Shown here: in pieces, positions 1-64,000 of the stretch
Numbering within the stretch: position 1 is the stretch's first letter
How the letters are laid out: each line of letters begins with the position of its first letter
Source: an uncultured Halobacteriovorax sp.
Lineage (GTDB): Bacteria > Bdellovibrionota > Bacteriovoracia > Bacteriovoracales > Bacteriovoracaceae
Assembly (NCBI GenBank): GCA_913061265.1
Contig: CAJXVS010000004.1
Span: forward strand, 186,001 to 250,000
Direction: 5' to 3'
Length of the DNA: 64,000 bases
The notes under the pieces: model-generated
What the model saw: the letters and a program-made list of their open reading frames with translations, nothing else
Told to the model about the DNA's origin: nothing
The model's database searches: none
Translations under genes and position numbers: made by a program

Positions 1-247
1 CGTAAAGAAAGTAGGTTTTAGTTTTATGTTTATCTGGAGAAGTAATCTCTGCAGAACCTATAATCTGAGAATCATTCTTTTGAACAAGAGCTTGCCTTTG
101 AGCATCAAGGGCGTTTTGCATGTTCTTTGAAATATTCTTTTCATAGGTTTCAGGATCTTGAACTTCTTTCTTTTGACTAGCACAACCCACCAATAGGGCC
201 GGAACAATCATAAGAAGGGCAAAAGATTTGAAATTACGATTAAGCAT
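1..247 (-). CDS. Lipoprotein of unknown function (3' end outside window)
   Basis: The frame is open on the minus strand from an ATG at 247 to the left window edge, giving 82 residues without a stop. The N-terminus has a few basic residues, a hydrophobic stretch and a lipobox (LVGC, Cys at about residue 22), so the product should be lipidated by Lgt, which is encoded in this window, and anchored in the envelope. What follows is polar, Lys/Gln-rich and unrecognised. A Shine-Dalgarno AAGGA sits about 6 nt before the ATG, and a sigma-70-like promoter lies further upstream. The function is not recognisable and the C-terminus is not in the window. Confidence 0.75.
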   Translation of the reverse strand, partial: MLNRNFKSFALLMIVPALLVGCASQKKEVQDPETYEKNISKNMQNALDAQRQALVQKNDSQIIGSAEITSPDKHKTKTYFLY

Positions 248-293
248 ATAAGTCCTTATTTTGGTTCTAGAAGGTCCTTTTTCCAGATCTACT

Positions 294-322
294 ATTGTCC
301 CACCTCTGTAAATACCGGTCAA
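294..322 (-). promoter_or_regulatory. Sigma-70-like promoter of the edge lipoprotein gene
   Basis: Read on the minus strand, TTGACC (322-317) is followed by a 17 nt spacer and GACAAT (299-294). This matches the -35/-10 spacing and 9 of 12 consensus positions. The predicted start is about 40 nt before the lipoprotein ATG at 247. Experimentally unverified. Confidence 0.45.
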
Positions 323-351
323 ACAATAGGCATTTTAGCCAAGTTCTACCC

Positions 352-369
352 ACTTAGAAAGCTCTAAGT
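352..369. repeat. Inverted repeat in the 3' region of the symporter gene
   Basis: ACTTAGA (352-358) and TCTAAGT (363-369) form a perfect 7 bp stem with a 4 nt loop, about 45 nt beyond the symporter stop codon. No U-run follows in the minus direction, so it may be a 3'-end stabilising hairpin rather than a classical terminator. Confidence 0.35.
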
Positions 370-411
370 CCTTAAAATCTGACAACTTTATTTGGTAGAG
401 GCCCACAAGCC

Positions 412-1659
412 CTAGCCTTCGCGGTCTAGGTAACTATCCACCACAATTGTTCCAACTGCATCGCCAAAGACGTTAACAGTTGTTCTAAACATATCGAGTA
501 ATCTATCAACAGCTAGGATTAGACCGATACCTTCAAGAGGTAGCCCTACTGCGCCAAGAACAATGGACATTGTAATAAGCCCTGCCCCCGGAATAGCTGC
601 AGCACCAATGGCAGCTAGTGAAGCCGTCATAAAGATGATCATCTGCTGACCGATACTTAGATCAATACCATAGGCCTGAGCAATAAAGATGGCCGCAACT
701 GATTCGTAAAGTGCTGTTCCATCCATGTTCACTGTGGCCCCAAGAGGAAGAACAAACTTAGCCGTTTCATTATGAACACCTAAGTTCTCTTCGACTGACT
801 TCATTGTAACTGGCAGTGTCGCAGCGGAAGAAGAAGTAGAAAAAGCAGTCATAAGAGCAGGAAAGATTCCCCTTATGATAAACATAGGTGATTTCTTTAA
901 GCGCCAGCTAGCGATAAACATTAAGAAACAAGCATGACAAAGAAGTCCCACTAGAACTGTTAAGATGTATTTAGATAAAGAGACCAAAGCTCCATAACCG
1001 GACTTGGCCATAACATCTAACATAAGTACAAAGATACCAATGGGAGCAAGCTTCATAATCCCATTAACCATGACTAATGATAAATGCTCTAAGGCACCCA
1101 TGAACTTAGTAATAGGCTCACTTTCTTTCATATGATAAAGAGTTGCCCAACCAAGCATGATCGAAAAGACGATCACTTGTAGGATTGTTGAATTCGCCAT
1201 GGCCCCAAAAGGGTTTGTAGGAATAGCATCAACAATAACACCGATAACTGTTTTCCAGAGACCTTCATTACTTTGAACTCTTTCTGACATAGAAGTTGAA
1301 AGACCTTCAAGACCTTGAGTTCCAAGATCAGCACCTACTCCAGGGTTGATCAAGTTAACAAAGATAAGACCAAACATAACCGCAATGGCCGTTGTCACAA
1401 AGTAGTAACCCATGGCTTTTCTTCCCATGGATCCTAATTGCTCAGGGGTTCCAAGGTTAACCATAGACATATAAATGGATGATAAGACGAGGGGAACAAT
1501 CATCATCTTCAATAAGCGAATAAAGACGGTACCAATTGGTTTTACATAGGATACAAGGTCACCTTGCCCTGTATTGTACAGGATCATACCTATAATAAGA
1601 CCGAGAACCATGGCGATGCCAATTCTCGTGGCGTCCTTCTTTGAAGATGCGGAAGACAT
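412..1659 (-). CDS. Dicarboxylate/amino acid:cation symporter (DAACS, GltP/DctA family)
   Basis: This is a 415-residue inner-membrane secondary transporter that takes up an acidic amino acid or C4-dicarboxylate with Na+ or H+. Family hallmarks seen are the serine-rich re-entrant loop (STSSSAATLP), the NMDGT motif, and the last substrate-binding helix with D385, D389, R392, T393, N396 and D400. These align with the GltPh substrate and cation ligands, and the Arg at 392 favours an acidic substrate. The length is normal for the family. The ATG at 1659 is preceded by AAAGGGGAAAG. The gene appears monocistronic and is divergent from the secreted-protein gene at 1755. Glutamate/aspartate and succinate/fumarate specificity cannot be separated from sequence alone. 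Confidence 0.93.
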   Translation of the reverse strand: MSSASSKKDATRIGIAMVLGLIIGMILYNTGQGDLVSYVKPIGTVFIRLLKMMIVPLVLSSIYMSMVNLGTPEQLGSMGRKAMGYYFVTTAIAVMFGLIFVNLINPGVGADLGTQGLEGLSTSMSERVQSNEGLWKTVIGVIVDAIPTNPFGAMANSTILQVIVFSIMLGWATLYHMKESEPITKFMGALEHLSLVMVNGIMKLAPIGIFVLMLDVMAKSGYGALVSLSKYILTVLVGLLCHACFLMFIASWRLKKSPMFIIRGIFPALMTAFSTSSSAATLPVTMKSVEENLGVHNETAKFVLPLGATVNMDGTALYESVAAIFIAQAYGIDLSIGQQMIIFMTASLAAIGAAAIPGAGLITMSIVLGAVGLPLEGIGLILAVDRLLDMFRTTVNVFGDAVGTIVVDSYLDREG

Positions 1660-1754
1660 TTCTTTCCCCTTTAATACGAATCACAAACTGATACGAATTT
1701 CTGATAAAATTTAATAACTGCTGATTATTATAGCAGCAAGGGACTAGTTACAGG

Positions 1755-2315
1755 ATGCGAAAGATTCTTTTATTTTTATTCTTATCAATCCCCTCCCTTT
1801 TATTAGCAGAGGTGACCCCTGCTAATTATAACTTCTCACTCGATTCATTGAAGGTCTTTAAACCTGGAACGCCACGTGCTGCCTTTGAGAAGACTTATGG
1901 CAAAGGTGAGGTTTGGAAGAAGAGTAATAAGACTATTATCCTCAAGTACTACGTCGCGCAGATTAGATATAAGTTTCCCGTCTTTGTTCAGTTATTTGAA
2001 AACAAAGTAGTGGATTATTACGCTCGCCTACCGACCTACTTTCTTCACGATATCTTTCATCAAAGTATTATCAATAGAATTGGAAAACAGGATAAGTACT
2101 TTAGGATCGAAAACAACGCTCTTTATAAATGGGAAAATAAAAAGGGAATTGATTATGTCTATTCTGGGACCTGCACCATTACATGCTTTCCCATCTATTT
2201 CTCGGAGGCCTTAAATAAGCCTCCGTCAGGAATGAATAATTATAAGAAATTAGTAGATCAGTTTAACTCTGCTTCGAGTCTTCAAGATTCGTTGAAGAGG
2301 GGCTCCAATCAATAA
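1755..2315 (+). CDS. Secreted protein of unknown function
   Basis: The product has 186 residues and a clear signal peptide (basic start, hydrophobic core ending near LLLAEV), so it is probably periplasmic. The mature part is mixed alpha/beta, rich in Tyr and Lys, with a possible disulfide pair in the TCTITC segment near residues 139-144. I do not recognise the family. The last 53 nt overlap the 3' end of lgt on the other strand, which is compact but compatible with both being real because lgt is certain. The start is an ATG with a purine-rich AAGGGA somewhat far upstream. The gene may be lineage-specific. Confidence 0.7.
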   Translation: MRKILLFLFLSIPSLLLAEVTPANYNFSLDSLKVFKPGTPRAAFEKTYGKGEVWKKSNKTIILKYYVAQIRYKFPVFVQLFENKVVDYYARLPTYFLHDIFHQSIINRIGKQDKYFRIENNALYKWENKKGIDYVYSGTCTITCFPIYFSEALNKPPSGMNNYKKLVDQFNSASSLQDSLKRGSNQ

Positions 2316-3099
2316 CTTCCGCTTTCTTTTTAATGAACACCAAAGCAATCACTCCAGAGATCATCATAATAGAACAAAGAATTTGTCCCATCGTTAATGT
2401 TCCACCAAAGTAATAACCTAATTGTTTATCAGCTTCCCTTGCGTACTCAACAACAAATCTAAAGAAGCCATAACCTATAACGTAGGTAGCTGCGATAACT
2501 CCGTAATGCCTCACTCTTTTAAACATGAACCAAAGAATTAACCAAAGCACTAGGCCCTCGAGTATTCCTTCATATAATTGAGAAGCGTGACGAGGATAAG
2601 GACCACCGCCAGGAAAGATCATCCCAAAGGCAGATTCAGTTGTCCGTCCATAAAGCTCACCGTTAAGAAAGTTACCGATCCTTCCAAAGAAAACTCCTTG
2701 AGCACCAGAAAGAGCAACCACGTCCATGGTCTGACCCCAACTGATTCCGTTTCTTTTAGAAAAGATAAGCCCACCCACAAGCAGTCCTGCAAGAGCCCCA
2801 TGATAACTCAATCCTCCTTTCCAAACAGAAAGAAGCTCATCTAAATGATTTCCGTAATAATCCCAATTATAAATAAAAACATAAGCAAACCTTGCACCTA
2901 AGAACATGCAAAGAATCATCGTCATAATAAGAGAGTCAATCTTATCGGGAGTCACTTTAAAGAAGTTCTTATTTATAAGAACCTTACAAAGCTGACCTGC
3001 CAGGACAAAACCAATGACATACATAAGCCCGTACCAACGAACTTCAAGAGGACCAATACCAAAAATGACGGGATCAAAATCTACGACGTAATTATTCAT
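2263..3099 (-). CDS. lgt: Prolipoprotein diacylglyceryl transferase
   Basis: Lgt transfers diacylglycerol from phosphatidylglycerol to the lipobox cysteine of prolipoproteins in the inner membrane. The 278-residue protein has about seven membrane segments and the Lgt signature GRIGNFLNGELYGR at about 139-152, containing the essential Arg and Asn. H100 sits in the segment LSYHGAL, and a conserved HASQLYE lies further on. Its length and layout match the family. It follows the 269-residue gene by 22 nt on the same strand, so the two are probably co-transcribed. Its 3' end overlaps the convergent gene at 1755-2315 by 53 nt. Several lipoprotein substrates are encoded in this same window (1-247, 13683-14318). 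Confidence 0.96.
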   Translation of the reverse strand: MNNYVVDFDPVIFGIGPLEVRWYGLMYVIGFVLAGQLCKVLINKNFFKVTPDKIDSLIMTMILCMFLGARFAYVFIYNWDYYGNHLDELLSVWKGGLSYHGALAGLLVGGLIFSKRNGISWGQTMDVVALSGAQGVFFGRIGNFLNGELYGRTTESAFGMIFPGGGPYPRHASQLYEGILEGLVLWLILWFMFKRVRHYGVIAATYVIGYGFFRFVVEYAREADKQLGYYFGGTLTMGQILCSIMMISGVIALVFIKKKAEVIDWSPSSTNLEDSKQS

Positions 3100-3121
3100 T
3101 AAAGAAGGTTATCAAGGTTTC

Positions 3122-3931
3122 TTATAAAGACAAGTCAGTACGCGGTTTGAAACTCTCTCGCGGATGAACAATTCCACTGACGACTTTAGCCAAGCTCTGA
3201 ATCGCCTGTCTAATAGGGACATTGAGTCCTTGATAGTCAAAAAATGTAGAATTCACACTAAGAAAAGAGATCAGCTCTTCTTTATTCATAGGAACATTCT
3301 TATCTTTAAGGACACTATCAAGTCTTAAAATTGTAAAATTGGATTTAAGCGGAGTCACTCCATCGATTGAGAAGATTCTATTCTCTCTCACATCAATAAA
3401 AACTGCTTCGCTTTGAGATTCCTTTCTTCTTAAAACAACCATTCCTTCTTCAACAGGAACTCCCCAGAAACCGACAATACCTTCTGCAACGAGGGCCCAA
3501 CTTAAATAGCGGTTCATGATACAGCGGTAATCACTAAAAGCTGCCTCGTCTCCAAAGTCACTTAAGCAGCCCATCTCCCACTGGCTAACGCCAAAAGAGT
3601 AAACTAAAAGAGCTTTAGATTTAAACCGATATACTTTGTAGCCTTCCTTAGGAGTAATGCACTCAGAACCATAACGGTCCCCTTCAGCCACTTGATTGAT
3701 CTGTCTTGAAACTGATGGTCCAGCTATCTTTAAGGTTAAGAGATTGCCCTCAAAGCGAGTATCTAGAGTTGATTCGAGAGCTAATGACTCTTGATTCTCC
3801 ATTTCACTAAAGCCCATCTGTTTTAGAAAGGGGCTTAGGCTTGCGTCAAAACCTGAGAGCTCGGCCCTCACAAAGACAGGGAGTCCTTGCTCTTTTTGAT
3901 ATTGAAAATAGGTCCAGTTGTTCTCTTTCAT
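3122..3931 (-). CDS. Conserved hypothetical cytoplasmic protein upstream of lgt
   Basis: The product has 269 residues and neither a signal peptide nor membrane segments, so it is probably cytoplasmic. I do not recognise a family. The middle contains several Cys residues (segments around ECITP, MGCLSDF and RCIMN) without a standard metal-binding spacing. The ATG at 3931 follows AAAGGGT closely. It lies 22 nt before lgt on the same strand, which suggests one transcript, but this does not by itself indicate a lipoprotein-related role. It is divergent from rplU. Confidence 0.75.
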   Translation of the reverse strand: MKENNWTYFQYQKEQGLPVFVRAELSGFDASLSPFLKQMGFSEMENQESLALESTLDTRFEGNLLTLKIAGPSVSRQINQVAEGDRYGSECITPKEGYKVYRFKSKALLVYSFGVSQWEMGCLSDFGDEAAFSDYRCIMNRYLSWALVAEGIVGFWGVPVEEGMVVLRRKESQSEAVFIDVRENRIFSIDGVTPLKSNFTILRLDSVLKDKNVPMNKEELISFLSVNSTFFDYQGLNVPIRQAIQSLAKVVSGIVHPRESFKPRTDLSL

Positions 3932-4047
3932 ACCCTTTGTTTATCGGCATTTCGGCCATTACCCTTGATTTTGCTCACGGATGGAGGCAATTCTTGCCGA
4001 TCTCAGAATGCGCTAAGCAGCAAAGCAATCTAAGTCCAGTCTATTCC

Positions 4048-4077
4048 TTGACATAGGGCCCTAAAATGACTTATTTT
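4048..4077 (+). promoter_or_regulatory. Candidate rplU promoter
   Basis: A perfect -35 TTGACA (4048-4053) is followed by an 18 nt spacer and TATTTT (4072-4077, 4 of 6 consensus). It lies in the roughly 230 bp gene-free region before rplU and would give a leader of about 80 nt that contains the hairpin at 4109-4141. Confidence 0.45.
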
Positions 4078-4108
4078 CCCTACCTTAAGGTCACAATAAG
4101 GACTAGGT

Positions 4109-4141
4109 CCGGGGATTTCAAAAGCGTGAACGCGCCCCTGG
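4109..4141 (+). promoter_or_regulatory. Structured leader of rplU (possible L21 autoregulatory leader)
   Basis: GGGG (4111-4114) pairs with CCCC (4135-4138). CC (4109-4110) pairs with GG (4140-4141) across a bulged T. An inner GCG-TGAA-CGC hairpin occupies 4124-4133. This G+C-rich fold sits just upstream of the rplU ribosome-binding site (AGGAG at 4151-4155). L21 operon leaders that bind ribosomal protein are known in other bacteria. Whether this is one is inference. Confidence 0.35.
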
Positions 4142-4162
4142 GATTTGTCGAGGAGAAGAAAT

Positions 4163-4525
4163 ATGTACGCAGTTGTTGAAATTGGTGGTCACCAATACAA
4201 AGTTAAAGCTGGCGACTTAATTGATGTTCAGAAATTAGATAACGAAGCAGGTTCTACTGTTGAGTTAGACAAAGTTCTATTCATTGGTGGAGATAAGCCT
4301 GTTGTAGGTCTACCTACTGTAGATGGTGCTAAAGTTACTGCTAAAGTAATTAGACATGATCGTTCTAGAAAAGAGCTTATCTTTGTAAGAAAGCCCGGTA
4401 TGTACAAAAGAAAGAACGGACACCGTCAACATTATTCAGCCCTTCTTATTACGGAAATCAATGGAGCTGGTAACAGCGACAAGATCGATCCAAAAAGCAA
4501 GAACGCTGAGAAATTTTTAAAATAA
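4163..4525 (+). CDS. rplU: 50S ribosomal protein L21
   Basis: L21 is a 23S rRNA-binding protein of the large subunit. The N-terminus (YAVVEIGGHQYKV) and the central segment KMYKRKNGHRQHYS-type region (here RKPGMYKRKNGHRQHY) are diagnostic. I chose the ATG at 4163 rather than an in-frame TTG at 4145 because AGGAG (4151-4155) is correctly spaced before it and homologues begin MYAV. That gives 120 residues, slightly long because of a polar C-terminal tail after the conserved LLITEI. It is followed 26 nt later by rpmA, the usual L21-L27 operon. Confidence 0.97.
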   Translation: MYAVVEIGGHQYKVKAGDLIDVQKLDNEAGSTVELDKVLFIGGDKPVVGLPTVDGAKVTAKVIRHDRSRKELIFVRKPGMYKRKNGHRQHYSALLITEINGAGNSDKIDPKSKNAEKFLK

Positions 4526-4551
4526 TTTAGATTAAATAGAAGGAGTGCACG

Positions 4552-4806
4552 ATGGCACATAAGAAAGCTGGTGGTTCAACAAGTAACGGAAGAGACTCGA
4601 ACCCAAATATGTACGGTGTTAAGAAATATGCAGGTGAAGTTGTAATCACTGGGAACATCATTGTTCGTCAGGCTGGTTCAAAGATTCACGCTGGTCCAGG
4701 TGTTGGAACAGGAAAGGATTTTACTCTTTTCGCAATGACAGACGGAAAAGTGAAATTTGGTTATTACAGTAAGAAAAAACAAATCGTAACTGTAGTACCT
4801 GCGTAA
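4552..4806 (+). CDS. rpmA: 50S ribosomal protein L27
   Basis: L27 lies near the peptidyl-transferase centre. The 84-residue product starts MAHKKAGG and contains NGRDS, GNIIVRQ and GKDFTLFA, all diagnostic. It starts directly at the mature-type N-terminus, with no cleavable extension of the kind found in Firmicutes. An AAGGAG ribosome-binding site lies just before the ATG. It is the second gene of the rplU-rpmA operon and is followed by a strong intrinsic terminator at 4836-4869. Confidence 0.97.
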
Positions 4807-4835
4807 TTTAAAAAAATATATAAAGACCATGGAAG

Positions 4836-4869
4836 GGGGAATCTCGAAAGAGAGTCCCCTTTTTTTTTT
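4836..4869 (+). terminator. Rho-independent terminator after rpmA
   Basis: GGGGA (4836-4840) and TCCCC (4855-4859) continue, across one A/G mismatch, into TCTC-GAAA-GAGA (4842-4853) with a stable GNRA-type tetraloop. A run of ten T follows (4860-4869). This is a textbook terminator separating rplU-rpmA from obgE. Confidence 0.93.
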
Positions 4870-4870
4870 G

Positions 4871-4950
4871 GAGGCGTTAACTAGCAGGACGCTAGTTAAT
4901 GCCGAACAACGCAGGACCGACCAGGATGGGAGGGCCAGTGAACAGGCCCC
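4871..4950 (+). other. Structured spacer or obgE leader, possible small RNA
   Basis: After the rpmA terminator, a 13 bp stem with one G-U pair (4873-4885 with 4891-4903, 5 nt loop AGGAC) is followed by a second hairpin, GGGCC (4932-4936) with GGCCC (4945-4949). The heptamer GCAGGAC occurs twice (4884-4890 and 4911-4917), once in the first loop. The segment is more G+C-rich than its surroundings and has no ORF. It could be the 5' leader of obgE or an independent small RNA. Confidence 0.35.
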
Positions 4951-4991
4951 AAGAAGCACAAAGCTAAATAAGAACAAAATAAGAGAATAAT

Positions 4992-5990
4992 ATGCGTTTC
5001 ATAGACGAAGTAAAAATCACAGTACAAAGCGGAAACGGCGGCCCAGGCTCCGTAAGCTTTCGCCGTGAAAAATTCATTGAATTTGGCGGCCCAGATGGCG
5101 GCGATGGCGGTGATGGTGGAAGTGTCTTCGTTGAGGCGGATAATGGTGTAAATACCTTAGTTAATTTCAGAGGTAAGAAGAACTATAAATCACAATCAGG
5201 AGAAAACGGAGCCGGCTCTCAAAGAAATGGGAAGAATGGCGACGATATCATCCTTAAAGTTCCCGTAGGAACAATCATAAGAAATATTGAAACAGGTCAA
5301 ATTGTTGCCGACTTAACTATGCACGAGGAGAAGATTCTTCTCGCTGAAGGTGGAAGAGGCGGACTTGGAAATATGAACTTCAAGTCCTCTACGAACCAGG
5401 CCCCAAGGTATGCCCAAGATGGTGAACCAGGTGTTTATTTTGAGCTCGAGCTTGAACTTAAGCTTATTGCTGATATCGCTTTAGTAGGTTTACCAAATGC
5501 TGGTAAATCGACTCTTATATCTGTTATCTCCGCGGCTAAGCCAAAGATCGCTGACTACCCTTTTACAACTCTAGAGCCAAACCTAGGTGTTGTATCAATG
5601 GGTGAGGAAAGCTCCTTTGTCGTTGCCGACATCCCAGGTTTAATTGAGGATGCTGCTGACGGAAAAGGACTTGGTCACAAGTTTCTTAAGCATATTGAAA
5701 GAACAAGTGCCTTTGTTCACTTAGTGGATGTTTCTTGGTGCTTAGAAGAATTCGAAGCCTTTGAGCAATACGTAACTATCAGAAATGAACTTGGAAAATT
5801 TAACCAAGACCTATTAAATAAAAGAGAGATTGTTTGCTTAACTAAGATTGATGCTATGACTGAAGAAGAGATTGATAAGTACGTAAAGTTCTTTGAAGAT
5901 CAGTTAGATAAAAAGGTTCTTCCTCTTTCAGCCGTCACGAGTAGAAATGTAGAAGAGCTAAAAGTACTAATGTTAAAAAGTTTAAAATAG
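4992..5990 (+). CDS. obgE: Obg family GTPase (ribosome assembly)
   Basis: ObgE/CgtA is an essential GTPase that acts in 50S maturation and stress signalling. The 332-residue protein has the glycine-rich Obg fold (about 1-158, repeated GGDGGDGG-type turns), then the G domain: G1 GLPNAGKS (166-173), switch II DIPG (213-216), TKID and a terminal SAV motif. It lacks the additional C-terminal extension found in some Obg proteins, as in many Gram-negatives. The ATG has only a weak purine-rich site (AAGAGA). It heads the obgE-rsfS-rlmH operon (8 nt and 0 nt gaps). Confidence 0.97.
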   Translation: MRFIDEVKITVQSGNGGPGSVSFRREKFIEFGGPDGGDGGDGGSVFVEADNGVNTLVNFRGKKNYKSQSGENGAGSQRNGKNGDDIILKVPVGTIIRNIETGQIVADLTMHEEKILLAEGGRGGLGNMNFKSSTNQAPRYAQDGEPGVYFELELELKLIADIALVGLPNAGKSTLISVISAAKPKIADYPFTTLEPNLGVVSMGEESSFVVADIPGLIEDAADGKGLGHKFLKHIERTSAFVHLVDVSWCLEEFEAFEQYVTIRNELGKFNQDLLNKREIVCLTKIDAMTEEEIDKYVKFFEDQLDKKVLPLSAVTSRNVEELKVLMLKSLK

Positions 5991-5998
5991 GAATTAAT

Positions 5999-6460
5999 AT
6001 GAGTGTTGAATATGTAAATGCGGAAGTTGAAAAGATCATGAAAGACGAGTCTTTCGAGTTTCCTCAAAACTTAGCGATGGCCTCTGCTTGGATCATGGGA
6101 AACTTTAAAGGTCTTAACCTTAAAGTCCTAGATACGAGAAAGCGCGGATCTCTTGCTGATTACTTTATCATGGGCTCAGCAAGCAATATGACCCAAGCTA
6201 AATCAATGGCCGATACAATCTGTACTCAGTTAAAGCAATATAATGTAAATATTCTTTCTAAAGAAGGTTTTAGCGACGCTGAATGGATCCTTTTAGACCT
6301 TGGAGACATTATTGTTCATATCTTTTTAGATAATACCCGTACCAATTATAATCTAGATGAGCTTTGGGCAGATGCTCCTCATGTAAAGATTCCAAATGAG
6401 TATTATTTTGAAGAACCTACTGATTCTGAAGACGAGTCCGGTGGACGTTCTTTTTTCTAA
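5999..6460 (+). CDS. rsfS: Ribosomal silencing factor RsfS
   Basis: RsfS (YbeB/Iojap family) binds L14 and blocks subunit joining when nutrients are scarce. The 153-residue protein carries the family core: KVLDTRK and ADYFIMGSA, then EWILLDLGDIIVHIF and a C-terminal LDELWADAP. It has an N-terminal extension of about 25 residues and an acidic Ser-rich tail compared with the usual ~110 residues. It sits 8 nt after obgE and is immediately followed by rlmH, a classical arrangement. Confidence 0.94.
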   Translation: MSVEYVNAEVEKIMKDESFEFPQNLAMASAWIMGNFKGLNLKVLDTRKRGSLADYFIMGSASNMTQAKSMADTICTQLKQYNVNILSKEGFSDAEWILLDLGDIIVHIFLDNTRTNYNLDELWADAPHVKIPNEYYFEEPTDSEDESGGRSFF

Positions 6461-6910
6461 ATGAAGTCAATTCATCTCATAGTAGTTGGAAAGCTCAAGG
6501 ATAAGAATCTAGATGTCCTTGAGTCTGACTACTTAAAAAGAGTAAAGAACCCCTCCTTACAAATTCATGAAGTTAAATCCATTGAAGAGAGGCTTGAAGA
6601 AGAGGCTCTTGAAGTTATCAAGAAGATTGACTCAATTGGTAAAGGTCATATTGTTCTCTTAGCTGAAAAAGGCAAACAGTTCGACTCTCCAGGTTTTTCT
6701 AAGTGGCTTTACTCAAACTTAGAAAGTCATTCAAATGTTTTCTTTGTTATTGGTGGTGCTTCCGGACATGGACAGGCCATTCAAGAGAAGGCCAATGAGT
6801 GCATTTCTCTAGGGCAACTCACCTACCCACATAAGATTGCCCGCTTATTATTTGTTGAACAAATCTACAGAGCTACGACAATCAATGATGGGCACCCTTA
6901 TCATAAATAA
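6461..6910 (+). CDS. rlmH: 23S rRNA (pseudouridine1915-N3)-methyltransferase
   Basis: RlmH is a SPOUT-class, SAM-dependent methyltransferase acting on 70S ribosomes. The 149-residue product shows the SPOUT features FVIGGASGHG, the trefoil-knot segment around LTYPHKIARLLFVEQIYRA, and the characteristic C-terminal GHPYHK. Its ATG directly abuts the rsfS stop codon. It ends the obgE-rsfS-rlmH operon and is convergent with the secreted-protein gene ending at 6928, only 17 nt away. Confidence 0.96.
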   Translation: MKSIHLIVVGKLKDKNLDVLESDYLKRVKNPSLQIHEVKSIEERLEEEALEVIKKIDSIGKGHIVLLAEKGKQFDSPGFSKWLYSNLESHSNVFFVIGGASGHGQAIQEKANECISLGQLTYPHKIARLLFVEQIYRATTINDGHPYHK

Positions 6911-6927
6911 AAATGCCCAGTGATCAC

Positions 6928-8277
6928 TTATTTTTTATAGATGGTTTCTATAAAAGGCTTAAGTTCAAACTTAGCTAACCATGGAATCTCTACTCCACCC
7001 TTAAACCTCGTTCTTACTCGAAAAGTTGTTAATCCCCAGTCTTGATTAAAAAGTCCTTTATCAATACCTTTTAGCGCTTTATTGAACTCCGTATTAACAT
7101 AGGCAATCTCTACTGTAGGAGCGCCCTTTATAGTTACAACGCCCGTTTTTCCTTTCAGAGAAAAAGTATAACTAGTCTTAAGAACCTTAACTCCCCAACT
7201 AGATCCTCTTTTGTCCTTAATCTTTTCTCCAAAGTAATGCCCAAAACGAATAGCCTTCTTTATGCCCTTTTTAATCTTTCTCTTTGAAAGCTTGACCACT
7301 TTCTTTTTCTTAAAGGGCCAAATTTTATCTTCAGACTCAGCTACAAAGTTAATATCCCCATCAAGCTTCTCAGCATTTTCTTTATGAGAAACGGGCTTAA
7401 AATAAACATGAGCCGCTATCCCCTGAGATCCTTTAGTGAAGCCAAGATCTCCCTCAATAGAAGTTGAAACGGCAAGCTTGAATTCTTTTAGTTTATACTT
7501 ATCGTGAAAATTTGATTTGTTCGTTGAATACTCCTCATCCATAGCGTCCACTAGAAGGGGTCCCATCTTTTCAAGAAGCTCTTTCATTTGCTTTTGAACC
7601 TTTGATGGAAGGCCCTTGTTCCCTTTCGAAGCACCAGCGACAGGAGCCCATTCAAAACGAAGCCTAAGGTCTCCACCGGCTTTAATGAAAAAGCCAGTCA
7701 CAGAATGACTAAAGCCGAAGTTAAGATCTAATCTTAATTTTGAGGTCTTAAATTTCTTATGATTGACCTCATTAGCGCCCTTAATTAATTCTCTAAAAAC
7801 TGCCGTTTCTTTTTCTAAGTGCTTAGTAAATCCCTCTGAACCTTCTATAAGCCCTTCCGCTTCAAAGTTCTTTGAAACTTTTGTTAGTACTTGATGCCAA
7901 TCATTGTCTGTAAGATCACCTTTTAAAGTGACTAGATTATTATTCTCTTGAAGATCAATCTTAGAGTTCGTCTTTCTCGCCCAGTTAAGTTCAACTGCCT
8001 TAGCTCCTCCCCATGACTTAAGCCCAATCTTTCCCGATAGGCCTAATGCAAGAACCGTTTTAATTCCAGAGAACTTAAAAGCATTTAACTTATTGCTTGC
8101 TTCTTCATTCTCTAGAACTTCAGTTTGGGCGCTTGTAATGGCGTCAATAGTTTCCTGAAGTTCAACTTCATCCCCAAGAGATTTTTGAGTTCCCTCTAAG
8201 TCATACCAATGGGAAGGAAGGCTTGCATGAGCACTTAGACTTATAAATAGAGTCATTATTAAAACTAATTCTTTCAT
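6928..8277 (-). CDS. Secreted protein of unknown function
   Basis: The product has 449 residues and an N-terminal signal peptide (MKELVLIMTLFISLSAHA). The mature chain is Lys-rich with alternating amphipathic beta-like segments (for example the stretches around GLKSWGGAK, RLRFEWAP and TFRVRTRFKGGVEIP), suggestive of a beta-rich periplasmic or outer-membrane-associated protein. No known domain is recognised. Its ATG overlaps the stop codon of the 109-residue gene by one base (TAATG), so the two are translationally coupled and probably work together. Confidence 0.7.
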   Translation of the reverse strand: MKELVLIMTLFISLSAHASLPSHWYDLEGTQKSLGDEVELQETIDAITSAQTEVLENEEASNKLNAFKFSGIKTVLALGLSGKIGLKSWGGAKAVELNWARKTNSKIDLQENNNLVTLKGDLTDNDWHQVLTKVSKNFEAEGLIEGSEGFTKHLEKETAVFRELIKGANEVNHKKFKTSKLRLDLNFGFSHSVTGFFIKAGGDLRLRFEWAPVAGASKGNKGLPSKVQKQMKELLEKMGPLLVDAMDEEYSTNKSNFHDKYKLKEFKLAVSTSIEGDLGFTKGSQGIAAHVYFKPVSHKENAEKLDGDINFVAESEDKIWPFKKKKVVKLSKRKIKKGIKKAIRFGHYFGEKIKDKRGSSWGVKVLKTSYTFSLKGKTGVVTIKGAPTVEIAYVNTEFNKALKGIDKGLFNQDWGLTTFRVRTRFKGGVEIPWLAKFELKPFIETIYKK

Positions 8278-8606
8278 TAGTTACCTCTCTTAAAATGAAA
8301 TGTAATGGTTGGTTCAACACTGGCCTTTATAGTATCTCCAAGACCTACCTCTGCTTTGAACCCCATCCCAATATCAACCTGCTGGAGCTTTAATCCCGCC
8401 TGTTCCGTCGTTCTTAACCCTGGATCTTCTTGGATCATCTCTCTTGAAGCCGTTGCTGCTTTTTTCATAAAACCGCTAAACTCTAAATCACTCACGGCTT
8501 CTTCTACGGCATTCCCATTTTTGTCTAATCCAATAACTGGAATATTAGCGGCAAAAATATTACTCGATAATAATGATGCTAAAACAATAGCTTTTGTTGT
8601 GTTCAT
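8277..8606 (-). CDS. Small secreted protein, partner of the 449-residue protein
   Basis: The product has 109 residues and a signal peptide (MNTTKAIVLASLLSSNIFA). The C-terminal half (GMGFKAEVGLGDTIKASVEP) is beta-strand-like. A GGGGGAG ribosome-binding site precedes the ATG at 8606. It is the first gene of a two-gene unit with 6928-8277, coupled by a TAATG overlap. The upstream region holds a perfect inverted repeat at 8642-8659. I do not recognise the family. Confidence 0.65.
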   Translation of the reverse strand: MNTTKAIVLASLLSSNIFAANIPVIGLDKNGNAVEEAVSDLEFSGFMKKAATASREMIQEDPGLRTTEQAGLKLQQVDIGMGFKAEVGLGDTIKASVEPTITFHFKRGN

Positions 8607-8641
8607 AACTCCCCCTGATTTGGATTGAACATCCTACCAAG

Positions 8642-8659
8642 AGTTTGATATGTCAAACT
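8642..8659. promoter_or_regulatory. Inverted repeat, candidate operator upstream of the secreted pair
   Basis: AGTTTGA (8642-8648) and TCAAACT (8653-8659) are perfect 7 bp arms around TATG. On the minus strand a TTGACA (8656-8651) lies inside the repeat, so a bound regulator would cover a possible -35 element for the gene starting at 8606. No well-placed -10 is obvious, so the promoter part is tentative. Confidence 0.35.
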
Positions 8660-8799
8660 TTAAGGTTAGTACAGTGTAAATTCAATTAGTTGAGGTTAGA
8701 AATATATTAGCTTTGTGAGAATTCTATGAGCTCTACCCTAAGCTTTTGATAATAAAGACCAAGACCCAGAGAGTTAATAGTTCTGGGCCATATGCGAAG

Positions 8800-10482
8800 T
8801 TAGAGCTTTATTTCACCTAAATCAGGGAAGTCTCTAGGAACTGGAGCAACGTAGACATTATGAGTCCATACCTTTTGGCAGCTTCTCCAAAACTTATCAT
8901 CCTTAAGAAGCTTACGGCATTTCTTAGAGGGTTTTTCAAAGTATGGAAGCTCTGGTGTCGATCTTTCAGCGTTAAGCCTATAACCCATATCTGTGCCCAT
9001 ATTCTTTAAGTCTTTTCTAAGAAGATCACCCTTCTTGTAAGCTGCAATATAGTAAACAAGTTCATTAGGGGCCTTACCATAAAGAAGAAGTTCACTTACA
9101 TTATCTGGAGAGATAGTTGTTCTTCCAATGTACTTCTCAGTAGGCCATGCAACATGTCCAAATGATTGATAAAGAAGTTCAGAGCAAACTAACTTATCAG
9201 TCGTCTCAACATCAAAGTTAAAGTCATAAGTCTTTCCTAGTTGTCTTAAAGCAACGTCATAAACCTTATCTACTTCTTCTTTGTTTTTTGAGAAGATATT
9301 CTTATTTCTCATGATGGCAAACTCATCAACTTTCATAAAGTCTTCAAGCTTTCTTAAGTGAGTATCAGTTCTATCTGATTCAATGATTGAATAACCTTTT
9401 TCAATCATATGTTGGACAGGTTTAATTTTAGGATGATTCCATAAACCGTAAGCGATAAGCTGCTCTTTAGTTCCAAGCCAAATAGCATTATGCCCAAAGT
9501 GACCAGGGATCAATGTGTCGGTTAAGATAAAAGGAGTTTTTTCAGTGATCATATCAAGAGGCTCTAGGTGAGCATAAATCTCGTTATTCACTTCTTTCCT
9601 TTTATAAAGCCAGCCCTTTCTCCACTTAATGGCCCCAGCGATATTCCCTACAAACCCAGAGATATGATGAAGGCTAAAGGTAAGAAAATTCTTAAATCCA
9701 TCTTTTCTATAGGCCTTACGAAGCTCTTTCCTTAAACTCTTTGCAGGATCCTTAGAAGAAACAAAGCTCTTAGAATTTATCTTTGTTATCTCCATTTCAA
9801 TCTTAGCAAAGAGAGAGTTTCTTGTTCTGTGACGGTTTCTCCAAGTAGGAAAATTATCAAACCCCTTTGATGCTCTATTCAACATCTTTTGATGCTTCTT
9901 ACTTAGGATTGATTGAATATACTCTTTAAGCTCTTTTCTTTTAATCTTATAAGAGCTGTCCTCGGCATTAACAATCCTTCTAAACTTTTGATTCTTCATC
10001 CAGTTTCTGTAACCGAGAAGGTAATCATCTAAAACACTTAGTTGAATGGCGAACCATAAAATATTTCGTCTACTTTCGATTTCATCTGTTGTTATGAGAG
10101 CCTCATCAAGGTCATCAATTTCATTTGGAGTAATAGGTGCTGATAAGGCCAATAAGCGGCTATTTAAATGAAGAAAGTATTTTACCGACTTATGCATAAT
10201 CGTTAAGTCTTGCCCGATGATGGCAACATCTCTATTCACGCGGTCAATAATATCGGTATTTAACTCATTCGAAAAAACTCTAAGGCGATCCTGAAGTGCT
10301 TTGATCTTTTGGTAAGCTTCGTAAGTATTATCTAGGATTTGATCTTGGCTTAAGTTTTTGTTTGAGCCTAAGTTTAGAGTCGAAAGATCTTTATCGATAT
10401 CTCTAAAAAGAAGATACGGATTTTCCCCACTAAAGACGGAGGTAGAGATTAAAGTAATAAGCAAAATAATGACGGCTTTCAT
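8800..10482 (-). CDS. Secreted YiiX/YebB-like permuted papain-fold (NlpC/P60-superfamily) hydrolase
   Basis: The product has 560 residues and a signal peptide (KAVIILLITLISTSVFS). The N-terminal ~300 residues are helical and unrecognised. The C-terminal part has the permuted NlpC/P60 layout: a catalytic-type His in PGHFGHNAIWLG (H331), then Cys in KLVCSELLY (C433). Such enzymes are thought to cleave amide, peptide or lipid acyl bonds. The true substrate is unknown, with peptidoglycan or lipid both possible. I chose the ATG at 10482 because AAGGA is 8 nt before it; a TTG at 10488 would be too close. The gene stands alone. The large helical N-terminal region is unusual for this family. Confidence 0.8.
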   Translation of the reverse strand: MKAVIILLITLISTSVFSGENPYLLFRDIDKDLSTLNLGSNKNLSQDQILDNTYEAYQKIKALQDRLRVFSNELNTDIIDRVNRDVAIIGQDLTIMHKSVKYFLHLNSRLLALSAPITPNEIDDLDEALITTDEIESRRNILWFAIQLSVLDDYLLGYRNWMKNQKFRRIVNAEDSSYKIKRKELKEYIQSILSKKHQKMLNRASKGFDNFPTWRNRHRTRNSLFAKIEMEITKINSKSFVSSKDPAKSLRKELRKAYRKDGFKNFLTFSLHHISGFVGNIAGAIKWRKGWLYKRKEVNNEIYAHLEPLDMITEKTPFILTDTLIPGHFGHNAIWLGTKEQLIAYGLWNHPKIKPVQHMIEKGYSIIESDRTDTHLRKLEDFMKVDEFAIMRNKNIFSKNKEEVDKVYDVALRQLGKTYDFNFDVETTDKLVCSELLYQSFGHVAWPTEKYIGRTTISPDNVSELLLYGKAPNELVYYIAAYKKGDLLRKDLKNMGTDMGYRLNAERSTPELPYFEKPSKKCRKLLKDDKFWRSCQKVWTHNVYVAPVPRDFPDLGEIKL

Positions 10483-10626
10483 AAGCAAATCCTTATAGTT
10501 TTCTATACTTGAGTGTAAACTTACCCATTATTGTGACAGATCAACAAGGATTCTAAAACTTTCGATGCGTGGCGCGTCTAGTGATTGATTTTAATCAATT
10601 ATTTTTTGTAAAAAAGACCCATGCAC

Positions 10627-11469
10627 CTAGTCATTCAGGAGGTATTTTTCTGGTTCTGCAAAACATTTCTTAAAGTCCTTGGCCATATTAGCAGCGTGCA
10701 CCCCATCGATGAGACGGTGATCAAAGGTCACAGCAATAGGAAGGATAGGTCTCACTTCAACCTTTCCATCTATGGCCACTGGCTTTTCAGTAGCGGCGCC
10801 AACAGTAAGAAGAAGAGGAACTCGCGTATAAGGGCAAAGAGGCGCCCAAGCAATATCAATTCCTAGTGAACCAATATTCGTTATCATCACAGAACCAAAA
10901 GGATCTTTAGGGATTCCTAAGAAACTAAGGTTTAAATTAAGCCCATACATTAAGAATGAAGCGATATCTAAATAGTATCTAACAAACCACCATGGAAGGA
11001 TCTTGAAGACATCCATATTCTTCTTCATCTCCTCATCTTTTCCTGTTCGTATCTTTGAAGCTTTTTCTTTTAGGGCTTTCGCTATCCCTGAGGTTTCAAG
11101 GTTCTCAGCTTCATGCAGAACTGCTCCACTTAGAGTTGCTTTCTTAACCTTATCTTCACCGTCCCCTGGAATATTAACTTGATAAAACAAAGCCACGTTT
11201 TCGCGAAGGTAGATTCGACTCCCCCTAATCATGGCGTTGATCTCAGGTCTTCTGGTCATACAATAAGAGATGGCCTTCCCGACTAAATGAGCTGGAGTAA
11301 TCTTTACGCCATGTTTTTCTGAGTAAGCTGGTAAGAGCTCCAGGGTCTTTTGCATATCAATTTCAACGAGCCCATAGACAGAAGGATCTTTCGCCGTCTT
11401 CCATGTCCCCATTGCAACTTTTCGAAAAGGAGAGACATCAACGACTTTCTTTAATTTTACCTTACCCAC
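10627..11469 (-). CDS. Stand-alone 2-oxoacid dehydrogenase E2-type acyltransferase catalytic domain
   Basis: The 280-residue protein corresponds to the CAT-like catalytic domain of dihydrolipoyl acyltransferases. It carries the active-site motif DHRLIDG (H251, D255) and the preceding FGSVMITNIGSLG segment. It has no lipoyl domain and no E1/E3-binding domain, and no E1 or E3 gene is adjacent. It therefore probably transfers acyl groups from CoA to another acceptor, or assembles with separately encoded lipoyl proteins. The start is GTG at 11469, with AGG shortly upstream. It follows the Lrp-type regulator by 9 nt, suggesting co-transcription and feedback by an amino acid or keto acid. Confidence 0.88.
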   Translation of the reverse strand: MGKVKLKKVVDVSPFRKVAMGTWKTAKDPSVYGLVEIDMQKTLELLPAYSEKHGVKITPAHLVGKAISYCMTRRPEINAMIRGSRIYLRENVALFYQVNIPGDGEDKVKKATLSGAVLHEAENLETSGIAKALKEKASKIRTGKDEEMKKNMDVFKILPWWFVRYYLDIASFLMYGLNLNLSFLGIPKDPFGSVMITNIGSLGIDIAWAPLCPYTRVPLLLTVGAATEKPVAIDGKVEVRPILPIAVTFDHRLIDGVHAANMAKDFKKCFAEPEKYLLND

Positions 11470-11478
11470 GTAAACCTA

Positions 11479-11964
11479 CTATATCTTAGGAATCTCACAA
11501 TCTCTCATGATGGGATTATCAAGAGAGATCAAAGTTTCTGTTGATTGAATTTCAGGGATTGCCTGAAGTTTTTCTATAAGGAAAAGATGAAGCTCCTTAG
11601 TATTTTTTGCAAGGATTTTTACAAACATACTATAGTTTCCGGTCGTATAGTGGACCTCAATTATCTCTGGTAGAACTTCGAGCTTATCTAAAACGCTCTT
11701 ATAATCACCTGCACTTCTTAGGTTAATACCAACAAAAGCAAAGACCTCAAGCCCTAGCTTTGAATGATCCACAGTCACCTTAGAGCCCGTGATAATCCCA
11801 GCCTCTTTCATCTTATTAACTCGAACGTGAACGGTTCCTCCAGAGATGATCAGGTCTCTAGCGATCTCTTGAAAGGAGATCCTTGAGTCCTCAATAAGGT
11901 AGTTCAGGATCTTTCGATCAACATCATCTAATTTGAAATTCTCTATCTTATCACTCTTAGACAT
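11479..11964 (-). CDS. Lrp/AsnC family transcriptional regulator
   Basis: The 161-residue protein has an N-terminal winged helix-turn-helix (DDVDRKILNYL, then SFQEIARDL and TVHVRVNKMKEAGII, about residues 13-60). It also has a C-terminal RAM ligand-binding domain. Lrp proteins form octamers or dimers that sense amino acids. It is the first gene of a two-gene unit with the E2-like acyltransferase, which is an obvious candidate target along with its own promoter. The ATG at 11964 has a good GGGGATA-type ribosome-binding site. The ligand cannot be inferred. Confidence 0.93.
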   Translation of the reverse strand: MSKSDKIENFKLDDVDRKILNYLIEDSRISFQEIARDLIISGGTVHVRVNKMKEAGIITGSKVTVDHSKLGLEVFAFVGINLRSAGDYKSVLDKLEVLPEIIEVHYTTGNYSMFVKILAKNTKELHLFLIEKLQAIPEIQSTETLISLDNPIMRDCEIPKI

Positions 11965-12033
11965 TATTATCCCCTTAATCTAATTAAGATTTTAATACAT
12001 ATTTAATAATTTATCGGTATTTTTATTAGAAAA

Positions 12034-13032
12034 TCAAAATCCGCGAGGGACTAGTCCAATCTTATCGTAAGCTTCCTTAAGAGTAGCGCCAGCTCGGGCC
12101 TTGGCAGCAAGGGCGCCTTTCTTAAGTAAATCGTTCAAGTAATCTTCATTCTTCATAAGGTCAAAGTATTTTTCATGAACTGGTTTCAGTGTATCGCAAA
12201 CAAGGTCGGCCAAACCAATCTTGAGATGGCCATACATCTTCCCTTCAAATTCTTTTTCGATTTGCTCATAACTCATTCCCGATAGTACGGAATAGATAGT
12301 CATTAAATTCGCAATGCCTGGCTTGTTTTCATCATAGGAAATGACTTCACCAGAATCAGTAACGGCACCCTTAAGTTTCTTTTGAATAACCTTCGGGTCA
12401 TCAATGATGGAAACATAGTTCTTAGGGTTATCATCAGACTTACTCATCTTCTTAGTAGGATCTTGAAGGGCCATGACTCTCGCACCCACTGAACCAATAT
12501 GCGGTTCAGGCACAACAAAGGTTTCCCCATAACGATGATGAAACATATCAACGATATCTCGGCATAATTCTAAGTGCTGTTTTTGATCTTCCCCTACGGG
12601 AACAACGTCAGCTTTATAAAGAAGAATATCTGCGGCCATTAAGACTGGATAAGAATAAAGACCAGCATTGATGTTCTTAGTATTAGAAGACTTATCTTTA
12701 AATTGAGTCATGCGGTTAAGATGCCCCATTGGCGTAAAGCAATTGAGGATCCAAGCCAGCTCTGAATGCTCACTCACATGAGACTGCATAAAGATGACAT
12801 TCTTTTCTGGATCAAGACCAAGAGCTAGGTACTGAGCATAGAAGCTTAATGATCTGGCTCGTAATTCTTTTGGGTCTTGAGTGACGGTTAAGGCATGAAG
12901 ATCAGCTACCATATAAAAGCAATTGTACTCTTCTTGAAGTTTCGTCCAATTATTAATCGCCCCAATATAGTTTCCTAAAGTGAGGTTTCCTGTAACTGTT
13001 GATCCTGAAAGTATTGTTTTTTTATCCGTCAT
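12034..13032 (-). CDS. trpS: Tryptophanyl-tRNA synthetase
   Basis: TrpRS charges tRNA-Trp and is a class I synthetase. The 332-residue protein has the N-terminal TGNLTLGNYIGA (residues 14-25, the HIGH-like signature) and KMSKS (195-199), with a family-typical length. The usual QPTG is replaced by STVTG. I prefer the ATG at 13032, which gives MTDKKTILSG like homologues, over a GTG at 13044. Neither has a strong ribosome-binding site. It lies downstream of tRNA-fMet, separated by a terminator. Confidence 0.96.
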   Translation of the reverse strand: MTDKKTILSGSTVTGNLTLGNYIGAINNWTKLQEEYNCFYMVADLHALTVTQDPKELRARSLSFYAQYLALGLDPEKNVIFMQSHVSEHSELAWILNCFTPMGHLNRMTQFKDKSSNTKNINAGLYSYPVLMAADILLYKADVVPVGEDQKQHLELCRDIVDMFHHRYGETFVVPEPHIGSVGARVMALQDPTKKMSKSDDNPKNYVSIIDDPKVIQKKLKGAVTDSGEVISYDENKPGIANLMTIYSVLSGMSYEQIEKEFEGKMYGHLKIGLADLVCDTLKPVHEKYFDLMKNEDYLNDLLKKGALAAKARAGATLKEAYDKIGLVPRGF

Positions 13033-13053
13033 TTCACTAACCACTCTACCAAC

Positions 13054-13083
13054 AAAAACGGCCCCTTGCGGAGCCGTTTTTTT
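13054..13083 (-). terminator. Terminator between tRNA-fMet and trpS
   Basis: On the minus strand, ACGGC (13077-13073) pairs with GCCGT (13062-13058), extended by a GG/CC pair around a GCAA loop. A U-run follows (A-run 13054-13058 on the plus strand). It would end the tRNA transcript before trpS. The plus-strand reading also has a T-run, so it may work in both directions. Confidence 0.75.
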
Positions 13084-13093
13084 ATAAAAAATT

Positions 13094-13170
<77 letters not shown>

Positions 13171-13270
13171 TCAAACTGTTGATTTCACATTATGCCTGGA
13201 TCAGGATAATAGAATATCCTGTCACCTTTGTCCACTATTTACCAACCTCTCTTACTCCAGCTTAAATAGC

Positions 13271-13297
13271 TAAAATAAAGCGTCCTAGCGCCGATAA
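13271..13297 (+). promoter_or_regulatory. Sigma-28 (FliA)-type promoter
   Basis: TAAA (13271-13274), a 15 nt spacer and GCCGATAA (13290-13297) match the core FliA consensus TAAA-N15-GCCGATAA at all 12 fixed positions. Transcription would start about 13303, about 40 nt before the ATG at 13343, with AAGGA in between. This places the small downstream gene in a candidate flagellar or motility regulon. Confidence 0.7.
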
Positions 13298-13342
13298 GTA
13301 ATTGTTGAAAGAAGTTAATTAAAGAATTTAAGGATGATTTTT

Positions 13343-13660
13343 ATGGCAAACGTTCAAATGACTAGCAAAAAACTTAATATCGAAATTGATACCAACGGGC
13401 TAAGTCCAGCGCAGGTAAGATTGATACGCTCGCTTAACGCCATGCTTACTCATCTACTAATAACTGATGAAGAGTCTGAATTCTTTGATGGAAGCGCTGA
13501 GTTCATGAGAATGTGCGCAAGCCTCATTAAGCAAAGCCAATTTACTGAAAACCTTATGGCCGAAGACAATATTCCTTATGCTGATCAGGCCTTAGAATTT
13601 GCTGTTGATGTTCTCAGTGAGCATATGACTCTCAGTAAGATTGTTACTTACGATAATTAA
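13343..13660 (+). CDS. Small cytoplasmic protein, candidate sigma-28 regulon member
   Basis: The product has 105 residues and no signal peptide or membrane segment. It is mostly helical and acidic, with a short basic N-terminal segment (TSKKLNIEID). I do not recognise it. I chose the ATG at 13343 because AAGGA (13330-13334) is 8 nt before it; an upstream ATG at 13334 overlaps that site. A consensus-like FliA promoter lies about 45 nt upstream and a terminator at 13688-13717 lies downstream, so this is a complete single-gene unit. A role in motility, chemotaxis or a phase of the predatory/attack cycle is inference from the promoter only. Confidence 0.75.
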   Translation: MANVQMTSKKLNIEIDTNGLSPAQVRLIRSLNAMLTHLLITDEESEFFDGSAEFMRMCASLIKQSQFTENLMAEDNIPYADQALEFAVDVLSEHMTLSKIVTYDN

Positions 13661-13682
13661 TTGAAGAGAATTTTTTTATATC

Positions 13683-14318
13683 TTAATAGCCCATGTCTCT
13701 GACTTGGGCTTTTTTTTGCTCATCTGTCAGAGAATCAAATCCATAAGCGCAATGCAACTCTCCTAAATAATCTGGGATAAGCTCATCAGAAAAGATCTTA
13801 CTCGGCTTATAAACAGTCACTTTTGAAGAATAGAACAGAAGGTCATCCACCCTCTCTACAGTCGTAAGATACTCAATATAGACCTTAGTCTTACCTTTAT
13901 ATTGAATCCTCTTCCTAGATTGTTTAATCGCGTTTCCAGAGTAATTCGATTCTAAGTCTTCCTCTGCAATCCAATTAAGCGGGGGCCTTGAGCCTATGAA
14001 GTAGATATTGTCGTAAAAGTACTCTGAGCTCAATTCTCTAAAAGTCAGAGACAGACCTTCAAAATCATTCTTATCAACAAAGAGAGAGTCTTTTGGGCAG
14101 GACTTTATGGGAACATGACTTGAAGTTGCTCGCTCAATATTGGCACCAACGAACTTATACCTTCCTATAAATTTACTTCTTGGATCGATTACTTTTTTAG
14201 GTTTTTTAGACTCAGCAGTCTTTTCAGACTTGATTCCTTGGATAACAACTTTATCCCAATCAAATAAACTTGAGCAGGAAGAAAGAAAAAGAATTGAGAG
14301 GATCAGTATTTTTATCAC
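13683..14318 (-). CDS. Lipoprotein of unknown function
   Basis: The product has 211 residues with a short signal peptide and a lipobox (FLSSC, Cys at about residue 15), so it is probably lipidated by Lgt. The mature part has no recognised domain. A low-complexity Lys/Pro stretch (KKPKKV) follows the lipobox. The start is GTG at 14318, with only a weak purine-rich site. The gene is 18 nt downstream of rluB on the same strand and may be the last gene of the M50-scpA-scpB-rluB operon. A terminator for the convergent small gene lies inside its 3' coding end. Confidence 0.72.
   Translation of the reverse strand: MIKILILSILFLSSCSSLFDWDKVVIQGIKSEKTAESKKPKKVIDPRSKFIGRYKFVGANIERATSSHVPIKSCPKDSLFVDKNDFEGLSLTFRELSSEYFYDNIYFIGSRPPLNWIAEEDLESNYSGNAIKQSRKRIQYKGKTKVYIEYLTTVERVDDLLFYSSKVTVYKPSKIFSDELIPDYLGELHCAYGFDSLTDEQKKAQVRDMGY
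13688..13717 (+). terminator. Terminator of the small sigma-28 gene, inside the convergent lipoprotein gene
   Basis: AGCCCA (13688-13693) pairs with TGGGCT (13705-13710), with T-run 13710-13717 in the plus direction. The hairpin lies within the last codons of the lipoprotein gene on the other strand. No U-run is present for the minus direction, so it serves the plus-strand gene only. Confidence 0.85.
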
Positions 14319-14336
14319 CTCTCAATTATAACACAA

Positions 14337-15362
14337 CTACATGATTTGTACGTGTCCGTGCTTCTTGGCCGCTTCTTTTTTAGCTACTCTTTTAGCTTTT
14401 TTAAGCTTACGGGCCTGGTGAGCATCTTCTTTAGCTTTTATTTCTTCTTCGTAGATTTTTCTACGGGCATCTTTCTTCGTCTCTTTGATGGCCTTCAGTG
14501 AATCATAATAAGAGTCTTTTCTGAATTTATGAAAAGTTGAATCATCCGCAGAAGTTCCATTTTGAGCTCCCTTTCTAGCGACATTCACAGTCTTCTTCAA
14601 AGAGAAGTATTCTTTAGCGCTATGAACGGCCTGTCCATTTTCATCAATACCAATAAGCTTAAGAAGTTCTTTTTTAGTAGAGATAATATAAGAACCTGGG
14701 GCAATTCCAGTAATAGGAAGACCACCAATGGCGATTCTTTTTAGCTTATCAACAGTAAGGCCAGAGCCTTCACAGATTCTTCTAATTTCTCTGTTCTTTC
14801 CATCAGTGATTCTAAACTCTAACCAAGTCTTAGTTGGAAGTTGCTTGATAACTCTTACAGACTTGGGTTTTAGAAAACCTTCCGTTGTTTGAACTCCATC
14901 TCTCATCTTTTTTAAATGCTCATGAGTAACAGATCCAAAGACTTTTACTTCGTATGTTTTTTCAATATTTGTACTTGGGTGAATGACAGTGTTGGCAAAT
15001 TCTCCGTCATTAGTAAGGATCAGCAATCCCTCTGACAGATAATCTAATCTTCCTACTGGGTAGATACGCTCGTTGAATTCTTTAACGAGATCCATAACTG
15101 TCTTTCTTCCTTCGGGGTCTGAAAGAGTAGTCATGAAACCACGTGGCTTATGAAGAACGATATAAAGCTTTTCAACTTTGTTATCAATGGCCTGACCATC
15201 AACAAAGATAGCATCGGTCTCTGGGTCAATCTTAGTTCCCATTTCCGTGATTAATCGATCGTTAACTTTTACGCGTCCTTGAAGAATTAAGGCCTCTGCC
15301 TTTCTTCGACTAGTAATTCCACAATCTGCAATAAATTTTTGTAAGCGAACAGCTCTGTTCAT
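14337..15362 (-). CDS. rluB: RluB/RsuA-family rRNA pseudouridine synthase
   Basis: The enzyme converts uridine to pseudouridine in ribosomal RNA (RluB acts at 23S 2605). The 341-residue protein has an N-terminal S4 RNA-binding domain (RLQKFIADCGITSRRKAE, residues 6-23). The synthase domain carries the catalytic Asp in GRLDYLSEG (D107). The C-terminal ~90 residues are a Lys/Ala-rich basic tail not usual for the family core. I chose the ATG at 15362 because a perfect GAGGAGAT ribosome-binding site precedes it; a TTG at 15395 lacks one. It lies downstream of scpB, a widespread gene order. RluB versus RsuA/RluE specificity is not certain. Confidence 0.92.
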   Translation of the reverse strand: MNRAVRLQKFIADCGITSRRKAEALILQGRVKVNDRLITEMGTKIDPETDAIFVDGQAIDNKVEKLYIVLHKPRGFMTTLSDPEGRKTVMDLVKEFNERIYPVGRLDYLSEGLLILTNDGEFANTVIHPSTNIEKTYEVKVFGSVTHEHLKKMRDGVQTTEGFLKPKSVRVIKQLPTKTWLEFRITDGKNREIRRICEGSGLTVDKLKRIAIGGLPITGIAPGSYIISTKKELLKLIGIDENGQAVHSAKEYFSLKKTVNVARKGAQNGTSADDSTFHKFRKDSYYDSLKAIKETKKDARRKIYEEEIKAKEDAHQARKLKKAKRVAKKEAAKKHGHVQIM

Positions 15363-15449
15363 TTGGATCTCCTCATCTGCCTCACGGCGGTTCAAGAGTT
15401 ATAAAAAGATATAACTTGGGGGCGAATCTATGCCGCCCCACGCGTTATG

Positions 15450-16910
15450 TCAATTTAGGTCTTCTTCCTTTGTCTCTAGATCAGATAGATCCTCTCCAAG
15501 AAAGGAAAGGTCGATATCGAGCTCGTCGGCTTTATCAATAATATCATGGGTTTTAGCCTCTAACTCATCCTCTTTATCTTCAATCTTTTGCTGACCAAGA
15601 CCTAGCTCTTCTTTAAGAACTTCGTCTACCTCTTCAAGCTTTTCACCTGTTAGACGCTCAAAGGCCTCATCTAAAGCTGCTGATAACTCAGCTTCTTCAT
15701 CTTCATCATCCCCTTTTAAAAGATCCATGCCTAAGACTTCTTCATCTCGGATTGGCTCCCCAGTATCAAGGTCGATCATCTCAAATTCTTCATCAAGAAG
15801 TTCATCATCTTCTTCAGGCACATTAAATGGACCGGCCGTTAGATCTCTAATAACTTGAGGATCAGTTACAGCAGTCATTAGTTCTGATTCGATAGAGGCT
15901 TTGTTCTCTACGATGATCATTTGGTTATTTACGTATTCTTCTAGAAGGTCAAAAGCGCTTCTCGCCTCTTCACCATCTTCAGCTTTATTTTTCTTCTTAT
16001 CTTGAGCGTTCAAAGACTTAATAAAATCAGTATCTGAAGCGATCATTTTAATAGACTCACTTAACTCTTCAAGCTCTTCCATTTCTTCGAACTTAAATCT
16101 TTCTTTATCACCCTCTTGAACGATGTTCTTAATATCAGACATCTTAGATGTCTTCACTTTACTCATCTCTTCAACTTCATGTTCAGGAGGAAGTTGTGAG
16201 AGATCTGCTAAGTTAAATACTTCTAAGAATTCAGGAGTTGTTCCATAAAGAACAGGTCTTCCCATCTCATCAGATCGACCTGCAACCTTAACAAGTCTTT
16301 TATCCATTAACCCACGAACAATATGACCACTATCAACACCTCTAATTTTATCAACTTCAATCTTCGAACAAGGTTGCTTGTAAGCGATAATCGCTAGAAC
16401 CTCTAGAGCCGTTGGAGTTAGAACAAGAGAGTTAACTTTAAAAAGGTCTTGAACATACTTTGAGTAAGTCGCTTTAGTTCTGTACTGATACCCTTCAGCT
16501 ACTTCAACAAGACGAATCCCATGACCAGGAATTTCATAACTCTCCATTAAATTTTCAAGTGCTTCGTGAACAACTCTAAGAGGAAGATCTTCATCAATTA
16601 GTTTTCTAATTCTTTCAAGAGAAACTGGCTTATCACCCATAAAGACGATTGTTTCAATGGCGCCTTTAAGAGATTCTTCATTAAGCCCTGTTCTGGCCTG
16701 CCATAGTTTATCTTCTTGTAAGTCAGGATCAAAAAAGTCTAAATCAAGAGCGAAGTTCTTCTCATCAAGCTCAGCTTCAGTTTCAATTTCATCAGACTCT
16801 TCTTGAGCCAATTCCATTGGAACCTCATCCCCAGGATAAAGAGCATCAAGCCCTTCAGGGAAAAGTGGTTCGATCATTTCAAATTCTTCAACGTTTAGTG
16901 TGTCTTCCAT
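15450..16910 (-). CDS. scpB: Segregation and condensation protein B with long acidic tails
   Basis: ScpB is the winged-helix dimer of the SMC-ScpAB condensin complex. The conserved core (about residues 75-265) includes ETIVFMGDKPVS, TPTALEVLAIIAYKQP and GRPVLYGTTPEFLE. At 486 residues it is more than twice the usual ~200. An acidic N-terminal extension of about 70 residues and an acidic C-terminal extension of about 220 residues, rich in Asp, Glu and Leu, account for the difference. It starts 12 nt after scpA. The tails could be disordered interaction regions. Confidence 0.93.
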   Translation of the reverse strand: MEDTLNVEEFEMIEPLFPEGLDALYPGDEVPMELAQEESDEIETEAELDEKNFALDLDFFDPDLQEDKLWQARTGLNEESLKGAIETIVFMGDKPVSLERIRKLIDEDLPLRVVHEALENLMESYEIPGHGIRLVEVAEGYQYRTKATYSKYVQDLFKVNSLVLTPTALEVLAIIAYKQPCSKIEVDKIRGVDSGHIVRGLMDKRLVKVAGRSDEMGRPVLYGTTPEFLEVFNLADLSQLPPEHEVEEMSKVKTSKMSDIKNIVQEGDKERFKFEEMEELEELSESIKMIASDTDFIKSLNAQDKKKNKAEDGEEARSAFDLLEEYVNNQMIIVENKASIESELMTAVTDPQVIRDLTAGPFNVPEEDDELLDEEFEMIDLDTGEPIRDEEVLGMDLLKGDDEDEEAELSAALDEAFERLTGEKLEEVDEVLKEELGLGQQKIEDKEDELEAKTHDIIDKADELDIDLSFLGEDLSDLETKEEDLN

Positions 16911-16922
16911 AAGTGTCTCGTC

Positions 16923-17873
16923 CTACTGAAGGATTATATTGTCATTGTCTGTGTTGTCGTTTTTTTCTAATTCTACTTGAGGTAGATCTGGTAACTGAGT
17001 TTCTGATTTTTCAAAAGCTGCTGCTGCCATTTCTTTTAAAGATTCAGCATTGATCTCTTCACCAACTTGAAGCCCTTCTTCTTCGTCCTCATCTTCAAAT
17101 CCATTTGCCTGCTCTGGATTAAAGTCTTCTAAGTCTTTTGTTACATTGACGAAGATATTAGACATGGCTTCGTTTTGAGAGATCTCAACTCTATGAAGTC
17201 TTGCAAGTTCAAGAAGAGAAATAAAAGTGATCACAATATTATCTATTGATCTCTCTCCGTCATGATCTAGAAGAGTTTCAAAGTCAGTCTTGTTTCCAAC
17301 TTTTAAATATGATTTTAAGAATTCTAGTTTTTCTTTAATTGAAAGGCGGTCTCTTTTGATAACCGTATATTTCTTTCTCTCTTTTTGCATGAGTTCAATC
17401 ATGGCACCAGTTAACTCATCAAGCTCTAAAGGAGTCAGGATTGAATTGATAATGGCTTTTCTATTTACTTTAGGCTTACAGAAGATTTCATAACCTTTCT
17501 TAGGAAGCTCCCATAGGGCCTCACCCATCTTTTGAAAATGTTGTAATTCTTCAAGTCTACGAACAAGTTCTGACTGACTTGTAATATTTAACTCTCCAGA
17601 ACCATCAAGGCCTTCTTGGAGTCTTCCCATTTCTTCGTCAGTGACACAGTTCTTTGATTTCAAAAAGAGAAGCGTGGCCGCGAGGTATAGATAATCTCCA
17701 GCAACATCAAAGTTAAGCTCTCTCATTCCTGCAAGATAGCTTAAGTACTGTTGAGTAATTTTAGTTAGGTCGAGTTCTCTAACATCCATCTCTTCTTTTT
17801 GAACAAGAAGTAATAGAAGTGCTAGAGGCCCGTCAAAATGATCCGTTTTGACCTGTATACTAGTGTCTAACAT
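16923..17873 (-). CDS. scpA: Segregation and condensation protein A
   Basis: ScpA is the kleisin that bridges SMC heads in the bacterial condensin. The 316-residue protein has the N-terminal FDGPLALLLLLVQKEEMD motif, the internal YLYLAATLLFLKSKNC segment and the C-terminal winged-helix part (ITFISLLELARLHRVE). It extends into an acidic tail of about 70 residues after the conserved end, echoing the acidic tails of ScpB. It lies 17 nt downstream of the M50 protease gene and 12 nt before scpB, one operon. Confidence 0.94.
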   Translation of the reverse strand: MLDTSIQVKTDHFDGPLALLLLLVQKEEMDVRELDLTKITQQYLSYLAGMRELNFDVAGDYLYLAATLLFLKSKNCVTDEEMGRLQEGLDGSGELNITSQSELVRRLEELQHFQKMGEALWELPKKGYEIFCKPKVNRKAIINSILTPLELDELTGAMIELMQKERKKYTVIKRDRLSIKEKLEFLKSYLKVGNKTDFETLLDHDGERSIDNIVITFISLLELARLHRVEISQNEAMSNIFVNVTKDLEDFNPEQANGFEDEDEEEGLQVGEEINAESLKEMAAAAFEKSETQLPDLPQVELEKNDNTDNDNIILQ

Positions 17874-17890
17874 GTGTCTCTCTCATTTTA

Positions 17891-18547
17891 TTAACCTAAG
17901 AGGTTAATAAACAAACTTGTCATTCCATTGCCCATCATGAGCGCCGGAGCCATTATGTAACTTAATGCAGGCGTCATCCAAAGGATGACTATAAATAAAA
18001 ATGTAAAACGTTGTAGCTCTTCATACTTTCTCGCTTGTTCGTAATCTAAAAAAGTCGAGACCATCTTAGACCCATCAAGGGGCGGAAAAGGAATAAGGTT
18101 AAAAACAGCTAGAATGATATTGATATAGATTGATGATTGAAGCATCCCTAACACAACCGTGTTAAAGCCAAAATTTGAATTAACTTGTGTGTAGAGAATG
18201 GCCAAAAGGAGTGAGCTTAGTATCGCTAGAACAATATTTGCGATCGGCCCTGCGAAGCTAACCCAAAAGATTCCTTTATTAATATTCTTAAATTTTCTTG
18301 GATCAACAGGTACTGGCTTGGCCCAACCAAACATAGTCCCGCCCATAGCAATTCCGACTAAAGGGAAGATTATTGTTCCCACTAAATCGTAGTGAACAAC
18401 TGGATTCATGGAAAGGCGTCCCATCCTTTCAGCGGTATCGTCACCAAATTTCTTGGCCGTCCACGCATGTGCCCATTCATGGAAAACAATTCCAAGTAAA
18501 AAGCCCGGAAGGGCGGTGGCTAAACGAAGTACGATATTTCCATCCAT
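17891..18547 (-). CDS. Site-2 protease family (M50) membrane metallopeptidase
   Basis: The 218-residue polytopic membrane protein has the zinc motif HEWAH (H23, E24, H27) in the first helix and the third-ligand segment NLIPFPPLDG (D158) near the end. It belongs to the small YwhC-type M50 group that commonly precedes scpA. These enzymes cleave membrane-embedded substrates; the substrate is unknown. I favour the ATG at 18547 over a TTG at 18556; neither has a clear ribosome-binding site. It heads the M50-scpA-scpB-rluB operon. Confidence 0.9.
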   Translation of the reverse strand: MDGNIVLRLATALPGFLLGIVFHEWAHAWTAKKFGDDTAERMGRLSMNPVVHYDLVGTIIFPLVGIAMGGTMFGWAKPVPVDPRKFKNINKGIFWVSFAGPIANIVLAILSSLLLAILYTQVNSNFGFNTVVLGMLQSSIYINIILAVFNLIPFPPLDGSKMVSTFLDYEQARKYEELQRFTFLFIVILWMTPALSYIMAPALMMGNGMTSLFINLLG

Positions 18548-18668
18548 AGAGGTCAACTATAACAAGGGCTCTTCAATGAGACAACGAAACATGGCCGACA
18601 GAAGGACCTGAAAACCTAAAGATTTTAATCTCTTAACGCATCGAAACTGGTGTTAGAAATAGTTTTTT

Positions 18669-19901
18669 TTAAGCCGCGTCGCAAAAGCCGTTGGACTGCA
18701 CTGCAATAAATCGCACAAACTCTTCCAATTCTTTACACTGCCCGAAGTTATAACGCTTAAAGATTCCTCGAACGGTTTCTTCACGGTCATCGACTAGAAA
18801 CAATTCCATTTCTAATTCTTTATAGGGCAGCCTTATCTTTAAGTTTCGATTTCCAATAGGAAGATCTCCAGACATGGACTTATTAAGCATGATTCCGGCC
18901 GTTGAAATATTAACAATATTCACGGGAAAGAATGATCCAGAGCCTTCTATAATAGTAAGGTCATCAACCTCGTAACGTGGCTCTAACCTTTGAATCATGA
19001 CCGGGTACTCTGAACGGTTGAATACCTTTACGCCAGAGGTACCATTGATAGGCACGCCTGCTAAGAATTTCTTATAAAGCTTAGAGGTTAGTTTTTTATT
19101 TTCACAAGTAGAGATATGATCGGCATTTTTTAAGATACCAAAAGTGCTATTCGGACACATCCTTGCCACTTCAAAACATTCAGCCGGTGTTGTAAAGTTA
19201 TCATACTCCCCTACTAAGATTAAGGTTTCACAGGTTGGGCCTTCTGGTAGTTTCTCTAATGAGAGAAGCCTCCTTGTTGAAGCTTCGTACCTACATAACT
19301 CTAAGGCCTCAAGCTTCATCATATTTCGGTAAAGCCCTTGTTGTAGCAATTGAGAGCCTTTAATCTCATGCCTTCTATAAAAATTAAGAAGGTTTAAGAC
19401 TATGCCAGCGCTAAACTCTTCAATCTTTCCCTCATTCACAGAGATGATGCTTTCTTCTAATAAAAGCCTAATTGATTCACGAACCTTTGGAGTTGTTCCT
19501 CCAAGGATAAGCTTCTCAGTTCTATTCGGGTACTTTGAGGCGTAAGAAAAGGCTATGGCAGAAGCAAAAGAAGAGGCCACAGGAGTGATCTTCTCTATCC
19601 CCATTTGATCCATAAATTGGCAGAGTATATCGGCCAGGTCCTCAAAAGAGAGGTCACTCCCAGTATCGCTATTACTTCCAAATCCAGGGAGATCGACTAA
19701 AAGGATGGGGTGAACATCACTAAGCAGCTCTACGTCCTTTTTAAAGGAATGAAACTTTTGAAAAGCCCCTCCTAAGAAGACGATTGGACTTTTATGGCAA
19801 GTCTTTGGTCTAGAGAAGTTTAGGTATTGGATTTCTCTTCCATTAATAACTACTTTTAAAGGTGGTCTATCGAAAGAATCCATTGAGACAAGTGGTTTCA
19901 T
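18669..19901 (-). CDS. Alpha/beta-hydrolase fused to a C-terminal PilZ (c-di-GMP) domain
   Basis: The product has 410 residues. Residues about 35-280 form an alpha/beta-hydrolase: a nucleophile elbow with Ser111 in ASSFA (instead of GxSxG), Asp in GEYDNF (D234) and His in NADHIS (H262), so the triad is complete. Residues about 300-405 form a PilZ domain with both c-di-GMP-binding motifs, RLEPR (R305, R309) and NISTAG (N331, S333, G336). The obvious reading is a hydrolase activated or relocalised by c-di-GMP. The substrate is unknown and could be a lipid, ester or thioester. No signal peptide is present, so it is cytoplasmic. The gene is monocistronic, about 120 nt before the M50 gene on the same strand. 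Confidence 0.88.
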   Translation of the reverse strand: MKPLVSMDSFDRPPLKVVINGREIQYLNFSRPKTCHKSPIVFLGGAFQKFHSFKKDVELLSDVHPILLVDLPGFGSNSDTGSDLSFEDLADILCQFMDQMGIEKITPVASSFASAIAFSYASKYPNRTEKLILGGTTPKVRESIRLLLEESIISVNEGKIEEFSAGIVLNLLNFYRRHEIKGSQLLQQGLYRNMMKLEALELCRYEASTRRLLSLEKLPEGPTCETLILVGEYDNFTTPAECFEVARMCPNSTFGILKNADHISTCENKKLTSKLYKKFLAGVPINGTSGVKVFNRSEYPVMIQRLEPRYEVDDLTIIEGSGSFFPVNIVNISTAGIMLNKSMSGDLPIGNRNLKIRLPYKELEMELFLVDDREETVRGIFKRYNFGQCKELEEFVRFIAVQSNGFCDAA

Positions 19902-20076
19902 CTTGGGTATCCCTTAAGAACGAGAGAGCATTATATTGGATCAACGTACAGAAAGCATTTCTCAAGATCACTTTATCAATTGGAGAGATCGGGTCAACAC
20001 ACCGAATCACTATAATTTAACTCAAATATAAAACAGCTATTTAGAGACCTGCTGCCCATCATGTAGGGCGAATAAG

Positions 20077-20085
20077 TGATATACT
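20077..20085 (+). promoter_or_regulatory. Extended -10 promoter with almost no leader
   Basis: TGA-TATACT (20077-20085) matches an extended -10 element (TGnTATAAT with 5 of 6 in the hexamer). Transcription would start about 20092, only about 6 nt before the ATG at 20098, which lacks a Shine-Dalgarno sequence. No -35 match is seen, which is normal for extended -10 promoters. Confidence 0.4.
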
Positions 20086-20097
20086 CTAAATAACAAA

Positions 20098-21105
20098 ATG
20101 CGACTCTTTATCTGCTTAATATTGATCTACTCAGCTCCCATCTTTTCTCAAGATGATCTTCTCGCTGATTCACTTTCCGAAGAGATTGAAGCAAGTGACT
20201 TTTCCCTCATTGATAAGCTCTCCGACGAAGAAGATCAGTCACAAAAATTGGCCATCAGAGAACAGTATTATTCTGAAAGAGAAAAGCCATGGTCCCCAGT
20301 TCCCTTTAGAGCACTGATTCTTAAAGGAACTCGTCTCATTGATTTGAAGACTGAAAAAGTCTATTTCACTTCGTCTGATATTTACGCCTACGCGCAAGAA
20401 GAAACCAGAGGAAGTCAGCTAAGCTACATCCTTACTAAAGATAAGATCGCCAAGTATAAGACTTTTACAAAGAACCTAAGGTCTATCGAGACAGATGTAA
20501 CTTTGTACCCCAAAGTAAATCCTAATAATGTTTATATCTCTCAAGAAAAGCATCAAACTATAGACCCTTCGCTAAAGATTGAGACTCATTTAACCTTTCA
20601 TGCCGAGGCCATTAGTAATTCATATTTTGCTGATATTTATGGGGGTACAGAAACCCTCTCAACTGCTAATCGGTTTCAATCAAAGACTTATTATAACTCT
20701 CTTCTCCCAGTGGACTTTGGTCTTTCCCTCAGTTTCCAAACGGGGCTTTGGAATGAAGCCGATAATCCTGTAAGCTGGAAGTCCGGTTCCTTCGGGCCTT
20801 CTTTGAGATGGCGGTTCGGCAAATGGGGAAAGTTAAAGATGAACACTAAGGTTGGAGTTGAAAGGTCTTTTAACTTTAAAGCTGTCAGAGGCGATACGAT
20901 TAATGAATTCTCTAGTCTTTCCTATGACATTGAGCTTGAGGCTTCTTATGATAGCCCTATCGGCCCGATATTATTTGGTTGGGGATTTAGAAGGATGACA
21001 TGGCAATTAGAGACCTCTCAGTTCTCTTCAAATTTTAAAGATGATAAACAAGAACTCACCAGTACGAGTTTATTTTTAGGTTATAGGTTAGATTTTGAAA
21101 TTTAA
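20098..21105 (+). CDS. Secreted, probably outer-membrane beta-barrel-like protein
   Basis: The product has 335 residues and a signal peptide (MRLFICLILIYSAPIFSQ). The first ~90 mature residues are acidic and polar. From about residue 160 the chain shows alternating amphipathic strands ending in aromatic residues (for example LSFQTGLW, LRWRFGKWGKL, FGWGFRRMTW, TSLFLGYRLDFEI), the pattern of an outer-membrane beta-barrel, and it ends close to a strand. No specific family is recognised. It overlaps the next gene by 11 nt, so the two are coupled. Confidence 0.7.
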   Translation: MRLFICLILIYSAPIFSQDDLLADSLSEEIEASDFSLIDKLSDEEDQSQKLAIREQYYSEREKPWSPVPFRALILKGTRLIDLKTEKVYFTSSDIYAYAQEETRGSQLSYILTKDKIAKYKTFTKNLRSIETDVTLYPKVNPNNVYISQEKHQTIDPSLKIETHLTFHAEAISNSYFADIYGGTETLSTANRFQSKTYYNSLLPVDFGLSLSFQTGLWNEADNPVSWKSGSFGPSLRWRFGKWGKLKMNTKVGVERSFNFKAVRGDTINEFSSLSYDIELEASYDSPIGPILFGWGFRRMTWQLETSQFSSNFKDDKQELTSTSLFLGYRLDFEI

Positions 21106-22180
21106 TTTTATTCTTCTTTTCTCTTTATTTTCCCTCTCGCTTCATGCTGGAGAAGCCGTTGTTATTGTACTTGAAACCGCCCTCTATAAAGAGAATGATG
21201 CCAATTCAAAAGTCCTTCAACTAGCCAGAAAAAATCAAACGGTATGGATACATGACAGCGAATTTGGAGACTCTCCACTTTCTCCTGACTATAGCTCAAT
21301 GAATAATGCTACCGAACTTCGCGCCATCAAGAATGAGAACTTTTTAGACAGCCAACGAAAGTCCGGCTTCTTTGAGACCATGGATAGGAATGGCAAGACA
21401 GCTTTTATAAAACGTAGCCATGTTAAGCTCATTTATAAAGACGATCGAGAGTACCTCTCAAATGTTAATCCCTTTATAGAAGATCCTACGGACTACCGCT
21501 TAGAAGAGCCTCTTCCTAGGAGTTATCCTTTTACTGATGTTGATAAAAGAAGAGCCTTTATTCAAACTGTCTTTGGCCCTGCCGTCCGCTCTCGTTATGA
21601 ATATGAAGGAAACATCGCCTCCACTGATCGCTCTTTAAGAAAAGGAATTGCCGTCGGTTACGCAAAGAAAGTGAGTTGGGATAATGAAAATAGATTCTAC
21701 CTTGGTGGCTACGGTCATGTTCTCACTTCAGAAGCCAACTATACTTTCACAAGTGGCGAGCATGACTTTACTAGAGAAATTAGTTATCAAGTCTCTCTTG
21801 GACCTTACTTAAGCTACGACGTTCATAGGCAAGAAGATTGGCTTATCAACGTAGGTGGTGGATTTAATATTAACTGGAACCGCTACTTCGTGAAGATCAA
21901 CAACCTAACTCTCAAACAGGCGAGTGAAGAAAGATTGTTTCAAGGCTTTAGCATCTCCCCTAGAGTGTTTTCTGAATTTCATTGGAGAGATGTCCTCATC
22001 CAAGACCTCGATCTAGTTTTTGGAATAGACATGCAGTTTCATTCTGCACAAACCTATAAAGCTAAAAGCGCCCCCGTTAACCCAGATATTTGGGAGTACA
22101 ATGATTCTTTAGATTACAATGTAGTCTCCCCTTCCGCTGGGATCTTAACCTTCCTTGTTGGCATCCAATCTAGTTACTAA
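21095..22180 (+). CDS. Secreted SH3-like plus beta-barrel-like protein
   Basis: The product has 361 residues and a signal peptide (MKFNFILLFSLFSLSLHA) starting at TTG 21095, which overlaps the upstream stop by 11 nt. Mature residues about 20-115 resemble a bacterial SH3-like fold (VVIVLETALYKENDANSKVL, then KTAFIKRSHVKLI). Residues about 150-361 show amphipathic strands (KGIAVGYAKKVSW, FYLGGYGHV, WLINVGGGFNINW) like an outer-membrane barrel, and the chain ends VGIQSSY. This could be a cell-wall-contacting outer-membrane protein that works with the product of 20098-21105. Function unknown. Confidence 0.7.
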   Translation: MKFNFILLFSLFSLSLHAGEAVVIVLETALYKENDANSKVLQLARKNQTVWIHDSEFGDSPLSPDYSSMNNATELRAIKNENFLDSQRKSGFFETMDRNGKTAFIKRSHVKLIYKDDREYLSNVNPFIEDPTDYRLEEPLPRSYPFTDVDKRRAFIQTVFGPAVRSRYEYEGNIASTDRSLRKGIAVGYAKKVSWDNENRFYLGGYGHVLTSEANYTFTSGEHDFTREISYQVSLGPYLSYDVHRQEDWLINVGGGFNINWNRYFVKINNLTLKQASEERLFQGFSISPRVFSEFHWRDVLIQDLDLVFGIDMQFHSAQTYKAKSAPVNPDIWEYNDSLDYNVVSPSAGILTFLVGIQSSY

Positions 22181-22251
22181 AAAACTAATTCACTCCAGTA
22201 TTTAGTTAGTAAATGTCTATATTTTCAACAGTTTAAAAAGAAAAAAATGTC

Positions 22252-22279
22252 TAAAGTTTATACAAAATTCTCTCGATAA
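22252..22279 (+). promoter_or_regulatory. Sigma-28 (FliA)-like promoter
   Basis: A perfect -35 TAAAGTTT (22252-22259) is followed by a 12 nt spacer (consensus 11) and CTCGATAA (22272-22279, 6 of 8 of GCCGATAA). The predicted start is about 55 nt before the ATG at 22341. It resembles the stronger site at 13271-13297, which also precedes a tiny unknown gene. Confidence 0.5.
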
Positions 22280-22340
22280 GTTAATTACAACGGATAAACC
22301 AACTCAGGATGAGATGGTCCAGGCATTCCAGGAGGGAAGC

Positions 22341-22538
22341 ATGCAAAACGATAGAGAAGTTCTTTTTCAAAAACTAGGTAACACTTGGTACGTATTCACT
22401 GAAACTCAGAACGACATTGTTTACTCTGCCCTACCAGAAGGTATGAATCCTCATACGACAAAACTAGAATTATTTGAAGTCATCGAAGACCATATGGAAA
22501 AAGTAGCTGGGCATTATAATGCGGAAGTAGCAGCTTAA
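22341..22538 (+). CDS. Very small protein, candidate sigma-28 regulon member
   Basis: The product has 65 residues, is acidic and carries no signal peptide. It contains the segment NTWYVFTETQNDIVYSALPEGM and a helical, acidic C-terminus. I chose the ATG at 22341 because AGGAGG (22330-22335) is well placed. It is followed 2 nt later by another very small gene, so the two form a unit behind a sigma-28-like promoter. Family not recognised. Confidence 0.7.
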   Translation: MQNDREVLFQKLGNTWYVFTETQNDIVYSALPEGMNPHTTKLELFEVIEDHMEKVAGHYNAEVAA

Positions 22539-22540
22539 CC

Positions 22541-22726
22541 ATGGGAGTCAAAAAACTTCAGCGTCTCTTTAATGGAGGCGCAGCAGCTAATAATATTGGG
22601 GATAAGGAAGAGGTTGAGCAGTATCAAAAGATAATTGCTGAGAAGCTTCGTGACCCCGAGATGGCCAAGAAAGCCGCCATGATTATTGAGCGCATGCTAA
22701 AAGAAAAAATGAATAGTAACAAATAA
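22541..22726 (+). CDS. Very small helical protein
   Basis: The 61-residue product is mostly helical with many Lys and Glu and several Met near the C-terminus (KLRDPEMAKKAAMIIERMLKEK), reminiscent of small regulators but without a recognised family. It begins 2 nt after the previous stop, which implies translational coupling. A terminator-like hairpin follows at 22754-22777. Confidence 0.62.
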   Translation: MGVKKLQRLFNGGAAANNIGDKEEVEQYQKIIAEKLRDPEMAKKAAMIIERMLKEKMNSNK

Positions 22727-22753
22727 GTGCCTATTTTATTTCTCAGTGATAAG

Positions 22754-22777
22754 CTCCAATTCTAACTTGGAGTTTTT
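22754..22777 (+). terminator. Terminator-like hairpin that also carries the next gene's ribosome-binding site
   Basis: CTCCAA (22754-22759) pairs with TTGGAG (22767-22772), loop 7 nt, then TTTTT (22773-22777) immediately before the ATG at 22778. GGAG in the 3' arm is the only Shine-Dalgarno candidate for the aminotransferase gene, so closing the hairpin would hide it. The structure could terminate the upstream transcript, regulate translation, or both. Confidence 0.55.
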
Positions 22778-23875
22778 ATGGGTATTTCTTTTTATAATTT
22801 CGAAAGTCTTCACGATAGCAGTTTTCAAAAAGCTGCCATGGAACGAATCGCTAAGATTGTCTCTGATGGCTCTTTTGTCGAAGGCGAATACAATACTAAA
22901 TTTGAAAATGAATTTGCGAAGCTTCAAGGAAGTAAGCATTGTCTCTTAGTAGGAAATGGAACGGACGCTTTAGAGATCTCTTTGTTAGCTTGTGGCGTAG
23001 GCCATGGGGATAAAGTCGGAGTCCCAGGAATCACATTCTATGCTTCTGCTGAAGCTGTTTTAAATATTGGGGCCACCCCTATTCTCATTGATGTTGAATA
23101 CGACACGGGTCTTATCTCCATTGAGTCCCTTAAAAGAACACTTACTCATCACAATCTTAAGGCGGTTATGCCCGTTCATATTTACGGATTACCAGCTAAC
23201 ATAAGTGAGATTAACAAATTAGCAGAGGCTCATGACTTTTCTATTGTTGAAGACGCCGCTCAAGCTCAAGGAGCGAAACTAGAATCAGGACCAATAGGAT
23301 CAAGCGGAAACCTTACAACCTTTTCTTTTTATCCAACTAAAAATCTAAGTGCATTTGGTGATGCTGGCTGCATCCTTACAGATTCCGACGAGCTTGCAAA
23401 AGCTATCCGCGCCATTAGAAATCACGGGCGAGATGATGAAGAAAGACTAGGCCGCAATAGCCGTTGTGATCATATTCAAGCAGCAGTTCTCCACCTTAAA
23501 TTGGAAAAGATTTCTCAGTATAACGATCAACGAAAAAAAGTCGCCGCAATCTATTTTAAAGAATTAGAGGGTATCAATGCAGGCCTCCTTAATAAGAAAT
23601 ACGTTGAAACCAGTTCCTGGCACCTCTTTCCTATTCAATTAAAAGACAAAGCTGAGGCGAGCTCCTTGATGGGGCATTTAAAATCTAAAAATATTGGAAA
23701 TACTTCTTTTTATGAAAAGGCTCTTTCAGGCGAGAGGCCATTGAGTCATCTAGAGGGAGAAAAAACTGAGGCAGAAAGAAAGGCTGGGTCAACGGTATGC
23801 TTACCTATTCACCCATTCCTCACTAGCGACGAAGTTAAGCTCGTCGCCAATGAAGTGAAGGCATTTCTTAGTTAA
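22778..23875 (+). CDS. DegT/DnrJ/EryC1/StrS-family sugar aminotransferase
   Basis: The PLP enzyme transaminates a keto-sugar nucleotide, usually UDP- or dTDP-linked. The 365-residue protein shows GNGTDAL (60-65), the PLP-ring Asp in VEDAAQAQGA (D159), and the Schiff-base Lys in FYPTKNL (K188). Unlike the RfbH protein at 48796-50085, the Lys is present, so it is a genuine aminotransferase. It stands apart from the large sugar locus. Its 3' end overlaps the convergent gene by 8 nt. Its ribosome-binding site lies in a terminator-like hairpin. The specific sugar cannot be read from sequence. Confidence 0.92.
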   Translation: MGISFYNFESLHDSSFQKAAMERIAKIVSDGSFVEGEYNTKFENEFAKLQGSKHCLLVGNGTDALEISLLACGVGHGDKVGVPGITFYASAEAVLNIGATPILIDVEYDTGLISIESLKRTLTHHNLKAVMPVHIYGLPANISEINKLAEAHDFSIVEDAAQAQGAKLESGPIGSSGNLTTFSFYPTKNLSAFGDAGCILTDSDELAKAIRAIRNHGRDDEERLGRNSRCDHIQAAVLHLKLEKISQYNDQRKKVAAIYFKELEGINAGLLNKKYVETSSWHLFPIQLKDKAEASSLMGHLKSKNIGNTSFYEKALSGERPLSHLEGEKTEAERKAGSTVCLPIHPFLTSDEVKLVANEVKAFLS

Positions 23876-24641
23876 CCTTTTTACAATACTTACTAACAGC
23901 TTTCTCAAGCTTTCTAAGCTCGGCCTTCTTTCCTGTAATAGGAACTAACCCGCCGTAGCTATTGATTGTCTCTTGTCCATTACGGTAACGGATAGTACTT
24001 GTAGAAGTATAATTACTATCTAAAACTTCAAGCTCGTATCCATTTCCCATTTTTTCTACATTCAAAACTAACCATGCATGAGAAGTGATGCCTTTTATCT
24101 GAAGCATTTGATAAGCTAGCTTCCCTTCAACCTCAACATATTGGTAAAGGTCATCCATTCTTTCTTTAAGTTTAGCTGCTGTTGTTTCTGAAGATCCCCA
24201 AAGTCCAACAGTCCACTGTTGCCTTAGAAAACCATCTCCTTTTTGCCATTTCTCTAAACGGTCCTGAATCTCCTGCCCAAAAGTTCTAGAAAAATCATAA
24301 AGATTGCTAAAACCTGGAACCTCGGTGACCTTCCCCATTCTAATGCTCTTAATGATCTTTTCAGCCTTTCTATTCGAAGGTTTTGGAAGATCTGGACGAA
24401 AAACAGCTAAGTAAGCGAATTTACGTGTTAAGCGGCTATGCCACCAACAAACACCACCATTTACTAAGCCACCTCTATTAGTAAATGAGATTTGATTAGC
24501 TCTGGTCCCAACTAGCTCCTTTGTATAGGATACGCTTTTTCTATCAGCACAAAAGCCAGCTGATGATGTTGAAGCTGTAGCTCCTAGGGCCAAATTTGAG
24601 GCAAAAAGGCCAATACTTAAAATAAGGGCATGTATTTTCAT
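23868..24641 (-). CDS. Secreted protein with a possible Cys-His-Asp triad
   Basis: The product has 257 residues and a signal peptide (MKIHALILSIGLFASNLALG), starting at ATG 24641 preceded by GGAG. No family is recognised. Three segments have the order and local shape of a papain- or transglutaminase-like site: GGVCWWHS (C65), ITSHAWLVL (H188) and EVLDSNY (D208). This is inference from pattern only. Two further Cys (about residues 31 and 253) may form a disulfide. The gene is divergent from trmB across a segment rich in TTGCGC motifs, and its 3' end overlaps the aminotransferase gene by 8 nt. Confidence 0.7.
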   Translation of the reverse strand: MKIHALILSIGLFASNLALGATASTSSAGFCADRKSVSYTKELVGTRANQISFTNRGGLVNGGVCWWHSRLTRKFAYLAVFRPDLPKPSNRKAEKIIKSIRMGKVTEVPGFSNLYDFSRTFGQEIQDRLEKWQKGDGFLRQQWTVGLWGSSETTAAKLKERMDDLYQYVEVEGKLAYQMLQIKGITSHAWLVLNVEKMGNGYELEVLDSNYTSTSTIRYRNGQETINSYGGLVPITGKKAELRKLEKAVSKYCKKVN

Positions 24642-24689
24642 GTTTTTCTCCGGTCTTGATTTATAAATAAGTCTTATCTTTTTGACACA

Positions 24690-24742
24690 TTGCGCATCAA
24701 GGCGATTGCGCGACGCGTGAAACAATTACAACGTTGCGCAAC
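24690..24742. promoter_or_regulatory. TTGCGC motif cluster in a divergent promoter region
   Basis: Three TTGCGC copies occur at 24690-24695, 24706-24711 and 24734-24739, the last inside a perfect 10 bp palindrome GTTGCGCAAC (24733-24742). A GCGACGCG lies between. The run is strikingly G+C-rich for this genome and sits between divergent genes, so a regulator-binding site is plausible. Confidence 0.35.
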
Positions 24743-24768
24743 AGTTATAGGTTTGATACTTAAGCCGG

Positions 24769-25458
24769 ATGCTAGATCACAGTTATAATAAGGGTTTCGA
24801 ATATACCCATAAAAATCCGTACCATGAGCGCCTCGCTAACTTTTCCGACTTCGTCCTTAGAGATGAGGAAGCTGAAGAGTTTCAAGGTAAATGGAATTCT
24901 GAACTCTTTAAAAGAGAAGCGCCTCTCGTCGTCGAGATCGGTTCTGGCTATGGTCAGTTTATGCGCGAATACTGCCAAGACTTTCCTGAGCATAATTATG
25001 TAGGGATGGATTACCGCTTTAAAAGAAGCTTTGAACTTGCAAAGAAACTTAAGAATCTAAATCTAGATCATATGAAATACCTTAGAGCTAAGGGTGAGAG
25101 ATTAGGTTTTCTCTTTGGAGAAAATGAGATCGATAGTCTTCTCTATTTTTTTCCAGACCCATGGCCAAAAGCGCGTCATAAAAAGAAAAGACTTTTTCAA
25201 AGTCACTACTTACCAATCGTTCACAAGGCCCTAAAGCCTGGCGGGAAAATGTTCATAAAAACTGACCATGATGACTATGCTAACCATATGCAGGAAGTCA
25301 TAGACGGCTCGGACCTTTTTGACGTGGAGCTCGCTACTAAAGATTTACGTAGTGATTATAAAGATCATTTCCTCTGCCAATATACGACAAAATTTGAGAA
25401 GATCTTTATCAAGCAAAATCAGCCAATCAAAGCTTTTGTTCTCACGAAAAAAATATAG
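24769..25458 (+). CDS. trmB: tRNA (guanine-N7-)-methyltransferase
   Basis: TrmB methylates G46 in the variable loop of tRNAs using SAM. The 229-residue protein has the SAM motif VVEIGSGYGQF (54-64), the diagnostic FFPDPWPK (127-134), and the TDHDDYA segment further on. The length is typical. The ATG at 24769 has no strong ribosome-binding site. It is followed 9 nt later by dnaG and then rpoD, so it begins a trmB-dnaG-rpoD unit. Confidence 0.95.
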   Translation: MLDHSYNKGFEYTHKNPYHERLANFSDFVLRDEEAEEFQGKWNSELFKREAPLVVEIGSGYGQFMREYCQDFPEHNYVGMDYRFKRSFELAKKLKNLNLDHMKYLRAKGERLGFLFGENEIDSLLYFFPDPWPKARHKKKRLFQSHYLPIVHKALKPGGKMFIKTDHDDYANHMQEVIDGSDLFDVELATKDLRSDYKDHFLCQYTTKFEKIFIKQNQPIKAFVLTKKI

Positions 25459-25467
25459 GACCGCCCA

Positions 25468-27363
25468 TTGTCTTCAATTGATGAACTAAAACTTAGGATC
25501 AAAGAGACTCCCATTTCAGAAATTATTGGGCGCTACCTAACTTTGTCGAGAAAAGGAAATTCGGTCTTAGCCGTCTGTCCTTTTCATGATGACAGTAACC
25601 CCTCCATGCATGTTAACGACTCTCGAAATATGTTCAAATGCTTCGTTGATAACACCGGAGGCGACGCTATCAACTTTGTTAAGCTCTTCAAGAAAGTTGA
25701 ATTCCTAGACGCCCTAAGAGATATCTGTCAGGTAATGGGTTGGAGTTTTGACGATTATCACCAAGAAGGTAAGAAAGATCCTAAAGCTGAAATGGCTAAG
25801 AGGATTCTCTCAAGAGCCGTTTTAATCTATAAAAAATATGCCCAAAATGAAGGTACGATCTTTAATGGTTTTTTGAAAAATAGAAGCTTAACAGACGAAA
25901 CTTCAACTACTTTTAGCTTAGGTTTTGCTCCTAAAACAGGTGTCATCATTGATTATCTCCATAGGAATATTCAAGATGAAAAAGAACGAGCCTTTGCACT
26001 ACAGGTCGCTGAAGAAATAGGAATCATTAAGAAAAGTACCTATGACCGCCAGGATGGGAAATCTCACTACGATACATTTCGAGAGAGGATTGTTTTCCCC
26101 ATCTGGGATCAATTCGGAGCCTGTATTGGCTTTACCACAAGGTCAATCAGGGACGATCAAAAACCAAAATATATGAATTCAATCGACTCGATTGTATTCA
26201 ATAAAAGTAATCTGCTTTACGGACTTCACCTAGCAAAACCAGCGATGAGAGAGAAAGACTACGCCATCCTTGTAGAAGGAAATATGGATCAGATCTCACT
26301 TTTCCAAAATGGTTTTGAAAACACCGTTGCTATTCAAGGAATTGCTCTTGGTGAACAATCGATGAAGAGGCTTCTCTCAATTACTAAGAATGTAATCTTT
26401 TGTTTTGATAATGATGATGCTGGTTTTAAGTGTAGTGAAAGAACTAATAAAATGTTTATGAAAGAAGGCATCACTCCAAAGTTTATCGATCTTGGTGAAC
26501 ATAAAGACCCTGATGATTTTCTAAAAGCTGAAGGAAAGATTGCTTTTTCTGAGAGGATTCAAAAGGCTCGCCCCTTTATCGATATTGGAATTGAAAGACT
26601 AATCCCAAGTGAAATCCCAGAACTCTCCGATAGAAAACTAGAAATTCTAGAGAGCGCTTTTGATATCGTTTCGCCTCTTGAAAAATCACTTCAAGCGACA
26701 GAAAGAATAATAAAAATGGCTAAAACTTTAGGTCTTCACTCTGATGCCGGACAAATTGTAGAGACCTATGAGAAGTTTTTAGAGGCCAACAAATCTTCAA
26801 AAGCCCCATTTTCCCCTCAGAGAGAAGCTCCTCCAATGGAAGAGATGATGCATGTAGAGGAAGTCCAAATGGACACCCCGCAACAGCATATTGAAGAGAA
26901 TCCTCTCCTAACAAGGGCAGAAAAGACCTTACTGCAAGAACTAGTCCAACACCCTGAGTGTTTAATTATGCCTGAGACTAGTGAATTACTTGATTTTATA
27001 GAGTCTGCTGAGGTAAAAAGGTATGTTTTAGAGCTCAAGAAATTGGTTCTAGAAGTTTGCGACTCCCAATACATAAGCGTGGTCAATAATTATCTAGCCA
27101 GTAAAGAGTACTCTATAGACTTAGTTAAAACAGTTGGAAGTGCTTTATACAAATATCAACCTTCGACGTTGAATGAAAAAGTAGCAAAGCAATTATTAGG
27201 TGATCTAAAAAGAAAACTTATCGCCGACCAGTTGAAAACTAAGCGTGACAATATTTTGAAAAAACAAAGAGAAGCAAGTAGTAACGAAGAGTCGTTAAAC
27301 CTTCTCCAAGAGCTTTCAAAAATTGACAAAGAAATAAACGAACTTAGAACAGCAGTTCGATAA
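25468..27363 (+). CDS. dnaG: DNA primase with an altered zinc-binding site
   Basis: DnaG makes RNA primers at the replication fork. The 631-residue protein has the N-terminal zinc domain, the TOPRIM catalytic core (EGNMDQ and the acidic CFDNDDAG segment), and a C-terminal helicase-binding region. The zinc motif reads C37-x2-H40-x17-C58-x2-D61. The codon at the usual fourth Cys is GAT, in CFVDNTGG where most homologues have CFGCG. The start is TTG at 25468, supported by AGGA (25457-25460) at good spacing and by no nearby ATG. It lies between trmB and rpoD, the classic macromolecular-synthesis order. Confidence 0.95.
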
Positions 27364-27379
27364 ACCTTTAGGAGACTTA

Positions 27380-29128
27380 ATGTCTGAAGCCGTCGCCTTT
27401 ATTAACTCAAAAGATTTTTCTAAACTTCTCATCAAGGGTAAGGATCAAACCTATTTAACCCCTGAAGAGATTCATGATGCGATCCCAGCCGGCATTGTCC
27501 TGGCAATGGATCTAGATGCCATCATGGAAAAAATCATCAACGCAAAAGTTGAAATCCAAAATCCTATTTCTGAAGAGGACGAAGATGGTATTCGCCTTGA
27601 TGGAACAGAGATTATTGAAGAGGCCCTTTCAAAAGATGAAAAAGCCGAGCTTCGATCAGCTTCAACCGACCCAGTAAAACTCTACTTAAAAAGAATGGGC
27701 TCTGTAGCTCTACTTACTAGAGAAGGCGAAGTTGTTATTGCAAAAGAAATTGAAGAAGGTGAAAGAGAAATTATTCTTTCTTCAATCAAATCAACCCATG
27801 CTCTCAAGGAGATCATTCAACTTAAAGATAGAATCTCTCAAGCTGAAAATCCGGAAGAGTTCGTAAAAGAACTAGTTCGTGGTCTTGATGATGATTCATC
27901 AAAGTCTGAAATTAAAAAGTTTACTGCTAGAATCATCGGCGTTGTTGATGGTCTAAAGCTTCTTCTTGATGCCAATATTCAAGAAGATGGTACTCTTAAG
28001 AAATTCACGAAAGATCAAGCCAAGAATATGGACGATCTTTCTCTTGCTCTTGCAGACTTAACATTTAACAGAAAAATCATTAACAGCTTTGTTGAACCTG
28101 TAAAAAAGTATTACCTACAATTCAGAGAGCTTTTTGATCAACAAGATAGAATCTATAAATTCTTAGAAGTTTCATCTGCAAAGGATTACCGTGTTCTTTA
28201 TGAAAAGATCATGGATGACGATGCATTCAAAAGAAAATTCGCAAAAGAACTTTTCACAACAGATGCTAAGATTGAGCAGCTCGTAAGAAACCAAGAAGAC
28301 ATCCTAAGAAAGCTTAGAAGACTAAGCCTTGATTGTGGAATGAGCTTTGATGATATCCAACGAGTTTATAATATTATCCTTGATGGTGAAGAAAAAGCCG
28401 ATCGTGCAAAAGCACAATTAGTTGAAGCTAACCTAAGACTTGTTGTATCAATTGCTAAAAAATACACAAACAGAGGACTTCAGTTTCTTGACCTTATTCA
28501 GGAAGGAAATATTGGTCTTATGAAGGCCGTTGATAAGTTTGAGTACCGTCGTGGCTATAAGTTCTCAACTTATGCTACATGGTGGATCCGTCAGGCGATT
28601 ACAAGAGCCATTGCCGATCAAGCCAGAACAATCCGTATTCCTGTCCATATGATTGAAACAATCAATAAGATGGTTAGAACAAGCCGTCAGCTTGTTCAGG
28701 AACTAGGAAGAGAGCCAACTCCAGAAGAAATTGCTGAGAGAATGGAGCTTCCGGTAGATAAAGTTAAAAAAGTTCAAAAGATCTCTAAAGAGCCTATCTC
28801 TCTTGAAACACCTATTGGTGAAGAAGAAGATTCTTCTCTTGGAGATTTTATCGAAGATAAGAAGATCATCTCTCCTGCTGACGCTGTTATGAGTATTACA
28901 CTTTCCGAGCAAACTAGGTCAGTACTATCAACCTTAACTCCAAGAGAAGAAAAAGTTCTTAGAATGAGATTTGGTATTGGCGAGAAATCTGATCATACTC
29001 TTGAAGAAGTTGGACAAGATTTCTTTGTTACTAGAGAGCGTATTCGTCAGATTGAAGCTAAAGCACTTAGAAAGCTTAGACACCCGTCTAGAGCTAAGAT
29101 GCTTAAGGCTTATGTTGACAACAACTAA
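27380..29128 (+). CDS. rpoD: Primary RNA polymerase sigma factor (sigma-70)
   Basis: The 582-residue housekeeping sigma factor has region 1.2 ([11 protein letters not shown]), a non-conserved insertion, and region 2 from about 371 ([19 protein letters not shown], then [10 protein letters not shown]). Region 3 follows, then region 4.2 with the helix-turn-helix ([20 protein letters not shown], about 535-560). Its presence supports reading the sigma-70-like promoters of this window in conventional terms. It starts 16 nt after dnaG and ends in a clear terminator at 29150-29179. Confidence 0.97.
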
Positions 29129-29149
29129 AATAGTTTAAAATTGAAATCT

Positions 29150-29179
29150 TAAGGGCCTCGCTAATGCGGGGCCTTTTTT
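29150..29179 (+). terminator. Rho-independent terminator after rpoD
   Basis: AAGGGCCTCGC and GCGGGGCCTT form a G+C-rich stem with a small bulge around a TAAT loop, followed by TTTTTT. It ends the trmB-dnaG-rpoD unit. Confidence 0.9.
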
Positions 29180-29222
29180 ATTCTATTACGCATGACGGTA
29201 ATCCAGACGCCAAAATTGCTTA

Positions 29223-29251
29223 GTGGCAAACGCACGGTTGTGCCCTATAAT
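29223..29251 (+). promoter_or_regulatory. Candidate sigma-70 promoter of the SNF2 helicase gene
   Basis: GTGGCA (29223-29228, 4 of 6), a 17 nt spacer and a perfect TATAAT (29246-29251). It gives a leader of about 25 nt to the ATG at 29283, and it argues against the upstream in-frame starts at 29223 and 29250, which lie inside the promoter. Confidence 0.5.
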
Positions 29252-29282
29252 GATACGATTAACTACTTTTCAAAAAGGCCCT

Positions 29283-32200
29283 ATGAGTAGCTGGAAATTA
29301 CCTACTGAAATTAAAACTCAAGCAGAAGAATACTTTAACCCTGTCGTCATGACAGAGGCTTTGAAGTTGGTTCAATTGAGTAGAGTTTCCATCTCATTTA
29401 CCAAAGGAACCCCTGAGACTTATTATATCGTCTCTGGAATTGTTCGAGATGATAGAAGCCATGAAAGTAAGCTTGTCTTTAAAAACAGATTAAAGGAAAC
29501 ACCAGAAGGCCCCATTTCTTCAAATTGTGATTGTCATCTTTGGACTGAAGAAAGCCACTGCGCCCATGTCTGTTGCCTCTTCTTAAATTACCATCTTCAA
29601 GTTCTTCACGATACAAATCCTGAAGCTCTAGGCGATAGCGCGGCCACGAGTATCAAAGCTACTTCAAGTATTGGTGTTTGCCCTGAAGAGTATGGTCTTA
29701 TTATAGGTGGTCCACATCAACTTGTTGGTGCCCCACCTAATCCGACTTATTCGTCGATGCAATACACCCTCTCAAATAATAAAGTTATCAATTTCCCTAT
29801 TCCGAGTAAGTTTGTAGGAAAATTATATATACAGATTTCATCAGCCGATAGGTTTAACCCTGAAACTGGCGTTGTTGAATCAATGCCTATGTTTAGGTTT
29901 AAGTATGACCCCGTCGAAGGTCAGCTGCATTCTGAGATCTCTCTCTTTGAAAACCTCTATTTATTTGATTGGTCTTCAGGAGAAGCCTTTCACATGCCTG
30001 GTGAGTTAAGAGACCTAGTTCAAAAGATAAGAATCTATGAGAAGAGCTTAACTGTTAATGATTTGATCAAGCTTGTCTCCAATGAAGTTCTTCTTAAGCA
30101 GTGTGACATTGTCATCGATAATATACCTCTTCAAGAAATTGAAGAAGTTGAGATTCAATCAAGAGTCACTCTTAAAAGAACCGAGAAGAAAGGCCAAATC
30201 GAAGTTAAGTATGAATTCTTCGACCCTCAAGAAAACCTAGTTCAACCACCTGACTTCTTAAGTGCCTTCACCTTTGAAGGTGGGATTCTTGGTAGCTTTA
30301 AGCGTAAGAAAGACTCCTATGAGTTTATAAAGGCGCTCTCTGATTCAATTGAATACAAAGATGATCAATATAAAAAGCTGCTTTCATCTTCGAATCAAAA
30401 GTCGCGCTGGATGGCGCTTCTCACCTTTGCATTAGAAAATGATAAGACTCGCTTTTATGACCATAGAACTAGAAAGATTACTCTTTATGATAATAATTTC
30501 CTCGTTCAATTAATTAAGCTTAGTTACGATTGTTTTGGAGAGCTCTTTTTTCGCTACTCCTCTTCAAGTATTGAAGATAGAGAACTTAACTTTCTTATCT
30601 CCAATACAAACCTCTTTAATGGCCTTTCAGATTTTTACTATAAAGTCGGACTTCATGGAGTTCAGATCTTCTATGATAAAAAAGAGATTGGAAACTGGAA
30701 GTCTAGGATTCGTTTTGAAAGAAGGGCCACCACGACGAAGTGGTTTGACCTTCAATTAAATGTTTCTCAAGAAGATTTAGAAATCATTAAAAATGCCGAT
30801 CTAGATACTGGTCTGGCCCTTACTAATAATGGGCTAGTCCTACTCTCAAAAGAGCAAAAAGACCTTCTTAAGTTCATGAAGAAGTACACTCTTCACGAAG
30901 GTCAGCTAGATGTATCACAAGAGCAACCAGAAGAGTCGCTATCAGACGATGATGTTAATAAATTCATTTTACCTTTTAATAGGGCGCGAATCTTTGAGCT
31001 TTTTGAATTAAAGAAACTCGGAGTAGAAGGCGCTCTAACACCGGAAGAAGAAGCTCTCTGTGAAAAACTAGCTACTCTTGAAGAGATTCCAGAATACCCT
31101 CTTCCCCCGCAGCTCGTTGACATCATGAGGCCATATCAGAAGACCGGTTATAATTGGCTTAAGTTTTTACATGAAAGTAAATTAGGAGCTTGTCTCGCAG
31201 ATGATATGGGACTTGGTAAAACTCTTCAAACGATAGCTTTTATTAACTCTATATATAAAGAAGTTAATCACGTCCTCGTAGTCTGTCCTGTTACGATTCT
31301 TCTCAACTGGGAAAAGGAAATACAGAAGTTCTCAGATATGGAAGTCTATATCTACCATGGCGGAGCTAGAGAGTTTCCTATGGACACTAAGATCGTCCTA
31401 ACTAGTTACGGCGTGATGAAACGAGAGGCAGAAACGAGTTTAGGGAATGTTGAATTTGACGTCCTTATCCTCGATGAAGTTCAGCATCTAAAAAATATCC
31501 GATCAATGGGCGCTTTTGCGGCGAGAAAGATTAAAGCTGATTTTAGAATCTGCTTAACTGGTACACCCGTAGAAAATGACTTGGCTGAGTTTTTCAATAT
31601 TATAGATCTATCAGTTCCAGGAATTTGGGGAGACCTTCAATTCATTAGAACGACTTCAACGAGTAAGTCACGGCTACTCGCTAGAAAAACCGCGAGTCCA
31701 TTTATTCTTAGAAGAACTAAGGGACAAGTTTTAACAGAGCTTCCTCCAAAGATTGAGGTCGATGAGTACCTCACCCTTTCCCCTGAGGAAAATGATAATT
31801 ACGAGGCAACCCTTCTGGATATCAAACACAGAATCCAGACGTCTCCTTCTAAAAAGAAGTATGGAGAAATCCTTAGAGGCCTCTTAAAGCTTAGACAAGC
31901 TTGCCTATGGCAACAAAAAGGGACGAGTTACGCGAATATGAACTCTACTAAGATAGATTTCCTTATGAATACTCTTGAACAGATTCATGATGAAGGTCAC
32001 CAGGCCATCGTCTTTTCTCAGTTCACGACTTACTTAGATATGATCCAGCACCATGTTGGAGAGAGACATTGGAAGTACGCAAGGATTGACGGATCTCAAA
32101 GTGCTAAGAAAAGACAAGAGCAAGTTGATCTGTTCCAAGAGGGAAAATGTCCTATCTTTCTCATTAGTTTAAAAGCTGGTGGAGTTGGGCTTAACTTAAC

Positions 32201-32459
32201 AGCAGCCAGCTACGTCTTTGTTATGGACCCTTGGTGGAACCCAGCGGTTGAAGCCCAAGCCATTGATAGAGCGCACAGGATTGGTCAGTTAAATACGCTT
32301 ACTGTTTATAGACCTATTATTAAGGGTTCTGTTGAAGAGAAAGTTGTTGAGCTCCAGAAACTGAAGAAAGACCTCTTTAATGATCTCCTTCCTGAAAATG
32401 ATGATCAATATTTCTCTGGGAAGCTTTCGATGAAGGACTTTGAGCACTTGCTTACTTAG
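29283..32459 (+). CDS. SWIM zinc-finger SNF2-family helicase
   Basis: The 1058-residue SF2 ATPase is predicted to translocate on double-stranded DNA. The N-terminus has a SWIM finger (CxC at 82 and 84, CxH at 93 and 95). A long unclassified middle follows. The ATPase has Walker A DDMGLGKT (640-647), Walker B DEVQ (731-734), LTGTP, and the C-terminal lobe with QAIDRAHRIGQ. SNF2/HepA-like enzymes in bacteria act in transcription recycling or repair; the role here is unknown. I chose the ATG at 29283. Its 3' end overlaps the convergent GT22-like gene by 8 nt. Confidence 0.93.
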   Translation: MSSWKLPTEIKTQAEEYFNPVVMTEALKLVQLSRVSISFTKGTPETYYIVSGIVRDDRSHESKLVFKNRLKETPEGPISSNCDCHLWTEESHCAHVCCLFLNYHLQVLHDTNPEALGDSAATSIKATSSIGVCPEEYGLIIGGPHQLVGAPPNPTYSSMQYTLSNNKVINFPIPSKFVGKLYIQISSADRFNPETGVVESMPMFRFKYDPVEGQLHSEISLFENLYLFDWSSGEAFHMPGELRDLVQKIRIYEKSLTVNDLIKLVSNEVLLKQCDIVIDNIPLQEIEEVEIQSRVTLKRTEKKGQIEVKYEFFDPQENLVQPPDFLSAFTFEGGILGSFKRKKDSYEFIKALSDSIEYKDDQYKKLLSSSNQKSRWMALLTFALENDKTRFYDHRTRKITLYDNNFLVQLIKLSYDCFGELFFRYSSSSIEDRELNFLISNTNLFNGLSDFYYKVGLHGVQIFYDKKEIGNWKSRIRFERRATTTKWFDLQLNVSQEDLEIIKNADLDTGLALTNNGLVLLSKEQKDLLKFMKKYTLHEGQLDVSQEQPEESLSDDDVNKFILPFNRARIFELFELKKLGVEGALTPEEEALCEKLATLEEIPEYPLPPQLVDIMRPYQKTGYNWLKFLHESKLGACLADDMGLGKTLQTIAFINSIYKEVNHVLVVCPVTILLNWEKEIQKFSDMEVYIYHGGAREFPMDTKIVLTSYGVMKREAETSLGNVEFDVLILDEVQHLKNIRSMGAFAARKIKADFRICLTGTPVENDLAEFFNIIDLSVPGIWGDLQFIRTTSTSKSRLLARKTASPFILRRTKGQVLTELPPKIEVDEYLTLSPEENDNYEATLLDIKHRIQTSPSKKKYGEILRGLLKLRQACLWQQKGTSYANMNSTKIDFLMNTLEQIHDEGHQAIVFSQFTTYLDMIQHHVGERHWKYARIDGSQSAKKRQEQVDLFQEGKCPIFLISLKAGGVGLNLTAASYVFVMDPWWNPAVEAQAIDRAHRIGQLNTLTVYRPIIKGSVEEKVVELQKLKKDLFNDLLPENDDQYFSGKLSMKDFEHLLT

Positions 32460-33873
32460 TGCAATTCCAAAGGCTCCAAACTCTAGATCTACTGATCCAG
32501 TTACCGATATTAAACTTAAGACTAAATTTAGGATAACTTAAATAGTTTAAGCTACAGTTCTTCTTTTTACTGTACTCAAAGTATTTCGATCCAGACTTGA
32601 AAAAGAGAAGACCTGTTTCATTAGGAGCGAACTCTTTTTTTACCTGAACGTTTAGATCTTTAGGATGATAAAAATTTAACTTCAACCCAACCATTGTCAT
32701 AGGGTCTTCATCCAAGGCCTTCACCTCTTTTATCTCTTCATCATGAAGGTATTTATAAAATCGAATTCCAGAGTTTGCGGCTTTAAAGCTGGCTCCGGTT
32801 AAAAGGATAAAGTTAATCATAACAAATATTCGAATCTTAGAGGATTTAAGTAAGTTCAATTGCTCGGCCGCGTAAATCATCATATAGGGACTTAAGAGAA
32901 CCACGAGAAAAATAAAACGCAGTTCTTTATGCCCTATAAAGCAATGAATCAAAAAGAAAGGAAGAGTTAGCCACGTGATAGGATCTTTTGGTTTTTTATA
33001 CCAATAGTAAAAAGTTCCAAGAATAAAAGGTAATGAAAGAAGGGGAATCCCTTTCATAAAGCTATACTTTAGATAGTTCCACCAAGGGTCTATTCCAAAC
33101 CCTGAAACTCTATCTTCTAATATATTCACTTTGAAATAATTAAGAGTTGTAAAGGTCCACTCTTGATAACCCCAATAATCAATGACTACACCTAAGCCAA
33201 TAGTTATTAAGATTCCTAAACTCACACCAAGGTAAGTTCTCCAGGCCTTATGATTAAAAAGAACTAACCAAAACCATAAGAAGGCCACAGCTACAGAAAG
33301 TTGAGACTTAACTAAGTAAGCTCCACCTAGAGCAAGTCCAGCTAGGATACCCTTAATAATTGTCTCATTCTTTAAATTTTTAAATAAGAGAACGAGACCA
33401 AAGAAGATAAAGGAAGCGGAGAGGTTTTCGCTACTGGCCCTGACGTGAATCATAGGCGCAAACCAAGTAAGGCTTAAGACTAAGAACACAAGCTTCTGTC
33501 TCTTTTCTTTTAAAGGTAGATAATCCTTAAGGTAAAAGAGACTCGCGATACTAAAAGCAGAAGTGACGATTCTCAAAAGAGTGGCTTGAATAAAAGGGGA
33601 TGTAAGACCAAGACTCTTGAGGGGTAACAAGATGATATAATAGAGAAGAACTTGAAACCAGGGTCTTATCTGTTCCCTGTATTCCCAAGGGAGATCATTC
33701 GCACTGGTGCCATTTAATTTATGGCCTAGAAATTCAAGTATTTGAAAATGCTCATCAAATTGAAAGAAACCTTCCGAGAAGAAGGCCGTTATAAGATGCA
33801 CAATACCAACAAAAACTAAAAGTTTTCGGTTTGATAAAGTTTCTAAACTAAATATCCTCGATAGAAGCATCAA
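32452..33873 (-). CDS. GT22-like (Alg9/PIG-B-type) polytopic mannosyltransferase
   Basis: The 473-residue protein has about ten membrane segments. The first periplasmic loop carries the GT-C signature FQFDEHFQ (Asp40-Glu41) followed by LPWEYR, the hallmark of the GT22 group that uses polyprenyl- or dolichyl-phosphate-mannose. The C-terminal ~90 residues are soluble and Lys/Tyr-rich. It probably transfers a hexose from a lipid-linked donor on the outer face of the inner membrane. The polyprenyl-phosphate sugar synthase at 38038 could make that donor. The 3' end overlaps the helicase gene by 8 nt. The acceptor is unknown. Confidence 0.82.
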   Translation of the reverse strand: MMLLSRIFSLETLSNRKLLVFVGIVHLITAFFSEGFFQFDEHFQILEFLGHKLNGTSANDLPWEYREQIRPWFQVLLYYIILLPLKSLGLTSPFIQATLLRIVTSAFSIASLFYLKDYLPLKEKRQKLVFLVLSLTWFAPMIHVRASSENLSASFIFFGLVLLFKNLKNETIIKGILAGLALGGAYLVKSQLSVAVAFLWFWLVLFNHKAWRTYLGVSLGILITIGLGVVIDYWGYQEWTFTTLNYFKVNILEDRVSGFGIDPWWNYLKYSFMKGIPLLSLPFILGTFYYWYKKPKDPITWLTLPFFLIHCFIGHKELRFIFLVVLLSPYMMIYAAEQLNLLKSSKIRIFVMINFILLTGASFKAANSGIRFYKYLHDEEIKEVKALDEDPMTMVGLKLNFYHPKDLNVQVKKEFAPNETGLLFFKSGSKYFEYSKKKNCSLNYLSYPKFSLKFNIGNWISRSRVWSLWNCTK

Positions 33874-33906
33874 AAAGCCTTTTTTAGATATAGATTATCC
33901 CATAGA

Positions 33907-35052
33907 ATGATAGAAATGAAATACACCATTGCTTTAATCAGCCTTTTTTTAATCTATCACAAGACGATTGATGCTCTTAATCCATGGTGGCGTCTTCTTA
34001 TCTTTCCCATTTTAGCTCTTATCGTTCACAATCGAACTCAAATCGATGATGAACTAAAAAAATTGTTTTCACGACCTAAGCTTATTAAAAATTTAACTAT
34101 TATATTGGTACTTTTATTTAGTTTTAGAATGGGAAAATCAATCTACAATATCGCTCGCCCACTAAAGGCCATCGAGGATATCTCAGTCGTCCATGAGCAA
34201 GCCATCGATTATCTCTTTGTTAAGAAAGAGAACCCTTACAATCATATTCTTTTTGAACTAGCTCCCATTACCATAGTAAGAAATGGAGTAAGCGATACCT
34301 ATAGTGGTTTTATCTATACACCTTTAGGGATTATTTATTATGCCCCATTTGTTCATTGGCTAGGCAGGAAAGGAATGTACCTTGGAAACTTCTTCGCCTA
34401 CTGGGGGGTTTTCATTCTATTGGTCCTTACTTTAAAGAGATATGGGCAAGGATACTTTCTCTTAGGAAGCCTCTTCTTCTTATCTATTGATTATGTCTTT
34501 ACCAAGTCTTTTAACAGAGGGACCAACGACTTTGTCCCTGCTTTTTTAATGCTTTTGGCCATACTTCTCTCTGATAAAAACAAAAGAAGCCTAAGTGGAA
34601 TTGTTCTTGGATTATGCTTAGGCTTTAAGCAGTACCCTGGAGCTATCTTAAGCTTTATATTTTTCTTAAATAAAAAATTTCGTGTTGTGATCATAAGTTC
34701 GTTTGTTTTGGCAGCGGTTCTACTTCCTTTTGCGATTAACAACTTTAAGACTCTTTACAGACAAATATTTGAAGTCTTTTTATTTGCGCCTATTGGAAAT
34801 ACGATACTAAAGGATTTTCCAGAATTCACGAGGTGGCCAATATCTTTAGCCGCCATAATCTTTATGATCTATTTTTCTCTTAGAAAGAAATGTTCTACTG
34901 ATTGGGATAAGATTCTAATCCCATTTATCATCTTTATTGTTTTTACGAAATCTTCATTCACTACATACTTTATTTGTCTCTTTCCCATTTCAATCTTTTG
35001 GTTCTTAAATATTCCTCGTCACAGAGATGAGAAGAGTTTAAAGCAGTCTTGA
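33907..35052 (+). CDS. GT87-like polytopic membrane protein
   Basis: The 381-residue protein has nine to ten predicted membrane segments. The loop containing YTPLGIIYYAPF and the later NRGTNDFVP and GFKQYPGA segments resemble the GT87/DUF2029 family of polyprenyl-phosphate-mannose-dependent transferases. It is divergent from the GT22-like gene and overlaps the convergent DUF2079 gene by 34 nt. Donor and acceptor are not evident. An alternative ATG lies 9 nt downstream of the chosen one. Confidence 0.75.
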   Translation: MIEMKYTIALISLFLIYHKTIDALNPWWRLLIFPILALIVHNRTQIDDELKKLFSRPKLIKNLTIILVLLFSFRMGKSIYNIARPLKAIEDISVVHEQAIDYLFVKKENPYNHILFELAPITIVRNGVSDTYSGFIYTPLGIIYYAPFVHWLGRKGMYLGNFFAYWGVFILLVLTLKRYGQGYFLLGSLFFLSIDYVFTKSFNRGTNDFVPAFLMLLAILLSDKNKRSLSGIVLGLCLGFKQYPGAILSFIFFLNKKFRVVIISSFVLAAVLLPFAINNFKTLYRQIFEVFLFAPIGNTILKDFPEFTRWPISLAAIIFMIYFSLRKKCSTDWDKILIPFIIFIVFTKSSFTTYFICLFPISIFWFLNIPRHRDEKSLKQS

Positions 35053-36449
35053 ACAAACTCTCCTTTGACTAATAAGTAGTACTGATCATCATAAAGGGTT
35101 TCGCTCTCGCCGACCTTACATTTCACCATGGCCTCTTTATATTCAACTTCAGACAAAGAGTTAACCAATCCCTTATCTCTTTTCTCTAAGAGAATGAAAT
35201 CATAACTAGGAAGGTGATTCGTAAAATGAGAAGGAACATAGATTTTCCTCTTTTCTTTCACTATTAAAGGGACAACTCTATTTGAAGAAAAGAGTGTGTG
35301 ATTCTCGTTCATATTCTTATCGATAACTAATCTTAATCTATTAGTTGAGGCCCTCTTCTTTGAGTCAATGACACAATTTCGTGATTTATTAAAAAGGGAT
35401 TGCTTGAACCACCTGGTATAAGTAGAAGTGCTCGTGACAAAGAAGGTCAATAAGATAAAGATCTTAGTTTTTTTATTCTCAAAGATACTGCTGAAGCTAG
35501 GACTTAATATAAAATAGCATAATAAGGGAGCTACAAATGTTATTCCATAATGATAATGAATCTTACCGGCTAACAAATGAAGGAAAAAGATAGGACCTAG
35601 GATACAAATCAATTGGAAAAAGTTCGTTCTTATAAACGGTTTTGATTCCTTTCTCAGAGTTAAGTAAACGGGCAAGATCAAAGGGATGAAGACCTTAAGA
35701 AAAGAGCTATAATCCACAAGTTTAAGCCTCTCAAAGACAAAAAATAAATGATCCTTGAGAATTCCTTTTATAAAGACTCCCCCATAATCATAGGTCTCCC
35801 CTACCAAAAAGGGCCGAAGTTTAAAGATGATAAAGAGTCCAGCGATTGCGGTGAGCAATGAGAATGCGATCTTCTTTTTATCTAAGCTAGTTAGATAAAA
35901 GAACAAGAGTCCTATTAGTCCAAAGACATTTGATTCTCGGTAAAAGATTAAGCTAAAGGCACTTAATAAAATAAATCTCAGATTTCCTTTTTGAATAAAG
36001 TAAACCAAGGCTAACCAAGAGAGGATTGACCATGTATTAGGATGGATAGGAAAATTTAAAGCAGTCAGAATTCCTCTAGAAAATAAGCAAAGAAAGAAGA
36101 TTAAAGTGGCGTCTTTTTTGGGTGACAGTTTTATAAGTCCATAAATAAATAAACAGAAGATAATCCATTCAAAGACTACAGGCCCAACTGGGCTATAGCC
36201 GGTTAGGATAACTGATGGAACAGCAAGAAACAAAATGGGCTCAAAGTGATCATTAAAGATATTTAAAGTCCGAATCGTAAGATATGGGTTGATGTCTCCA
36301 TCAGCCATATTCACTAAGGCCTGGTAATATAACCCTAAGTCGTAAGAGCTAAGGCAGTTGTTAAAGACGGCAATTATATTAGATATTAGAATCAATAATA
36401 AAAGGCTTAGGCATAGAATGAATACTTTCTTTTCTCTTAGAAACTTCAA
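35019..36449 (-). CDS. DUF2079 membrane protein (paralogue A)
   Basis: The 476-residue protein has about nine membrane segments. The first loop reads SYDLGLYYQAL, then IFNDHFEPILFLAVP, the DUF2079 signature; FPIHPNTWS follows. The family is uncharacterised but GT-C-like. It is clearly paralogous to the gene at 43705-45102, including the soluble Cys-containing C-terminus. The start is TTG at 36449, overlapping the preceding gene's stop in a TTGA, so the two are translationally coupled. Its 3' end overlaps the GT87-like gene. Confidence 0.82.
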   Translation of the reverse strand: MKFLREKKVFILCLSLLLLILISNIIAVFNNCLSSYDLGLYYQALVNMADGDINPYLTIRTLNIFNDHFEPILFLAVPSVILTGYSPVGPVVFEWIIFCLFIYGLIKLSPKKDATLIFFLCLFSRGILTALNFPIHPNTWSILSWLALVYFIQKGNLRFILLSAFSLIFYRESNVFGLIGLLFFYLTSLDKKKIAFSLLTAIAGLFIIFKLRPFLVGETYDYGGVFIKGILKDHLFFVFERLKLVDYSSFLKVFIPLILPVYLTLRKESKPFIRTNFFQLICILGPIFFLHLLAGKIHYHYGITFVAPLLCYFILSPSFSSIFENKKTKIFILLTFFVTSTSTYTRWFKQSLFNKSRNCVIDSKKRASTNRLRLVIDKNMNENHTLFSSNRVVPLIVKEKRKIYVPSHFTNHLPSYDFILLEKRDKGLVNSLSEVEYKEAMVKCKVGESETLYDDQYYLLVKGEFVQDCFKLFSSL

Positions 36450-37954
36450 TATCTACCTCTGTACAAAGTAATCTCGCCTTTAGAGTAAACATTCTCCCAG
36501 TTCGATTCAATTTCCTGATAGCATTTATTAAGTGATTTAAATCTCAATAAAGCATAATGATACTTTTTCAGCTTTTCCACATCATCACATACTGTGATAA
36601 TTCTTCCCTCTCTATGAACTACACTCGCCTTTATCCTTACTTCTTTTGGAGCAAAGTACGTATTAGTGAGAAAATCAGAGATTACATAAGTCTTTTGATT
36701 AGGCTCTACCGTCACATAATTCCAGAACTGTGAGTAAGGAAAATCTCTATTCGCAACCTCACGAAAACTCATATTACGGTCATCCCATCTCTTCATTAAC
36801 CTCTTAAAGGATTTGTCCACTTTAGAGTCTGCCAAGATGATTACCAGTATTAGTATAGGAACTATTTTAAATTTATTCAGTTCAAACGAGTATCCTTTTA
36901 ATTCGTTGAAAATGAAATAAACAATAAGAAAGTAACCCGGAAAGATAAAACGATAAGTAGGAAGCCCGCCATTGATAAATAAATAAAGGACATAGCCACT
37001 TGCCGAAATAATAAAGGAAATATAGTTGCTCGAAAGAGTAAGAGGTTCTTTTCTGCGAAACTTAAAGCCCAAAAGGAGAATCGAAGTTACAAAGAACACC
37101 TTTCCAAAAAAGAAGTACTGAAGGTGTTTAAATAAATGGACTAGTTCAAACTTACTTCCAATAAACCTTGAGTAGAAGCTGTGCATCGGTGAACTAACTT
37201 CCCCTGGAAAGAGTGATAGAAGAGCTGGAAAAAAAGGTGATCTAATAAGCAACCAATTCTTAATCAGAAAAGGCAAAAAAAGAACTAACGAAGAGAGTAC
37301 TGCTATAACAACCAACGCATAGTTCTTTCTGTTTTTTAAAACAAAATAGAGACCTATCGAGGCTACATATAAAAGACCGTTAAGCTTAATTGCAGGAATA
37401 AGCCCTAGTGAAAGTCCTATAACGATGGCCCTAGCTATTCCTTTTAATCTAATGAGAAAAGAGTCATCGTAAATAATAAGAAAAGAGACGAGGACGGCCA
37501 ATGAGAGCGCACCGTCATTTTTGGCGACTAAGAAAAATGTCGAAGACTTACTGATCGTTAAAAGACAAAGACCAGCTACTGGCCCCCAATAATACTTCTT
37601 AAACCAATTATTGAGAATAAGTGACCCTATCCCTATTGAGAAAATAAAGTGCATACTCTGGCTCATCAAAAGCGCTGGGAATCGATCACCTTTAAAGATC
37701 AACATGGGAATTATATAGAGGTAATCGAATAGACCACTTATCAAGTAAAGGTCATTACTTTTTAAAGCCTCTAAGAAAGAGGTCTCATACCATTGCCTTG
37801 GAAAGGCGATATGATAAGCAAAGGGATCAATATAATTGATAAAGCAGAGCGTTTCAAAAAGCTTTAAAGTAAAGATAGTCCAAAATAGGCCAAGGCTAAT
37901 TTTCCTAAAATTACTCTCAAATCTTGAATCTATTGTTTTAAAACTGTTTTTCAT
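36446..37954 (-). CDS. GT-C-like polytopic membrane protein (paralogue A)
   Basis: The protein has about 502 residues and about ten membrane segments. A conserved first loop (DPFAYHIAFP), FDYLYIIPM and the later KNDGALS and NGGLPTYRF segments are all matched in the gene at 41038-42459 (DAFSYHLIIP, FDLLYLIPL, KNDGVVV, NGAVPSPRF). Both have a soluble C-terminus with two Cys. The family is unknown to me. I chose the ATG at 37954 by comparison with the paralogue; starts at 38002 and 38008 are possible and none has a good ribosome-binding site. It is coupled to DUF2079-A by a TTGA overlap. Confidence 0.8.
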   Translation of the reverse strand: MKNSFKTIDSRFESNFRKISLGLFWTIFTLKLFETLCFINYIDPFAYHIAFPRQWYETSFLEALKSNDLYLISGLFDYLYIIPMLIFKGDRFPALLMSQSMHFIFSIGIGSLILNNWFKKYYWGPVAGLCLLTISKSSTFFLVAKNDGALSLAVLVSFLIIYDDSFLIRLKGIARAIVIGLSLGLIPAIKLNGLLYVASIGLYFVLKNRKNYALVVIAVLSSLVLFLPFLIKNWLLIRSPFFPALLSLFPGEVSSPMHSFYSRFIGSKFELVHLFKHLQYFFFGKVFFVTSILLLGFKFRRKEPLTLSSNYISFIISASGYVLYLFINGGLPTYRFIFPGYFLIVYFIFNELKGYSFELNKFKIVPILILVIILADSKVDKSFKRLMKRWDDRNMSFREVANRDFPYSQFWNYVTVEPNQKTYVISDFLTNTYFAPKEVRIKASVVHREGRIITVCDDVEKLKKYHYALLRFKSLNKCYQEIESNWENVYSKGEITLYRGRY

Positions 37955-38037
37955 TCTAGATAAATATAGTAACACTCCGCCAGTACATTCCGCACTGCGC
38001 ATAGTCATAAACAAAATGAGGAAATAAACTCACTGCC

Positions 38038-38802
38038 ATGAAATTATCAATCATCATACCCGTATACAACGAAGAAAATACTGTAAAAGGCCTAATCGAG
38101 CTCGTCCTCGATGCTGTCAAAAAGATCGAGGCAAGGATTTCATCTTTTGAAATCGTTATCGTCGAAGATGGCTCTTCTGATAGAACTAAAGCCGTTCTTT
38201 CTGACTCATTTAAAGATCACTCAAATATTCAGCTATTCTTTCAGCCTCATAACAAAGGTAAAGGTGCTGCTATCGCGAGAGGCTTTAATGAGGCCACAGG
38301 TGATATCATTCTCATCCAAGATGCAGACCTTGAATATGATCCTTACGAGTATCCGGTCCTTCTAAAGCCAATCCTAGACGGAAAAGCTGACGTTGTTTAC
38401 GGAAGCCGTTTCAAAGGGGATGTCTCTAGAGTTTTATATTATTGGCATTACCTAGGAAATCAATTCCTAACTCATGTAAGTAATATGTTCACGAACCTAA
38501 ACTTAAGCGACATGGAAACCTGTTATAAAGTCTTCCGTGCCCCTATTTTAAAGAACATGAAACTTGTCTCAAATAGGTTTGGGATTGAGCCAGAAATGAC
38601 GGCCAAGATTGCTAAACTTCCAGAGCTCAGAATCTATGAAGTGCCAATTTCTTATTATGGTAGAACTTATGCTGAAGGAAAAAAGATCGGCTGGAAAGAT
38701 GGCTTTTCAGCTCTCTGGAGTATTATAAAGTTTAACCTCTTCACTTCAATTAACGAGTCGTTCTCAAAACCACCTAAGAACATTCTCGAAGAGCTAAACT
38801 AA
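38038..38802 (+). CDS. Polyprenyl-phosphate sugar synthase (GT2, DPM1/GtrB-like)
   Basis: The 254-residue GT2 enzyme lacks membrane segments. The start is [11 protein letters not shown], then EDGSSD (43-48), GKGAAIARG and DAD (95-97), then GSRF. It is closest in layout to dolichyl-phosphate-mannose synthase and bacterial polyprenyl-phosphate glucose/mannose synthases. It probably makes the lipid-linked sugar donor used by the surrounding GT-C proteins. The ATG at 38038 has GAGGA about 20 nt upstream, which is too far to be convincing. It is divergent from the GT-C-like gene and overlaps the convergent ArnT-like gene by 4 nt. Confidence 0.86.
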
Positions 38803-40292
38803 TACTTTATACCCTTTGAAGATATATTCTCAGACCTGATAAGAACCACTATATCTTCTTTTTCAAAATAGGCGACACTTCTAAGCGTAGCGCCTGTTTT
38901 TAGTTTTAAGTCTTCAAAGTCTTTAGTTCGGATCAGAATCAAAGGTTCCATACTTCCCCAACTTACTGGCATTTCTGTTTCAAACTCTAGCTTCTGATCC
39001 CCATTTAAATATCCCTTCAACCAAACCAAACTAGTATTAACCACTTCGCCGCTCAGCTCGAAACCTACCAAATTAGCTAGTGAGTAAAATGGGTAAGAGC
39101 CATTAATTGTTAACCAAAGATCAGGCTGCCTCTTGAGGCCTTTAGAGATCTTTAAGATATCAAAGATAGGCTTGTCTCGTCTTGTCTCAACTGTAAGAGG
39201 AAAGATAAGCAGTGTTAAAGAAGTTGCAACAAAAAGGTAAAGAACAGCTCTTTTAATATTTTCAAGCTTCTTACTATTCAAAAAGAAAGACAAACCATTA
39301 GCCGCGATAATGGCATAAAAAGGATAAAGAGGCAGAAGGTAGTTTGAATATTTAAACTTTGGAATAGATAAGAAAACCAAGAGAGAGAAAAAAGTTGTAC
39401 ACGAAAAGAGGAGGAGCTCGTTCTTAAAGCCTTTCTTGATCCGGTACAATGAATACAAAGAAAGTAAAAGCCAAGGCCCTGTTTGTTTTAAGAGAAAGAC
39501 GACATAGTCAAAATAGTTAAACTTTGTAACTCCCCTTCCTTCAAGCATAGTATGAAAGAATGTCGACTCTATATATAAGTTAAGAACATCTGATCGCCCC
39601 TTTATTAATAAGGCGATTGGCCAAAGCGAAAAGATCACAAAACCTAGTAAGAAAGAGAGCCAAGGGAGTAGCTGCTTAAGTTTTATAAAACTCTTCGTAA
39701 AAGCCAAATGAACTAAGATCGCAAGGGGAATAAGTCCCGCCATTGGTCCTTTGGTTAATAATGAGAGCCCAAAGAAAACACCGCATAATAGCCATGAAGA
39801 TGATTTGTTTTTTTTATAAGCTTCAAAATAAAAATAGAGGCTTAAAAAGACAAAGAGCATCAAGGGCCCATCTAAAGATGGAAACCTAGTTTTCTTGATT
39901 AAAGGCGGTATCAGAATAAAGATGAGACCCGTTAAGAAGGCTTTCTCTTCATTGTCGTGCTTTTGAGTAAACCTAATAACTGAGGCCAAACAAACTAAGC
40001 TAAATAAACCACTAAAGATTCTCGCCGCCGTATAGCTAGAGCCAAAAACCTTAAAGAACAATCCATTCAGGGCGAAAACAAAGGGAGGGTGAACAGGAAA
40101 CTGAGAATATGTTGTCTTGCTTAAATGAGGTATTAACCAATCCCCATTTTGTGCTGCATGTTTAGCAAATGCAGAGTAGAGATAGCCATCTAGGAAAAAG
40201 CCCTGAACCCACGCATGCTGAAAATACAGTGCAGCGCCCAGTACCAATAAGAATAAGAATCCATTTTCACTCAAAAATTTGTTAACTTTCAT
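38799..40292 (-). CDS. ArnT/PMT-like glycosyltransferase (GT-C)
   Basis: The 497-residue polytopic protein has the GT39/GT83 pattern: a first loop with [12 protein letters not shown] (D35) and the HPP triplet (68-70), then SLDGPLM, twelve or so membrane segments and a soluble C-terminus. ArnT-type enzymes transfer sugars from undecaprenyl phosphate to lipid A or other envelope acceptors. The D35-G pair replaces the usual Asp-Glu in some relatives. It is divergent from the methyltransferase gene. The acceptor is unknown, with lipid A a reasonable candidate. Confidence 0.85.
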
Positions 40293-40349
40293 TAACTAGA
40301 GAATAATACTCTAATCAAACAGTGACCAGCTTAACGCATCGGACAATAA

Positions 40350-41054
40350 ATGACTCAATCAGAAAAATATAATGGAATTGAAGAGCTAGAATTACTCGAC
40401 TCTGCCCATAATTATACAAACTCTATAACGACAAGAATCAACTCTTTCTTTTCAAAAGACCTCTTAACTTTAGACTTTGGAGCTGGTGCTGGTACGTATG
40501 CTAAAAAGCTAAAATCTCAAGACTACAAAATAACTTGCATAGAGATTGACCCTACCTTAATAGGCGTCCTTAAAAATCATGATCTTGATGTCAGTAAGAG
40601 CACAGCTGATTTTGAATCAGGTAGTGTTCATCAAATATACTCAATCAATGTTCTCGAGCATATTGAAGACGACCTTGGGATCCTAAAAGAGTTTCACCGC
40701 ATGCTCACTAGCAGCGGGAAGATCTACCTCTATCTTCCAGCATTCCCTGTCTTATATTCGAAATTTGATAAGAAGATAGGACACTACAGGAGATACAAGA
40801 AGAAAGACCTTGTCCAAAAGTTAACTGAAGCTGGTTTTCAAATAGAGCAAAGGTCCTATAGAGATTCGATTGGTTTTTTCGTAGCTTACCTTTTTAAGAT
40901 CATCTCCAATTCCGAGGATGTCAGTAAAACAGCGATCACGATTTATGATAAGATCGTCTTTCCTTTTTCACGCTTACTAGATCCACTTCTAGGTGCATAC
41001 TTTGGAAAGAACATAGAAGTTATGGCGACTAAAAAGAATGAACAGATTTCTTAA
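40350..41054 (+). CDS. SAM-dependent methyltransferase (class I)
   Basis: The 234-residue protein has the SAM motif LDFGAGAGTY (41-50), an acidic residue at the end of strand 2 (IEIDP), and the segment SINVLEHIED, typical of ubiE-like small-molecule or sugar methyltransferases. It overlaps the downstream GT-C-like paralogue B by 17 nt. Because it sits between envelope-glycan genes, a sugar or lipid-linked acceptor is likely. The ATG at 40350 has no Shine-Dalgarno sequence. Confidence 0.85.
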   Translation: MTQSEKYNGIEELELLDSAHNYTNSITTRINSFFSKDLLTLDFGAGAGTYAKKLKSQDYKITCIEIDPTLIGVLKNHDLDVSKSTADFESGSVHQIYSINVLEHIEDDLGILKEFHRMLTSSGKIYLYLPAFPVLYSKFDKKIGHYRRYKKKDLVQKLTEAGFQIEQRSYRDSIGFFVAYLFKIISNSEDVSKTAITIYDKIVFPFSRLLDPLLGAYFGKNIEVMATKKNEQIS

Positions 41055-42459
41055 GTATTTTTACTTCTTTATTCTTTGTTTAAAGGCGCTCGAATGCTTT
41101 ACACCGTTCTCACACGGTGACGCCTTTAGCTACCATCTCATAATTCCTAAACATATAATTGAATTGGGCTTTACAGATACTCTTTCTAAATTCTTCCCCA
41201 CAGTTATCGCGGGCTACTTTGACCTACTCTACTTGATACCCCTATCTCTTTTTAAGAACACCTTGGCTGGTCAAATATCTTCACAGCTTTTACATTTTCT
41301 AATAGGCCAAGGCCTCGCTTCTTTTCTAATGACTAAGATTATCAAAGATAATCAATTGAAATGGATAGCAGGAATTGCAGCTCTCACCCTAGCAAAATCA
41401 GGGGACATGTTTCTGTATGCTAAGAATGACGGAGTTGTTGTAAGTGCTTCTCTTCTTTTTTATTACTTTTCTAATAAATCCATATTAAGAAAAGGAGTAC
41501 TCCTAGGCCTTCTCCCGAGTATTAAGCTATCAGGCGTTTTCATTGCTCTGCCCCTTATTCTAAATGAGATCGTTTTCAAAAAAATTAAATTAATCGAGAT
41601 TCTCATTCTTGGAGTCACTTCAATTCTAATCTTCATTCCAATTTGTCTTTATAAATTCAAAATGACAGGTAATCCTCTATTCCCAGGACTACTCTATAGC
41701 TTTCCAGATCAACTCCCCCAGTACCTTATCGACTCCTATGGTGGAATGCTTGCTGCGAAGCTAGGTATGTCCAGCCTAATTGAGAACTTAAGACTCCTCT
41801 TTTTAGGTAAGATTATCTGCTTACTGATTATACCGGTGCTTATTTTTCAAAAGAAAAAAATCAATACCGCCCCTTTCATCATAGCGATCCTTTGTTTCTC
41901 CCTCTATTTATTCGTAAACGGAGCAGTTCCAAGCCCAAGGTTTTTCTTTTCCTCTTACTTCTTCCTAATCATAGGATGCTTTGGAGCTTTAGATTCTAGT
42001 CATCTTCAAAAAAAATGGATTGTCCCCGTTCTTCTTATTCTCGTTCTTGTCGACTCTAAGTTAGACAAGTCCCTTACTAGAGTTAAGAACAACCTCGTCG
42101 ACCTCTCAAATTTAAGCAGTAAGGAAATTATCTCAAAAAGGATTCCACGATCTCGTGTATGGGACTTAGTCCAAAAAGGAGAGAAGGAAAAACTTGTTCA
42201 TGTCTTTTCTGACCGTTTTCCGCAGCAGTTCTATGCTCCACAGTTTGTAAGGCTTCACCACTACCCAACCCAGCCACAAGTTAGGTTCTTTGATCAATGT
42301 TCTAACCCATCTGGACTAGAGAAGTTTCAATATTATATCTTGTCTGAATCAGGCAGCAAGAACCCCTGCTATGAGATGATCTATAATTCTTCTGAGTTAA
42401 TAGGAACTGTTCAAGAGTTTAAAGTGTTTAAAAGGAAACCTTCTCAATCTCTTCTTTAG
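41038..42459 (+). CDS. GT-C-like polytopic membrane protein (paralogue B)
   Basis: The 473-residue protein is colinear with the gene at 36446-37954 over the whole length: first loop DAFSYHLIIP, FDLLYLIPLSLF, KNDGVVVSAS, GNPLFPGLL, VNGAVPSPRFFF and DSKLDKSL. It has about ten membrane segments and a soluble C-terminus with two Cys. It overlaps the methyltransferase gene (17 nt), so the two are coupled. Its 3' end overlaps the convergent membrane-protein gene by 32 nt. The family is unrecognised but the GT-C character is likely. Confidence 0.8.
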   Translation: MNRFLKYFYFFILCLKALECFTPFSHGDAFSYHLIIPKHIIELGFTDTLSKFFPTVIAGYFDLLYLIPLSLFKNTLAGQISSQLLHFLIGQGLASFLMTKIIKDNQLKWIAGIAALTLAKSGDMFLYAKNDGVVVSASLLFYYFSNKSILRKGVLLGLLPSIKLSGVFIALPLILNEIVFKKIKLIEILILGVTSILIFIPICLYKFKMTGNPLFPGLLYSFPDQLPQYLIDSYGGMLAAKLGMSSLIENLRLLFLGKIICLLIIPVLIFQKKKINTAPFIIAILCFSLYLFVNGAVPSPRFFFSSYFFLIIGCFGALDSSHLQKKWIVPVLLILVLVDSKLDKSLTRVKNNLVDLSNLSSKEIISKRIPRSRVWDLVQKGEKEKLVHVFSDRFPQQFYAPQFVRLHHYPTQPQVRFFDQCSNPSGLEKFQYYILSESGSKNPCYEMIYNSSELIGTVQEFKVFKRKPSQSLL

Positions 42460-43708
42460 TTAGAACATGCTTTATCCAGCCTCTTTCTTGATCTTTATTC
42501 ACTACGTTCCAGCCGGTTTCAACTCCTTCAACCATTTCTTCTCGAGTGACTGAGAGCTTATTAACTGAAGTTGATATCCTCTTCTTAACACTTACAATGT
42601 TCTCTTGATAAGATCTCTTATCAATGGCCTTTATAGACGTGACATAAGAAAAGTGAAGAATCCAGCAAAGCGGAAAGAGGATCAATACGGCTTTATCAAT
42701 TTTATTTTTGTGAGTTTTCCACTTAATATTTAGATACATCAAAGAAAGACAGCCCCAAGAGAAGAAGACCTGCCCCCCAATGGCTCGCCTCGCAGAATAG
42801 TCCATGATGACAAAATAATAAGAGATAGAGACCATAAAGACGATTAATATAGGTAGGGCCTTATTCAGTAAGCTCTTTCGGTCAAGGGATCTAAAAGTCG
42901 TCCACAAGAGAAATAAAATTGCTAATAAGTTTATCCCTCCGGTCAGCCAACGAGTTTTATAGTAATCATGCAAGAAGATAAGACTCATAGATTGAGTGAA
43001 TAAGTGTTTCTTAAACCCAACTTTAGAGACATACCCATAAGACTCAATGGAGCTAAGGATGGACTTACTTATGACTAAAAAAAGGATTGAAATAAACAAT
43101 TGCTTTAAAATAGGGATCATCGAATCTTTAAATTTTCGATTTTTTAAGAGCTCTCCACTTACTTGTATAAGCACTCCCATAAAAAACAAGCTTTCATAAC
43201 AGTAAAATCCATAGCCCCATAAGATGCCCTTAATGACTTGCCTAAACCAGTGCTTACTATTCTTAGTTAACCAAAGGCCTAGTCCTACTGCAAAGAATCC
43301 GGGAAAATTAACCATAACAGTAGGCCAAAAAAGCCATTCGAAATTATTTCCGTTAAAGGCAAGCATAAAGAAAAAGCTAACAAAGAACCAAAGAGGCTCA
43401 GACAATAGTTTCTTCAGAACATTCAAGTAATCCAAAATTAAAAGAAGTCCAGAGAAGAGAAAACTCCAACATAAGAAGTTACCCAAGAAAAAGAGTTCAT
43501 TCTTAAACAAGGGAAAGATAAGTTGATGAGTTATATAAAGCCCAGGTAGCCTAAAGAGCCATGGTCTTAGATAAACATCAGGGCCAACGCCATAATAGGC
43601 ATTTAAGTGCTCCCAATCATCTGCTACAAAATAGACTGGATAAAGCCAAGAAAAAATCATCAGCACAATAAACAGGAAAATGATTTTGTTGTTGGAAGTT
43701 ATATTCAA
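42428..43708 (-). CDS. Polytopic membrane protein of unknown family
   Basis: The 426-residue protein has about ten membrane segments and a soluble C-terminus of about 60 residues. The first loop has PVYFVADDWEHLNAY; the adjacent Asp pair followed by Trp-Glu is GT-C-like. RPWLFRLPG follows. I do not recognise the family. The start is TTG at 43708, overlapping the DUF2079-B stop in a TTGA, making it the last gene of the dideoxyhexose operon. Its role is probably tied to that sugar, but this is inference from coupling. Confidence 0.72.
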   Translation of the reverse strand: MNITSNNKIIFLFIVLMIFSWLYPVYFVADDWEHLNAYYGVGPDVYLRPWLFRLPGLYITHQLIFPLFKNELFFLGNFLCWSFLFSGLLLILDYLNVLKKLLSEPLWFFVSFFFMLAFNGNNFEWLFWPTVMVNFPGFFAVGLGLWLTKNSKHWFRQVIKGILWGYGFYCYESLFFMGVLIQVSGELLKNRKFKDSMIPILKQLFISILFLVISKSILSSIESYGYVSKVGFKKHLFTQSMSLIFLHDYYKTRWLTGGINLLAILFLLWTTFRSLDRKSLLNKALPILIVFMVSISYYFVIMDYSARRAIGGQVFFSWGCLSLMYLNIKWKTHKNKIDKAVLILFPLCWILHFSYVTSIKAIDKRSYQENIVSVKKRISTSVNKLSVTREEMVEGVETGWNVVNKDQERGWIKHVLTKEEIEKVSF

Positions 43709-45102
43709 CGTAAAAATCCTTTAAAACATTTTGGCGATGGGTCTTTTATCAAAACAAACCATTCGTTCTTATAAATATGATCTTCTAACTGACAGTTCTT
43801 CTTACTTTCTTCCATTTCCTCGTTGGAAAAAGGAAAAGTGTCTCCAGATCTATTATGCTCAAACAAAAGGTAATCGTAGGAGTCTAGTTTTTTAGAAAAG
43901 ATACCTGCTTGGTATATTTGCATATTAGGCTTTAAGACCTGAGGGACAGCTCCCCCGGTTGAAAGTATTGTTCTTTCAGAAGGCAAGGCCCAAAGGTAGG
44001 ACTTAGCTATTTTAAATTCATCATTTCTCTCTTTTGAAATAATGCATTTATTCAAATCTGTTTGAAAGGATTCCTTAAATACTTTTGTCCAAGATCCCAT
44101 GCCAGTCAGGATAAAGCTTAGAGCAATGATGACCAGTTCCTTTTTAGTTAAAACCTTATCAATCCTCTCACTAAGGAAAACACCTAAGAAAGGAGCAGCG
44201 AAGAGAGCCCCATATTGAAAATGAAAATTATTCGTAAGAAAATGCATCCCAAATAAAGGAAGGAGATAGGCCAGGCAAAGACCAAGGCTCCCTCTAAAGA
44301 CATCCCATTTCAAATATCTAAAAAGAAGGCCATAAGTAAGGAGATAAGGGGTAAACAGCTTAAAGAAGGCTTTATAATTAAAAGCCGTTATAAGGTTCCA
44401 ATTAATTAACGAAAGAACGTCAGTTCCATAACTAATAGTTGGTCCCATAAGGGCCGGCCTTCCAAAAAAGACAAAAGCTAATAATCCTATTGAGAAAAGA
44501 GAGGTCAATATTCCGGGCATCCATCTTTTATTAAGAATCAATCCTAATCCAAGCATAAAAGTACAAAAAGGAATCGCTTCTCGAAAAAAACACAAGCTAA
44601 CAATAAGGAGAAGTATGTACCTCTCTTTAAACTTATTCATTCCGTAAAAGAGCAAGAATGCAATGGCGGCGGACCAAGTTGTAGGATGGATTGGGAATAG
44701 GAATGCCGACAATAGTCCTTTAGAAAAAAGAGCTATAATCAAATAAAATGGTAGTTCTGCTTTTTCCTTCTTAACGATAAATAAGTAGAGTCCAAAGAAG
44801 AGAATGAGCCAAAGAAACTCAAAGATAATCAAGTTTTCCGCTGTATAGCCAAACACTTTAACAAATAGAGCTGCCACATAAATAACAGGGTCAAAATGAT
44901 CATTTAAGATCTTTACATCTCTAATCGTAATATAAGGGTTTAGGTTTAAATTATAGGCAATATCAAAGATGGCCTGCTGGTAAATACCTAAGTCTGTTGC
45001 ATGAAAACAGTTATTGAGAAGGAGTCGAATATTTCTAAAGAGCAAGAGTAATGGTAGAGCTAAAAGAAAATAAGCAAGCCCGCCATACTTCTTGATATTC
45101 AC
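43705..45102 (-). CDS. DUF2079 membrane protein (paralogue B)
   Basis: The 465-residue protein has the same plan as the 35019-36449 protein: ATDLGIYQQAI, then ILNDHFDPVIYVA, then FPIHPTTWS. It also has a soluble C-terminus with matched Cys positions. The start is GTG at 45102, in a GTGA overlap with the epimerase upstream, and it ends in a TTGA overlap with the next gene. It is thus fully embedded in the dideoxyhexose operon. A GT-C-like transferase acting on a lipid-linked sugar is the simplest guess. DUF2079 has no assigned function that I know. Confidence 0.82.
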   Translation of the reverse strand: MNIKKYGGLAYFLLALPLLLLFRNIRLLLNNCFHATDLGIYQQAIFDIAYNLNLNPYITIRDVKILNDHFDPVIYVAALFVKVFGYTAENLIIFEFLWLILFFGLYLFIVKKEKAELPFYLIIALFSKGLLSAFLFPIHPTTWSAAIAFLLFYGMNKFKERYILLLIVSLCFFREAIPFCTFMLGLGLILNKRWMPGILTSLFSIGLLAFVFFGRPALMGPTISYGTDVLSLINWNLITAFNYKAFFKLFTPYLLTYGLLFRYLKWDVFRGSLGLCLAYLLPLFGMHFLTNNFHFQYGALFAAPFLGVFLSERIDKVLTKKELVIIALSFILTGMGSWTKVFKESFQTDLNKCIISKERNDEFKIAKSYLWALPSERTILSTGGAVPQVLKPNMQIYQAGIFSKKLDSYDYLLFEHNRSGDTFPFSNEEMEESKKNCQLEDHIYKNEWFVLIKDPSPKCFKGFLR

Positions 45103-45956
45103 CAGTTCTCCAAGGTCTTTTTAATTCCTTCTCTAAGGGTGAACTGCGGCTTCCAGCCTATTGCTTTGAGCTTACTAATATCGGCTACTGAACTCATGAC
45201 CTCATTGTCTCTATAGGGAATGACGCCAAAATTGAGTTTGGTATTGCAGTCACCTATTAATTCAGCCGTTAACTTTACAATATCTTGAATTGTATATTCG
45301 GCCCCGGTGCCTATGGGAATATCTCCGAGCTCCGACTTTGTCATAACTGTTTTAATGGCGCTTATAACATCAGTAAAATAGATAAAATCTCTTATCTGTA
45401 GACCCTCTGTTAGGTCCAGTTCTTCCTTCTTCTTTTTAAAACTCTCCACCAAGAAGCTTAGAAAAGTTCCATCGTGAGGTCCATAGAATTGCTCTAACAA
45501 GAGATTAGACATCCTAAGCCGTGGAAATTGATCCCGTGTTTTTTTTGCAAAGAGGTGCTTGCTTTCTGCGTAGAGGTTTGTTTTAGAAGGAAGAGATGTA
45601 TTAAGATTAATAAAATGAAGGTCATCATTTTCTATTTTCTCAAGGATTTCTATAGGGAAATCAACATTGGCTTTCCACATTTCTTCTTTTGATTCTTTTT
45701 TTCTACCGTAGACTGTTGCAGCATGAATAAAGAAATCAAAGCTTCCACCGGAGAATTCATCTCTATTAATTAGACTAATTTCGTTAAGAATTCCTTCTAG
45801 GTTCTTTAATTCTGAAGTCTGTCTCTTCAATATAGAAACATCGAAGCCTGACTTAACAAGAGCTTTTGCTATATAACTGCCAAGGAAACCTGTTCCTCCT
45901 GAAAGTAGGACTCTATTCTGCCCAGGATTTTTTTCTTTCAATGGCATCCGATACAT
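45099..45956 (-). CDS. NAD-dependent epimerase/reductase, candidate CDP-paratose/abequose synthase
   Basis: The 285-residue short-chain dehydrogenase has GGTGFLG (20-26) and YAESK (Y129, K133). It sits directly after rfbG and in the same operon as rfbF, rfbH and the tyvelose epimerase. That context suggests the last CDP-sugar step: CDP-paratose synthase (RfbS) or abequose synthase (RfbJ). The presence of a tyvelose epimerase favours paratose synthase. An ATG at 45956 (used here) and one at 45947 are both possible. It overlaps rfbG by 44 nt. Confidence 0.8.
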   Translation of the reverse strand: MYRMPLKEKNPGQNRVLLSGGTGFLGSYIAKALVKSGFDVSILKRQTSELKNLEGILNEISLINRDEFSGGSFDFFIHAATVYGRKKESKEEMWKANVDFPIEILEKIENDDLHFINLNTSLPSKTNLYAESKHLFAKKTRDQFPRLRMSNLLLEQFYGPHDGTFLSFLVESFKKKKEELDLTEGLQIRDFIYFTDVISAIKTVMTKSELGDIPIGTGAEYTIQDIVKLTAELIGDCNTKLNFGVIPYRDNEVMSSVADISKLKAIGWKPQFTLREGIKKTLENW

Positions 45957-47025
45957 AAGTTTTCAAATCATCTGCGGTCATCACAGAGTTTGAATTGTTA
46001 AAGTCTTTGTACCAATTAATGGTTTTCTTAAGACCTTCTTGAGTAGTCCATACTGGCGACCAGTCAAGTTCGACTTTTGCCATCGTACAATCTAATTTTA
46101 ATAAACCTGCCTCATGAAGCATATCTTTTGGAACTTCGATCTTATAATCAATCGCTTCCCAATGAGATTTAAGTTCTTCTAAAACTTGCTGTACTGTCAT
46201 CTCTTCTTGAACCAATGGTCCAAAGTTATAGGCCTTAGCAAACTTAACTCCACCCTCAATCAGTTTTTGACCAAGTAAAAGATAACCAGACAATGGCTCA
46301 AGGACATGTTGCCATGGCCTTACTGCTTTTGGACTCCGAATACTTACCGGGTTTCCTTCTAATGAGGCTTTAATGATATCAGGAATCAAGCGGTCTTTTG
46401 CCCAATCTCCTCCACCAATAACATTCCCAGCTCTAACAACACCAAGGAGCACTTTATGAGAGTCTCCATACTTCTCTAAATTAAAAAATGAATTTCTATA
46501 AGATGAAGTCATTAACTCCATCGCGGCCTTTGAAGCACTATAAGGATCTTTACCCCCTAGCCTATCACTTTCGCGATATCCCCAAACCCATTCATTATTT
46601 TCATAAACTTTATCCGTAGTAATCGTGATAATCGTACGAACTGAGTCGCAATTCCTAGCAGCCTCATACACATTGAGTGAGCCTAATACATTAGTATCAA
46701 AGGTCTCATGTGGTTCTTCATAAGAAAGTCTAACAAGAGCTTGAGCTGCCATATGAAAGATAATATCTGGTTTAAATTCTGCAATCGATTTACTTAAAAG
46801 TTCTCTATCACGTATATCACCGATAATAGATTTACCCTTTAGCTTTAGGAGCTCTAAATGATTTGGCGTTGTAGGAGCCTCTAAAGAGAATCCACAAACC
46901 TCTGCTCCCATAGCCTCAAGCCAGGCCATCATCCAAGATCCTTTAAATCCTGTATGACCCGTTAAAAAAACCTTTTTCCCTTCATAGACTCCGGAGAAAA
47001 GTTTCTTATTTACCAAGTTTTCCAC
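45913..47025 (-). CDS. rfbG: CDP-glucose 4,6-dehydratase
   Basis: The 370-residue extended SDR makes CDP-4-keto-6-deoxyglucose. It shows the family segment LTGHTGFKGSW (residues 21-31), ITTDKVYEN (Thr/Asp/Lys) and the catalytic YSASK (Y162, K166). The start is GTG at 47025, which overlaps the rfbF 3' end by 16 nt and has AGAGG upstream. It is the third step gene in the order rfbH-tyv-rfbF-rfbG. The match to RfbG is strong. Confidence 0.93.
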   Translation of the reverse strand: MENLVNKKLFSGVYEGKKVFLTGHTGFKGSWMMAWLEAMGAEVCGFSLEAPTTPNHLELLKLKGKSIIGDIRDRELLSKSIAEFKPDIIFHMAAQALVRLSYEEPHETFDTNVLGSLNVYEAARNCDSVRTIITITTDKVYENNEWVWGYRESDRLGGKDPYSASKAAMELMTSSYRNSFFNLEKYGDSHKVLLGVVRAGNVIGGGDWAKDRLIPDIIKASLEGNPVSIRSPKAVRPWQHVLEPLSGYLLLGQKLIEGGVKFAKAYNFGPLVQEEMTVQQVLEELKSHWEAIDYKIEVPKDMLHEAGLLKLDCTMAKVELDWSPVWTTQEGLKKTINWYKDFNNSNSVMTADDLKTYVSDAIERKKSWAE

Positions 47026-47783
47026 TTAGCCTCTCCGCTTTCGAGTAACTTATCAAGAGCCTGCTTATCCGCAAGAGTATCCATACATTTCCAAAAACCT
47101 TTATGCTTATAGCAGTTCATCTGGTTTTCTGAAGCTAAGGCCTCTAGTGGACCTCTTTCAAATATGGTCTTATCCCCTTCTTTAATATAATCAAAGACGG
47201 TTGGCTCACAAACAAAGAATCCACCATTGATCCATCCCACTTCACCTTGAGGTTTTTCTTTAAAGGCAGTGATTTGATCATCTTTATCAAACTCTAAAGC
47301 CCCAAATCGACCTGCTGGCTGAACGGCACTCATCGTTATCTGACGACCACTTTCTTTATGGCTTTTAACTAGGGCTTCGATATCTATATTTGAAACACCA
47401 TCTCCGTAAGTTAACATAAAGGGTTCGTCCCCTATAACTTCCTGAGCTCTTTTAATACGACCACCTGTTAAGGTACCGTCTCCAGTATCTAGGCAAGTCA
47501 CTTTCCACGGTTCAACATTAGACTTAACCGTTTCCATAGAATTATTACGTAGGTCAAAAGTCATTGAACTTTGCCTTACAAAGTAATTAGCAAAGTACTC
47601 GTTAATCATATGACCTTTATAACCACAAAGGATGACGAATTCATTGAAACCAAACTGACTATAGGCCTTCATAACATGCCAAAGGATTGGCTTACCACCA
47701 ATCTCAACCATCGGTTTTGGTCTAATACCAGTTTCTTCACTAATTCTGGTTCCATATCCACCAGCTAATATTAATACTTTCAT
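47010..47783 (-). CDS. rfbF: Glucose-1-phosphate cytidylyltransferase
   Basis: The 257-residue enzyme makes CDP-glucose from CTP and glucose-1-phosphate, the first step to 3,6-dideoxyhexoses. It has the nucleotidyltransferase motif LAGGYGTR (6-13) and the signature RPKPMVEIGGKPILWH with Lys23, then TYGDGVSNID. I chose the ATG at 47783, with GGTGGAG upstream, over a TTG at 47798. This gives exactly the length of Salmonella RfbF as I recall it. The ATG overlaps the stop of the preceding gene (ATGA). Confidence 0.95.
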   Translation of the reverse strand: MKVLILAGGYGTRISEETGIRPKPMVEIGGKPILWHVMKAYSQFGFNEFVILCGYKGHMINEYFANYFVRQSSMTFDLRNNSMETVKSNVEPWKVTCLDTGDGTLTGGRIKRAQEVIGDEPFMLTYGDGVSNIDIEALVKSHKESGRQITMSAVQPAGRFGALEFDKDDQITAFKEKPQGEVGWINGGFFVCEPTVFDYIKEGDKTIFERGPLEALASENQMNCYKHKGFWKCMDTLADKQALDKLLESGEAKWKTW

Positions 47784-48799
47784 ATAGTCTCCACCCAATT
47801 GATCATTTTTTTAATTCCAGTTCGCTTATCCACCGTCGGCTTCCAATTAAAGTATTCATTAGCTTTTGCTATATCAGCTATAAAACTTTTTTGATCACTC
47901 GATCTAGGTGGTAGTTCTTTGTAGTTTAATTTTATTCCCATTTCTTCTTCTAACATCTCAAAAAGTTCAAGGATGGAAAGCGAATTATTCGCCCCTCCAC
48001 CGATGTTAAAAGCCTGTCCTTTGGTTTTATCTATATTTTCTATGGCGCTGAAGTAACATCTAACAATATCTTCAGAGAAAAGGACGTCACGTACCTGCTT
48101 TCCATTTCCTGAGACAGTAAACGCTTCACTTAAATTTCCGCGCTTTGTTTCAATGGCCCTACTTACGAACCAACCAATCCAACCTTGATCAAATGTTGAA
48201 AACTGTCTGCCTCCAAAGATTGATGAGTGTCTAAAGACCACAGACTTGATTCCAAAGCTTCTACTATAATCAAGCATATATTGATCTGCTGCTCCTTTTG
48301 AACAACCGTAAGGAGTTCTGAAGTCGAGGGTTGTACTTTCTGGGAGTCCATTAGGAAAATCAGGCATTGAGTAACGTTTCTCGCCCTCATCATACTTATG
48401 ATCTTCAAGATCTCCGTAAACTTTATTCGTAGATGAATAAACAACCATAGCTTCTGGTGAATAACGCCTAATTGACTCAAGTAGATTGTGAGTCCCTAGC
48501 ACATTAATCTCCATATCAAACCGAGGTCTATCCAGGGAAGTCGTCATAGCAACCTGACCGGCAACATGAAAAACTACATCTGGTTTTTCCTTTTGAAAAA
48601 CAGTACTTACATCGTCAAAATTTCTGATATCAGAGCGATAAAATGTAAATTCACCGAGGCTTCTTAGCCACTCCAAGTTTTTCTCTGTTCCTTCACGGTA
48701 CAGATTATCAAAGACAACTAATTCGTGACCGAGGCTTAAGACCTCTGCCGCCAAATTGGACCCTAAAAAACCACATCCACCAGTAATCAAATACTTCAT
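47780..48799 (-). CDS. rfbE: CDP-paratose 2-epimerase (tyvelose epimerase)
   Basis: The 339-residue extended SDR inverts C2 of CDP-paratose to give CDP-tyvelose. The distinctive signature HSSIFGGRQFST (191-202), then DQGWIGWF, and PYGCSKGAADQ (Y164, K168) are characteristic of RfbE/Tyv. The N-terminus has GGCGFLGSN. Both ends overlap neighbours by ATGA junctions. Its presence says the final sugar is tyvelose or a mixture with paratose rather than only abequose. Confidence 0.9.
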   Translation of the reverse strand: MKYLITGGCGFLGSNLAAEVLSLGHELVVFDNLYREGTEKNLEWLRSLGEFTFYRSDIRNFDDVSTVFQKEKPDVVFHVAGQVAMTTSLDRPRFDMEINVLGTHNLLESIRRYSPEAMVVYSSTNKVYGDLEDHKYDEGEKRYSMPDFPNGLPESTTLDFRTPYGCSKGAADQYMLDYSRSFGIKSVVFRHSSIFGGRQFSTFDQGWIGWFVSRAIETKRGNLSEAFTVSGNGKQVRDVLFSEDIVRCYFSAIENIDKTKGQAFNIGGGANNSLSILELFEMLEEEMGIKLNYKELPPRSSDQKSFIADIAKANEYFNWKPTVDKRTGIKKMINWVETI

Positions 48800-50085
48800 C
48801 TTATTTTCTCTTTAATTTTATCTGCTATAAAATCTAAGTGTACTTCATCAAGCCCAGGCCAAATCCCAACCCAAAAGCTGTTGTTCATTATATAATCTGT
48901 ATTAGGTAGATCACCGATAACTCTTTTTTCAACATCTTGATAAAGAGGCTGTCTTAAAAGGTTCCCTCCAAAGATATTTCGAGATCCAACTTTTTCCTTT
49001 TGTAGAAACTCAACGAGTTCTTGCTTGGAAACTTTCCCGCCTGGCTTTACTGATATGGGAAAACCAAACCAACTAGGGTCAGTTCCCTCTGTTGCTTTAG
49101 GAAGGAGTAACAAGTCCTCTAACTCTTCAAGCTTGCTACGAAGGTACTTAAAGTTATCTTTTCTCTTCTGAACAAAGTGAGGAAGTTTCTTTAATTGGCT
49201 AACTCCAAGAGCAGCCTGCATATCTGTAACCTTTAAGTTATATCCAATATGAGAATAAATGTACTTATGATCAAAGCCATCTGGTAGTTCACCAAGCGAC
49301 CAGTTAAATCTCTTGCCACAGGTATCATCCTTACCAGGAGGACACCAACAGTCTCGTCCCCAATCTCTGAAGGACTCTGCAATTTTTTTCATCTTAGGAT
49401 CGCTCATAAGAACGGCCCCACCCTCTCCCATAGTCATATGGTGAGCAGGGTAAAATGAAACTGTTGCAATATCTCCGTAAGTTCCAACCATCTTTCCATG
49501 AACAGTCGTACCAACAGCATCACAACAATCTTCTATCAGCCATAGATTATGTTTATCGCAAAATTCTTTTACTATCTTCGCGTCAAATCCATTACCCAAG
49601 GTGTGGGCAATCATCACGGCTTTAGTTTTATCTGAAAGAGCTTTCTCCATTTCAGATAAATCAATCTCATAAGTTTCTAAACAAACATCCACGAAGACAG
49701 GAATACAGCCGTGTTGGATGATTGGGTTTACAGTCGTTGGGAAACCAGCTGCAACAGTAATGACTTCATCGCCTGCTTTAATTTGTCTCTCTTCCCACTG
49801 CGGAGAAGTTAGAGCAGCAAAGGCCAATAAGTTTGCAGAAGAGCCAGAGTTCACGAGGAGGCAATGTTTTTGATCCATATACTTCGCGAAGTCTTTCTCA
49901 AAGATCTTTGCATATCTTCCTGTTGTTAACCAAAGGTCTAGTGACGAATCAATAAGACTTACTAAGTCTTCTTCATCGATTACCTTCCCTGACGGTTGGA
50001 TCATATTTTCACCAGGAATAATTTTCTTATCCCCATGCTCTCCACGCCAAAAATGGCGCGCCTTTCCAAGAATTTCTTCTCTCAT
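48796..50085 (-). CDS. rfbH: CDP-4-keto-6-deoxyglucose 3-dehydrase (E1, PMP/[2Fe-2S])
   Basis: E1 removes the C3 hydroxyl using PMP and a [2Fe-2S] cluster. The 429-residue DegT-fold protein has His at the Schiff-base position (FYPAHHM, H215) instead of Lys, and Cys188, Cys246, Cys248 and Cys256 in the exact C-x57-C-x-C-x7-C spacing described for E1. These features rule out a simple aminotransferase. It heads a seven-gene minus-strand operon. ATG at 50085, AGGA upstream. The partner reductase E3 (DdhD/AscD) is not in this window. Confidence 0.95.
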   Translation of the reverse strand: MREEILGKARHFWRGEHGDKKIIPGENMIQPSGKVIDEEDLVSLIDSSLDLWLTTGRYAKIFEKDFAKYMDQKHCLLVNSGSSANLLAFAALTSPQWEERQIKAGDEVITVAAGFPTTVNPIIQHGCIPVFVDVCLETYEIDLSEMEKALSDKTKAVMIAHTLGNGFDAKIVKEFCDKHNLWLIEDCCDAVGTTVHGKMVGTYGDIATVSFYPAHHMTMGEGGAVLMSDPKMKKIAESFRDWGRDCWCPPGKDDTCGKRFNWSLGELPDGFDHKYIYSHIGYNLKVTDMQAALGVSQLKKLPHFVQKRKDNFKYLRSKLEELEDLLLLPKATEGTDPSWFGFPISVKPGGKVSKQELVEFLQKEKVGSRNIFGGNLLRQPLYQDVEKRVIGDLPNTDYIMNNSFWVGIWPGLDEVHLDFIADKIKEKIR

Positions 50086-50197
50086 AATTTTTGATTCCTA
50101 AATATTGAATTTCAGAAGTAAATCTACCAAATTTTCTACATTCTATTAAGTTTTATTACCTTTACAGTCTGCATCAATAAACGTTATCAAGAATTCT

Positions 50198-50926
50198 ATG
50201 AGTAAAGATCAAGTCTTCAAAAATAAGCAAAAACATGTTCTCCCATTCGAGTTCAATGAAGATGTCGCCCTAGCCTTTGATGACATGGTCAGTCGAAGTA
50301 TCCCTTTCTACAATGAGGTCCATAGTATTTTACTCGACGTCATAGGAAGAACCTACACAGGGAAGCTACCCATAATTGACCTAGGTTGTTCAACTGCGAC
50401 AACTATTTGCTTACTCGACAAAAATCTTAAAAATAAAGGGTTTACGCCAAGTTTTATTGGGATTGATAGCTCAAAACCGATGGTAGAAAAGGCAAACGAG
50501 AAACTAAGTGAGAACAAGGTAAACTCGGCGGTAATTCACTGCACCGATATAGTCGACTTTAAACTTCCAAAGTCTGAAGCCGTCATTATGAATTACACTC
50601 TTCAATTTATCCCTAAGGATAAACGACCAGAGGTTCTTTCTAATATTTATAACTCTCTTGAGGACGATGGAGTCTTTTTATTAGCAGAGAAAATAGTTAG
50701 CACAGAGCAAGATATCAATGACTTGATGATTGAGCTTTATTATGACTTTAAGCGCCGTAACGGCTATAGCGAGTTAGAGATTTCCCAAAAAAGAGAAGCA
50801 CTTGAGAACGTTCTTGTTCCTTTGACGCCAAAAGACCAAATAAATAATTTAAAAGACGCTGGATTTGAAAAAGTCGAAATGCTTTTTAGATGGTACAATT
50901 TCTGCTGTTACCTTTGTAAAAAGTAG
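50198..50926 (+). CDS. cmoA: Carboxy-S-adenosyl-L-methionine synthase-like methyltransferase (CmoA)
   Basis: CmoA makes carboxy-SAM from SAM and prephenate for wobble-uridine modification in tRNA. The 242-residue protein shares with CmoA the opening FNEDVALAFDDMVSRSIP, IDLGCSTAT, NYTLQF, and the diagnostic DFKRRNGYSELEISQKR. The family assignment is secure. The setting is odd: it precedes a GT2 gene and rfbCDB, and no cmoB is visible. It could have been recruited, or it may simply share the locus. It is divergent from rfbH. Confidence 0.9.
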   Translation: MSKDQVFKNKQKHVLPFEFNEDVALAFDDMVSRSIPFYNEVHSILLDVIGRTYTGKLPIIDLGCSTATTICLLDKNLKNKGFTPSFIGIDSSKPMVEKANEKLSENKVNSAVIHCTDIVDFKLPKSEAVIMNYTLQFIPKDKRPEVLSNIYNSLEDDGVFLLAEKIVSTEQDINDLMIELYYDFKRRNGYSELEISQKREALENVLVPLTPKDQINNLKDAGFEKVEMLFRWYNFCCYLCKK

Positions 50927-50930
50927 AGCT

Positions 50931-51629
50931 ATGGAACTATCAAAAGATTTAAGTATTATTATGCCCGCTTACCTAGAAGAGGAAAACCTCAGGTTGCTTC
51001 TTCCTCGAATTAAAAGCGTCGCAAATGAACTAACCAATTCATCTGAAATCATTGTCGTTGATACAGAAAAACCGATGGATGCAACGGCTAAGGCCTGCCA
51101 GGAATCCGGTGTTACTTATGTAAACCGAACAGGTGGTAATACTTATGGCGCTGCTATTAGAACCGGAATATCTGTTGCTCAAGGGAAAAAGATTATCTTT
51201 ATGGACTCAGATGGTTCTCATTACCCAGAGTTTATTAAAAAGCTTTACGCGCAAAAAGACTCAGCCGATATCATCATCGCCTCAAGATATATAGAAGGTG
51301 GCCATACTGAAAATAGTTCTGCCCTAGTACTCATGAGTAAGATCGTTAACTGGGGATATGCTTTTGTTTTAAACATCAAATGTAAGGACGTCTCTAACAG
51401 CTTCAAGCTTTATAACGGAGAGATGTTAAAGAACATCAATCTAAATTGCCAAAACTTTGATGTAGTTGAGGAGATTCTTTATAAGCTTATCAAGCAGACT
51501 CCTAGTTTAGAGATCAAAGAATTGCCATTCAGCTTTAAGCAAAGAATGTTTGGTGAAACAAAAAGAAACCTACCTCAATTCGTTATAACTTATATCTTTA
51601 CACTAATTAGATTGAGATTTTTTAACTAA
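50931..51629 (+). CDS. GT2-family glycosyltransferase (polyprenyl-phosphate sugar synthase-like)
   Basis: The 232-residue enzyme starts IIMPAYLEEENL and has DTEKPMDAT, TYGAAIRTG and DSDGSHYPE (DSD 92-94). These match polyprenyl-phosphate-mannose/glucose synthase-like GT2 proteins. I chose the ATG at 50931, 4 nt after the cmoA stop, because the upstream in-frame region lies inside cmoA. It probably makes another lipid-linked sugar. No C-terminal membrane domain is present. It is co-transcribed with rfbC downstream (11 nt gap). Confidence 0.85.
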   Translation: MELSKDLSIIMPAYLEEENLRLLLPRIKSVANELTNSSEIIVVDTEKPMDATAKACQESGVTYVNRTGGNTYGAAIRTGISVAQGKKIIFMDSDGSHYPEFIKKLYAQKDSADIIIASRYIEGGHTENSSALVLMSKIVNWGYAFVLNIKCKDVSNSFKLYNGEMLKNINLNCQNFDVVEEILYKLIKQTPSLEIKELPFSFKQRMFGETKRNLPQFVITYIFTLIRLRFFN

Positions 51630-51640
51630 GCAGGCCTTTT

Positions 51641-52189
51641 ATGGAAGTCATCGCGACACCAATTAATGATTTATTAGTCCTCTCTCCAAGAGTATTCAGT
51701 GATGATAGAGGCTACTTCTTTGAAACGTATAACAAACAAACGTTTTCAAAGATCAATATTTCAAACGAGTTTATTCAAGACAACCAATCAAAATCGACAA
51801 AGTTCACAGTTAGAGGTCTTCATTTTCAAAAAGGCGAGTTTGCTCAATCAAAACTAGTTAGAGTTACTCAGGGAATAATTTGGGATGTGGCCGTAGATCT
51901 AAGAAAAGAAAGTCCTACATTTGGGCAATGGCATGGCGTTGAGATTAGCGATACAAACTTTAAACAGTTATTTGTACCAAAAGGTTTCGCTCATGGTTTT
52001 TCAGTCTTATCTGAAACTGCAATAGTAGAATATAAGGTTGATGCTCCTTATTCAAAAGAGTCTGAGGGTGGAATCATTTTTTCTGATTCAGAATTAGCTA
52101 TAGACTGGAAAGTACCGATCAACGAAACGGTAATCTCAGAAAAGGACAAAGAGCTTGGCAGCTTCTCGTCTCTAAAGGACAGTTTGTGA
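51641..52189 (+). CDS. rfbC: dTDP-4-dehydrorhamnose 3,5-epimerase
   Basis: RfbC acts on dTDP-4-keto-6-deoxyglucose in dTDP-L-rhamnose synthesis. The 182-residue cupin has RGLHFQKGEFAQ (H61), WDVAVDLRKESPTFG, and the later Tyr131 and GFAHGF segments. The stop overlaps the GTG start of rfbD (GTGA). The set rfbC-rfbD-rfbB is complete except for rfbA, which must be elsewhere. Confidence 0.95.
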   Translation: MEVIATPINDLLVLSPRVFSDDRGYFFETYNKQTFSKINISNEFIQDNQSKSTKFTVRGLHFQKGEFAQSKLVRVTQGIIWDVAVDLRKESPTFGQWHGVEISDTNFKQLFVPKGFAHGFSVLSETAIVEYKVDAPYSKESEGGIIFSDSELAIDWKVPINETVISEKDKELGSFSSLKDSL

Positions 52190-53028
52190 TCATTTTAGGC
52201 TGTAATGGTCAACTTGGACAGTCATTCAAAAAGGTCCTCGCGCATAATAGTGATGCTAAATTTCTTTCAAGAAATGAGCTCGATATAACTAATAATCAAG
52301 ATGTTCAATCGTATTTAAATAGCCTTCCAGCAGGGTCAATAGTTATTAATTGCGCAGCTTATACTGCCGTAGATAAAGCTGAAGAAGAAAGAGAGCTATC
52401 AAGTTCCATTAATACTGAGGCCGTTAAGCATATTGCAGACGGATGTAAAAAGAATGATCATCTCTTAATCCATTTTTCTACCGACTATGTTTACTCAAAC
52501 ACAGAAAATTCTCCTTCGTCTGAGGATTCAAAGATTTCGCCTATCAATTGGTATGGTGAAACAAAGCACTTAGGTGAAAAGTATATCGTAGAGAACTTAA
52601 AAGATTACTTAATTTTCAGAACGTCTTGGCTCTACTCCCCTTTTTCAAATAATTTTTTAAAGACGGTAAAGAGAATTTTAGAAGAAAAAGGTGAAATGAA
52701 AGTTGTAAGTGATCAAATCGGCAACCCAACATCTACAGTCATGTTAGCTGAAAAAGTTATTGAGATTTTAGAAACTAAAATCAGGGCCCCCGGAATATAT
52801 AACCTATCAGGTGAAGGACAGGTTTCCTGGTTTGAATTTGCAAGTGTTATAGCAAAAGAAATTGACCCCAAATTCAAAGTTCATCCTATAAAGTCTTCAG
52901 AATATCCAACCAAGGCCAAACGTCCTTCGTATTCGGCAATGTCTAAAGAGAAAGTAAAAAGTACCTTTAAAGTTGAGATCCCCCATTGGGATAAAGGAAT
53001 AAAAGAATGTCTAATAGAACTGTCTTAA
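52186..53028 (+). CDS. rfbD: dTDP-4-dehydrorhamnose reductase
   Basis: The 280-residue SDR catalyses the final NAD(P)H step to dTDP-L-rhamnose. It starts IILGCNGQLGQSF and has NCAAYTAVDKAE, FSTDYVY and YGETKHLGE (Tyr-Lys pair). The start is GTG at 52186, overlapping the rfbC stop by 4 nt. It overlaps rfbB by 22 nt. All are co-directional and probably translationally coupled. Confidence 0.95.
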   Translation: MIILGCNGQLGQSFKKVLAHNSDAKFLSRNELDITNNQDVQSYLNSLPAGSIVINCAAYTAVDKAEEERELSSSINTEAVKHIADGCKKNDHLLIHFSTDYVYSNTENSPSSEDSKISPINWYGETKHLGEKYIVENLKDYLIFRTSWLYSPFSNNFLKTVKRILEEKGEMKVVSDQIGNPTSTVMLAEKVIEILETKIRAPGIYNLSGEGQVSWFEFASVIAKEIDPKFKVHPIKSSEYPTKAKRPSYSAMSKEKVKSTFKVEIPHWDKGIKECLIELS

Positions 53029-54023
53029 TTACTGGAGGGGCCGGGTTTATTGGTTCTAACTTTATTCCCTACTTCATGAGTAAATACCCAAAGTATAAAG
53101 TTTTAAATTTAGATAAACTAACTTATGCCGGAAATCTCGAAAACCTAAGTGAAGTCCAAAACAGTTCTTCCTACACTTTTATCGAAGGCGATATTTGTGA
53201 TATGGAACTTGTTGCTAAGATATTTGAAGATCATAATGTGACGGATGTTATTCATTTTGCAGCCGAGTCTCATGTAGATAATTCTATTACTGACCCTGAA
53301 GCGTTTATTCGTACTAATATTCACGGTACCTTTACCCTTCTCAATGCTGCCAGAAAGAAATGGCAAGATGGTCCTGGGCAAAATAAAAGTGAATATAGTG
53401 ATTCAACCTTTCAACATATTTCAACCGATGAGGTTTATGGATCACTAGGAAGTGAGGGATATTTCTCTGAAACTACTTCTTACGCACCAAACTCTCCTTA
53501 TTCAGCCTCAAAGGCTTCGTCAGATATGATCGTTCGAAGTTATTTTCATACCTATGGATTCAATGCTGTTATTACAAATTGTTCTAATAATTATGGACCT
53601 AAGCAGCACAATGAAAAACTAATTCCTACTATTATTAAAAATGCTGTAAACAGATCTGATATCCCTGTCTATGGTGATGGAAAAAATGTTAGAGACTGGC
53701 TTTATGTTACTGATCATTGCGATGCTATCTGTGCTGTCTTTGATAAAGGGAGATTTGGCGAAACATATTGTATTGGCGGGGAATGTGAAAAACAAAATAT
53801 AGAGATTGTTAATACAATTTGTGAAATCCTCGAAGAGCTAGCGCCCATTAAAGATGGAAAATATAAAGACCATATAAAGTTTGTAAAAGATCGACCTGGC
53901 CATGACATGAGGTATGCTGTGGACATAACCAAAATCAAAGATGAGTTGGGTTGGTCCCCTTCAGAAAATCTTAAGTCTGGCTTATTAAAGACTGTTGATT
54001 GGTACCTCAAGAACTTATGCTAA
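53007..54023 (+). CDS. rfbB: dTDP-glucose 4,6-dehydratase
   Basis: The 338-residue extended SDR makes dTDP-4-keto-6-deoxyglucose. It has GGAGFIGSNF, AAESHVDNSI, STDEVYGSLG and YSASKASSD. The YGPKQHNEKLIP and VRDWLYV segments are diagnostic for RfbB. It overlaps rfbD by 22 nt and the next GT2 gene by 7 nt. The gene order C-D-B is unusual compared with the common B-D-A-C but not unique. Confidence 0.96.
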   Translation: MSNRTVLITGGAGFIGSNFIPYFMSKYPKYKVLNLDKLTYAGNLENLSEVQNSSSYTFIEGDICDMELVAKIFEDHNVTDVIHFAAESHVDNSITDPEAFIRTNIHGTFTLLNAARKKWQDGPGQNKSEYSDSTFQHISTDEVYGSLGSEGYFSETTSYAPNSPYSASKASSDMIVRSYFHTYGFNAVITNCSNNYGPKQHNEKLIPTIIKNAVNRSDIPVYGDGKNVRDWLYVTDHCDAICAVFDKGRFGETYCIGGECEKQNIEIVNTICEILEELAPIKDGKYKDHIKFVKDRPGHDMRYAVDITKIKDELGWSPSENLKSGLLKTVDWYLKNLC

Positions 54024-54793
54024 CTATTGTAACTATCACTTACAATAACTTTGAAGACCTTAAGAGCACAATCGATAGCTTATCGGGACTCTCTGCTTTT
54101 GAGCATATTGTTGTTAACGGAGGAAGTTGCGACAAAACTTTAGAGTACCTCTCAAGTTATAAACCTCCTTATAAACATATTGTTATCAATGAGGCAGACA
54201 AAGGAATCTATGATGCTTTTAATAAAGGCATAAAGAACTCTACGGGAGACTGGATACAGTTTCTAAATAGTGGTGACAGATTATATTCCAAAGAATATTT
54301 GATTAAAGCCTCTAAGGTTCTTTCTGAAGACAACGAAATTTCCTTTGTTCACGGAAATATTATTTTTAAAGATGAGAGGGTTGGAGAAATTTTAATGAAG
54401 CCTTCTGGGAGAGATATTGGTCGGGGTTTACCATTTCAACACCCATCAATGGTCGTCAGAAAAAAAGTGCTCACTTCAATAAATAGCTTTGACGACTCTT
54501 TTAAATTATCAGCCGATTTTGATTTAGTTCTAAGGCTACTTAAAGAAAACCACAAAGGTAGGTATCTCCCTTTGACATCTGTCCTGATGGATGGATCCGG
54601 TGCCTCTGTTAAGCATGAATGGAGATCAATCAAGGAATGCTTTGTTTCGATAAATAGAAATAACTCACTGACTCCCATTACTTTGCTCACTTTTTTTGAA
54701 AGGATCTTATTTTACACTTTAAGAGGTTTTTTTAAACTTCCAGGCCTCTCTTTTTTCTTTCGAAGAATAAAAAGGTTAAAGTATAAACAATGA
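54017..54793 (+). CDS. GT2-family glycosyltransferase (WcaA-like)
   Basis: The GT2 enzyme has about 258 residues. It starts LTIVTITYNNFEDLKSTI and has VVNGGSCDKT, DKGIYDAFNKG and a NSGDR acidic motif. This subgroup often adds a hexose to O-antigen or colanic-acid-type repeats. I chose the ATG at 54017, which overlaps the rfbB stop. It ends in an ATGA overlap with the next GT2 gene. Donor specificity is not readable; rhamnose is a reasonable guess from position. Confidence 0.86.
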   Translation: MLTIVTITYNNFEDLKSTIDSLSGLSAFEHIVVNGGSCDKTLEYLSSYKPPYKHIVINEADKGIYDAFNKGIKNSTGDWIQFLNSGDRLYSKEYLIKASKVLSEDNEISFVHGNIIFKDERVGEILMKPSGRDIGRGLPFQHPSMVVRKKVLTSINSFDDSFKLSADFDLVLRLLKENHKGRYLPLTSVLMDGSGASVKHEWRSIKECFVSINRNNSLTPITLLTFFERILFYTLRGFFKLPGLSFFFRRIKRLKYKQ

Positions 54794-55809
54794 AAAATTC
54801 TACAAGTATAATTATCCCAACTTACGGTCGATCAAAAGATGTCATTATTAGAACAATTGATTCTATACTTGAACATCAGTTGGAGCTCTCAAAAGAAACA
54901 GAAATAGTACTTATTGATCAGAATGTTCCTTTATTAGAGCTGAAAGGTCATTACGAGAAAAATAATACAGTCGACTACGTTAGACACCTTCGAGAATCCA
55001 ATTATCAAAAAACAAAAACTGAAAAAATACAAATTATCCATATTACAGGCGGTAAGCCTTCTGTAACAATGGCCAAGAACTATGGCATTGCTATCTCAAC
55101 CGGCTCTTTTCTCATTTTCTTTGATGATGATGTCATCGTTCATAAACACTGTCTTGAAAGACATCACGACCAATTTTATAAATCAGTAGATACAGGTTTC
55201 ATTGGAGGAAGAGAGATCGTAAATCCTCCAACCTTAAAGAGGTCGGCTTTCAGAGAATGTCTCATCTCCTTGCTCGAAGTTTTCAGCTCCAGCAGTGAAA
55301 AAGAAAATGAGTTTAAGGTTAATAAGAACTATGTAGGCAGAATCAAAAACAACTCATATATGATCTCCAATTTTGACCTCGACTCAGACAAGCTCATCAG
55401 GATTAATGGTGCAAGAGGATGCAACTGGGCAACATCAAAAGAGAATGTTCTCACAGCAGGTGGATTTGACGAGAAATTTCAAGGTTCAGCAATGAGAGAG
55501 GAGACTGACTTATATTTGAGAATTGGCAAAACAAAACCTGTTTCATTTTATGATAGCCAAGCTGTCGTTACACATATGAGGCAAGTCGGTGGGTGTGATA
55601 ATATTTCTAAATCCAAAGCATCTCTAGTATCAAAGCTAACTAATGAGCTTTATTTTCAACGTAAGCATTTCTCTATGAAAAACTCTTTCTACTTTCTTTT
55701 AAGATTATTACCACTTGGAATTGAGAGTATTAAAGATACCAATGGAGCAAGTATCTATATTCTATTTAGGTTTTGGTTTTCATTTATTTTTAAACGAACT
55801 AATCAATAA
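54790..55809 (+). CDS. GT2-family glycosyltransferase
   Basis: The 339-residue enzyme has STSIIIPTYGRSKDVII, SVTMAKNYGIAIS and a FFDDDV acidic motif, then an acidic ETDLYLRIG. The GGFDE segment is typical of GT2 transferases acting on repeat-unit acceptors. It may have a membrane-associated C-terminus (hydrophobic ending). It starts in an ATGA overlap with the upstream GT2 gene and overlaps the convergent wzx gene by 30 nt. The specific linkage is unknown. Confidence 0.85.
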   Translation: MKNSTSIIIPTYGRSKDVIIRTIDSILEHQLELSKETEIVLIDQNVPLLELKGHYEKNNTVDYVRHLRESNYQKTKTEKIQIIHITGGKPSVTMAKNYGIAISTGSFLIFFDDDVIVHKHCLERHHDQFYKSVDTGFIGGREIVNPPTLKRSAFRECLISLLEVFSSSSEKENEFKVNKNYVGRIKNNSYMISNFDLDSDKLIRINGARGCNWATSKENVLTAGGFDEKFQGSAMREETDLYLRIGKTKPVSFYDSQAVVTHMRQVGGCDNISKSKASLVSKLTNELYFQRKHFSMKNSFYFLLRLLPLGIESIKDTNGASIYILFRFWFSFIFKRTNQ

Positions 55810-57102
55810 CCCAATTGGAAAAAAAATAGATTTGGAATACCAAATTAAGTGACACCTAATCTCTTTCGAGAAAAAAGCTACAATTAGATTTCCAACAAAA
55901 TAAGAAGATAAAGATGCAATAATAGCTCCCTCTACACCCATTAAAGGAATCAAGTAGAGATTAAGGGCGATATTCATAACCAAAGAGATAAGTGATATCC
56001 AAGCCCCAAACCTCAAGGCATTCTCTATGGTAAGTACCTTTGTTCTTATAAACAGAAAAAAGGTAAACACTGTGGTCCACACGTAAAAAGTAAGCAACCG
56101 CCCAGCCCCACTAAAACGATCCCCATATAACAGGTCCACCACATTCTCACCAAACAAGTAGGTTCCAAAACAGAGGCCTAAGGAAAGCCAAATAAGTATT
56201 GAATAGAGCTTCATTGTGATGGTTCTATATTCATCCTTTCCCTTATCAAAGCTAGAGACAACCAAAGGGAAAAGGGAATTTATCACGGCAAAGGGAAAAA
56301 ATTGCCAAATATCTACCAGTTTAACAGCTACAGCATATTTTCCTAGTTCCTCTGCTCCAACCATCGAACCGATCATTAACTGATCAACCCTAGCTAAAGA
56401 GTTCGATAAAAAAAGAGTCAAAATTATTGGAAATGCATTTCCAGTATAACGCTTAATTTTTTTTAAAGAGACCTCAGAGAATTTGAAGATACTTACTTTA
56501 AATTCAGATTGGTAGACCACCATATAAAGCACTTCAATCAAAACGATTTCAAAACAAGAAATGTAAATAAAGTAGCGCCAATCCTTCTTCCAAAATACTA
56601 ATACAAGTTTAAGAACACTCCCGATTAAAAAGGTAATTGTTCTGGCGAATGATATTTTCTTTATTGTTATTTTTGACTGGTACCAGTAATCAATGACATC
56701 GATTGAACGAAAGAACATCCATAGGGACATCAAGATGATGGCCCCCTTAACTTCCACACCTACTTCAATAATATTGACAGATATGAGGGTTATAAAAAAA
56801 GCTATTAGGCTTCCAATAAGCTTGAGCACAAAGCCGTTAACAAGTATTGATGACCTAGACTCAGGACTTTTAACCAAGTCCTTTACAATAATTTCGTCGA
56901 GACCGAAGGTATAAAGAGGAATAAAGAGAAAAATAAATGATAAGACGTAGTTAAAGTGACCAAAGCTTTCAGGTCCAAGATGCCTAGCAACAAGAATACT
57001 TACAAGAAAACCTACCCCTAAGCGAAAAGCATTTTCGGCCACTAGGTAACTAATATTCTTAACTGAACGCATTCTAAAAATATTTCTCATATTAGAAAGC
57101 AC
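55780..57102 (-). CDS. wzx: Wzx-type polysaccharide flippase
   Basis: The 440-residue polytopic protein of the MATE/MOP superfamily has about twelve membrane segments. It carries the Wzx-like N-terminal ARHLGPESFGHFNYVLSF segment and a mid-protein DQLMIGSMVGAEELGKYAVAV. Wzx moves undecaprenyl-diphosphate-linked repeat units across the inner membrane. The start is GTG at 57102, supported by AAGGAG 8 nt before it; ATG starts at 57090 and 57072 are possible. It is on the opposite strand from the rest of the locus. Confidence 0.9.
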   Translation of the reverse strand: MLSNMRNIFRMRSVKNISYLVAENAFRLGVGFLVSILVARHLGPESFGHFNYVLSFIFLFIPLYTFGLDEIIVKDLVKSPESRSSILVNGFVLKLIGSLIAFFITLISVNIIEVGVEVKGAIILMSLWMFFRSIDVIDYWYQSKITIKKISFARTITFLIGSVLKLVLVFWKKDWRYFIYISCFEIVLIEVLYMVVYQSEFKVSIFKFSEVSLKKIKRYTGNAFPIILTLFLSNSLARVDQLMIGSMVGAEELGKYAVAVKLVDIWQFFPFAVINSLFPLVVSSFDKGKDEYRTITMKLYSILIWLSLGLCFGTYLFGENVVDLLYGDRFSGAGRLLTFYVWTTVFTFFLFIRTKVLTIENALRFGAWISLISLVMNIALNLYLIPLMGVEGAIIASLSSYFVGNLIVAFFSKEIRCHLIWYSKSIFFPIGLLISSFKNK

Positions 57103-57159
57103 TTGGTTTACTCCTTTATAGTAGGTATTTTATCTGAAACTAACTATAATAGGTATTAT

Positions 57160-57867
57160 ATGATTGACGCCTTGCTTATAACGGCTTGTATCAAGCCTAC
57201 AATAAATAATTTTATTTCGATAAAAGACGAGCAGGCGCGTTTAAACTCCTATCTAGATGCCCTCGACTTTTGGATTACCCAAAGTGAATTTAAATACCTA
57301 GTTTTTTGTGAAAATAGCAACTTTGAGTACGACTACACCCCTCTCAAAAAGAAAGCGCTTAAGCATGGTAAAGAATTAGAAGTTATCCTTTTTATAGGAA
57401 ATGAAAAGGTCATGGATTTTGGAAAAGGATTTGCTGAAGGTGAGATCATCGAGCATGCCTTGAGTAAAAGTGAATTACTAAGACAAACGGATTCTTTTTA
57501 TAAAGTAACGGGAAGAATCAAGATTGCGAACATTAATAAGATACTCTCCATACACTCCGACGATGAGAATTACTTCAACCTCGCAGCCCCAGGTGCTAAA
57601 TCTGTAGATACTCGCTTCTTTAAAGTAAATATCGATTTCTACAAAGAGAAGCTTTTAAAGAAATATGAAGAAGTTCGAGATGAAGAAGGCATTTATCTAG
57701 AAGTTGTCTTCTACAACCACCTGTCTCGTTTATCTCCTAGCAGCTTCAAGCGATATCCAATCGCAAAAGGGATTTCGGCTTCCACGGGAACCACTTACGA
57801 AAAGTCCTCTTTTGGAATATTTCTGCGGAATATTCTTAGTATATTGGGAAGATATAGGGTCAGTTAA
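57160..57867 (+). CDS. Protein of unknown function in the polysaccharide locus
   Basis: The 235-residue, probably cytoplasmic protein begins IDALLITACIKPTINN and has a segment FKYLVFCENSNFEYD. The start resembles a glycosyltransferase-like fold, but I see no clear DxD motif. It was not recognised. I chose the ATG at 57160; a perfect TATAAT (57145-57150) sits 10 nt before it, implying an almost leaderless transcript. Its 3' end overlaps the wzy-like gene start by 1 nt. It may be a glycosyltransferase of a lineage-specific family. Confidence 0.72.
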   Translation: MIDALLITACIKPTINNFISIKDEQARLNSYLDALDFWITQSEFKYLVFCENSNFEYDYTPLKKKALKHGKELEVILFIGNEKVMDFGKGFAEGEIIEHALSKSELLRQTDSFYKVTGRIKIANINKILSIHSDDENYFNLAAPGAKSVDTRFFKVNIDFYKEKLLKKYEEVRDEEGIYLEVVFYNHLSRLSPSSFKRYPIAKGISASTGTTYEKSSFGIFLRNILSILGRYRVS

Positions 57868-59213
57868 TGGGTATAATCGTTATCATAATAGGTCTTCTCT
57901 TACCTGCAGCCCTACTCTTAAAAAAGAAACATGAGCTACTCGCTTACTGGATCGCATTTATATGTGTTATCGATTTATTTAATTCTCAGCAGTTTTTAAA
58001 CATATCGGCTTTCAAGTTAACAGGCTTAGTAGTCACTCCTTACTTAATCTCACAATTCAAAGTAATCTTCAAAAATAAATTGATTCGACTCCTTCTTGTC
58101 TACTTTAGTTATCTATTAATCTTAGGAGTCATCTTTGGTTTAATTTTTCCATGGGTTGACCCTACAGGGATAAGAGCAGTTAAAGACTTAGCTCCTTCAA
58201 GAGCGATACTTCATCTAGGAAGTCTCTTTTTAGAATTTATGGCCATTATCTACCTTGGAGTACAGTTCTCTAAGAAAAAGAGTCTAATAGATAGTTTCTT
58301 TTTGGTTTTCTTATTAGGAGTTCTCATCACTTGCATTGGGGCTTTTATAGAAAGCTACTTCCTCGTAGATATTTATCATTTTTTTACGAAAGGAAATCAA
58401 ATGATAATGAATTCTCTAAGACCCCGAGGATTTTCTTACGAACCACGTGGTCTTGGCCAATCTACGGCTGTTGGACTAACTCTTCTTATGTTTTATTACG
58501 ACAGAATTCCTAAGAAGGTTCTATTTATCTCTCTACCCTTCTGTATTTATTTTGGATTTATAATGTCGATGTCAGCTGCAGGTATTGTAACTCTACTTAT
58601 TGGTCTCACACTTACAATTTTTTTCAGCTTGTTGAAAAAAAGGCTAGCCTTCTTTAAGTCCTCTATTTTTAAAATAACCCTTATATTAACCCTATTGTTA
58701 CCCTTAAGTTATTTCGTACTAGGTCAGCAAACAAAAGATAATTTTAAAAGTCACTTAGGCAAAAGATCTTACATTCTATTTGGAACAAGCTTTCTAGAGA
58801 AAATAGAAGACCAAGAAGCTGCCGCTTTAAATTTTCTTGTTAAGAATCCACTTCATTTTCTTATTGGAACAGGACCAGGACTTATATACTTGCCTTCAGT
58901 TGAATATCGTATCGACAAGTATTTAAGCCAAGATCATCAACCAGAGAAAAATGCTTTTAACACACTCCCTCATATGGGTTGGTTGCTGCAATTATCCAAT
59001 GGCGGAGCTTTAAGCCTCGGGCTCTTAATTTTTATTTTCTTCGCATTCTACCAAAATTTGCGCCGCGAAAACTCAGACAGCTCAAACCGACATCTTCAGT
59101 TATTTCTATTACTTAGCTGCTTATACCTTTTTCAAATCCGCCTCATCTATTACGCAGCGTTATCGATTGGGTTAGCCTACTCTCTCAAGGATAAGGATTC
59201 TGTTAAAAAGTAG
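57867..59213 (+). CDS. O-antigen polymerase/ligase-like membrane protein (Wzy/WaaL type)
   Basis: The 448-residue polytopic protein has ten or more membrane segments. It contains FSYEPRGLGQSTAVGL and GTGPGLIYLPS segments and an internal large periplasmic loop typical of the Wzy_C/O-antigen-ligase superfamily. Function is assigned by architecture and by its position beside wzx. Polymerase and ligase roles cannot be separated here. It starts on the last base of the upstream stop codon. Confidence 0.8.
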   Translation: MGIIVIIIGLLLPAALLLKKKHELLAYWIAFICVIDLFNSQQFLNISAFKLTGLVVTPYLISQFKVIFKNKLIRLLLVYFSYLLILGVIFGLIFPWVDPTGIRAVKDLAPSRAILHLGSLFLEFMAIIYLGVQFSKKKSLIDSFFLVFLLGVLITCIGAFIESYFLVDIYHFFTKGNQMIMNSLRPRGFSYEPRGLGQSTAVGLTLLMFYYDRIPKKVLFISLPFCIYFGFIMSMSAAGIVTLLIGLTLTIFFSLLKKRLAFFKSSIFKITLILTLLLPLSYFVLGQQTKDNFKSHLGKRSYILFGTSFLEKIEDQEAAALNFLVKNPLHFLIGTGPGLIYLPSVEYRIDKYLSQDHQPEKNAFNTLPHMGWLLQLSNGGALSLGLLIFIFFAFYQNLRRENSDSSNRHLQLFLLLSCLYLFQIRLIYYAALSIGLAYSLKDKDSVKK

Positions 59214-59249
59214 GTACCTAAAACTCAACAGTTTTGATAATTTACCTCA

Positions 59250-60542
59250 ATGAATAATGACAATTTTCAAATTACTGTTGTTGGACTTGGCTACGTTGGT
59301 CTCCCACTAGCTCAATTGCTTTCAACAAAGTTCAAAACTACTGGGTTTGATATCTCAGAAAAGCGAATCACTGAGCTAAAAGACGGTTTCGATAGAACAA
59401 ATGAAGTTCTTCCTGAACTTTTAAAATCACCTACTCTTAGCTTTACCAATCAACTCAAAGATACTGAAGAATCTAATATTTATATAATTACCGTCCCAAC
59501 TCCAATAGATAGCTCTAATCAACCGGACCTAAGCCCAATTAAAAGTGCTTCAAAATCAATCGGTGGCGTTTTAAAAAAGAACGATATCGTTATTTATGAA
59601 TCAACTGTTTATCCGGGATTAACAGAAGAGAGATGTGTGCCTATTCTCGAAGATGTTTCGGGGCTTAAGTGGAAAAAAGACTTTAATGTTGGTTACTCTC
59701 CAGAGAGAGTTAATCCAGGTGATAAAGAACATTCAATTGATAAGATAATTAAAGTTGTTTCGGCAGACTCAAAAGAGTCCTTAGAAGTCGTCTCCTATAT
59801 TTATGGCCAAGTTATAACAGCGGGCATTCATATTGCTCCTACAATCAAAACGGCTGAGGCAGCAAAGGTTATTGAGAACACCCAAAGAGATTTAAATATA
59901 GCCTTGATGAATGAGCTTTCAATTATCTTTGATAAAATGGATATCTGTACAACAGATGTTATTAAGGCTGCTTCAACGAAATGGAATTTTCTTCCTTTTA
60001 AGCCAGGATTAGTTGGAGGACACTGCATTGGTGTTGATCCTTATTACCTTACCTATAAGGCTGAAGAGATCGGTTATCACCCTCAAGTTATCTTAAGTGG
60101 TAGAAGAATCAATGATAGCATGAGTAAATTCGTTGCTGAGTCGGCTATCAAGGGAATGATTAAGTGCGATCTAACTCCCAAGAACTCTAAAGTTTTAATT
60201 GCCGGTTTCACTTTCAAAGAAAATGTCGGTGATATTCGAAACACTAAAATTGTAGACGTCTATAAAGAATTAAAAGAATACGATGTTCAAGTAGACGTTT
60301 ATGACCCCGTTGCAGACCCAGAAGAAGTTGAAAATGAATATGGAATCAAGTTGATTGACAAGATTTCAAGTGAATATGATTGCCTAGTATTGGCCGTAAG
60401 TCATAAGTGCTTTAGCCAAGAGCTGAGTTTAGATAATTGCGTAAAGATCCTAGGAAATAAAAGAGCTCCACTTATCGACATTAAAAGTCTTTATTCAAAA
60501 GAGCAGGCAGAACAAAATAATTTAGAATATTTCTCATTATAA
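59250..60542 (+). CDS. UDP-sugar 6-dehydrogenase (TviB/WbpO-like)
   Basis: The 430-residue enzyme oxidises a UDP-hexose or UDP-N-acetylhexosamine to the uronic acid with two NAD+. It has the Rossmann VGLGYVGLP (11-19), VPTPID and the catalytic GGHCIGVDPYYL (C259). The segment EEIGYHPQVILSGRRIND is typical of the UDP-GalNAc/GlcNAc dehydrogenases TviB/WbpO/WbpA rather than Ugd. The exact substrate is inferred only. ATG at 59250 has no Shine-Dalgarno sequence but a GATAAT 8 nt upstream. It is followed by an epimerase after 12 nt. Confidence 0.9.
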   Translation: MNNDNFQITVVGLGYVGLPLAQLLSTKFKTTGFDISEKRITELKDGFDRTNEVLPELLKSPTLSFTNQLKDTEESNIYIITVPTPIDSSNQPDLSPIKSASKSIGGVLKKNDIVIYESTVYPGLTEERCVPILEDVSGLKWKKDFNVGYSPERVNPGDKEHSIDKIIKVVSADSKESLEVVSYIYGQVITAGIHIAPTIKTAEAAKVIENTQRDLNIALMNELSIIFDKMDICTTDVIKAASTKWNFLPFKPGLVGGHCIGVDPYYLTYKAEEIGYHPQVILSGRRINDSMSKFVAESAIKGMIKCDLTPKNSKVLIAGFTFKENVGDIRNTKIVDVYKELKEYDVQVDVYDPVADPEEVENEYGIKLIDKISSEYDCLVLAVSHKCFSQELSLDNCVKILGNKRAPLIDIKSLYSKEQAEQNNLEYFSL

Positions 60543-60554
60543 GAAGAGTTCGTT

Positions 60555-61532
60555 ATGGAAAAGGTTTTATTAACAGGTGCTGCTGGATTTATAGGTGCCT
60601 ACACTGCAAGAGAATTAGTTAAGCAAGGCTTCTATGTCATTGGAATTGATAATCTGAATGACTATTATGACCCTAAACTTAAGGAACATCGTCTTGAGCT
60701 TCTCTCAGCATTAGAGAACTTTGAGTTTGAAAAAATTGATATTGAAGATAGAGAAGGATTAAAGAAGGTCTTTGATAAGCATGATATCAAAGCAGTTATA
60801 AACCTTGCCGCTAGAGCAGGTGTTCGGTACTCAATGGAACACCCGCACCTATATATGAACACCAATGCTGTTGGTACTTTGAACCTTTTAGAAGAGATCA
60901 GAGAACGAGGTATTAAGAAACTAGTATTGGCCTCCACATCTTCTCTCTACGCTGGTCAGGAAATGCCTTTTCTTGAATCACTCGCTGTGAATACTCCTAT
61001 CTCTCCTTATGCAGCCTCAAAAAAAGCAGCCGAAGTTATGGCCTACAGTTATCATTACCTTTACGGGATTGATGTTAGTGTTGTGAGATATTTTACTGTT
61101 TATGGTCCCGCTGGACGCCCGGATATGTGTATTTACAGATTCATCAAGTGGATCAATGAAGGAACACCAATCACTCTTTTCGGAAATGGTTCTCAAGCAA
61201 GAGACTTCACCTTTGTCGAAGATATTGCAAAAGGAACTGTCTGTGCACTAAAAGAAGTAGGCTATGAAATCTTTAATTTAGGTGGCGGTAAGAACCCTAT
61301 TTCACTAAACGAGATCATCAAAAAGATAGAGGTTTCTCTAGATAAGAAATGCGAACGTGACTTAAAGCCTTTTCATAAGGCTGATATAAATGAGACTTGG
61401 GCAGACATTTCAAAGGCTAAAGATATTTTAGGATGGGAACCAACTGTTTCCATTGATGATGGTCTTAAGGAATCAATTGATTGGTACAAAACAAATATCG
61501 ATTTTTTAAATACAATCGAACTCCCAGAATAA
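60555..61532 (+). CDS. UDP-glucuronate 4-epimerase-like SDR
   Basis: The 325-residue extended SDR has GAAGFIGAY, the hallmark NDYYDPKLKEHRLELL, ARAGVRYSMEHP, SLYAG, YAASKKAAE and FTVYGPAGRPDM, all typical of UDP-glucuronate 4-epimerase (CapI/LspL). Paired with the UDP-sugar dehydrogenase just upstream it would make a uronic-acid donor such as UDP-GalA or an N-acetyl equivalent. It follows by 12 nt with a GAAGAG site. The epimerised position is inferred from family only. Confidence 0.9.
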   Translation: MEKVLLTGAAGFIGAYTARELVKQGFYVIGIDNLNDYYDPKLKEHRLELLSALENFEFEKIDIEDREGLKKVFDKHDIKAVINLAARAGVRYSMEHPHLYMNTNAVGTLNLLEEIRERGIKKLVLASTSSLYAGQEMPFLESLAVNTPISPYAASKKAAEVMAYSYHYLYGIDVSVVRYFTVYGPAGRPDMCIYRFIKWINEGTPITLFGNGSQARDFTFVEDIAKGTVCALKEVGYEIFNLGGGKNPISLNEIIKKIEVSLDKKCERDLKPFHKADINETWADISKAKDILGWEPTVSIDDGLKESIDWYKTNIDFLNTIELPE

Positions 61533-61533
61533 T

Positions 61534-62334
61534 ATGAGCTCTCTTAATAGTTTTATTAAAAAAATTATAGGTATCAATTCGGATTCACAATCTGCAGATA
61601 TAGACTCCGTCGCTACAACTATCCGGCATAGAGACTTAATACAATCGAAGCCTTTTTTAAAAAAGATATATCTTGATCATTACAGTCATATTGTGAATGA
61701 AATCAATACTTGTCCTGATGGAATTAAGCTTGAGATCGGTAGCGGGGGAAGCTTTCTCAAAGAGAAAGTCGGTGACCTCATTACATCTGATATTTTAGAA
61801 CTTCCTTATCTCGATAAAGTTTTTTCTGCCTTAGAAATACCATACCCTGATGAATCACTATCATGTATCTGTATGACAGATGTCTTCCATCATCTTCCGG
61901 ATACGGAGCTTTTTCTTAAAGAAGCTAACCGCTGCCTAAAACCTGGCGGGAAGATCATAATGATTGAACCCGCTAATACATTATGGGGAAGGTTCTTTTT
62001 CAAATACTTCCATCACGAACCTTTTATTCCGGACTCAAAAAGTTGGAAGCTCCCCCCTGGCGGACCAATGTCCATGGCGAATGGGGCTCTTCCCTCAATT
62101 GTTTTTGTAAGAGATAAAAAAATATTCGAAGAGAAGTTTCCTCATTTAAAAATCGATAGTCCTCAGTATATTCATCCTTTTAGGTATTTACTCAGTGGCG
62201 GCGTGTCAATGATGGCGCTAGTACCATCGTGGTCATATCCATTTGTCTCCTTCGTTGAAGATGTACTATTGAGGCCAATTAGCCCTCTAATAGGGATGTT
62301 TATGCGCATTACAGTAGAAAAACAAAAGAACTAA
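61534..62334 (+). CDS. SAM-dependent methyltransferase (class I)
   Basis: The 266-residue protein has the SAM motif LEIGSGGSF (66-74), ALEIPYPDES and TDVFHHLPDTE, typical of small-molecule methyltransferases. A hydrophobic C-terminal segment (PSWSYPFVSFVED) may associate it with the membrane or a lipid-linked acceptor. It starts 1 nt after the epimerase stop. In the locus it could methylate a repeat-unit sugar. The target is not identifiable. Confidence 0.84.
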   Translation: MSSLNSFIKKIIGINSDSQSADIDSVATTIRHRDLIQSKPFLKKIYLDHYSHIVNEINTCPDGIKLEIGSGGSFLKEKVGDLITSDILELPYLDKVFSALEIPYPDESLSCICMTDVFHHLPDTELFLKEANRCLKPGGKIIMIEPANTLWGRFFFKYFHHEPFIPDSKSWKLPPGGPMSMANGALPSIVFVRDKKIFEEKFPHLKIDSPQYIHPFRYLLSGGVSMMALVPSWSYPFVSFVEDVLLRPISPLIGMFMRITVEKQKN

Positions 62335-62371
62335 GGGTAGTCTTCACCCTGACAAAATTTCAGGAACCGAT

Positions 62372-63736
62372 ATGACGCCTATGCAACAAACGACTCAGCA
62401 AACGAACTCTCCATCCATCTCAAAAGCTAGTTGGAGACTCTATATAAATAGATTGATAGCCAGAGAAATATCAGTCTTCTCTAGATATTACGATCAACTC
62501 ATTCAGGTAAACCAAAGAGATGAAGATACAGGTCACCTTTACGACTATATTGATATCCCAAATAAGAAACAGGTTAAGAATTCTATTGAACTCAGTGACC
62601 TAAGCGGAGAACTAGACAAGAGATCACTCTTGCTACTTAACGGAAATTTAAACTACGATTACGATATTCAAAAAACATTAGATAGCTTTCATGAAAAGTT
62701 ATCGCAAACATCTAGGCTGGTTGCCGTTTTATACAACCCATACCTTTCTTTTATTTTTAAATTTGCCCATAAGATTGGGCTTATAAAAGGTAAGGCTCCT
62801 GAAACATTCATGACTCACAAAGATTTAAATAACTTGGCCAAGCTTGCAAATTATGAAGTCGTAAGAGAGCGTAATGTTGCTCATATTCCTTTTTCAATCT
62901 TTGGGTTAGGGACCTTTCTAAATAAAGTGCTTGTAGCAATACCTGTTGTTCGTCATTTAAGCCTAGCTTCTATAATTGTTTTAAGACCTATTAAAGAAAA
63001 AATTCATAAGCCTTCGATCAGTATAGTAATCCCTGCAAGAAATGAATCAGGTAATATTGAAAATGCCCTTAAAAGGTTAGATAAGTTTGCTGAAGATATG
63101 GAAATAATTTTCATAGAAGGTAACTCCACTGACGACACATGGGATGAAATCCAAAGAGTAGCCGAAGCCTATAAAGACCAATGGAAGATTAAAATTGGTC
63201 AGCAAACGGGAAAAGGAAAGTCTAATGCTTGCGAGAAGGGATTTGAACTTGCATCGGGAGAGCTTCTCACTATTTTAGATGCTGACTTAACTATGCCACC
63301 TGAACAGTTAAATCGTTATTATAAGTCCTATATTAGAGGACAAGCTGAATTTATTAACGGAAGCCGTCTTCTCTACCCTATGGAGGGAGAGGCTATGAGG
63401 TTCTTAAATAAACTTGGAAATATCTTTTTTGCTAAATCACTTAGCTGGGTTTTAGATCACGATTATACTGATTCACTTTGTGGAACTAAACTATTTACCA
63501 GATGGGATTATGACCGCTTCCTAAGATGGAGAGATGACTTTGGAAAGCATGACCCTTTTGGCGATTTCGATCTTTTATTTCCAGCTGCAAGTTTATCAAT
63601 TGGTACAATAGACATCCCTATTCGTTATTTAGATAGAACTTATGGCGACACAAATATCAGCCGCTTCAGTCACGGACTAATGCTATTAAAAATGACTCTT
63701 GTTGGATTTTTAAAGATTAAGACTAGACTAATGTAA
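62372..63736 (+). CDS. Degenerate methyltransferase domain fused to a GT2 glycosyltransferase
   Basis: The product has 454 residues. Residues about 1-210 resemble the C-terminal half of a methyltransferase that occurs fused to GT2 enzymes (segments around LDSFHEKLSQTSRLVAVLYN and MTHKDLNNLAKLANYEVV). The glycine-rich SAM-binding motif expected before it is absent. Residues about 215-454 form a GT2 domain: IVIPARNESGN, GKGKSNACEKG, DAD (303-305) and GSRLLYP. The GT2 part looks active; the first half probably has no methyltransferase activity. AGGA lies upstream of the ATG. It is convergent with the sugar transferase gene. Confidence 0.82.
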   Translation: MTPMQQTTQQTNSPSISKASWRLYINRLIAREISVFSRYYDQLIQVNQRDEDTGHLYDYIDIPNKKQVKNSIELSDLSGELDKRSLLLLNGNLNYDYDIQKTLDSFHEKLSQTSRLVAVLYNPYLSFIFKFAHKIGLIKGKAPETFMTHKDLNNLAKLANYEVVRERNVAHIPFSIFGLGTFLNKVLVAIPVVRHLSLASIIVLRPIKEKIHKPSISIVIPARNESGNIENALKRLDKFAEDMEIIFIEGNSTDDTWDEIQRVAEAYKDQWKIKIGQQTGKGKSNACEKGFELASGELLTILDADLTMPPEQLNRYYKSYIRGQAEFINGSRLLYPMEGEAMRFLNKLGNIFFAKSLSWVLDHDYTDSLCGTKLFTRWDYDRFLRWRDDFGKHDPFGDFDLLFPAASLSIGTIDIPIRYLDRTYGDTNISRFSHGLMLLKMTLVGFLKIKTRLM

Positions 63737-63752
63737 TGGGTGTGAGTTCCAT

Positions 63753-64000
63753 TTAATGTGAAACTCCATCCTTTTTAATAACACGAAAAAATGTGTAAAA
63801 AAGAATCTTAAGATCTAAAAATAATGACTGGTTCTGTAAGTACTCTTCATCAAGCCTCACTTTATCTGGGATGGCGAGCTCATCACGTCCATTAACCTGC
63901 GCCCATCCTGTTAAGCCAGGAACCAAAGAATTAACTCCTTTTTGTTCTCTGAGATCAATCAAATCATTTTGATTAAATAAAGCAGGTCTTGGGCCAACAA
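63753..64000 (-). CDS. Undecaprenyl-phosphate sugar-phosphate transferase (5' end outside window)
   Basis: The frame is open on the minus strand to the right edge, showing the C-terminal part of a PglC/WcaJ-type priming transferase: VGPRPALFNQ, then LVPGLTGWAQVNGRDEL, LDEEYL and a terminal KKDGVSH. These enzymes attach the first sugar phosphate to undecaprenyl phosphate to begin a repeat unit. It is convergent with the fusion gene across 16 nt. About 82 residues are visible, with no frame break. Confidence 0.93.
   Translation of the reverse strand, partial: VGPRPALFNQNDLIDLREQKGVNSLVPGLTGWAQVNGRDELAIPDKVRLDEEYLQNQSLFLDLKILFYTFFRVIKKDGVSH

Follow-up and report, generated by a model that had tools for sequence, protein, structure and literature searches.

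A family of alpha/beta-hydrolase-PilZ fusion proteins in Bacteriovoracaceae, with possible c-di-GMP control of the enzyme in some of its members

The known targets of PilZ domains are mostly motility, transcription and polysaccharide synthases. Fusions of PilZ to other enzymes are already known, as the accessible parts of two reports describe (PMC4897644, PMC11800159). Nas343 and Nas354 are fusions of an N-acyl amino acid synthase with PilZ, for which direct control by c-di-GMP was proposed (PMC4897644, in part). In comparison with the protein described here, these acyl-amino-acid synthases represent another kind of enzyme, and the c-di-GMP control is only a proposal in the portion of that text considered. 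In Leptospira LIC_20173, like in our case, PilZ is joined to a hydrolytic enzyme, but according to the available part of the report this is an intramembrane metalloprotease and not an alpha/beta-hydrolase (PMC11800159). For Bdellovibrio, 15 potential PilZ genes and 5 GGDEF genes are given in the accessible section of a further report (PMC2797640). In the literature searched, which mostly excludes subscription journals, we came across no description of an alpha/beta-hydrolase joined to PilZ.

Here, we analysed a 64,000-nucleotide stretch of DNA (the window) from an uncultured Halobacteriovorax sp., in which an N-terminal alpha/beta-hydrolase and a C-terminal PilZ fold are joined in a single ORF with an ATG start (Table 1). 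A first-pass annotation of this DNA had proposed such a fusion, and the proposal holds: the 410-aa ORF is uninterrupted, the predicted models of both halves could be matched to solved structures, and a profile search retrieved 28 full-length relatives from 19 of the 129 genomes of the order, spread over 9 of its 48 genera. The residues singled out in that annotation (S111, D234, H262, R305, R309, N331, S333 and G336) were also correctly placed. Since the PilZ part scores under the Pfam cut-off, one may suspect a chance or mis-called fusion, for example through a sequencing error merging two genes, but this explanation is hardly conceivable and was rejected. Each of the 28 proteins from 19 genomes occupies one open frame of 400-443 aa, and the whole chain folds confidently in AlphaFold2 (mean pLDDT 88.5, pTM 0.89, from a 17-row family alignment). 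Furthermore, full-length orthologues that are 76% and 73% identical to the window protein are syntenic in two congeners, which argues against chance. The whole-chain pTM would fit a fixed arrangement of the hydrolase and PilZ domains. By eye, no signal peptide or membrane segment was noticed in the 410-aa protein, and scans for promoters and terminators gave a signal no higher than in shuffled sequences.

Table 1. Features of the fusion gene and its conserved neighbours (window positions)
Feature	Position	Strand	Remark
Abhydrolase-PilZ fusion gene	18669..19901	-	410 aa
Alpha/beta-hydrolase domain, residues 15-287	19041..19859	-	Pfam and fold
Linker and PilZ domain, residues 286-410	18672..19046	-	Fold, domain modelled alone
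Nucleophile elbow ASSFA, residues 109-113, Ser111	19563..19577	-	ALSYG in both congeners
Putative catalytic acid Asp234	19200..19202	-	28/28 relatives
Putative catalytic His262	19116..19118	-	28/28 relatives
RxxxR, residues 305-309 (RLEPR)	18975..18989	-	R305 in 15/28, R309 in 28/28
NxSxxG, residues 331-336 (NISTAG)	18894..18911	-	S333 in 5/28, G336 in 28/28
M50-family membrane protease, downstream neighbour, conserved	17891..18556	-	Pfam; synteny
scpA, conserved neighbour	16923..17873	-	Pfam; synteny
up1, divergent conserved neighbour, no assigned function	20098..21105	+	Synteny
up2, conserved gene, no assigned function	21095..22180	+	Synteny

The search covered 368 genomes of the window's phylum, together with one contig scan for close relatives. 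Among these 368 genomes no other full-length relative was found, and five further matches cover hydrolase parts only, with open frames of 261-314 aa. The window lies in genome G000, and the relatives stem from genomes titled as Bacteriovoracaceae, Halobacteriovoraceae, Bacteriovoracales or Bacteriovoracia MAGs. Within the genomes searched, the fusion family is small and confined to one bacterial family, by these titles Bacteriovoracaceae. In all 19 fusion genomes one copy adjoins the M50 protease gene and scpA. The genes up1 and up2 are fast-evolving (59% and 55-56% identity to congener G001) and gave no Pfam match above cut-off, yet they have stayed next to M50-scpA in most of the inspected genomes of the order.

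The N-terminal half matches the Pfam families Abhydrolase_1 (PF00561; E 2e-16, 60.8 bits vs a cut-off of 25.8) and PF12697 (27.6 bits vs 26.3). When residues 15-287 of the model were compared with solved alpha/beta-hydrolases, the best match was 4q3l_A (Z 29.9, rmsd 2.7 over 268 residues), followed among others by the enol-lactonase 2xua_A (Z 27.8) and RhlA (8ik2, Z 25.6). Over this region the protein shares its fold with PcaD, the Thermogutta esterase 4UHC, MGS-M2 (4Q3L) and RhlA, and the triad positions are filled. The solved matches have 12-21% identity, align to the hydrolase part only, and none is titled as a PilZ fusion. By E-value, the best NCBIfam model is that of a PcaDC fusion, far under its cut-off; the equivalog cut-off of the 3-oxoadipate enol-lactonase PcaD (TIGR02427) was missed as well, with 56.9 bits vs 255.85.

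In terms of sequence position, as distinct from atomic geometry, the Ser-Asp-His triad of the window protein is filled by S111, D234 and H262. The full triad is found in 24 of the 28 family members. Loss of the triad in homologues, which the first-pass annotation had named as a sign of a non-enzymatic domain, is seen only in part: Gly replaces the nucleophile Ser in four M50-side copies (L014, L016, L054 and L064), while Asp234 and His262 are kept in 28/28. The second residue after the nucleophile is Gly in 14 members, Ser in nine and another residue in five. The elbow reads ASSFA in the window protein, as had been pointed out before, and does not follow GxSxG; in the congeners the elbow is ALSYG, and small residues lie on both flanks of the nucleophile. 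GxSxG is common in the alpha/beta-hydrolase superfamily, without being universal, and the nucleophile elbow tolerates small flanking residues. Combined, we propose for the N-terminal half an alpha/beta-hydrolase with a Ser-Asp-His triad, similar in type to esterases, lactonases or thioesterases, which would be cytosolic and catalytically active.

Both congeners carry ALSYG, and ASSFA is found in the window protein only. Judged from the alignment, this elbow is private to the window's species and not a family feature, and it is part of a group of clustered substitutions at positions that do not otherwise vary. Ten selected relatives share 94 invariant positions, of which the window protein alone differs at 11 (V24I, I42F, V66I, Q74F, L110S, G113A, G117A, V167I, N208S, L263I and A264S) and the congeners at none. 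By sequence position, six of these (Q74F, L110S, G113A, G117A, L263I and A264S) are situated in or next to motif stretches. Relative-rate counts were 23:5 for the hydrolase half with the ten-relative outgroup set (Fisher p 0.017), 11:0 vs 19:9 at invariant positions (p 0.040) and, with syntenic outgroups, 12:2 for the whole protein vs 65:49 pooled over seven neighbour genes (p 0.045), whereby only the last comparison is like for like and all are weak tests with uncorrected p-values on one lineage. Between the two congeners, dN/dS of the hydrolase half is very low (dN 0.031, dS 1.55), which indicates strong constraint there. For the window protein against the congeners no such value was obtained, as synonymous sites are saturated. 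These substitution patterns suggest that in the window's species constraint on the catalytic half may be relaxing, or its task may be shifting, with the triad residues still present. The enzyme may be weak here, or already a scaffold, and the congener proteins carry the intact version.

This raises the question of whether the hydrolase fold is a scaffold or ligand pocket, with the protein acting as a c-di-GMP effector via a partner, and with catalysis repeatedly lost in the family and now on its way out in the window's species. This would account for the Ser to Gly replacements, which are spread over two or more parts of the tree (no higher count is safe, as 8 of the 25 inner branches lack support and a number of end branches are very long), for the frequent absence of Gly at the second position after the nucleophile, and for the changes and the raised rate in the window lineage. 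However, S111, D234 and H262 persist in the window protein with small residues beside the nucleophile, and the rate tests carry little weight. Furthermore, the members devoid of Ser still have D234 and H262, for which a mere scaffold would have no need. We regard such a pseudoenzyme sensor as unlikely.

With regard to the C-terminal half, the window protein misses the cut-off of Pfam PF07238 (13.8 bits vs 22.5, E 0.078), and just 3 of the 28 members match this model at E 0.1. A profile of the 28 relatives over the PilZ region matches MrkH/YcgR PilZ chains at E 0.0036. When residues 286-410 were modelled alone with AlphaFold on the 28 relatives (pLDDT 84.3, pTM 0.73), PilZ proteins occupied ranks 1-32 of the fold comparison (Z 13.1 to 8.1), including 4q63, which is uncharacterised by title, and the same protein set headed the Foldseek list. 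The fold is shared with YcgR, MrkH, the BcsA PilZ domain (Z 13.1), MapZ (5xly_B, Z 12.2) and Alg44 (4rt1_B, Z 11.2). Given this match of the predicted model, the weak Pfam score is best read as divergence.

In the model, RxxxR is positioned ahead of beta-1 (310-320) and NxSxxG in the turn that links strand 323-332 to strand 336-340. This is the place described for RxxxR and [DN]xSxxG of canonical PilZ domains in the accessible part of PMC3131395. Like canonical c-di-GMP receptors, the proteins of the window's genus thus have both motifs in place. In contrast to such receptors, the family scores under the Pfam cut-off, has an incomplete motif set in 25/28 members and is fused to a hydrolase. 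The full set is restricted to the window protein and its two congeners. R309 and G336 are present in all 28 proteins, R305 in 15 (Ile in seven, Gln in six), and position 333 is Ser in five and Asn in 23. Read by eye, all 12 PilZ domains of the window's genome that pass the cut-off have Ser at the third place of the motif, and 11 of them match [DN]xSxxG. Therefore, the fusion family with its prevailing Asn is odd among the PilZ domains of its genome, the window's genus being the exception. In seven of these 12 domains RxxxR precedes [DN]xSxxG, whereas in two the stretch read was too short to tell. Three of them (L138, L141 and L146) have no RxxxR in the stretch read, and PilZ domains devoid of the arginine motif may thus be common in G000.

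This motif pattern could mean that the enzyme is active and that the PilZ domain is no c-di-GMP receptor but a degenerate structural or protein-binding module, the motif in the window's genus being retained or regained without use. The full set in only three proteins and the widespread Asn are in line with this, and so are the second copies of genus g60, in which the triad and the ALSYG elbow are kept in 7/7 but R305 is replaced by Ile in 7/7. In addition, PilZ domains that bind barely detectably and need a partner have been described (PMC3131395, in the part available). On the other hand, conservation of R309 and G336 throughout, together with R305 in about half of the members, seems more than a structural module needs, and we consider this explanation rather unlikely.

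Second fusion copies occur in nine genomes, namely all seven of genus g60, G059 and G028. In g60 and G059 their locus also contains hflX-like and S1-domain genes, while the second copy of G028 lies elsewhere. In the M50-side copies of g60, neither the two arginines nor the Ser have been lost (7/7), but the second position after the nucleophile is Ser, Cys or Asn. From these sequences, it looks as if enzyme and sensor were divided between the duplicates of g60, which is not a rule. A clean sub-functionalisation was rejected, as the second copy of G059 (L053) keeps RxxxR and the elbow, and the M50-side copy L064 lost both. A broader idea would be that predatory-type bacteria possess c-di-GMP-gated soluble serine hydrolases and that after duplication one copy keeps the elbow and loses a c-di-GMP arginine while the other keeps the arginines and has a drifting elbow, which would pull enzyme and sensor apart within the same genomes. 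We hold this idea to be doubtful.

In most genomes of the order, a NUDIX gene is situated between M50 and up1 (L111:3307-3729 and homologues), which is absent at window positions 18556-20098. Its best named match is dihydroneopterin triphosphate diphosphatase (74 bits, below the cut-off of 103). A NUDIX match was found in 93 of the 129 genomes, that is, in 1 of 19 with the fusion vs 92 of 110 without it (Fisher p 3e-11 by genome and 6e-5 by genus, not corrected for relatedness). The sole fusion genome with a NUDIX match is G028, where both genes adjoin. From this distribution, the NUDIX gene seems to have been displaced by the fusion. A non-orthologous replacement of the pyrophosphatase was rejected: folK (PF01288) was found in 17/17 and folB (PF02152) in 0/17 of the genomes examined, whether or not they carry the fusion, and the pathway therefore does not set the two groups apart; moreover, a pyrophosphatase and the fusion would differ in their chemistry. 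In G110 (genus g33), which has neither a fusion nor a NUDIX match, an unrelated 370-aa ORF with an HExxH stretch noticed by eye is located at this locus (L101:972-2081), and two other searched members of g33 carry the fusion.

The M50-scpA-scpB neighbours were rejected as a guide to the substrate, since this side is housekeeping and points to none. The second copies of g60 are directly followed in 7/7 by a gene for a TauE/SafE-type permease (L001:6228-7034 and its counterparts in L002-L007, with 46-86% identity to the L001 permease). This permease gene is a possible hint of an organic-acid substrate and is not found beside the window's copy.

Taken as a whole, the best explanation is that in the window's genus a c-di-GMP-binding PilZ domain modulates a cytosolic esterase/lactonase-like enzyme, a tentative reading to which we give somewhat less than an even chance. 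Both the binding of c-di-GMP and the catalysis are what we infer here, as are the direction of control and the substrate. Binding is proposed for this genus because its PilZ domains have the complete motif set. c-di-GMP would bind at R305/R309/N331/S333/G336, just after the linker, and shift the packing of the PilZ domain against the hydrolase, which in turn would change the access of substrate to the active site, or turnover. Two GGDEF proteins are encoded in the window's genome and GGDEF proteins are present in 19/19 fusion genomes; therefore, c-di-GMP is probably available. The first-pass suggestion of a c-di-GMP-controlled enzyme is thus upheld in part. It gains from both domains lying on one chain, from the motif set in all three proteins of the genus, from the filled triad and from the GGDEF proteins, but it cannot be extended to the family, in which the motif set is mostly incomplete, the motif Ser is mostly replaced by Asn and, in four members, the nucleophile by Gly. 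A signal-controlled enzyme is therefore plausible, although unproven, for some family members only, with both halves eroded in different places across the relatives.

At one syntenic locus, the family offers a natural experiment, with members whose enzyme is intact or broken and whose sensor motif is intact or broken, and the coupling is therefore testable by comparing natural proteins. These would separate the three readings, namely a gated enzyme, a non-binding PilZ domain and a pseudoenzyme. For this, the intact congener proteins are better suited than the window protein. If the sensor does not bind c-di-GMP, the family would still present a receptor domain that was kept after loss of its motif. 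If the proposed control is true, direct allosteric action of c-di-GMP on a soluble serine hydrolase would add a metabolic target to those of this signal.
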